DNA of 37,885 bases, taken from Methylococcales bacterium. Lineage in GTDB: Bacteria; Pseudomonadota; Gammaproteobacteria; Methylococcales; Methylomonadaceae. This document shows, in pieces, positions 1-37,885 of this stretch. Each line of letters opens with the position of its first letter. The first letter of the stretch is position 1. Both the position numbers and the translations under genes were made by a program. The notes beneath the pieces are model-generated. The model saw only the letters and a program-made list of their open reading frames with translations, searched no databases and was not told the origin of the DNA. Location: assembly GCA_028688755.1 (NCBI GenBank), contig JAQTXN010000008.1:1-37885 (forward strand). Reading direction: 5' to 3'.

Positions 1-534
1 GATTTAGGTTGGAAAAAAGACGCTAACCCAGGTTTCATTAACGAAGCGTGGACACAAGTTGATAAACCAGGTGTTTATCGTGGTCAATGTACTGAACTTT
101 GCGGACGCGATCATGGCTTTATGCCTATCGTTGTGATTGCAATGGAACAAGCTGATTACGACAAATGGGTTCAAACAACACTTGCCAAACAAAACGAAAA
201 ACCTGATTTAAGCGATCAAAATCGTCAACAGTTAATGGCAAATGGTGAAGCGGTTTATTTGAAAAACTGTGTTGCGTGTCATCAAATCGATGGTAAAGGC
301 ATTGACGGTACTTACCCTGCGTTACGAGGTAGTGCAAAAGTCACAGGTGGTATCGATCCATTGATTGGTTTCTTACAAGCAGGTACGAGCAGAATGCCAG
401 CATTTGCGAAGTTGAAAGACAATGAATTGGCGGCAGTCATTACTTATATTAGAAATGCGCCTGAACTCGGCAATAAAGTTGGCGACGAAATTCAACCAAA
501 AGCTATCACGCCAGTTTATGACGACGATGAGTGA
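1..534 (+). CDS. coxB: Cytochrome c oxidase subunit II, C-terminal part, with fused cytochrome c domain (5' truncated)
   Basis: Frame is open from base 1 (DLGWKKDANPGFINEAWTQVDKPGVYRGQCTELCGRDHGFMPIVV, CuA motif), then CVACH haem c motif; track start at 121 is internal. Confidence 0.95.
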   Translation, partial: DLGWKKDANPGFINEAWTQVDKPGVYRGQCTELCGRDHGFMPIVVIAMEQADYDKWVQTTLAKQNEKPDLSDQNRQQLMANGEAVYLKNCVACHQIDGKGIDGTYPALRGSAKVTGGIDPLIGFLQAGTSRMPAFAKLKDNELAAVITYIRNAPELGNKVGDEIQPKAITPVYDDDE

Positions 535-583
535 TAACGGTTTGTCGTCTTACTCTTTTTTAATTGTTAATGAGGTATAAAGT

Positions 584-2203
584 ATGTCTGCTGTAACAGC
601 TGAACACGCGCACGATGATCATCACGATGATCACGCGCATGGTCCTGAAAAGGGCTGGTTGCGTTGGATAATCACCACCAACCATAAAGATATTGGAACG
701 ATGTATTTGGTATTTGCGCTTGCGATGTTTTTTGTCGGTGGCGCAATGGCAATGATCATTCGTGCTGAATTATTTGAACCTGGATTGCAGTTTGTTGATC
801 CGCAATTTTTTAACTCGATGACCACTATGCACGCATTGGTAATGGTTTTCGGGGCAGTTATGCCAGCCTTCGTAGGACTTGCAAACTGGATGATTCCAAT
901 GATGATTGGTGCGCCTGATATGGCGTTGCCACGCATGAACAACATGAGTTTTTGGATGCTTGTAGCAGGTATTTTGCTTATTGCATCAACATTATTTATG
1001 GAAGGTGGCGCACCTGCTGGTGGTTGGACTTTGTATCCGCCACTCGTTTTGCAAACTGGTAAAGCGTTACCGTTTGCTATTTTTGCGGTGCATTTGTTGG
1101 GTGTTTCGTCAATTATGGGCGCGATTAACATTATCGCGACTATTTTGAATATGCGTGCGCCTGCAATGACATTGATGAAAATGCCATTATTCGTTTGGAC
1201 TTGGTTGATTACTGGTTTCTTGCTTATCGCAATTATGCCTGTGTTTGCAGGTTCGGTAACAATGCTTCTCACCGATAAATTCTTCCACACTAGCTTCTTT
1301 GATGCAGCAGGTGGTGGTGATCCTGTTCTTTATCAACACATTTTCTGGTTCTTCGGACATCCAGAAGTTTATGTGATGATTTTGCCAACGTTCGGTGTGG
1401 CTTCAACAATCATTCCTGTTTTTGCGCGTAAACCTTTATTTGGTTACAGTTCAATGGTTTATGCAACAGCAGCCATTGCGTTTTTGTCATTCATCGTTTG
1501 GGCGCATCACATGTTCACAGTTGGCTTACCAATCGCTGGTGAGTTGTACTTCATGTATGCAACGATGTTAATTGCAATTCCAACAGGCGTGAAAGTTTTC
1601 AACTGGACTGCAACCATGTGGAAAGGTTCGATGACTTTTGAAACACCTATGTTGTTTTCAATTGCATTTGTTGTCTTGTTCACATTAGGTGGTTTCACTG
1701 GTTTGATGATGTCTGTTGCGCCAGTCGATTTCCAATATCACGATACTTATTTTATCGTGGCGCATTTCCATTACACCTTAGTTCCTGCATCAGTTTTCAT
1801 TTTGATGGCGGCAGGTTACTACTGGTTGCCTAAATGGACGGGTCACATGTACAACGAAAAAATTGGTCAATTGCATTTCTGGTTGTCTACGATTTCGGTA
1901 AACATTTTGTTCTTCCCACAACACTTTTTGGGATTAGCAGGTATGCCACGTCGTATTCCTGATTATGCGATTCAATTTGCGGATTGGAACATGATTTCAA
2001 GTATTGGTGGTTTCATTTTCGGCGCGAGCCAATTGTTGTTCCTTTGGATTGTGATTGACACAATTAAAGGCGGCACAGGCGAAAAAGTTAGCGACGAAGT
2101 TTGGGAAGATGCACATAAGCACGGTTTGGAATGGACTTTACCATCACCACCGCCTTATCACACTTTCACAACACCACCTGCTGTGATTCCTAGCGATCAT
2201 TAA
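584..2203 (+). CDS. coxA: Cytochrome c oxidase subunit I
   Basis: HPEVY, WAHHMFTVG, HDTYFIVAHFHYTL motifs; His-rich N-terminus. Confidence 0.97.
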   Translation: MSAVTAEHAHDDHHDDHAHGPEKGWLRWIITTNHKDIGTMYLVFALAMFFVGGAMAMIIRAELFEPGLQFVDPQFFNSMTTMHALVMVFGAVMPAFVGLANWMIPMMIGAPDMALPRMNNMSFWMLVAGILLIASTLFMEGGAPAGGWTLYPPLVLQTGKALPFAIFAVHLLGVSSIMGAINIIATILNMRAPAMTLMKMPLFVWTWLITGFLLIAIMPVFAGSVTMLLTDKFFHTSFFDAAGGGDPVLYQHIFWFFGHPEVYVMILPTFGVASTIIPVFARKPLFGYSSMVYATAAIAFLSFIVWAHHMFTVGLPIAGELYFMYATMLIAIPTGVKVFNWTATMWKGSMTFETPMLFSIAFVVLFTLGGFTGLMMSVAPVDFQYHDTYFIVAHFHYTLVPASVFILMAAGYYWLPKWTGHMYNEKIGQLHFWLSTISVNILFFPQHFLGLAGMPRRIPDYAIQFADWNMISSIGGFIFGASQLLFLWIVIDTIKGGTGEKVSDEVWEDAHKHGLEWTLPSPPPYHTFTTPPAVIPSDH

Positions 2204-2209
2204 GGTCAA

Positions 2210-2241
2210 AATGTCGAGACGTGATTTCGCGTCTCGACATT
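2210..2241 (+). other. Perfect 12-bp stem / 8-nt loop hairpin between coxA and the small ORF/ctaG, no U-tract
   Basis: aatgtcgagacg-tgatttcg-cgtctcgacatt. Confidence 0.8.
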
Positions 2242-2255
2242 GAATCGAGTCGAAA

Positions 2256-2354
2256 ATGACGAGAAAAACAAAAAATATCTTAACGGCAGTCGTATTGATT
2301 GCGTTTGCCACGACGATTTACGTTATGGCTGTTTTGCAAGCGATTTCACGATGA
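2256..2354 (+). CDS. Small single-pass membrane protein (32 aa), cytochrome oxidase small assembly protein-like
   Basis: Translation MTRKTKNILTAVVLIAFATTIYVMAVLQAISR*; one TM helix with positive N-terminus; stop overlaps ctaG ATG (ATGA). Confidence 0.72.
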   Translation: MTRKTKNILTAVVLIAFATTIYVMAVLQAISR

Positions 2355-2902
2355 ACAACGAAGTCGCCGTAAAAAATAAAAAGTTAGTACGCAATTTAGC
2401 TTTTGTAGCGGTTGCTATGTTTGGATTTGGTTACGCACTTGTGCCGCTTTATGACGTGCTTTGTGAATGGAAATGGATTGAACGCGATCGTCCCGACGCG
2501 ATTAAAGCTATTCCTGAAACAGCTTACGAAATTGATGTGAATCGCAACATTAAAGTCGAGTTTTTAACGACGTTGAACGAAAACACACCGATGATTTTTC
2601 GAGCTGAACAAACGCAAATTACCGTTCATCCAGGCGAATATCACACGGTGAATTTTTATGCTGAAAATAAGACCGATAAACCGATGGTTGCACGCGCAAT
2701 TCCGAGTTTTTCGCCTGCTTTAACTAGCACTTATTTTGAGAAGGTGGAATGTTTTTGTTTTTCTGAACAAACATTTGCACCGCATGAAGGTAAATCGATG
2801 CCGATGCGTTTTGTGATAAATCCAGCATTACCGTCGGATTATCAAACGATTACGCTTTCGTACACTTTTTTTGATAACACGCAAAACGCTGTAAAAAAAT
2901 AA
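2351..2902 (+). CDS. ctaG: Cytochrome c oxidase assembly protein CtaG/Cox11; likely start 2351, not 2240
   Basis: ALVPLYDVLCEW, VECFCFSEQTFAPHE, TLSYTFFDNT typical of Cox11; residues 1-37 of the track ORF overlap the small ORF in another frame. Confidence 0.92.
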   Translation: MNNEVAVKNKKLVRNLAFVAVAMFGFGYALVPLYDVLCEWKWIERDRPDAIKAIPETAYEIDVNRNIKVEFLTTLNENTPMIFRAEQTQITVHPGEYHTVNFYAENKTDKPMVARAIPSFSPALTSTYFEKVECFCFSEQTFAPHEGKSMPMRFVINPALPSDYQTITLSYTFFDNTQNAVKK

Positions 2903-2915
2903 CAAGGGGAAGTTT

Positions 2916-3782
2916 ATGTCAACAAGTAATACAACTTATTACATTCCGCATAAAGCAACGTGGCCAGTAATGGCAACGGCAGGTTTGATGACCATGCTTG
3001 CGGGATTTGCAAATTATTTAAATGGTTCAGCTATTGGCTCAACGTTGATGGTTTTAGGACTTTCGATTTTCATCGTGATGCTTGCAGGTTGGTTCACGTT
3101 GCAATCAAAAGAAAGTGAATCAGGCATGTACAATCATGGCGTAGGTATTTCGTACCGCATGGGTATGATGTGGTTCATTTTTTCAGAAATTATGTTCTTC
3201 GCGGTTTTCTTCGGCGCGTTGTGGTACACCCGCAATTTGTCTGTGCCTTGGTTAGGTGGTGAAGGTGCAAAAGGCGTAACAAAAGAATTATTGTGGCCTG
3301 CTTTTAATGCTGTTTGGCCTACAAATGGCCCTGCTAGCGTTGGTGGTCACTTTGAGCCGATGGGCGCGTTTGGTTTGCCATTACTTAACACATTATTGCT
3401 TTTAACCAGTGGCGTGACTTGTACTTGGGCGCACCATGGTTTGATTGCAAAAAATCGCACACAATTGATTCAAGGTTTAGCTGCAACCGTTGCATTGGGC
3501 TTTTTATTCGTTATTTGTCAGGCGATTGAATACCATGAAGCGTACACCGAAATGGGCTTAACGTTAGGTTCTGGCATTTACGGTTCAACGTTCTTTATGT
3601 TGACAGGTTTTCACGGTTTCCACGTTTGCGTGGGCGCGATTATTTTGAGTGTCGTGTTATTTCGTAGCTGGAGAGGTCATTTCTCACCAGAAAATCACTT
3701 CGCATTTGAAGCGGCGGCATGGTACTGGCACTTTGTTGACGTGGTTTGGTTAGGTTTGTTCATTTTCGTTTATTTAATGTAA
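2916..3782 (+). CDS. ctaE: Cytochrome c oxidase subunit III
   Basis: Seven-TM COX3; WYWHFVDVVWLGLFIFVYLM C-terminus. Confidence 0.96.
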   Translation: MSTSNTTYYIPHKATWPVMATAGLMTMLAGFANYLNGSAIGSTLMVLGLSIFIVMLAGWFTLQSKESESGMYNHGVGISYRMGMMWFIFSEIMFFAVFFGALWYTRNLSVPWLGGEGAKGVTKELLWPAFNAVWPTNGPASVGGHFEPMGAFGLPLLNTLLLLTSGVTCTWAHHGLIAKNRTQLIQGLAATVALGFLFVICQAIEYHEAYTEMGLTLGSGIYGSTFFMLTGFHGFHVCVGAIILSVVLFRSWRGHFSPENHFAFEAAAWYWHFVDVVWLGLFIFVYLM

Positions 3783-3797
3783 TTCGAAACAAACTGC

Positions 3798-3833
3798 AAA
3801 AAAGCGTGGTCATTTCGACCGCGCTTTTTTTTT
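3798..3833 (+). terminator. Intrinsic terminator after ctaE
   Basis: aaaaaa gcgtggtc atttc gaccgcgc tttttttt. Confidence 0.85.
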
Positions 3834-3848
3834 GAAAAGGAGAATCTT

Positions 3849-4472
3849 ATGAAAAAAACACGTTGGTTACTTGCCGCGTTTCTCAGTCTAAATAGTGTGC
3901 TTGTGTTTGCCGAAGAGCTGCCCGTAAAACAATTAAAAGCCTTTTTAGCGTCAGCAAAATCGATTACGGCAAATTTCAAGCAGGTGTTAATTAACGAAGC
4001 TGGCGATCCGTTGCAAACGAGTTATGGGAATTTTTATTTACAACGTCCAGGTAAATTTCGTTGGGATTACACCAAGCCGTTTCAGCAACAAATTATTTCG
4101 ACGGCGGGAAAAGTCACTTTTTACGACACGGATTTAGAACAAGTCACCATTAAAAAACTTGATGAATCCGTCGGTTCAACGCCAGCATTATTATTAAGTG
4201 GTGATGTGCCGCTTGAAGATAATTACACGATTGAACAACAAGGCAATGAGGGTTCGATGGTCTGGGTGAAATTATTACCTAAAAGCCAAGACAGTACGTT
4301 CAAATATGTGTTGATTGGACTTGAAAAAGGCGTTTTAAGTGGCATGCAGTTGAATGATAACTTTGGGCAATTAACGCGCATTTATTTTTCAAATTTAAAA
4401 CTCAATCAAGCCGTTGATGCCAATTTGTTTGAATTTGTCGCACCAAAAGGTGTTGATATTTTTTCAGAATAG
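3849..4472 (+). CDS. lolA: Outer-membrane lipoprotein carrier protein LolA
   Basis: Signal peptide; SITANFKQ, GNFYLQRPGKFRWDYTKPFQQQIISTAGKVTFYDTDLEQVTIKKLD. Confidence 0.93.
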   Translation: MKKTRWLLAAFLSLNSVLVFAEELPVKQLKAFLASAKSITANFKQVLINEAGDPLQTSYGNFYLQRPGKFRWDYTKPFQQQIISTAGKVTFYDTDLEQVTIKKLDESVGSTPALLLSGDVPLEDNYTIEQQGNEGSMVWVKLLPKSQDSTFKYVLIGLEKGVLSGMQLNDNFGQLTRIYFSNLKLNQAVDANLFEFVAPKGVDIFSE

Positions 4473-4587
4473 AAATTCATTTGTTGTAATGTTGTTTTTT
4501 TTTAACATGCTGTATTATTTTCTTGGTTAAGAGTATTACTTATTGAAAAATAAGAAGATTTTTGTGGTAAAAAAATAACTTCAAAAC

Positions 4588-4616
4588 TTGTAAGGAATCC
4601 GTTTTACTGGTATTAT
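4588..4616 (+). promoter_or_regulatory. Candidate sigma70 promoter for the outer-membrane protein gene
   Basis: TTGTAA-N17-TATTAT with extended -10 TGg. Confidence 0.55.
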
Positions 4617-4694
4617 TGCCCCCGACAAATGATTTTTGTTGTATAAAAACAAATTTTAAACCTTCACCCAAGTAATTTATCTGAGGATAACAAC

Positions 4695-5666
4695 ATGAAA
4701 AAAACTAAATTGGCTTTAGGCGTGACAACTGCATTGTTTGCAATTGCTGCGGCAACAATCGCTCCTGAAGCGGCTGCACATGCTTCAACAAAAGCACACA
4801 AACACGCACCTAAAAAAGCGGTTCAAACTGTTGAAACCCATACATCTTCGTTCTCACACACTTCAAGCAGCAATGCGAAAGTTGATGCGTTAGAAGCACA
4901 ATTACAGTCAATGCAAGCTGAAATTCGTAGCTTGAGAGCGGCTCAAGGTCGCCCAGTTGTTGATCCTGACACTGCAAAAGTTCAAGAGTTAGATCAATGG
5001 ATGAATTCTGTTAAAGCAGAAGGTACATCTAAAAAAGGCGCGAAAGACAACATGGTATTCTTCCGTGGTGGTTATGGACATAACAACGATCAACGTGGCG
5101 GTACTTTAGATCCAACAGGTACAGCTGGTGGTTTCGGCGGTGCATTACCTGGTGCAATTGGCGATAGAGATGCTTGGTATGCAGGTGCAGGTTTTGATTT
5201 CAACATCAATGACAACTTATTTGGCATGATGAACAATACCGAAGTGTTAGGCGAATTGATGTTTGATTACAAACAATTAGGTGAAAGAAAATTAAACGGT
5301 CTTAACCCAGCCATCACAGGCGCACTTATTGAACAATTAGCAGGTACTGGTATTGGTGTTAACGCTCAAACAGCAACTGTGAACGCATTGACTTTAGCGG
5401 CTTCACCAAAAATCAAATTCTTTAAAGGTAGCAACTTCCGTCCTTGGTTAATTCCAGCAGGTATGGAAATCACTGTTATCAGCCCACCGTCTGACGCGAT
5501 TACAGTATTAAACCCAGGCATGATGTTCGGTGCTGGTGCTGACTACAAAATCTGGAAAGACATTTATGCTGGTGCTGACGTTCGTTACCATCACTCATTT
5601 GACAATGTTGATGGCGTAAATCCAGATGGCATCACAGCTGGTGGTTATTTAGGTTTAGGTTTCTAA
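4695..5666 (+). CDS. Outer-membrane beta-barrel protein with N-terminal coiled coil
   Basis: Signal peptide, His/Lys-rich linker, coiled coil (KVDALEAQLQSMQAEIRSLRAAQG), amphipathic strands, C-terminal aromatic ...GGYLGLGF. Confidence 0.75.
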   Translation: MKKTKLALGVTTALFAIAAATIAPEAAAHASTKAHKHAPKKAVQTVETHTSSFSHTSSSNAKVDALEAQLQSMQAEIRSLRAAQGRPVVDPDTAKVQELDQWMNSVKAEGTSKKGAKDNMVFFRGGYGHNNDQRGGTLDPTGTAGGFGGALPGAIGDRDAWYAGAGFDFNINDNLFGMMNNTEVLGELMFDYKQLGERKLNGLNPAITGALIEQLAGTGIGVNAQTATVNALTLAASPKIKFFKGSNFRPWLIPAGMEITVISPPSDAITVLNPGMMFGAGADYKIWKDIYAGADVRYHHSFDNVDGVNPDGITAGGYLGLGF

Positions 5667-5691
5667 GTTTTAGAAACTTCAAATGCTAAAC

Positions 5692-5723
5692 AAAAAAGAG
5701 AGCGTAACAGCTCTCTTTTTTTT
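5692..5723 (+). terminator. Intrinsic terminator after OMP gene
   Basis: aaaaaa gagagc gtaaca gctctc tttttttt. Confidence 0.9.
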
Positions 5724-5849
5724 GCCCAAAATTTGCTGCAAGTCATTAAATTTTCACACAACATTTCTAAACTGCATTTATTGTTGATTTCGGTGAAAGC
5801 CTGCCGATAACTCCGTCGTTATTTTTATTTTAATTTTGAGGATAAAGTT

Positions 5850-6038
5850 ATGAACTTTGACACTTTTTGGAATGCGTTTGAAATGAGTGACGAACATTGC
5901 GCGAGTTTAACACCGTCGTTTTGTCCTGAAATCATTGATTTACTCAATTCACAACGCATTCAAGCGAAAAAGACTTTTTCTCGGCTGGCTGTTGAGCGTG
6001 ATTATGGTTTTGACGAACACGCACACGGTTTAGGTTAA
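5850..6038 (+). CDS. Small hypothetical protein (62 aa)
   Basis: ORF MNFDTFWNAFEMSDEH...; gaggat SD-like upstream; followed by hairpin. Confidence 0.5.
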   Translation: MNFDTFWNAFEMSDEHCASLTPSFCPEIIDLLNSQRIQAKKTFSRLAVERDYGFDEHAHGLG

Positions 6039-6046
6039 ATCTTTTT

Positions 6047-6078
6047 GAAAGTTGCCAAACATTTGTTTGGTAACTTTC
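6047..6078 (+). other. 14-bp stem (one G-T wobble) / 4-nt loop hairpin, no U-tract
   Basis: gaaagttgccaaac attt gtttggtaactttc. Confidence 0.7.
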
Positions 6079-6164
6079 CTGCTTTAGAATTCGATATTTT
6101 TCAGACAAAATCCCCGCTAGCCTTTATCATATTCGCTCATTTTTAGAATTTTAAAGGCTTTATC

Positions 6165-6647
6165 ATGCAAATTTCACCCAATACAGCGGTATCAATTCAC
6201 TACACCTTAACTAGCGATGCTGGCGAAGTTATTGATAGTTCAATCGGTGGCGAACCGCTTGCGTATTTACACGGCACAGGCAGTATTATTTCTGGTTTAG
6301 AAAAAGCCTTAGACGGCAAAGAAGTTGGCGACAAATTCACCGCGCACATTCCAGCTTCTGACGCTTACGGACAAGTTTTTGAAGATCGTGTACAAGTTAT
6401 CGCGCGTGAAATGTTTGACGGGATTGATAACATCGAAGTCGGTATGCAATTTCACGCTGATGTAAGCGAAGGTCCAGGTATTGTGACGGTAGTAAAAGTT
6501 GAAGGCGATGAAATTACGATTGACGGCAATCATCCATTAGCAGGAATGCCTTTAAATTTTGACATTGAAATTATCGACGTACGCCCAGCAACTGCCGAAG
6601 AACTTGATCACGGTCATATTCATGGCGCAGGCGGACATCATCACTAA
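6165..6647 (+). CDS. slyD: FKBP-type peptidyl-prolyl isomerase, SlyD family
   Basis: [51 protein letters not shown]; His-rich tail. Confidence 0.9.
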
Positions 6648-6685
6648 TCGTTTTCACTTTATTAACATTTAAGGAGCAAACGTTT

Positions 6686-7468
6686 ATGGCATTTATGCAA
6701 GGTAAAAAAGTTTTAATCGTCGGTTTAATTAGCGATCGTTCGATTGCGTGGGGAATTGCTCAAGCAATGCGCCGTGAAGGTGCCGAGATTGCGTTCACTT
6801 ATCAAAACGAAAAAATTCGCGAGCGCGTGCAAAAATTAGCCGCAGAATGTGGTTCAACGATTACCGTTGAATGCGACGTGCAAAGCGATGAACAAATCGA
6901 CAATGTTTTTGTTGAACTTGGCAAACATTGGGATGGCTTGGATTGCATCGTGCATTCAGTCGCCTTCGCACCGCGTGAAGCGTTAGATGGCGATTATGTG
7001 AATGCCACAACACGCGAAAATTTCCGTATCGCACACGATGTTAGCTCTTACAGTTTCACTGCACTTGCCAAAGCAGGGCGTGAAATGATGAAAGGGCGCA
7101 ACGGTTCACTTTTAACGCTCAGTTATTTAGGTGCAGAACGCGCTATTCCTAATTACAACGTCATGGGCGTTGCGAAAGCAAGTTTGGAAGCAAATGTACG
7201 TTATATGGCAGTTTCACTCGGTGCAGAAGGTACGCGCGTGAATGCAATTTCAGCGGGGCCAATTCGCACACTCGCCGCATCGGGCATTAACGATTTCAAA
7301 GCGATGCTTTCAAAAGCGGCTGATGCTGCCCCCTTGAAAAAGAATGTCACCATTGAAGAAGTTGGCAATGCAGCGGCGTTTTTATGTTCAGATTTAGCGT
7401 CAGGCATCACGGGTGAACTTACTTATGTTGATTGCGGCTATAACATCATGGGTTTAGCGGCGGTTTAA
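6686..7468 (+). CDS. fabI: Enoyl-[acyl-carrier-protein] reductase (NADH)
   Basis: [65 protein letters not shown]. Confidence 0.96.
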
Positions 7469-7477
7469 CACCATCTC

Positions 7478-7509
7478 AAATGACAGCGGCATGTTAGCCG
7501 CTGTCATTT
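7478..7509 (+). other. Perfect 13-bp inverted repeat between fabI and ribB, no U-tract
   Basis: aaatgacagcggc atgtta gccgctgtcattt. Confidence 0.75.
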
Positions 7510-7527
7510 CAAAATAGTCCCTTCTAA

Positions 7528-8625
7528 ATGAATAGCACACAAGAAATAATCGAAGATTTAAAACAAGGCAAAATGGTTATCATCATGGACGATGAAGACC
7601 GTGAAAATGAAGGCGATTTGCTGATGGCAGCCTCGTTTGTGCGTCCTGAAGATATTAACTTTATGGCGCGTTACGGTCGTGGTTTGATTTGTTTGACATT
7701 GACGCAAGAACGCTGTCAACAACTGCGTTTGCCGCTCATGGTAAGTGAGAATAAAACACCACATTACACTAATTTCACGGTATCAATTGAAGCTGCAACA
7801 GGTGTCACAACAGGCATCTCAGCTGCCGACAGAGCGCGAACGGTTCAAGCGGCTGTTGCTAAAAACGCTTTGCCTGAAGATTTAGTTCAACCTGGCCACA
7901 TTTTTCCGTTAATGGCGCAAGCAGGCGGTGTTTTAAATCGCGCAGGACATACCGAAGCGGGTTGTGATTTTGCAAGACTGGCAGGCGTTGACCCCTCAGC
8001 CGTTATCGTTGAAATTTTAAATGAAGACGGCTCGATGGCACGTCGAAAAGATTTAGAAATTTTTGCCAAAGAACATGATTTGAAAATTGGCACAATTGCT
8101 GACTTGATTCAATATCGTATTCAACATGAAAACACCTTAGAGCGCGTTAGCGAATGTGCGTATCCAACTGAATTTGGCGATTTTCGTTTATTTGCTTACC
8201 AAGACCGTAACGACAATAATCTACACATTGCGCTGGTGATGGGCGATATTTCAGGTGAGCAGCCCGTTTTAGTGCGCGTTCATGCCCGAAATGTGTTGGA
8301 CGATATTTTTGCTTCAAAACGTAGCGAAGCAAGTTTGTCAATTCGCACGGCGATGGAAAAAATTGCAGCTGAAGGAAGAGGCGTTTTGGTTTTAATTCGC
8401 CAAAGCGAAAATAACAAAGATTTAGCTGAACAAATTCACCGCTATCAACTTTTGGACAATGGGCATCAAGTTCCCGCAAATAATGAAGTCGATTGGCGTA
8501 CAACAGGAACAGGCGCACGGATTTTGGCAGATTTGGGCGTGAAAAAATTGAAAGTGTTAGGCACACAAAAGAAATATATCGCGCTTTCAGGATTTGATTT
8601 AGAAGTCTGCGAACACGTTGGTTAA
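7528..8625 (+). CDS. ribB: 3,4-dihydroxy-2-butanone-4-phosphate synthase with degenerate GTP cyclohydrolase II-like C-terminal domain
   Basis: DDEDRENEGDLLMAA and HTEAGCDFARLAG; C-terminal domain RibA-like but lacks the Zn-binding Cys cluster. Confidence 0.92.
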   Translation: MNSTQEIIEDLKQGKMVIIMDDEDRENEGDLLMAASFVRPEDINFMARYGRGLICLTLTQERCQQLRLPLMVSENKTPHYTNFTVSIEAATGVTTGISAADRARTVQAAVAKNALPEDLVQPGHIFPLMAQAGGVLNRAGHTEAGCDFARLAGVDPSAVIVEILNEDGSMARRKDLEIFAKEHDLKIGTIADLIQYRIQHENTLERVSECAYPTEFGDFRLFAYQDRNDNNLHIALVMGDISGEQPVLVRVHARNVLDDIFASKRSEASLSIRTAMEKIAAEGRGVLVLIRQSENNKDLAEQIHRYQLLDNGHQVPANNEVDWRTTGTGARILADLGVKKLKVLGTQKKYIALSGFDLEVCEHVG

Positions 8626-8662
8626 TCGTTCAAACTTTTCAAAATTACTTTTATACTTTACG

Positions 8663-8691
8663 CGGCGTTTTCAAAACGCCGTTTTCATTTT
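8663..8691 (+). terminator. Likely intrinsic terminator after ribB
   Basis: cggcgttt tca aaacgccg tttt. Confidence 0.65.
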
Positions 8692-8714
8692 AAAAAAATA
8701 AAAATAATGAGGAT

Positions 8715-9131
8715 ATGACAATGAAAAAAACACTTTTAGCGTTAGCCATTTTAGGGTTTTCAACAAGTAGCTTTGCGGTTGACCACAGTATGCACGGCGG
8801 CGGAACAGGCGGTGCAAGCGGTGGTGGAAGCTCTACAAACTGTGCAAAAGCCACGTTTTCAAAATTTCAACCTGAACATTTAGCTACCGTCGCGCCTGAA
8901 TCAGAATTTTCATTTTTAGCGTTCAACGTGCAAAAACCTGAACAAATTGAAGTCACGGTAAAATCGCAACCTGTAAAAATTAACGTTGAAGACAAAGAAA
9001 GTTTTATGCGCGTGACAGGTAAATTACCAGCGGATTTAAAAAATACAGCTGCACGAATCAACATTAAAGCCACGACAAAAATCGAAAAGTGCAACGGCGA
9101 AGGCGGTTGGCTTGTCACCATTACGGAATAA
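8715..9131 (+). CDS. Periplasmic hypothetical protein (start may be 8721)
   Basis: Signal peptide MKKTLLALAILGFSTSSFA, Gly-rich linker, two Cys. Confidence 0.65.
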   Translation: MTMKKTLLALAILGFSTSSFAVDHSMHGGGTGGASGGGSSTNCAKATFSKFQPEHLATVAPESEFSFLAFNVQKPEQIEVTVKSQPVKINVEDKESFMRVTGKLPADLKNTAARINIKATTKIEKCNGEGGWLVTITE

Positions 9132-9133
9132 TT

Positions 9134-9979
9134 ATGCTTAGTTATCGTCACGCCTTTCATGCGGGCAATTTTGCCGATGTCTTAAAACACGTCGTGTTAA
9201 TCGAAATTCTTGTGTATTTAGCACAAAAAGAAAAACCGTTTTGTGTCATCGATACACACGCTGGCGGTGGAAAATATGCGCTTGATAGTGATTTTGCGCT
9301 GAAAACACGCGAGTTTGAGTCGGGAATTTCAAGATTGCTGGGGCGTGACGATTTGCCACAAAGTGTGAGCAGTTACGTTGAATTACAAAAACGTTTTAAT
9401 GCAAACGGACAATTTAAAACTTACGCGGGTTCGCCGCTTTTGATTAAACAATTATTGCGAACAAAAGACCGATTGTGTTTGTTTGAATTGCATTCTAATG
9501 AGTTTGAGATTTTAAAAGCCAACATGAAAATGGACAAGCGTGTTGCTTGTGAAAAAGCGGATGGCTTAAAAAATTCGCTCGCGTTATTGCCGCCCGTTGA
9601 GCGACGTGGTTTAGTGTTAATCGACCCGTCTTACGAAATGAAAAGTGATTATGCTGATGTGGTCAAAACGCTTATTCAAATGCACAAACGGTTTGCTACA
9701 GGCACTTACGCGCTTTGGTATCCCGTCATTGAACGTGGACGAAATGAAACCTTAGAAAATGCGTTCAAAAAAAGTGGCATTACTAATGTGCAATTATTTG
9801 AATTAGGCATTGCGCCCGATAATTCAGGGCGCGGAATGAATGCAAGCGGCATGATTGTCATCAATCCGCCGTGGAATTTAATTGAAAAAATGAAAACCGT
9901 TTTACCGTATTTAGCGCAGGTATTGGGGGAAAACGGAGCAGGGCAGTTTCGAGTTGAGACATTGGTTGCTGAAAAATAA
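9134..9979 (+). CDS. rlmJ: 23S rRNA (adenine(2030)-N6)-methyltransferase RlmJ
   Basis: MLSYRHAFHAGNFADVLKHVVL N-terminus; IDTHAGGGKY; VLIDPSYE; track start 9089 extends into the upstream gene. Confidence 0.93.
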   Translation: MLSYRHAFHAGNFADVLKHVVLIEILVYLAQKEKPFCVIDTHAGGGKYALDSDFALKTREFESGISRLLGRDDLPQSVSSYVELQKRFNANGQFKTYAGSPLLIKQLLRTKDRLCLFELHSNEFEILKANMKMDKRVACEKADGLKNSLALLPPVERRGLVLIDPSYEMKSDYADVVKTLIQMHKRFATGTYALWYPVIERGRNETLENAFKKSGITNVQLFELGIAPDNSGRGMNASGMIVINPPWNLIEKMKTVLPYLAQVLGENGAGQFRVETLVAEK

Positions 9980-10993
9980 TCACACTTTCATTTGTTGTAA
10001 TTGCAAACGCACAACCACCCAAGACCCCACAACACCTAGCGTTGATGACAATAAAATCAACGCTAGCGTTTCAAAAAATCCCATAAACTGCAAATGAAAA
10101 CTGCTGTTATAAAGCATCGATAATTTCTCAACGGGTTGTTTTAAAATCAGCATCATAATGGTGACGATAAACCACGCGCTCACGCCTGAAAAAAAACCAA
10201 TCCAAAAACCCGTGTACAAAAAAGGACGTTGCACAAAACCATTCGTTGCCCCCACTAATTTTGCAATCACAATTTCATCTTTTCGCGTGTGTAACTCAAG
10301 GCGAATGGTATTTCCCGTAATAAATAACACCGCTAAACTAAGCAAAACACCAAGCAACACAACAGAAACATGAGCAACTTCAATCATGAGTTGCAAGCGT
10401 TTTACCCATTGCATATCGAGTTGCGCGAAATCGACTTCGCCCGCTTGTTTGAAATTTTCAACGAGAGTTTCGATATTTTGTCCTTCTTCAAGTGAATTTT
10501 TTGGAATGACTTGCAACACAATTGGCAACGGATTTTTTTCTAAGGCTTTAATTGCTTCGCCAAAACCACTAAATTCTTCAAATTCTTTTAAGGCTTGCTC
10601 TTTAGTAATGATTTTTACGGCTTGTACGCTAGGGTCTAATTTGATGCCATTGGCAAGCCGTGTTGCACTCGCAAGCGATACATCGTCACGCAAAAATAGC
10701 GAAATTTGATTGCTAGTTTCTAAATCGCTCGTTAATTGTTCGGCATTTTCAACCAGCAAATAAAAACCACACGCCAGTGAAATCGAAATCGACAACACAA
10801 TGATGGTTAAAACGGCATTCAAACGCGCGGCAATTAAACGCCCTAAACTTGAAAACAGCGCGTGTGCATGCAAATCGCGGTAAGCGCGTAATTTGTCCGA
10901 AAAATCACCTCCGACGCGAGACGTTTGTTTGGTATTTCTTTTCGCTTCAATGACGCGGTTATGATTATTTTTGGGAATATGCTTTTGAGTCAT
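9980..10993 (-). CDS. ftsX: Cell division protein FtsX
   Basis: SSLGRLIAARLNAVLTIIVLSISISLACGFYLL; four-TM FtsX layout; MQWVKRLQ. Confidence 0.9.
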   Translation of the reverse strand: MTQKHIPKNNHNRVIEAKRNTKQTSRVGGDFSDKLRAYRDLHAHALFSSLGRLIAARLNAVLTIIVLSISISLACGFYLLVENAEQLTSDLETSNQISLFLRDDVSLASATRLANGIKLDPSVQAVKIITKEQALKEFEEFSGFGEAIKALEKNPLPIVLQVIPKNSLEEGQNIETLVENFKQAGEVDFAQLDMQWVKRLQLMIEVAHVSVVLLGVLLSLAVLFITGNTIRLELHTRKDEIVIAKLVGATNGFVQRPFLYTGFWIGFFSGVSAWFIVTIMMLILKQPVEKLSMLYNSSFHLQFMGFFETLALILLSSTLGVVGSWVVVRLQLQQMKV

Positions 10994-11062
10994 GTCAAAT
11001 TTTCTATGCTAGCTGGGTGCAACGCGATTGATGCGTTAAATAATAGCACATCGCGCGTATAC

Positions 11063-11806
11063 CTAAATTCGTAATAAAAACTGCCGTGCTTTACTGGCTA
11101 TTTTTATCACAGGCGCAGAACCACCCATTGCAATCGCATCCACTAAACAATACCAAGCCGCCACGCCGCTCGGTGGATTGCCTTGTGTTAAACCTGAAAC
11201 GGGGTCGATTTCTGCCCAATGCCAAGTGCCAACAGCCGTACCGATGATTTCCAGCCACGTCGTGATAAAAAATGCCGCTAAATAAACCAGTGGCGATTTG
11301 CCTTTGAATAAATAAATCAAAAAAACGCAAAATAACACGGCACCAAAAGCGTCGCGTTGCGAAGCAAGGGTAATTCCCCAAAGCGACCACGCGCCACAAA
11401 CGGCAACCACAAAAAAAGCGATTTTCCGCGCATAACGCACAAAAAAACCTGAGCGTCCCAATGCAACGGCAGTTAAATAAACCATACCGTGACCTGGTGG
11501 AACGTAGGCAGGAACGTTATGAAAACGGTAAATGTAGCCTTCCATAAAAGGCGAGGCAAAATGCTCACCAATCGTGGCAAACATCACGGCGATTAAAACT
11601 TGGACACGAATTTCTTTGTTTTCGCCCCAAAGCCAACCAATTAAAATTAACCAGCCACTTAAACCAAGCATTTTTTGGGTTTCAAGCGAGGCATTCGCGT
11701 CCGTAATCAAACATACGGCTACGCACAAAAACGTAAAAGCGGCGATGTAATAATCACGGTGTTTATGTGGATGTAGATTTTGACGCGCAGGAAAATAACG
11801 AAACAT
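11063..11806 (-). CDS. Polytopic inner-membrane protein of unknown function
   Basis: Multiple TM helices; GEHFASPFMEGYIYRFHNVPAYVPPGHGMVYLTAVALG. Confidence 0.65.
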   Translation of the reverse strand: MFRYFPARQNLHPHKHRDYYIAAFTFLCVAVCLITDANASLETQKMLGLSGWLILIGWLWGENKEIRVQVLIAVMFATIGEHFASPFMEGYIYRFHNVPAYVPPGHGMVYLTAVALGRSGFFVRYARKIAFFVVAVCGAWSLWGITLASQRDAFGAVLFCVFLIYLFKGKSPLVYLAAFFITTWLEIIGTAVGTWHWAEIDPVSGLTQGNPPSGVAAWYCLVDAIAMGGSAPVIKIASKARQFLLRI

Positions 11807-11836
11807 TAAGATAATGAGCTGTGAAGGTGGGAAAGA

Positions 11837-11864
11837 TTGAGCTTGCCGTGCTGGGCAAGCTCAA
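11837..11864 (-). terminator. Hairpin downstream of valS, possible terminator
   Basis: ttgagcttgcc-gtgctg-ggcaagctcaa; minus strand continues tctttcc. Confidence 0.5.
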
Positions 11865-11876
11865 ATTTGAAAAAAT

Positions 11877-14675
11877 CTACAACGCGCTAATTTTGACGTG
11901 TTGGGCTTGTAAATTACCGAGCGTTGATTGTAATTCAGTCAATCTTGCACGTTCTTTTTCAAGCACCGCAGCAGGGGCTTTCTCAACAAATGATGGATTG
12001 CTTAATTTCACTTCAATGCGTTCCAATTCGGTTTGAATTTTGGCGATTTCTTTATCTAAACGTGCCAATTCAGCCGTTTTATCAATCAAACCTGCAATCG
12101 GAATCAAAATTTGCATTTCGCCGACAATCGCCATTGCTGATTCAGGGGCAACGTCATCCGTATTCAACCATGTTATGGTTTCCAAACGCGCCAATCTGTT
12201 CAAATAAACACGATTGGTTTCTAAACGCTGCGCGTCTTGCTCGCTGCCGTGTTGTAATAAAACAGGTAACGGTTTGCTCGGAGCAATGTTCATTTCGCCG
12301 CGAATTCGACGCACACCCAAAATTACCGCCATCAGCCAATCGGTATCTTGAACGGCATCGTTATCAATTTTCGATTCGTCAGCAATCGGATAAAGCTGCA
12401 ACATAATTGTGTCGCCTTCAACGCCAGCGAGTGGCGCGACACGTTGCCAAATTTCTTCGGTAATGAACGGAATAATTGGATGTGCCAAACGCAAAATCGT
12501 TTCTAAAACGTGCAACAAGGTTTTGCGTGTACCACGTTGCAAGGCTTCGTTATCCGATTGCAACGCGACTTTGGTTAATTCCAAATACCAATCGCAGTAT
12601 TCGTTCCAAGTAAAATCATAAATTGCTTGTGCTGCCAAATCGAAACGGTAGTTATCAATCGCGTGGCTAGTGGTTGAAATGACTTGATTCAAACGCGCCA
12701 CAATCCAACGGTCAACGTGTGAAAATTCACATTCGCCCGTCAAACCACAATCGTGTTCTTCGGTGTTCATCAGAACGTAACGCGCGGCATTCCAAAGTTT
12801 GTTACAGAAATTGCGATAACCTTCCGTGCGAGCCAAATCAAACCGAATATCACGTCCTGTTGAAGCGAGCGAGGCAAACGTAAAACGCAACGCATCTGTA
12901 CCAAAAGATGCAATTCCATCAGGGAATTGTTTGCGCGTGGCTTGTTCAATTTTTTTCGCATACTGCGGTTGCATCATGCCTGACGTACGTTTTGCAACCA
13001 GCGTTTCTAAGTCGATACCGTCAATAATATCAATCGGGTCAAGCACGTTTCCTTTTGATTTTGACATTTTTTGCCCTTCTGCATCACGCACCAAACCGTG
13101 AACGTAGACTTCTTTGAAAGGCACTTCGCCACGGAATTTCAAGCCCATCATAATCATTCGTGCGACCCAGAAGAAAATGATGTCAAAACCTGTGACTAAA
13201 ACGCTGGTCGGATAAAAGGTTTTTAAATAATCAGGTTCATTTTTGCCATCCCAACCCAAAGTCGAGAATGGCCATAATGCTGACGAAAACCAAGTATCTA
13301 AAACGTCTTCGTCTTGTTTCAACGGATAATCCGCAGGCAAATGATGTTTTTCACGAATCGCGGTTTCTGATTCGCCAACGTAGATATTGCCTTTGTCGTC
13401 ATACCACGCAGGAATGCGATGCCCCCACCAAATTTGGCGCGAAATACACCAATCTTGAATGTTTCGCATCCATTCAAAATAAGTATTTTTCCAATTATCA
13501 GGCACAAATTTAATGTCACCATTTTCAACCGCTGCAATTGCAGGTTCAGCGAGTGGCGCAACTTTTACATACCATTGGTCAGTTAAAAATGGTTCGATAA
13601 CACTGCCCGAACGGTCGCCGCGTGGAGTCATCAATTTATGGTCAGCGATTTTTTCGAGCAAACCTGCTGCTTCAAAATCGGCAACAATTTGTTTGCGAGC
13701 TTCAAAGCGGTCTAAACCACGGTATTTTTCAGGCACGAGTGCATCATCATTGATGCTAGCATTGACGGTTAAAATGTTAATCAAACCGCCGTGTGGTAAA
13801 TCTTGAATGACGCTGTGATGACGGTGGCGTGTCCAGACTTCGTAATCGTTGAAATCATGAGCAGGCGTAATTTTTACGCAACCCGTTCCAAATTCAGGGT
13901 CAACATATTCGTCAGCGATAATTGGAATTCGACGACCTGTTAACGGCAATTCCACAAATTCGCCGAGCAAATGTTGATAACGCTCATCTTTTGGATTGAT
14001 AGCAACAGCCGCGTCACCAAGCATCGTTTCAGGGCGTGTCGTTGCCACAATTAAATGCCCTTGACCATTCGACAACGGATAACGCAAATGCCACATGAAA
14101 CCGTTTTCTTCTTCGGATAAAACTTCTAAATCCGAAACGGCGGTGTGTAAAACAGGATCCCAATTCACCAAGCGTTTGCCGCGATAAATTAAGCCTTCTT
14201 CGTATAATTTAATGAAAACTTCTTGCACCGCGCCAGACATGCCTTCGTCCATCGTGAAGCGTTCGCGTGACCAATCGAGTGATGAACCCATGCGGCGTAA
14301 TTGGCGCGTAATGGTGCCGCCCGATTCTTCTTTCCATTCCCAGATTTTTTCGATGAATTTTTCACGTCCGTAGTCGTGGCGGGTTTTGCCTTCAGCGTTG
14401 CACAAACGTTCAACCACCATTTGCGTCGCAATGCCCGCGTGGTCGGTTCCTGCTTGCCACAACGTGTTACAACCTTTCATACGGTGATAACGTGTCAGCG
14501 CATCCATAATTGTGTCTTGAAACGCATGACCCATGTGCAAACTGCCTGTGACGTTTGGCGGCGGAATCATGATGCAATACGGTTCGCCTTCGCCACTTGG
14601 CGCGAAATACTGTTTGTTTTCCCAGTTTTCATACCAACGTTGTTCAATATCGTGTGGGGCGTAAGTTTTTTCCAT
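11877..14675 (-). CDS. valS: Valyl-tRNA synthetase
   Basis: [40 protein letters not shown]-terminal coiled coil. Confidence 0.98.
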
Positions 14676-14716
14676 GAGTTTTTCTCCTTATGAGTTTTGT
14701 GTATTTGGTTTGAATT

Positions 14717-15352
14717 TTAATGCTTCGTCGCTAGAAAAAACTCGCAATAATTGCTAATCACGCATTGTTCGCACAATGGTTTTCGCGCCATGCAAGTATA
14801 ACGACCGTGCAAAATCAGTAAATGGTGAGCATCGAGTTTGAATTTTTCAGGAATCACCCGCTCTAATTCCTTTTCAACCGCTAAAACGGTGTTGCCATTT
14901 GCCAAACCGATGCGATTTGCGACCCGAAAAATATGTGTATCCACAGCAATCGTTGGTTCACCAAAAGCGGTATTTAACATCACGTTCGCCGTTTTTCGTC
15001 CAACACCCGCTAAACTTTCTAATTCTGCACGAGTTTGCGGCACTTGCCCATCGTGTTTTTCGAGTAATTTTTGACACAACAAAATGATGTTTTTAGCTTT
15101 GGTGTTAAACAAACCAATCGTTTTGATGTATTCCTTCAAGCTTTCTTCACCCAGTTGCAGAATTTTTTCAGGCGTATTTGCCACTGCGAAAAGTTTGGCT
15201 GTGGCTTTGTTGACGCTTTTATCAGTGGCTTGCGCGGACAAAACCACTGAAATCAATAACTCAAAATCACTGGAATAAACGAGTTCGGTTTTCGGCTGTG
15301 GAATAGCAAAGGCGAGTTGTTCAAATAATCGTGAAATTTGTTGTACATTCAT
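14717..15352 (-). CDS. nth: Endonuclease III
   Basis: [55 protein letters not shown], CxxxxxxCxxCxxxxxC cluster. Confidence 0.96.
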
Positions 15353-16401
15353 AAGACAGGCATCTTTTTGGAATTAACAAACTCAATAAGTTTCCTGTTA
15401 TTGGTGTAAGTCACAAAATCATCAAATTTTTGTTTTGCTGCGCCGTTGGCAATCACTTCACGCGCTTTTGCAATCCCGTTTTCTAGCGAATCGGTTAAAT
15501 TTGCGGCGTAAATTGCTGCGCCTGCATTGAGTAAAACAATGTCTTTTGCCGCGCTGTTTTCATTATTTAAAACGGAGTTGAGCATTTTTAAACTGTCTTG
15601 TGCGTTGGTAATTGCAATGTTTTCTAAGTTTGCTCGCGTTAAACCGAAGGTTTCGGGTGAAATGGTGTAACACAAAACGTCACCATTTTTGAGTTCGGCA
15701 ACGTGAGTTTCACAAGCAATGCTGATTTCATCTAAACCGTCTTCTGCACTGACAACTAAAACGTGTTCGCTACCTAATTTTTTGAAAACGTGTGCGAGCG
15801 GTTCAACCCATTTTTTATCAAACACGCCAATCAATTGATTTTTGACTTTGGCAGGATTTGACAACGTGCCGAGGAAATTAAACATGGTTCGCACGCCTAA
15901 ATTTTTTCGCACTTCGCGGGTGTGCTTCATCGCGCCATGATAATTTTGGGCGAATAAAAAACCGATACCTAACTGTTCAACACATTGCGAAACTTGCTCA
16001 GGTGTTAACGTTAAATCTACGCCTGCACGTTCCAAAACATCCGCGCTGCCGCAACAACTCGAAACGGAGCGATTGCCGTGTTTGGCGACTTTTCCGCCTG
16101 CTGCCGCGACGACGAAGGCGGCGGTTGTGGAGATGTTAAAGGTATTTGCCCCGTCGCCGCCTGTGCCGCAAGTGTCCACAACATGGTCTCCTGAAATGGC
16201 AATCGGTGTAGCCAGTTCGCGCATCACTTGTGCGGCGGCGGCGATTTCGTCAATGGTTTCGCCTTTTGAGCGCAAGGCACATAAAAAGCCTGCGATTTGT
16301 GCTTCACTTGCGTTGCCGCTCATAAAAAAGTGCATCGCTTCGCGCATTTCTTCAGGCGTTAAATCTTGATGTTGCAGGAGTTTTTCTAAAAGTTGATTCA
16401 T
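15349..16401 (-). CDS. trpD: Anthranilate phosphoribosyltransferase
   Basis: [35 protein letters not shown]; 4-bp overlap with nth. Confidence 0.96.
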
Positions 16402-16428
16402 GTGTTTTTTGAGTTTGTTTTTTGAAGT

Positions 16429-16458
16429 TTAGAAATTCGAATAACTTAATCCGTTCAT
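16429..16458 (-). other. Putative micro-ORF (MNGLSYSNF) upstream of trpD
   Basis: ATG preceded by GAGGAA with 5-nt spacing on the minus strand. Confidence 0.25.
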
Positions 16459-16486
16459 GCTGATTCCTCGTCTAAGTAGTAATAAG

Positions 16487-17677
16487 CTATTGAATGAATT
16501 TAATTGCATTATTGATTTTGTACGGAATAGATTCAACGATTTCTACATTATTCGGCATTTCATTTTCAATGAAAAAATCTTCTTGGGTTTTGATTAAAAA
16601 CGATTTGATTGATCCACGTTTTTTTGCAGCTGTGCTTAATAAATAAGCGGCTTCTGTAAGTGATTCATTTTTTTTCTGCATTCGGACTAAAACAGGCGTT
16701 CCAAGATATTGTGTTTTAAGAATTGCATCAACGCCTTTATTTCTGTGAACAGGTTGTAATTCAATCCCCTTCAGTAATTTAAGTGCGTCCTTATCAGCGG
16801 TACTGTAGGATTGCCTACCTTTTTTCAGTAATTCAGATTCCGTTTTAATTGGCGATTCTAATCGTTGTTTCGATAACTCCACAGCATCTGCCGATTCATC
16901 AATGCCAATATAACGACGATTATTTAATTTCGCCGCTACCAAAGTTGTACCGCTGCCACAAAAAGGATCTAGCACAATATCGCCTTCATTTGAGGCAATT
17001 GCTAAAACTCGTTCTAACAAAGCAATCGGTTTCTGCGTTGGATAACCAACACGTTCTTTTGCTTTTGGATTCAAATAGGGAATATCCCAAACATCACTGA
17101 GTGGCACGCCATTTTTAGCATTATCTAAAATAATTTCGCCTGTTTCGTTTCGTGCATAAACGGATTTACCTTGTTTATTACGAATTCGTTTCTGCAAAAT
17201 TTGATCTATATTTGTCGATTCAGAATAATCAGTGTAAAGCGTATTAAATTTGAAATCGTCAGTTTTTGAATAAAAATAAAGCGTTTGATGTGATGCTAAT
17301 AATCCTTTTTTTGCATTTGACCAACGTTTGTAAGTCCAAATAATTTCAGAACGAAATTGTTCCATTCCAAAAATTGAATCTAAAATCATTCTGATAATAT
17401 GGGAAGCATTTCTATCGCAATGAACGAATAAACTACCAGTATCTGATAACACACGTTTTAACCCCATTAAACGAACAAATAAAAATTCGGCATATTCTTT
17501 ATGGCACGACCATAAATCGTTATACGAAAACGTTTTAGTTCCATCGCGTGTAGTAAGTTGCTGTGTTTTTTGAGTAAAAAATGGTGGATCAAGATAAATC
17601 AAATCAATCGAATTTTCAGGCATTGTTGCAACAATATCCAAGCAATCACCGTGAATAACAGAATCAAGTTTGTTCAT
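16487..17677 (-). CDS. Type II site-specific DNA methyltransferase, beta-class motif order, with ~130-aa C-terminal extension
   Basis: DLIYLDPPFFTQ (motif IV) precedes VLDPFCGSGTTLVAAKLNNRRYIGID (motif I); overlaps REase gene by 14 bp. Confidence 0.92.
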   Translation of the reverse strand: MNKLDSVIHGDCLDIVATMPENSIDLIYLDPPFFTQKTQQLTTRDGTKTFSYNDLWSCHKEYAEFLFVRLMGLKRVLSDTGSLFVHCDRNASHIIRMILDSIFGMEQFRSEIIWTYKRWSNAKKGLLASHQTLYFYSKTDDFKFNTLYTDYSESTNIDQILQKRIRNKQGKSVYARNETGEIILDNAKNGVPLSDVWDIPYLNPKAKERVGYPTQKPIALLERVLAIASNEGDIVLDPFCGSGTTLVAAKLNNRRYIGIDESADAVELSKQRLESPIKTESELLKKGRQSYSTADKDALKLLKGIELQPVHRNKGVDAILKTQYLGTPVLVRMQKKNESLTEAAYLLSTAAKKRGSIKSFLIKTQEDFFIENEMPNNVEIVESIPYKINNAIKFIQ

Positions 17678-18302
17678 TTTGATTTACCTGATTTTCAAGT
17701 GCAATTTTTTCTAAAATAGCTTTAAGGTCAATTCCAGTACGCTCTAAAACGTAATCCCACGCACTATCTCCATAATGGTATTCACCGCCAATTCCGTGAT
17801 AAAGCGTTTCTAATGTTTTTTGAATGCTAATTGCTTGCTTACGATTTGGATAATAAAACATCACGCGAATTGGCTTGTAACCCGCGTCAAAAATAGCTTT
17901 TATGCGAGTATGTTCTTTCGTAATGTGGTCGCCATCAGTGGTTGCATCACGCCATTTAATTTCAATGGCGTTATTACCTTCTAAACAATCAATTTCAAAT
18001 GTCTTTGGACGCGAACCTAATGTATTTGGAATTTTTGTTGTTGCGGATTTGGGAAATTGATGAAGAAAACATAATTTTGTCACTTCCTCTAAAAATGAAC
18101 CTGCATATTTGTACAAAAATCGTCCTTTGTTTTGGTATAAATCAATCAATTGACCTTCTTTGAGCGAAACGTCCAAAACTTGGTAAATTAAAAAATGTGA
18201 ACAATCGTCCGATTCCATTTCGATTGTACGTTCGTCCATTCGTAGTTTTAAATCTGCGGCGTATTTTGCAGCGCGGGATTTTATTTTCTCTTCGATATTC
18301 AT
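17664..18302 (-). CDS. ApaLI-like type II restriction endonuclease
   Basis: GSRPKTFEIDCLEGNNAIEIKWRDATTDGDHITKEHTRIKAIFDAGYKPIRVMFYYPNR; PD-(D/E)xK-like D...EIKW core; next to MTase. Confidence 0.85.
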   Translation of the reverse strand: MNIEEKIKSRAAKYAADLKLRMDERTIEMESDDCSHFLIYQVLDVSLKEGQLIDLYQNKGRFLYKYAGSFLEEVTKLCFLHQFPKSATTKIPNTLGSRPKTFEIDCLEGNNAIEIKWRDATTDGDHITKEHTRIKAIFDAGYKPIRVMFYYPNRKQAISIQKTLETLYHGIGGEYHYGDSAWDYVLERTGIDLKAILEKIALENQVNQNEQT

Positions 18303-18318
18303 AAAAGTAAGTTTGCTA

Positions 18319-19758
18319 TCAAAAAAGAGAATGCGTTTCTGGCAACGATTTTTTAACCGTGGGAATTAACACAGGTTTATCAGATTCAATCACAACTTTA
18401 GGCGATTCAAGAGCCGCTTCGCTTTCAATAATGCTACCAATAATCCCTTCAATCGAACCTAAACTTTCATTCGTATGCAGCAACAATTTTTCGATTTGTT
18501 TTTCGCGTTGCGCCCAAAGTCGTTGCAACGTGTTTTTTTCACGACGCAAATCGTCTTGCATTTGATTGTAGGTTTCAGTGAGTTCGTTTAAACGCGAGGT
18601 AAAAGATTGACTGGTGACAAAATCGTAAAGCATTTCCTTTTTTTCGCCTTTGTCTTTTTGTGCTTCGACAAGATTACTAATTTGAATCACCGTTTCTCGA
18701 AAAACCGCGCTTAAACCCTTGAATTCCTCAAACGTACAAACATAAATATCGTTAATCAAGCCCATGCGTTCCATATCTTTAGGCATTGTTTTCGTGACTA
18801 ACACGCCAATGTTCGCATTGACTGAGCGCATATCGGTTTTAAATTTTTCAATCCATTCTTTATTAAAATTTTCCGTACGTTTGCTTTCGTAACAAATGAT
18901 GCCGCAATTTTTTCGATTTCGCGTGTGAACAATTTGAATGCAATCTGCGCCACGTTGTCCTTTTTGTATTTCTTTAATTTCGTCTAAGGGAAACGATGTT
19001 TTGAGCCATTCTTCAATGGCGAGTTCTTGGACTTCGCCTTGCGCTTGCGTTAAACCTTGCTCGGCGACACGCTGCGCTTCTTGAATTTGATGTTTTAATT
19101 TTTCAATTTCAAAATCTTTATCACGCATTCGCATTTCATTTTGTGCTTCATAGCGTTGTTTTTCTTCACGCAATTTTTGATTAAGTTCTAATGCTGCTTC
19201 CGCTTTTACCGCGTCAGTTAATTCGGCTTTTTCGCGCGTTAAACGTTCAATTTCGGCTTTGGCTTTATTGAACTCGCGTAGTTGCTCTGATTTTGCATTG
19301 AGTTCATCACGCATCAATTGAATTTGTGCTCGTGAATCCGCTTCTAAACTGGCGCGTAGCGATTGTTCCGTTTTTTTGCGCTCTTCAATTAAACGTTGAT
19401 TCAATTTGGCTTCATTTTCAGCTTCAATTGTTTCACGCAAGCCAATTTGTTCACGGTTTAAGCGTTCAATTTCGGCTTTGGCTTTGTTGAAATCACGCAA
19501 TTGTTGAGATTTTTCATTGAGTTCATTTCGCATGGCATCAATTTGCGCTTGCGAATCAGCAGCGAAACTGGCTTTTAGCCTTTGTTCAAGTTGTACTTTT
19601 TCATTTTTTAATTGCACGTCAAATTGCGCTTGTTGTTGCGAAAATTGTGAAGCAAAACTTTGACGCAATTCAGCTTCAATTTGCGAATGCAATAACGCGC
19701 TAACATCAATTTGCGCCGCACATTTTGGGCAAGTTACCGCTTGTTTTTCTTGATTCAT
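18319..19758 (-). CDS. DUF2130-type protein: zinc-ribbon-like N-terminus, long coiled coil, C-terminal nuclease-fold-like domain
   Basis: CPKCAAQIDVSALLHSQIEAELR; coiled coil; GIICYESKRTENFNKEWIEKFKTDMRSVNANIGVLVTKTMPKDMERMGLIN. Confidence 0.82.
   Translation of the reverse strand: MNQEKQAVTCPKCAAQIDVSALLHSQIEAELRQSFASQFSQQQAQFDVQLKNEKVQLEQRLKASFAADSQAQIDAMRNELNEKSQQLRDFNKAKAEIERLNREQIGLRETIEAENEAKLNQRLIEERKKTEQSLRASLEADSRAQIQLMRDELNAKSEQLREFNKAKAEIERLTREKAELTDAVKAEAALELNQKLREEKQRYEAQNEMRMRDKDFEIEKLKHQIQEAQRVAEQGLTQAQGEVQELAIEEWLKTSFPLDEIKEIQKGQRGADCIQIVHTRNRKNCGIICYESKRTENFNKEWIEKFKTDMRSVNANIGVLVTKTMPKDMERMGLINDIYVCTFEEFKGLSAVFRETVIQISNLVEAQKDKGEKKEMLYDFVTSQSFTSRLNELTETYNQMQDDLRREKNTLQRLWAQREKQIEKLLLHTNESLGSIEGIIGSIIESEAALESPKVVIESDKPVLIPTVKKSLPETHSLF
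19141..19578 (-). repeat. Two tandem 219-bp (73-aa) repeats inside the DUF2130 coiled coil
   Basis: LKASFAADSQAQIDAMRNELNEKSQQLRDFNKAKAEIERL vs LRASLEADSRAQIQLMRDELNAKSEQLREFNKAKAEIERL, offset 73 codons. Confidence 0.85.
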
Positions 19759-19887
19759 GGCTTTAGAACTGATGATTTGTTAGAAAAATGCTTGTTAGCG
19801 TAGCAGGCTTGCTAGGTGTGACGCAATCGCAAGCCGCGTTTTCGTTGTGTTTTTACTGGTACACTTTCCCTTTTTGGAGAAAATTTT

Positions 19888-20724
19888 ATGCAAGAACAAG
19901 ACAGAGTAAGACGTTTTTTATTTGAACAACACGGTATTCGCGGCGTGTGGGTGAAATTGGTTGACAGTTGGCAAGCCGCAAAACAATTCCAACATCAGCC
20001 CGAAGTAGCCGTAAATCAGTTAGGGCAAGCATTGGCGAGCGTTACGATGCTTTCGACAACCGTGAAATTTGACGGAGCCATGATTTTGCAAGCGCAAAGC
20101 GATGGCGCAATTTCAACGCTGGTTGCACAAGCGACAAATGATTACAAAATTCGCGGCGTAGTGAAATGTGCGGAAGATGTGAAAGGCGATTCATTGCCCG
20201 AATTATTTGGGGCAGGGCGGTTAGTGTTAACTATCGAGGCAGGAAATGGTAAACCGTATCAAGGCATCGTGCCGCTGCAAGGTGAAAATTTAGCGGCGGC
20301 GTTGCAAATGTATTTTGAACAATCCGAGCAGTTAAAAACGCGCTTGTGGTTATTTGCCAATGAAACACACGCGGCAGGTTTATTGTTGCAAGAATTGCCT
20401 TCGCAAGAAGGGCAACCTAACGATTGGGAAACGATTGAAATTTTAGCGAATACCGTGACCGCGCAGGAAATGTTTGATTTGGATTGTCACGAATTATTGC
20501 ACCGTTTATTTCATGAAGAAGATGTACGATTGTTCAACTCAGAAGTCGTGGAATTTGAATGTTCGTGTTCGCGTGAGCGTATCGAAAAAACGCTGCAAGC
20601 AATGGGCGAAAATGAATTACAAGCGATTTTGCAAGAGCGTGAAACGATAGATGTGACCTGTGAATTTTGTTCTGAAAACTATCGTTTCGACGCGCAAGAT
20701 GTTGAAGCGTTATTTAAAAATTAG
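19888..20724 (+). CDS. hslO: 33 kDa redox-regulated chaperone Hsp33
   Basis: CSCSRERIEKTL and CEFC zinc/redox switch cysteines. Confidence 0.95.
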   Translation: MQEQDRVRRFLFEQHGIRGVWVKLVDSWQAAKQFQHQPEVAVNQLGQALASVTMLSTTVKFDGAMILQAQSDGAISTLVAQATNDYKIRGVVKCAEDVKGDSLPELFGAGRLVLTIEAGNGKPYQGIVPLQGENLAAALQMYFEQSEQLKTRLWLFANETHAAGLLLQELPSQEGQPNDWETIEILANTVTAQEMFDLDCHELLHRLFHEEDVRLFNSEVVEFECSCSRERIEKTLQAMGENELQAILQERETIDVTCEFCSENYRFDAQDVEALFKN

Positions 20725-21248
20725 AACGGAATGTCATCGTCGTAAGGTGCGTCAAAAGAAGGTGCTGCCGCAGGTCTTGGAGCTTGCGGTTGCGCGTAAC
20801 TGGGTTGTGGTGGTGGCGCGTAATTTTGCGCGGCGGGTTGTTTATACGCAGGTGCAGCTGGCGCAGGTTGTTGATAATTTTGTGGCGCGTAATTACTTGC
20901 AGGCGCAGGCGCATCGTAATTACTTGGTGCAGATTCACGTTTGCCAACTAAATCAATAATGGTTGCGTTTAATTCCAAACTGGTTCTTTTCGTACCATCG
21001 TTTGCCGTGTATTCGTTAGTTGTTAATTCACCTGAAACGAAAACTTGTTGTCCTTTTTTCAAGTAATCTTTCAAATTGGATTCTGCGCGTTTGCCCCACA
21101 ACGTAACGCGAATCCACATGGTTTTTTGCTTATCGCCAAAGCCGACATTATTGGCAACATTCACACTTAACACTGCTTGCCCAGACGGAATGTAACGAAT
21201 TTCAGCATCGGCACCACATGCACCAGTAAAACTAAAAACATTGCTCAT
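20721..21248 (-). CDS. ssb: Single-stranded DNA-binding protein
   Basis: OB-fold N-terminus, P/Q/A-rich linker, acidic C-terminal YDDDIPF. Confidence 0.96.
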   Translation of the reverse strand: MSNVFSFTGACGADAEIRYIPSGQAVLSVNVANNVGFGDKQKTMWIRVTLWGKRAESNLKDYLKKGQQVFVSGELTTNEYTANDGTKRTSLELNATIIDLVGKRESAPSNYDAPAPASNYAPQNYQQPAPAAPAYKQPAAQNYAPPPQPSYAQPQAPRPAAAPSFDAPYDDDIPF

Positions 21249-21297
21249 TTATTTATCTCTCTTGTTTAAATTAACCAATTTTCAAAGGGCGCGTAGT

Positions 21298-23001
21298 TTA
21301 ACGAGTATTGATAGTCATCTCACGTTTTTCTACTCTAAAAACACTTCTTGCGCGGTTTTCTTGTGCCTTCCAAAGAACGTTATTGATTTGAACTTCTGTG
21401 CCAGTAAATACACCGCGTTCCGCAATCACTTTTGCATCTTCAATTGCCGTCATATTCGCAACTAATTCTTTTAATTCAGCGTTATTTTGTTCGGCTTCAA
21501 GTACCAACTTGCTTAACGTGTGATGCAATTTTTCTAAAATTTCAGCGTTACCTTTTTCAGGATGACTATCAATAAACGCCAAAATTTTATGAATATCTTT
21601 TTGTTCTTTTTCGTTAGGTGCCAAATTTTTGCGAATAGCTTGAATACGTTTTTGAATATAGGGATTCGTGCCGACTTGGACGTGCGTTTTAATCCCTGAT
21701 GTTGAGCCGATAATTGCGGCTTTCACCATCATCATTGCCCACGTTATGCCGCCCATCAATGAGGATTTTTTTCCTCCTTTCAAACCCGCTACAATTTTAT
21801 TGCCTGCCATAAGCTGGCTATTCATCGCGTATTTTTCAACTACAATGTCAACGCCTGCTTCGATGTTGAAATTTTCTACAAAGCCCACGATGACCGAGCT
21901 GTGCGACACAATTTTCGCAACATGCACTTCATCGCCCACAGGTTCATCTATTTCTTGTGTGCCTTGCACGCCGCCCTTGATATTGATTTCACCATTCGCA
22001 ATCAAGTCGCTGTTGCCTGTTACGCCGCCTTTGATATTTAAACAGCCCATGCACTCAATTTGTGCATCGGTGACATTTCCTTCGATGGTTATATCTTCAA
22101 GAGCATAAACTTTCATACCTTCTTTTACGTCGCCTTGCACAACAATGGAGCCATCAAATCGTAAATTTCCCGACGAAAAATCAACTTGTTTTACGGTCAA
22201 AACAGGCGACACAATCATGCCGTTTGGAATAGTGACGGGTTGCCCTGTAATCGAGGAAAGTAATTGATTACTGTCTTCTGGATTTAAATAAACGCCTTTT
22301 TTATCGCCTGAAAAAGGCGTATCTGCTCCGCCTGTTGGCTCGATAATTTCCCCGAAAATACTGCGTCCTTTTTTACCAGGAACGGGTGGAATGCGCTGCA
22401 TTAGCACTTCATCTTTGTGAACAATCACAATGTCACCAAGTTCACGGTAGTCAACATCACCATTTTCATCAACGTGAGGCTTACGTTCATGCACTTCAGG
22501 CATCAAGCTTAAAAATTTCGCATCGACACCTTCGACGGGTTCAAGCCCTTGTGCAATTAAAAAATCGGCGACATGCGCTTTATCTACAACGGCTTGAATG
22601 TCTTCGATGGGGGCTAATCCCCAGACAATTTTTTTGCTTTCAATCTGCTCTAACACATCTGCTAATGTGACAGGTTTACCGCCAAAATTAGGCGTAATAG
22701 ACAAATGCGCTTTGAGTTTGTCATCCGAAATGCGAATATCGCAATGTGCATCACGACGCTCGCCAATTTCACATTCAAAACACTCATTGTCAGACGCATC
22801 TTTGTAACGACGTAAAAATTCGGTAACTAAATACTCATTAACAAATAAATCAGCAAAAGGCGAAGCCGCTAAACGTTCTTTAAAAATGGTGGCTGTTAAC
22901 GCAATCTTGTCGCTACAGGGCGTATAAACAGCAAAAAGTTTTCGATTGTCTTTACAAGTTTTAAATCCTAAACCGTTTTCTGTTTTGACCTCGTCGTTCA
23001 T
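21298..23001 (-). CDS. FapA/DUF342 family protein
   Basis: VPGKKGRSIFGEII, polymer-forming central repeats (GDVKEGMKVYALEDITIEGNVTDAQIECMGCLNIKGGVTG). Confidence 0.87.
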   Translation of the reverse strand: MNDEVKTENGLGFKTCKDNRKLFAVYTPCSDKIALTATIFKERLAASPFADLFVNEYLVTEFLRRYKDASDNECFECEIGERRDAHCDIRISDDKLKAHLSITPNFGGKPVTLADVLEQIESKKIVWGLAPIEDIQAVVDKAHVADFLIAQGLEPVEGVDAKFLSLMPEVHERKPHVDENGDVDYRELGDIVIVHKDEVLMQRIPPVPGKKGRSIFGEIIEPTGGADTPFSGDKKGVYLNPEDSNQLLSSITGQPVTIPNGMIVSPVLTVKQVDFSSGNLRFDGSIVVQGDVKEGMKVYALEDITIEGNVTDAQIECMGCLNIKGGVTGNSDLIANGEINIKGGVQGTQEIDEPVGDEVHVAKIVSHSSVIVGFVENFNIEAGVDIVVEKYAMNSQLMAGNKIVAGLKGGKKSSLMGGITWAMMMVKAAIIGSTSGIKTHVQVGTNPYIQKRIQAIRKNLAPNEKEQKDIHKILAFIDSHPEKGNAEILEKLHHTLSKLVLEAEQNNAELKELVANMTAIEDAKVIAERGVFTGTEVQINNVLWKAQENRARSVFRVEKREMTINTR

Positions 23002-23426
23002 TACTCATCTCCCATAAAGCCTTTCATTTTTGAATCTTCTTTAAGCAAATGTACCATCAGCCAATCTTTAGCAATGTAGGAAATATGCTTATGTAACGTT
23101 GCCATATCTTCTGTAGATAAAATTGTTTTTTTACAAATTTTTCGTACGTCATCACGAATTTGGGTTAGTTCAGCTTCTAAAACCTCATGTCCCGTCGCAT
23201 TTTCTTCTCGAAACGGATATAAAAACTTGAGTTGCAATGCTTCTTCATGGCGAAAATGTGCCATAGCAAAATCGTGTAACTGTTCCATAAAGAACAAAAG
23301 TGGCTCTTTATCTTCAGGGTGGCGCAACGCCATTTCAAGGGCGTTAATGGTTGTTAATAATAATTTATGTTCGGTATCAATTGTGCTGTGTCCGACGCTA
23401 AAACGCGCATCCCATTTAATTGTCAT
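23001..23426 (-). CDS. Bacteriohemerythrin
   Basis: VGHSTIDTEHKLLLTTIN, HFRHEE, HKHISYIAKDWLMVHLLKED. Confidence 0.92.
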   Translation of the reverse strand: MTIKWDARFSVGHSTIDTEHKLLLTTINALEMALRHPEDKEPLLFFMEQLHDFAMAHFRHEEALQLKFLYPFREENATGHEVLEAELTQIRDDVRKICKKTILSTEDMATLHKHISYIAKDWLMVHLLKEDSKMKGFMGDE

Positions 23427-23438
23427 CGTAGATTTCCT

Positions 23439-24536
23439 TCACAAAACCGCTTGTGGATAAGAACCTAAGCATTTAAACATCGACACTTTTGTTTTTAAAT
23501 TTTCTAAAGCATGTGCAACATTTGAATCTTCTTGATGTCCTGCAATATCAATGAAAAAGACGTATTCCCAAAGTCCTTGACGTGAAGGACGTGATTCAAT
23601 ACTGAGCATATCAACGCCAGCAACGGCAAAGGGTTCAAGCATTTTATGCAACGCGCCTGCTTGATTTTTCGTTGACACAACGAGCGTGGTTTTATCGTGA
23701 CCTGTTTGCGTAGCGAGTTGCTCACCGATGATGATAAAACGTGTGGTGTTACTTGCATCATCTTCGATATTGGCAGCGAAAATCGGTAATTCATAAATTT
23801 CAGCGGCAATTGAACCTGCAATGGCTGCTGCATTGGGATTTTTTTGAACTAATTGTGCTGCTTGTGCGTTACTACTAACAGGTGTTTGACGAGCATTTGG
23901 CAAATGCGTTTCTAGCCAAAGACGGCATTGTGCAAGCGATTGTGAATGTGAATAAATGTCCGTAATTTCGCTCAAATCTTTGGCATGAGTGAGCAGATTT
24001 TGTTGAACTCGAATTTCAACTTCGCCGCAAATTTGCAATGTGGATGTTAATAAACGGTCTAACGTGTGATTGATGACACCTTCGGTAGAATTTTCAATTG
24101 GCACAACACCAAAATCGCAACTGCCATTTTCAACCGCCGTAAAAACAGCACCGATATTTTCGACAGGAACAGTTTTGACGGCATGACCAAAATGTTTAAA
24201 CGTTGCTTGCTGAGAAAATGTTCCCTCTGGCCCTAAAAAAGCGACATTTAACGGTTTTTCTAATGCAAGACACGCCGACATCAATTCGCGAAAAAAACGC
24301 ATTGCCGTTTCATCTGGCAAAGGACCTTGGTTTAAATCTTGAATACGACGCAAGACTAACGATTCTCTATCAGGGCGATAAAAGGAACCATTTTCACCTT
24401 GTGCAATTTTCGTTTCAGCGACTTCTTGCGCGTAACGAGCGCGTTGATTGATGAGTTGCAAAATTTGCGCGTCTACTGCGTCAATTTTTTCTCTTAACTG
24501 GGCTAATGGCGTAATCGAAGGCATTAAATAATCCAT
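23439..24536 (-). CDS. pheA: Bifunctional chorismate mutase/prephenate dehydratase (start may be 24524)
   Basis: LREKIDAVDAQILQLINQRA; FLGPEGTFSQQA; VPIENSTEGVINHTLDRL; ESRPSRQGLWEYVFFID. Confidence 0.95.
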   Translation of the reverse strand: MDYLMPSITPLAQLREKIDAVDAQILQLINQRARYAQEVAETKIAQGENGSFYRPDRESLVLRRIQDLNQGPLPDETAMRFFRELMSACLALEKPLNVAFLGPEGTFSQQATFKHFGHAVKTVPVENIGAVFTAVENGSCDFGVVPIENSTEGVINHTLDRLLTSTLQICGEVEIRVQQNLLTHAKDLSEITDIYSHSQSLAQCRLWLETHLPNARQTPVSSNAQAAQLVQKNPNAAAIAGSIAAEIYELPIFAANIEDDASNTTRFIIIGEQLATQTGHDKTTLVVSTKNQAGALHKMLEPFAVAGVDMLSIESRPSRQGLWEYVFFIDIAGHQEDSNVAHALENLKTKVSMFKCLGSYPQAVL

Positions 24537-24634
24537 AATATGAGCGTTACAAAACGTAATCTATTGGCACGAAAAGATACCATAATTTGCCCGAAAATGG
24601 CGTTATGTCAGTCGATTTTTGTTTGCTTTGTGAC

Positions 24635-24668
24635 AAAAAATGCCGCTGGCAAAAGTAGCGGCATTTTT
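24635..24668 (-). terminator. Intrinsic terminator (potentially bidirectional) after the MCP gene
   Basis: aaaaaatgccgct-ggcaaaagt-agcggcattttt. Confidence 0.85.
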
Positions 24669-24679
24669 CAAAGAAAAAT

Positions 24680-26320
24680 TTACAGTTTGAAGTTGCCGAC
24701 AGTTTCCGACAAATTGCGAGTTTGTTGCTCGAGTAAAGTTGCCGCAGCGGTAGCTTCTTCAACCAACGCCATATTTTGTTGAGCGACATCATCCATTTGC
24801 GCTAACGCTTTGTTCACTTCTTGAATTCCCGATATTTGCTCATCTGACGAAGAGCGAATTTCAGAAATCGTTTTGGTGACACCTTCGATAGAATTCAAAA
24901 TTTCTTCCATGGTTTTGCCCGCTTTTTCAACAAGTAAACCACCTTCTTGCACTTTATCGACCGAATCGTTGATTAAATTTTTAATTTCACCAGCCGCTGA
25001 AGCAGCACGTTGCGCTAAACTGCGAACTTCGGTTGCCACAACAGCAAAACCACGTCCTTGGTCGCCTGCTCTAGCGGCCTCAACGGCTGCGTTTAACGCT
25101 AGAATGTTCGTTTGGAATGCAATGCCATCAATGACCGAAATAATATCGACGATTTTGCCAGAAGATTCATTGATGCCATCCATGGTTTTTACAACTTGCC
25201 CAACCGCTATAACACCATTCCTAGCGATATTTGAGGAAATTCGCGCAAGTTCGTTGGCTTGATTCGCATTTCCACTATTTTGTTGCACGGTATGGGTGAA
25301 TTCCTCCATATTTGCCGCTGTTTTTTCAAGGCTGTCGGCTTGGTCTTCGGTGCGACCCGATAAATCATTATTTCCTGCTGAAATTTCTTGTGCAGCATTA
25401 GCAATAACTTCGCTGGAATCTTTAATTTGTCGAACCATTTCTCGAAGATTATTGACAGTGCGATTTACACCATCAAGCACTTCACCAAATGTACCCGGGT
25501 AGTGCTTTTCAGAAGTTTGCGTTAAATCGCCTTGTGCAAGCGCATTTGAGACACGGACAATGTCACCCAAACTGCCTTCAAGTGCATCAAGTGAGAGATT
25601 GATATTGTTTTTCAATACGGCGAAATCGCCTTGACCTTGCGCGTGAATACGTTCTGTTACATTGCCTTGTGCAACATGCGCCATGACTTCACCGATATTT
25701 GCAATCATGGTTTTCATGGTTTGCATTGTTTCTGTTGCACTGTTAATGGCAACAGCAAATTCACCTTGCACATTTGTTGCAATCTGTTTATTGAAATCGC
25801 CCGCACTCAACGCAGTCATTAAGGCGTTAATACCTGTTGTGGTTTCAGATAAAACTTTTGTCAAACCGTTCAATCGCTTAAGTGCTTGGGCGAAACTACC
25901 GTGCAATCCAGCGGGATAACTCAAACGTGAAAAATCACCGTAAGTAACATAAGCCATGGAGTAATACATATCGACTTGTGCGGTTTCGACTTGATCCATT
26001 AAATCATTTAATGCCCACGCAATTTTTTGTAAATCCGTTTTTTTTCCGCCAATCATTGTGATGCGTGAACTTACTTCTCCGTCGCGCCATGTTTCACTTA
26101 CATTTAAAATTTTATCAAATAAAATTTTGTTTGCTTGGCGTGAGCTACGCCAAGCAGCAACTGAAATAATGGAACTCGCTGTTAAGCAAGCAGGCAAAAT
26201 CCAGTCAATGCTGTGCATCCAACTGAAAGCGAGTGAACTGCTCCACGTTAACCCAACTGCTGTAAAAGCAATGGACTCGTTTATTTTAAAGCGATTGGAG
26301 AACATTGATGAGCTGCTCAT
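24680..26320 (-). CDS. Methyl-accepting chemotaxis protein without large periplasmic sensor domain (start may be 26305)
   Basis: Two N-terminal TM segments with very short loop, HAMP-like repeats, [51 protein letters not shown] hairpin tip. Confidence 0.95.
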
Positions 26321-26816
26321 ACGTTACGCCTTTATCCTGTAATAATTGACCTAAAATTGCGCCAGAAGCCGCCATTGCGTCTTTAGCCCCTGCTTTTTTT
26401 TCTGCTTCTAACATTGATTTATACACATCTGTCACAATCGGAACTGCCTTCGGATTTGGCATTCGGCGCACGGAGGTGTAACCAATTTTTTCTTTATTTT
26501 TGTTGAAAATCGGTGCAACGTGAGTAAAAACCCAATAAAAACCACCATCTTTAGACATATTTTTTACATACGCAAAAATCTCTTTATCCTCCGCTAAGTA
26601 ATCCCACAGCAATTTAAATACCACACGCGGCATATCTGGATGGCGAACGATATTGTGTTGTGCGCCGAGTAACTCATGTTCTTCGTAACCCGAAAACTCA
26701 ATGAAAATTTCGTTTCCGTAGGTGATACGTCCAGTTAAATCGGTTTTCGACACGATAAAATCATTTTCACGCATAAAGCGTTCTTTATCGGTTGGAATAA
26801 TGTTTTTGCGTTTCAT
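26286..26816 (-). CDS. Aer-type PAS domain protein
   Basis: [39 protein letters not shown]...[13 protein letters not shown]. Confidence 0.9.
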
Positions 26817-26923
26817 GATATTTGGTCACTGTATAGTTTTTTTAACGTCTTTGGCGATTGTAAGGGAATTCAAATTGAAGTACAAACCTTGAAAAATCAA
26901 GCACTCGCTTACACTAACGTCTG

Positions 26924-26951
26924 TTATCAATTCATCTATTGCCGCTATAAT
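26924..26951 (+). promoter_or_regulatory. Candidate sigma70 promoter for udg
   Basis: TTATCA-N16-TATAAT (perfect -10). Confidence 0.5.
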
Positions 26952-26988
26952 GTCGGCATTCTGTCGGATTATTTTACATTTTATTTTT

Positions 26989-27687
26989 ATGGCACTTTCA
27001 CAAACCACCCGCTTAACTTATCTCAATGCAATGGGAATAAGTGTTTGGCAATCACGTTCTGGGTCAAATATCACGCCCATTGAAGCCGACGTTATGCCCA
27101 GTGAAAGTCCAATTGAATCGTCTCAAATGCTTAAATCCGATTCATGGGCGCAATTACGCACAGATGTATCTGAGTGCAAGCTATGCACATTATGTACCAC
27201 TCGCACGCAAACTGTTTTTGGTGAAGGAAATGTGAATGCAAATTGGCTATTTATTGGCGAAGCACCTGGTGAAAACGAAGATTTACAAGGCAAACCGTTT
27301 GTTGGTGAAGCAGGAAAATTACTTACCGAGATGTTACGCGCCATGTCTTTGACGCGTGAAGACATCTTTATTGCTAACATTTTAAAATGTCGTCCACCGA
27401 AAAATCGTGACCCGCATATCGATGAAATTCAACAATGTCGTGCGTATTTAAATCGACAAATCGCGCTGGTACAGCCGAAAATAATTATTGCCGTTGGACG
27501 CATTGCGGCACAAACCCTGCTGGAAACGACTGAAAAAATTGGTAAATTGCGTGGTCAGGTTTATATGGTTGAAAATATGCCGTTAATTGCCATTTATCAT
27601 CCGTCTTATTTATTGCGTTCACTGACTGAAAAACGTAAAGCGTGGCAAGATTTACAATTTGCAATGCAGACATTCAAATCGCTATGA
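26989..27687 (+). CDS. Uracil-DNA glycosylase, family 4/5-like Fe-S type
   Basis: CKLCTLCTTRTQTVFGEGN, FIGEAPGENEDLQGKPFVGEAGKLL, NILKCRPPKNRDP, HPSYLLR; track start 26950 lies within the predicted -10. Confidence 0.92.
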   Translation: MALSQTTRLTYLNAMGISVWQSRSGSNITPIEADVMPSESPIESSQMLKSDSWAQLRTDVSECKLCTLCTTRTQTVFGEGNVNANWLFIGEAPGENEDLQGKPFVGEAGKLLTEMLRAMSLTREDIFIANILKCRPPKNRDPHIDEIQQCRAYLNRQIALVQPKIIIAVGRIAAQTLLETTEKIGKLRGQVYMVENMPLIAIYHPSYLLRSLTEKRKAWQDLQFAMQTFKSL

Positions 27688-27696
27688 GTAAAAACG

Positions 27697-28017
27697 ATGA
27701 GTAATAAACAATTAACAATGAATTCCTTTTGTGCATGGGATGGTGAAACCTTAGTGTTGAACGTGTTAGGCAAACCGAGTGCAAAGCAAGATGTAATTGG
27801 CAAAGCGAAAGGCAATCAATTAAAAATCAGTGTCACTGCCGCCCCTGTCGGTGGAAAAGCAACCGACCACATGGTTCGTTTTTTAGCGAAAGAATTTGGC
27901 GTAACCAATGCGGATATTGAAGTTGTCTTTGGACGATTTAATGTGAACAAACAACTGCGAATCAAATCGCCTAAAAATTTACCGTCTGTGATTAGCAAAC
28001 AATTAGCGATTAGTTAA
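27697..28017 (+). CDS. DUF167 (YggU) family protein
   Basis: [10 protein letters not shown]...[28 protein letters not shown]. Confidence 0.88.
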
Positions 28018-28045
28018 TAAAAATAACTCAAACAAAGGATTTCTT

Positions 28046-30481
28046 GTGACCCCAAAAAACTTTCAAATCGTTCATCAACTCAATCGCCGTGTGCGGATTT
28101 TGTCGCCAATTCTTAAAAGCAACCAAGAACGCGCGTACATTTTTGAAATTATTTTAAAAAAACGTCCCGAAATTAAACGTGTCAAAACTGTGTGGGAAAT
28201 TGGTTCGGTAACGATTGAATTTGATCCCGCAGGTTTGCCGAAGAAAAATTTGTTGATTTTGCTCGATGCGATTTTGGGTAATCTTGAAAATTCCGCTCCA
28301 GCATTACGACACCCTGAACACAAGCATTTTGACGGCAAATTACAAGACATCGATTTAGCTGTTGAAGGCATGAGTTGCGCGTCATGTGCGTTACTGATTG
28401 AAATGGTGTTGAAGCGTGACGAGCGTGTCAAAACGGCCAGCGTGAATTTCGGAACAGAAACGCTTTCTGTACAAGGAACACTTGCCAAAGATGACGTAAG
28501 TCACTTAGTAACGCAAATCGGTTATAAAACCTATCCGATGGACACGCTTTCACAACGTAAAAAACTCATCGAAAAAGAACAAAATCGCGTTGCCACAGCT
28601 AAACATCGTTTTATGTGGTCAGCAGTTTTAAGTACGCCCGTGATTATTGCAGGCATGGCAATGGTTACGTCACGCAAACTTCATTGGATGCAACTTGCTC
28701 TAACTACGCCCGTGGTGTTTTGGGCTGGCTTTCCGTTTTTTGCGAAAGCATGGCGGTTAGCTAGGCAACGCGCTGCAAACATGGATTCGCTCATCGCGTT
28801 AGGCGTTGGTTCGGCTTACGGTTACAGTTTGCCAGCATTGTTACGACGTAGCGGACATCTTTATTTTGAAGCGGCGGCAGCAATTATCACGTTTGTTTTG
28901 CTCGGACGATATTTAGAAGAACGCGCCAAAGGAAAAGCAGGTGAAGCGATTCGCCAATTAGTCGATTTACAACCCCAAACAGCAACCCGTTTAAAAGGTG
29001 AAATCGAAGAAATTGTTGATGTCGATTTGCTTGAAATTGACGATTTAATTTTGGTTCGACCTGGTGAAAAAATTCCCACAGATGGCGTAGTCATTCATGG
29101 CGTTTCAACGGTTGATGAATCGATGGTCACAGGTGAAAGTTTGCCTGTTGTGAAAAATGAAGGTTCAAAAGTTATCGGCGGTTGCGTGAATGGAAACGGC
29201 GCATTGCGCATTCAAGTTACCGCAATCGGCATGGATACGGTTTTAGCTGGCATTGTTCACATGGTTGACCAAGCGCAATCCACAAAATTACCAATTCAAA
29301 AACACGTCGATAGAATTTCAGCCGTTTTTGTCCCATCGGTGATGTTACTTTCAGGTTTGACGTTTGCAGGTTGGATGATGGCAGGCGCGTCATTTGGTTT
29401 TGCATTCGGCAACGCGATTACGGTTTTATTGATTGCTTGCCCTTGTGCGTTAGGATTAGCAACACCTGCGGCAATCATGGTCGGCGCAGGGCAAGCTGCA
29501 CGCGAAGGGATTTATATTCGCAATGGCGAAAGTTTAGAAACCGCTGCCAAACTCAACGTTATCGTGTTCGACAAAACTGGCACGATTACCGAAGGGAAAC
29601 CGAAAGTCACGGATTTACTCAAACTTTCACGTTTGAGCGAAGTCAATATCATCAAATTAGCCGCGTCAGCGGAACATAATTCAGAACATTTTTTAGGCAA
29701 AGCGATTGTGGCGTATGCCGTCGAAAAAGAAATTGAATTAGACACTTGCACCCATTTCCAAAGTGAAACAGGACGTGGGATTGAAGCTGAAATCGATGGC
29801 AAAACCATTTTACTTGGCAACAAAGCATGGTTGATTGAACAAAGCGTTTCAATTGACGGTTTGCAAAATGCAGCTGGAGATTTTGCTTCACAAGGTAAAA
29901 CGCCTGTTTTCATGGCAATCAATGGCAAAGAAGCGGCAGTTTTTGGGATTGCTGATAAAGCGAGACCTGATGCGGCGGCGGCGATTTTACGATTGAAAAA
30001 TCAAGGCATTGATACCTTGATTGTTACAGGCGATACCGAAAAAACCGCGTTGTATATCGCGGCAAAAGTCGGTATTGAAACTGTGATTGCCAATGCCACG
30101 CCTGAACAAAAATTAAGCGTGATTCGTGATTATCAAGCACAAGGCAAAAAAGTCGGCATGATTGGCGACGGCATTAACGACGCGCCAGCATTGGCGGCGG
30201 CGGATGTTGGTTTTGCGATTGGCACAGGAACAGACGTAGCAATTGAATCCGCTGATATGACGCTGGTGCAAGGTGATATTTCTAAAGTCACCAACGGCAT
30301 TGAATTGAGTAAAAAAACGATTACCGTCATCAAACAAAATTTATTCTGGGCATTTGGTTATAACGTGATTGCGATTCCCGTTGCGGCAGCAGGGCGTTTA
30401 AATCCGATGATTGCCTCAGCAGCGATGGCGTTAAGTTCGGTATCGGTGATTGTGAATTCGTTGCGGTTGAATAAAAATTGA
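28046..30481 (+). CDS. Heavy-metal (Cu+-type) P1B ATPase, GTG start
   Basis: GMSCASC metal-binding motif, [40 protein letters not shown]. Confidence 0.95.
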
Positions 30482-31458
30482 ACACTTTTTTGAAATTAGC
30501 ATTGTTCTTTTTTGCGTTTTTTTTCGCGCAAAATAGTTTTGCCAAAAATCCGCCTGAGCCGTTGCAATGCGTGGCATTTAGTCCGTATGTGAATCAACTC
30601 ACGCCTAATTATGGCGAAAAGCCTAGTCCTGAATTGATTGAAACGTTGCTAGATGCAGTTATCAAACAAACGCCGTTTCGTTGCATTATGAGTTACGGGG
30701 TTTTAAACGGCTTGGAAGCGATTTTTCCTGCCGCAAAAAAACGCGGTATTAAAGTGATTGCGATTTTGTGGATTGATAAAGATAAACTCGTCAATACCGA
30801 TTCGATTGCTCACGGCATCGCGTTGGCGCGGCAATATCCTGACACGATTGTACGCTTGAGTTGCGGCTCGGAAGTTCGTACGCGCCATAATTACGACTTC
30901 GACGATGAAACGGAGCGTTGTTTAAATGCGCTACGCGAAGCCAAAGTGCCGCAACCGATTGGCGTAATTGATACTTGGTGGGAGTGGTGCAATCGTGAGC
31001 AACCGTGTCATCAAACTCGTTTTAGCTCGCAAGTCGATTGGATCGGCATTAACATTTTTCCTTGGTGGGAGAATCGTCACGCTGATTTATTTTCCTGTGT
31101 TGAAGCAGAAAAAGCGGCTGATTTTCACTTAGCGCGATGGCAAGAACTCAAAAAAACAAATCCTAAAAAAGAAATTATTGTGACTGAATTCGGCTGGGTT
31201 TTTGCCCCCGAAGGCAAAGCGCAAATTAACTTAAAAACAAAAAAAGACTGCGGCGGCGTGGCAAGTCGGAAAAATCAACAGCTCGTTTTGCAATCCACCT
31301 TTAAGAAATTCGCCGAAAAGAAAATTTCTGCGGTAGCATTTGAAGCCTTTTCTGAAAACTGGAAACCAAGCGAAGAAGGCGATTTTGGTCGTTTTTGGGG
31401 CTTGTGTGACAGCGATTCACCTTATACTTGCCACATTTCACTCAAACTCAACCCTTAA
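30478..31458 (+). CDS. Secreted glycoside hydrolase family 17-like protein (TTG start overlapping P-ATPase stop)
   Basis: Signal peptide; [59 protein letters not shown]. Confidence 0.75.
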
Positions 31459-31468
31459 AGAAATACTC

Positions 31469-32446
31469 GTGAGAAAAAAATTTTTACTGGCTGTAAATGC
31501 CGCACTCTTATTGTTTGCAACGCAATCTGCCAATGCGCGTTATGCGGCAATTTTACTTGATGCCGACAGTGGTGACGTGCTGCATGAAGTGGAATCGATG
31601 CAATCGTGGTTTCCTGCGTCACTGACCAAAATGATGACGCTTTACATGACGTTTGAAGCGTTAACTAACGGTGAAATTCATTTGCACGATGTGTTACACG
31701 CTTCGCGTCATGCCGCTCGACAACCCAATAGTCGTTTAGGATTACGCACGAATCAAAAAATTACCGTTGAAGAAGCAATTTTGGCAATTGTGACACGTTC
31801 GGCAAATGACGCGACGGTGGTTTTAGCAGAGCATTTAGCCGTAACCGAAGATAATTTTGCAGTGCGAATGACCGCGAAAGCACATACGCTGGGAATGTAT
31901 AACACTTATTTTAAAAATGCGACGGGCTTGCCTAATGATTGGCAAGTTACAACAGCGCGAGATATGTCGTTACTTGCAATAAAACTCTATAAAAATTTTC
32001 CTCAGTATTATCCGTATTTCGGCGCACACAGTTTAGTGTTCAAAGGGCGTGAGCTAAATGGCATCAATAAATTTACGGCAACGTATGAAGGTGCCGAAGG
32101 GATGAAAACAGGTTTTACCTGCAATTCAGGTTATAACTTAGTCAGTTCTGCGTCGCGAAATGGACGGCGGTTGATTGGCGTGATTTTGGGCGGGCATACT
32201 AGCGATGAACGTTATCATTTGATGATAAATCAAATGAATCATGGTTTTTCGGGCGATTATCGACCTATTGCTACGCTTTATAATTTAGAACCAAATTCAA
32301 CGGTTTTACCACCGCATCAGTTAGATTGCGCTAATGGTGAAACACATGAAGAACATCATGAACACAATGAACGTCGCGCTCATCGTCGGCATACGAAGAT
32401 GATTAAGTCAAAAGAACGGCACACTCACGCAAATCACCATCGTTAA
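31469..32446 (+). CDS. D-alanyl-D-alanine carboxypeptidase (PBP5/6-like); true start probably GTG 31469
   Basis: Signal peptide; SLTK, RSAND, KTG motifs; His-rich C-terminal tail. Confidence 0.92.
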   Translation: MRKKFLLAVNAALLLFATQSANARYAAILLDADSGDVLHEVESMQSWFPASLTKMMTLYMTFEALTNGEIHLHDVLHASRHAARQPNSRLGLRTNQKITVEEAILAIVTRSANDATVVLAEHLAVTEDNFAVRMTAKAHTLGMYNTYFKNATGLPNDWQVTTARDMSLLAIKLYKNFPQYYPYFGAHSLVFKGRELNGINKFTATYEGAEGMKTGFTCNSGYNLVSSASRNGRRLIGVILGGHTSDERYHLMINQMNHGFSGDYRPIATLYNLEPNSTVLPPHQLDCANGETHEEHHEHNERRAHRRHTKMIKSKERHTHANHHR

Positions 32447-32452
32447 AAAATG

Positions 32453-32497
32453 AAATGGCAAATAAATTTTTAGCCTGAATTTATTTGCCATTTTTTT
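32453..32497 (+). terminator. Intrinsic terminator after D,D-carboxypeptidase
   Basis: Perfect 16-bp stem aaatggcaaataaatt / aatttatttgccattt followed by tttt. Confidence 0.85.
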
Positions 32498-32499
32498 GT

Positions 32500-32528
32500 T
32501 TGACATTTAAGACGACTGGTCATATTCT
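32500..32528 (+). promoter_or_regulatory. Sigma70 promoter with near-palindromic operator in the spacer
   Basis: TTGACA-N17-TATTCT; aaGACgactgGTCat in spacer. Confidence 0.72.
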
Positions 32529-32534
32529 TTCCGC

Positions 32535-33131
32535 ATGGAAAAAATCAGACAAAAAGACATCAACCGTGAAAACCTTCTCAACAAGGGGATGATTCTGTTA
32601 ATGCAACAGGGTTATCACGGCACAGGTTTAAAAGAAATTCTCGACGCGGTGCAAATTCCAAAAGGGTCGTTTTATAACTATTTTGGAAGCAAAGAGAACT
32701 TTGCCGCTGAAATTATTGCGTATTACATTTCGCCGTATGTTGAACAACTGCAACGATATTTAGCGCAATCAGAAGGTGATTCGCTCGCCGCGTTAGAACG
32801 TTATTTAAATGAAGGCATTGCCGAATTAGAAAAAACCGAATTCAAAGGCGGTTGTTTATTAGGTAATTTAACGGGTGAAGTCAGCGACACAAGCGATGTT
32901 TGCCGAGTGGCATTGCAAACCGCGTTAAGTCGTTATCGTGATATGTGGGAAATCGGTTTTACTCGCGCTCAATCGGAAGGAACGATTCGCACCGATAAAA
33001 CCGCGCGTGAAATGGCAGATTTGTGGGTGAATATGTGGCAAGGCGCGTTGCTTCGCATGAAAATTGAACAATCAACCGCACCGTTAATTCAATGCAAAGA
33101 AGCGTTACTCGGTGATTTTTTTAAAGCGTAA
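32535..33131 (+). CDS. TetR/AcrR family transcriptional regulator
   Basis: HTH: GYHGTGLKEILDAVQIPKGSFYNYFGSKENFAAEII. Confidence 0.94.
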   Translation: MEKIRQKDINRENLLNKGMILLMQQGYHGTGLKEILDAVQIPKGSFYNYFGSKENFAAEIIAYYISPYVEQLQRYLAQSEGDSLAALERYLNEGIAELEKTEFKGGCLLGNLTGEVSDTSDVCRVALQTALSRYRDMWEIGFTRAQSEGTIRTDKTAREMADLWVNMWQGALLRMKIEQSTAPLIQCKEALLGDFFKA

Positions 33132-33194
33132 TTACGATTGCGCTTTAACAAGATGTGCCGTTTTTAAATTTAACAATTCAATGAGGAAAAAGTT

Positions 33195-33470
33195 ATGCCT
33201 AAATATATCGTCGAACGTGACATCCCAAACGCAGGTTCTTTGACTGCTGAACAATTACAAGGCATCGCGCAAACATCGTGCGGCGTTTCTTGCAAAATGA
33301 ATGCAAAAGTACATTGGCTCGAAAGTTTCGTAACGCCTGACAAAGTGTATTGCATTTTGATTGCTGATAATGAAGAAGCCTTGCGTGAACATGCTGAAAA
33401 AGGTGGCTTCCCAATCACCAAAATTGCTGAAATTAAAGGTATCATCGACCCAAGCACCGCAGAAGGTTAA
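33195..33470 (+). CDS. DUF4242 (SCO4226-like) small protein
   Basis: MPKYIVERDIPNAGSLTAEQLQGIAQTSC...VHWLESFVTPDKVYCILIADNEEALREHAEKGGFPITKI. Confidence 0.88.
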   Translation: MPKYIVERDIPNAGSLTAEQLQGIAQTSCGVSCKMNAKVHWLESFVTPDKVYCILIADNEEALREHAEKGGFPITKIAEIKGIIDPSTAEG

Positions 33471-33478
33471 AGGTTTTC

Positions 33479-33514
33479 AAAAGCGCGTTTGTTTAGAGGC
33501 GAACGCGCTTTTTT
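33479..33514 (+). terminator. Intrinsic terminator after DUF4242 gene
   Basis: aaaagcgcgtt ... aacgcgctttttt. Confidence 0.82.
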
Positions 33515-33540
33515 ATTTTGATTTTTAAGAGCTTACAACA

Positions 33541-34689
33541 ATGAAAAAAACAATAACAAAAGCGTTGTGCAGTTTGATGTTGCTTGCGCCATTTGCTGCA
33601 TCCGCTGAAATTTTAGCAATGGCAAATTACGAAAGTCAGCCAAATCAAACGCCACGCAAAGAAGGAATAGCGATTATTGACGTTGACCCGAATTCAAAAA
33701 ATTTCGGCAAAATTGTTCAAGATTTACCGTTGCCACCTGACGCGGTCGCACATCATATTTTTTATAACAAAGATTTAAGCAAAGCCTATATCACCGCGCT
33801 TGGAAATGGCCCTTTGCGTGTGATTAACATGAAACAAGAACCGCTAAAAGTTCAAGATATTAGCGTGCCGCAGTGTCAAGTTGCTGAAGATATGGTTTTC
33901 ACGTCAGACAAAAAAACGTGGTATTTGACCTGCATGGGTTCAAGTAACGTGATTGTTGGCGACGCACAAACTGACAAAGTGAAAGACGTTATTGCGGCTA
34001 ACGAAAAAGACAAATTTATCAAATATCCGCACGGAATTGGTTTAAACGAAGACATCGACCGTATCATGGTCACAAGTACCGTTCATCCGACCAATTTGAG
34101 TGATGCAGGCGATTCTGTCACCGTTATCAAAGCCTCAACAGGTGAAGTTTTATCAACACATAAAGTTGGCGGTGCAGGTTCATCAACGGTTGAAGCGGTT
34201 TTTGTTCCGCATTCTTCGCCAGCCATGGCGTATGTGAACACGATGTTTGAAGGGAAATTGTGGGTCGCAACGTGGCAAGCGAATCACGACACGTTCGATT
34301 TCAAACCTGCTTATGATTTCGCCGACATTAAACAAGGCGTGCCTTTAGAAATTTATTTCAATCAAGAACACGACAAATTATTTATCACCACCGCAAAACC
34401 TGGTGCATTAAACATTTTTGATGTCAGTCAGTCTAAAACGCAGCCAAAATTGATTAAATCGATTCCGACTGCTGGCGGCGCACATCACGTTGTTTTCACG
34501 CCTGATGAAAAATACGCGATTGTGCAAAACAGTTTCATCAATTTGCCTGAAATGGACGACGGGTCGTTTAGTGTGATTGATTTGCAAAAAATGGAAAAAA
34601 TCAAAACGATTGATACCTTAAAAAATCAAGGTTTCAAGCCGAATTGCATCGTGATGATGCCAAAATGGCATACGGATGATGCACATTAA
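33541..34689 (+). CDS. Secreted beta-propeller (YVTN/YncE-like) protein
   Basis: Signal peptide; repeated blade pattern (KLFITTAKPGALNIFDVSQ; HHVVFTPDEKYAIVQNSFIN). Confidence 0.78.
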   Translation: MKKTITKALCSLMLLAPFAASAEILAMANYESQPNQTPRKEGIAIIDVDPNSKNFGKIVQDLPLPPDAVAHHIFYNKDLSKAYITALGNGPLRVINMKQEPLKVQDISVPQCQVAEDMVFTSDKKTWYLTCMGSSNVIVGDAQTDKVKDVIAANEKDKFIKYPHGIGLNEDIDRIMVTSTVHPTNLSDAGDSVTVIKASTGEVLSTHKVGGAGSSTVEAVFVPHSSPAMAYVNTMFEGKLWVATWQANHDTFDFKPAYDFADIKQGVPLEIYFNQEHDKLFITTAKPGALNIFDVSQSKTQPKLIKSIPTAGGAHHVVFTPDEKYAIVQNSFINLPEMDDGSFSVIDLQKMEKIKTIDTLKNQGFKPNCIVMMPKWHTDDAH

Positions 34690-34692
34690 AAT

Positions 34693-35745
34693 CTAAAGCG
34701 GCATTGCATTTTGCCGTTTTTGCTCAATCTGCTGACACCACGCCAAATTTTCTAAATACCACTGCACCGTTTTACGCAGTCCCGTTTCGAAAGTTTCGTT
34801 TGGTGTCCAGCCTAATTCGCTAGCAATTTTGCTGGCGTCAATCGCGTAACGTAAATCATGACCAGGTCGGTCGGTAACGTAAGTAATCAAATCAGCGTAA
34901 CGCGCGACATTTGCAGGTTTTTCAGGTTTCAAATCTTCCAAAATTGCACAAATCGTTTTTACCACGTCCAAATTTGCTTTTTCGTTGTGACCACCGATGT
35001 TGTAGGTTTCACCGATTTCGCCTTTTTCAACAACTGTCAGCAACGCTCGCGCATGATCATCGACAAAAAGCCAATCACGGATTTGTTGCCCATTGCCATA
35101 AACAGGCAGCGGTTTGCCTGCAAGCGCATTCAAAATCACCACAGGAATCAATTTTTCAGGGAATTGAAAATGTCCGTAATTATTTGAACAATTGGTCACA
35201 ATCATAGGTAAACCGTAAGTGCGATGCCAAGCGCGAACTAAATGATCTGAACTAGCTTTCGAAGCGGAATAGGGCGAACTCGGCGCATACGGGGTGGTTT
35301 CGGTAAATAAATCGTCCGTACCATGCAAATCACCAAACACTTCATCGGTCGAAATATGATGAAAACGAAATGCCGCTTTTTTTGTTTCGTCTAAATTTGT
35401 CCAATACAAGCGAGCTGCTTCTAATAGTGTGTAAGTGCCAATAATGTTGGTTTCAATAAATGCCGCTGGGCTGTCAATAGAGCGGTCAACATGCGATTCT
35501 GCCGCAAGGTGCATCACGGCATCGGGCTGATAAGTTTCGAAAAGTTGGCGAATATTTACGGCATCGCAAATATCGACTTGTGCGAATTCATAACGTGCAT
35601 TTTGAGCAATCGATTCGAGCGATTCAAAATTTCCCGCGTAGGTTAATTTATCGACATTTAAAACGCTGTGCGTTGTGTCGTTGATTAAATATCGAATCAA
35701 TGCGCTGCCAATAAAGCCTGCGCCGCCTGTAATTAAAATTTTCAT
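34693..35745 (-). CDS. rfbB: dTDP-glucose 4,6-dehydratase
   Basis: [65 protein letters not shown]. Confidence 0.95.
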
Positions 35746-35759
35746 ATTTTTCCTAAATT

Positions 35760-36416
35760 TTAGTCACGCAAACTCATAATTTCCCAATTTTGCGAAAGCG
35801 CAAAAGCACACAATTTTTCATCAGGGTCAACGGCAACAGGATTATCAACTAATTGCAATAAGGGCAAATCGTTGTGTGAGTCGCTGTAAAAATAACTGCC
35901 TGTAAGCGTTTCACCTGTTTTTGCTAACCAATCATTTAACAACGTCACTTTCCCCGCTTGAAAACACGGCACACCAACAATTTCACCTGTATAACGTCCA
36001 TCGATTAACTCAGGCGTTGTTGCGATTAAATTATCAATGCCATACATTTCCACAATCGGTGCAGTAATAAAACGATTTGTTGCCGTAATGACTAACAATG
36101 TGTGACCTAACGCGCGATGTTTTTCGACCAAATCTTGAGCTTTTTTAAGCAAAATCGGTGTGATGATTTCAGCTAAAAACTGCTCACGCCAAACGTGTAA
36201 TTGGTCAATTGAATGGTCGGCAAGGGGTTTTAAGGCAAAACGTAAAAACGCAATCATATCTAAATTACCTTGCTGATAATCTTCATAAAATTGGGCGTTA
36301 ATTTGTTCATAAATCGTTCTATCAACAATGCCTTGGTCAACAAGAAACTGTCCCCATAAAAAATCGCTGTCATCAGCAATCAACGTGTTATCTAAATCAA
36401 AAATCGCTAAAGTCAT
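35760..36416 (-). CDS. HAD-IB family hydrolase (SerB-like phosphatase)
   Basis: [38 protein letters not shown]. Confidence 0.9.
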
Positions 36417-36573
36417 TCGTTTCGTCTGTAAAAGTTATCAAAAGTAAGTTGCGCTATGGTATCGCGCATTTTTTTGTGGAACAATGCGGGGATTATAGAA
36501 CATCTGAACGCGTTGCAATTTTAATCGATACATTTTTCACGCAACGCACGTTCAGCAAACAGGTTACAACAAC

Positions 36574-37101
36574 ATGATAGACTCAAAAGGATACCGCCCG
36601 AATGTGGGAATCATCCTTTGCAATGACGAGGGTCGCGTGTTTTGGGCAAAACGAGTAGGTGTAAATTCATGGCAATTTCCGCAAGGCGGCATCAATCCAA
36701 ATGAAGACCCAGAAACCGCGATGTATCGAGAATTGTGGGAAGAAACAGGACTACAACAACACCATGTTCAAATTTTAGGTCGCACGCGCTATTGGCTTCG
36801 GTATCAATTGCCTGACCGTTATATTCGTAAAAACTCACTGCCGCTTTGCATTGGACAAAAACAAATTTGGTTTATTTTGCGCCTTGTTACGTCGGATAAA
36901 AATGTCAGTTTTGACCATTGCGTAAACCCCGAATTTGATGGTTGGCGATGGGTGGATTATTGGGAGCCGCTCAAAGATGTCGTGTATTTCAAACGTCGCG
37001 TTTATTACAAAGCGATGAGCGAACTTGGCGAAATTTTGACGCTCGAAAATGTACCCATTGATCCAGCGGGTTATTTATCGAAAGCAAGAGAATGGTGGTA
37101 A
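36574..37101 (+). CDS. rppH: RNA pyrophosphohydrolase (Nudix)
   Basis: [15 protein letters not shown]; Nudix box [23 protein letters not shown]. Confidence 0.96.
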
Positions 37102-37237
37102 CAGTTTAATTTTTACACACGAATTACACGCAAAAGTCGAATATTGATCAAATTATGATAGAATTGGCGGATTTCACTTAAACGAATAGCAATGTTTTTT
37201 GTTTATTAAACACTTTAACTAAAAACAAATAGTTAGC

Positions 37238-37258
37238 CATTGCCTTAGAGTGGCAATG
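37238..37258 (+). other. Hairpin in gltB upstream region
   Basis: cattgcc-ttagagt-ggcaatg. Confidence 0.45.
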
Positions 37259-37282
37259 TAAAAAGAATACAGGCTTAAATCA

Positions 37283-37885
37283 ATGACAACACAATCTCAA
37301 TTGAGCAATTCACAACCGTTGCTTTATGACGCTGCCCAGTCGCAAGACAGTTGCGGCGTTGGTTTTATCACGCACAAACGCAGTTTGCAAACACACGATT
37401 TGTTAGTCAAGTCGCACGAGGCATTATGTACCATTCCGCATCGAGGTGGCATGAGTGCGGAAGGCGTTGGCGATGGCGCAGGTGTGAACATTGATTTGTC
37501 ATTGAAATTTTTCCGCAAACTTACCAGTAACTCAAACTTAGAACTCGGTCAATTTGGCGTGGCAAACTTTTTTTTCCCCGCAGACCATGCTCATTACGAT
37601 TCAGCGGCAAATGAACTCGTTGAACGTCATTTCAAAGAATTCGATTTACCGTTAATTGCACGTCGCGTGATTCCTGTTGATAACGCGGTTATCAATGCCG
37701 CCGCTGTGAAAGCACAATTACCCATCGAACAATTTATTTTCGGTCGTCCTTCGAATTTGCAAAATGCGTCGCACGAAGAATTTGAAAAACACGTTCAAAA
37801 AGCATTAGTCACCATTGAAGTTGAAGGATTTACGCGCCCAGAACTCGCAGGTTTTTACCCACTTTCAATGAGTTCACGCACGCAA
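37283..37885 (+). CDS. gltB: Glutamate synthase large subunit, N-terminal part (truncated by window end)
   Basis: QDSCGVGFITHKRSLQTHDLLVKSHEALCTIPHRGGMSAEGVGDGAGV. Confidence 0.92.
   Translation, partial: MTTQSQLSNSQPLLYDAAQSQDSCGVGFITHKRSLQTHDLLVKSHEALCTIPHRGGMSAEGVGDGAGVNIDLSLKFFRKLTSNSNLELGQFGVANFFFPADHAHYDSAANELVERHFKEFDLPLIARRVIPVDNAVINAAAVKAQLPIEQFIFGRPSNLQNASHEEFEKHVQKALVTIEVEGFTRPELAGFYPLSMSSRTQ

Follow-up and report, generated by a model that had tools for sequence, protein, structure and literature searches.

The restriction endonuclease (REase) and DNA methyltransferase (MTase) genes described here very probably form a complete, two-component type II restriction–modification (R-M) system of the ApaLI family, a mobile cargo of about 1.8 kb that has newly come to lie behind a separately evolving DUF2130 gene. 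The window, that is, the whole stretch of 37,885 nucleotides that was analyzed, comes from a Methylococcales genome, and three genes follow one another on its minus strand. The DUF2130 gene (479 aa, 18319..19758) comes first. A 16-bp spacer (18303..18318) leads from its stop codon to the ATG of the REase gene (212 aa, 17664..18302), and the REase frame overlaps by 14 bp (17664..17677) that of a cognate beta-class N6/N4 DNA MTase (396 aa, 16487..17677). The downstream flank is trpD (15349..16401, minus strand), and the divergent upstream flank is hslO, or Hsp33 (19888..20724, plus strand). Domain searches matched the three proteins to PF09903 DUF2130 (E=2.7e-61), PF09499 RE_ApaLI (E=7e-94), and PF01555 N6_N4_Mtase (E=7e-53), and PADLOC called the REase PDLC03586 REase_II (7.8e-99) and the MTase PDLC03339 MTase_II (3.8e-172). 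On these matches, the three reading frames are real genes, and the initial annotation of this DNA was accurate as to gene identities, co-directional order, gap, overlap, and position between trpD and hslO. A promoter and terminator scan gave nothing beyond the level of shuffled sequence.

In the MTase, a DPPF motif (residues 30-33) precedes DPFCGSGTT (near residue 238), an order that, as read from the sequence, fits the beta class. The REase looks intact because the residues of its putative active site, D105, E114, and K116 (D105...E114xK116), are invariant in 25 diverse homologues; a Foldseek search with its model returned no significant match. The recognition site would be GTGCAC, going by the family name; unmodified sites should be cleaved by the REase, with the MTase providing protection. 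As evidence of the recognition site, avoidance of this hexamer is confounded by a general avoidance of palindromes across the genus. GTGCAC is very scarce, with 12 sites in 2.72 Mb, yet the reversed control CACGTG is equally so (14), and species without ApaLI show the depletion too. Whole genomes of most congeneric species carry 4-20 copies of GTGCAC per ~2.5 Mb, and five others carry 125-245. Palindromes are strongly avoided in the genus; within the window (1-37885), the observed-to-expected ratio is 0.01 for CCGG and 0.15 for GGCC.

How ApaLI pairs are usually placed was surveyed in 80 loci (one genome per GTDB species, 1.23 Mb), searched with the MTase and with a DUF2130 profile built from 23 DUF2130 proteins. 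The MTase lies directly downstream of the REase in 72 of the 75 testable loci, which, together with the 14-bp overlap in the window, bears out the earlier pairing of the REase with a cognate MTase. In none of the 65 testable loci does DUF2130 lie within the 2 kb that precede the REase (95% upper bound 4.5%), and a single locus among the 80 (L096) has a DUF2130 gene at all, 7 kb downstream. Among 69 genes lying upstream of the REase, there are 65 unrelated groups, so that, judging from these loci, an ApaLI pair sits behind almost any gene. The upstream neighbor is co-directional with the REase in 59 of 68 loci, compared to a baseline of 74% among neighboring open reading frames of the same loci (p=0.008). 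Tight placement behind a co-directional, unrelated gene is therefore usual for an ApaLI pair and suggests the use of host transcription. Gaps of less than 50 bp to such co-directional, unrelated genes are often seen (loci L027-L106).

Comparison within the genus shows the pair and the DUF2130 gene going their own ways. DUF2130 was found in 17 of 18 genomes (16 of them above the cut-off) and the ApaLI REase in 2. In the other carrier, the congener G010, the R-M pair and DUF2130 are on different contigs (C33 and C28, respectively), and the pair lies 3 bp behind a gene for an MMPL-family transporter. The two copies of the pair are 84% identical over 1807 ungapped bp (window 16497..18303, minus strand), starting 1 bp upstream of the REase ATG and ending 10 bp short of the MTase stop codon, and no homology between the window and G010 flanks this unit. 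The sister species G015 keeps trpD and DUF2130, whose amino acid sequences share 97-99% identity with those of the window. Between the same, exactly bounded breakpoints (window 16427..18317, an interval without homology to the sister), G015 carries genes for a PDDEXK_2 protein (at a distance of 35 bp from DUF2130), a small protein of 119 aa, and a PIN-domain pair resembling a toxin-antitoxin system. Homology to the sister species ends at 18318 and homology to the G010 copy at 18303. The interval between trpD and DUF2130 is a cargo slot (window 16427-18317 versus L121:7256-9367 of the sister). The G+C content of the pair is 34-35%, compared to 44-45% for trpD and hslO. By its location in G010 and its limits of homology, the exchanged genes of the sister, and the low G+C, the R-M pair is a mobile two-gene cargo that has very recently arrived or been swapped in and that moves independently of DUF2130.

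The DUF2130 gene has a different history. It lies directly upstream of prfC in six congeners, with 46-49 bp between the two, and one gene further away in a seventh; in other congeners it adjoins pntA, ispB, an iron-sulphur gene, a transposase, or other genes. Its gene tree departs from that of trpD (Spearman 0.18 over 91 pairs), so DUF2130 also moves, though not with the R-M pair.

The DUF2130 family (PF09903, COG4487) is conserved and essentially unstudied, and by its sequences and models it has the look of an active nuclease. The protein of the window (18319..19758, minus strand) consists of a CPxC knuckle, a long coiled coil, a PD-(D/E)xK-like core, and a second coiled coil; the core, residues 241-322, corresponds to 18793..19038 when computed from residue numbers. 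An alignment of 32 proteins, drawn from the window's subfamily and from a second with about 15% identity to the first, has among its invariant residues G241, E242, E245, G270, D272, E291, K293, and D309. An alpha-beta core lies between two long coiled coils in the predicted structure (8 sequences, mean pLDDT 76). In the model, one strand begins with D272 and the following strand ends with E291xK293, and the strand-helix order is of the PD-(D/E)xK type. The invariance of D272, E291, and K293 and the predicted fold agree with the core proposed earlier. At the N-terminus, the proposal of a zinc-ribbon-like element holds as far as a single CPxC knuckle (C10, C13) and not as a complete ribbon. Foldseek searches with the model brought up SPARDA, MspJI, and Bax1 (E 0.02-0.13, probability 0.6-0.99), with no match below 0.001 and human Rep15 ranking equally; the SPARDA nuclease subunits, MspJI, and Bax1 are all PD-(D/E)xK nucleases. 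A profile search of the PDB with the DUF2130 alignment gave chance coiled-coil matches only. DUF2130 is best described as a predicted PD-(D/E)xK-type nuclease. Its coiled coil contains an internal repeat of two 141-bp units, about 76% alike and 219 bp apart (window 19228-19368 and 19447-19587), and the number of such units varies among congeners.

Outside the genus, the neighborhoods of DUF2130 were examined in 32 loci of Pseudomonadota, with 20 control stretches taken from these genomes at a distance of about 50-100 kb, as well as in plasmid and viral records. Defense genes lie within two genes of DUF2130 in 12 of the 32 loci and in none of the 20 controls (Fisher p=0.0016, with categories chosen after the neighbors had been seen). 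They are SIR2-HerA (L200, L202, L203, L209), OLD/GajA-like genes (L193, L204, L207, L211), type III R-M (L196, L222), PDC-S06 (L190, L222), and a TIR gene (L206); the other 20 loci have no recognized defense neighbor. A PADLOC comparison of "170 families against 7" overstates this contrast, since SIR2, HerA, and GajA each match many overlapping models, and locus counts are used instead. PADLOC itself has no model matching DUF2130. Many of the arrangements are tight and co-directional: OLD-DUF2130 at 2 bp (L193), DUF2130-OLD at 3 bp (L204), DUF2130-SIR2 at 17 bp (L209) and 41 bp (L203), and DUF2130-Mod at 54 bp (L196). Plasmids of two Chryseobacterium species have in common a type I R-M operon, DUF2130-HsdM-HsdS-hypothetical-HTH-PIN-helicase, and in an Aliarcobacter plasmid, DUF2130 is followed by an ATP-dependent endonuclease, UvrD, an MTase, RhuM, and a helicase. 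In such operons (among L189-L222, L249, L253, and L254), DUF2130 is often the first gene, a few base pairs from the next. As the categories are post hoc and defense genes cluster anyway, the defense link of the family is a strong lead and not a proof. The initial annotation's view of DUF2130 as defense-linked is thus upheld for the family and not for membership in an ApaLI R-M system.

Other DUF2130 neighborhoods were noted as well. One co-directional run (L219:4483-11896) consists of an XRE regulator, a DNA methylase-like protein, a 274-aa protein, DUF2130, and an AAA ATPase; it looks like an R-M-like system, and its methylase has no PADLOC match at E 1e-40. A single-sequence search of viral contigs found no close relatives of DUF2130, and an alignment search of them found six distant ones. 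DUF2130 genes occur in phages (L243-L248) and in a Helicobacter heilmannii prophage (L169), and some of them, by eye, adjoin a DNA polymerase- or exonuclease-like gene.

DUF2130 could also be considered in relation to RmuC, which has coiled coil(s) around a PD-(D/E)xK core (PMC1189080). Nearly all genomes of the window's family and order have RmuC, but most of those in the window's genus lack it. Among the complete-enough genomes of the family, it is missing in 13 of 19 with DUF2130 compared to 1 of 16 without (p=0.0003, ignoring phylogeny), and the losses fall in three genera, the window's and two others, all with DUF2130. Phylum-wide, outside the genus, there is no such complementarity (RmuC missing in 6/32 versus 4/36, p=0.5). 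As a homologue of RmuC by profile, DUF2130 was rejected: hhalign gives a probability of 5%, over the coiled coil only, and the domain search returns DUF2130 alone. In the family, DUF2130 may have taken the place of RmuC, or the pattern may stem from shared ancestry, and the near-constant presence of DUF2130 in RmuC-less genomes hints at a role in genome maintenance in the window's family.

The initial annotation had proposed that DUF2130 is a third subunit of the R-M system and that the three genes make up an undescribed combined defense system. As a functional unit in which DUF2130 would serve as an accessory end-processing nuclease or a sensor, the three genes have the right look, being co-directional with a gap of 16 bp, and DUF2130 homologues do sit directly in type I (L249, L253) and type III (L196) R-M operons, as well as in OLD/GajA-like (L193, L204, L211, L254) and SIR2-HerA (L203, L209) operons. 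What makes this very improbable is the absence of DUF2130 from the 2 kb upstream in all 65 testable ApaLI loci, the congener in which the pair has moved without DUF2130 and stands apart from it, and the sister species that keeps DUF2130 with other cargo. The neighborhood survey that the annotation had called for places DUF2130 beside ApaLI R-M in the window's lineage only. Joint transfer or joint loss of DUF2130 and the pair was considered and rejected, as R-M homology stops at the REase ATG and the sister has DUF2130 without R-M. The three-gene system is accordingly rejected on comparative grounds, function in a single strain aside. Neither is the junction likely to be an artifact. The genome is a draft of 240 contigs and the window a whole contig, so a misassembly in a fragmented MAG could be imagined; it is extremely improbable given that sister homology runs unbroken up to both edges of the cargo and that the interval is biologically exchanged in two genomes. 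The R-M copy is also not contamination from G010, because it is 16% diverged from that copy.

Two further readings concern DUF2130 itself. It might be a partner-swapping defense nuclease behind which R-M, Rpn/PIN, SIR2-HerA, and OLD genes are exchanged, the window being one recent combination. The enrichment of defense neighbors over controls scored in the same categories, the frequent first position of DUF2130, as in the window, the other cargo in the sister's slot, and the departure of its gene tree from trpD all agree with this. The reading is nevertheless on the unlikely side, as most congeners have DUF2130 beside housekeeping genes with no defense neighbor, most of the loci sampled outside the genus have no recognized one either, and linkage within defense islands can be passive, quite apart from the post hoc categories. 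Its boldest form, in which DUF2130 would be an unrecognized, widespread defense nuclease with swappable partners (type I, II, and III R-M, OLD/Gabija, SIR2-HerA), ApaLI R-M having just been swapped in here and another partner in the sister, is rather unlikely. It is also fairly unlikely that DUF2130 is, in the window's family, a genome-maintenance nuclease covering for the missing RmuC, with the R-M neighbor irrelevant. The skewed RmuC losses, their confinement to three genera with DUF2130, and the common architecture of coiled coil and PD-(D/E)xK core (PMC1189080) favor such cover, but the genomes are related, which inflates the test, the pattern vanishes phylum-wide outside the genus, and the two proteins lack profile homology.

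The recent arrival of a two-gene cargo remains the preferred reading. In it, the R-M pair would have landed directly behind the DUF2130 stop codon, and the 16-bp co-directional spacing would be a consequence of the landing site. Transcripts initiated at DUF2130 would probably read through into the pair, and DUF2130, which in the genus works without the pair, would most likely act in DNA maintenance or general defense. Some observations pull the other way: a functional operon would show just such tight co-directional spacing, DUF2130 genes in other genomes do lie in R-M and other defense operons, the gene that fills the slot behind DUF2130 in the sister likewise belongs to a mobile or defense type, and a recent recruitment of DUF2130 into a single cassette would be compatible with the comparative data. 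The three-gene system is of no consequence in itself, dismantled as it is by the comparative evidence. The part worth following is the DUF2130 family, which recurs in several classes of defense operons and is near-universal in the RmuC-less genomes of the family; of 5.4 million papers searched, three mention DUF2130, and judged by title and abstract, none of them deals with defense.

Among known systems, the R-M pair is an ordinary ApaLI-type pair of a known kind (PF09499 REase with PF01555 beta-class MTase): it is full length, with the REase before the MTase, overlapping frames, and active-site residues kept, in an order that matches the great majority of loci surveyed, including plasmid pA40P2. 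The pair itself is no different from its relatives; the unusual thing is the upstream neighbor alone. That neighbor is a member of the DUF2130 family, with a full domain match and all invariant residues kept, and it adjoins an R-M pair where most congeners have prfC. It resembles RmuC (PF02646) in its coiled coils around a PD-(D/E)xK core, as predicted for DUF2130 and described for RmuC (PMC1189080), and differs in having a CPxC knuckle where RmuC has a membrane helix. Relatives of DUF2130 are embedded in type I and III R-M, Gabija/OLD, SIR2-HerA, and PADLOC PDC-S06 operons, whereas the ApaLI pair is without an adjoining DUF2130 gene in every other genome seen.
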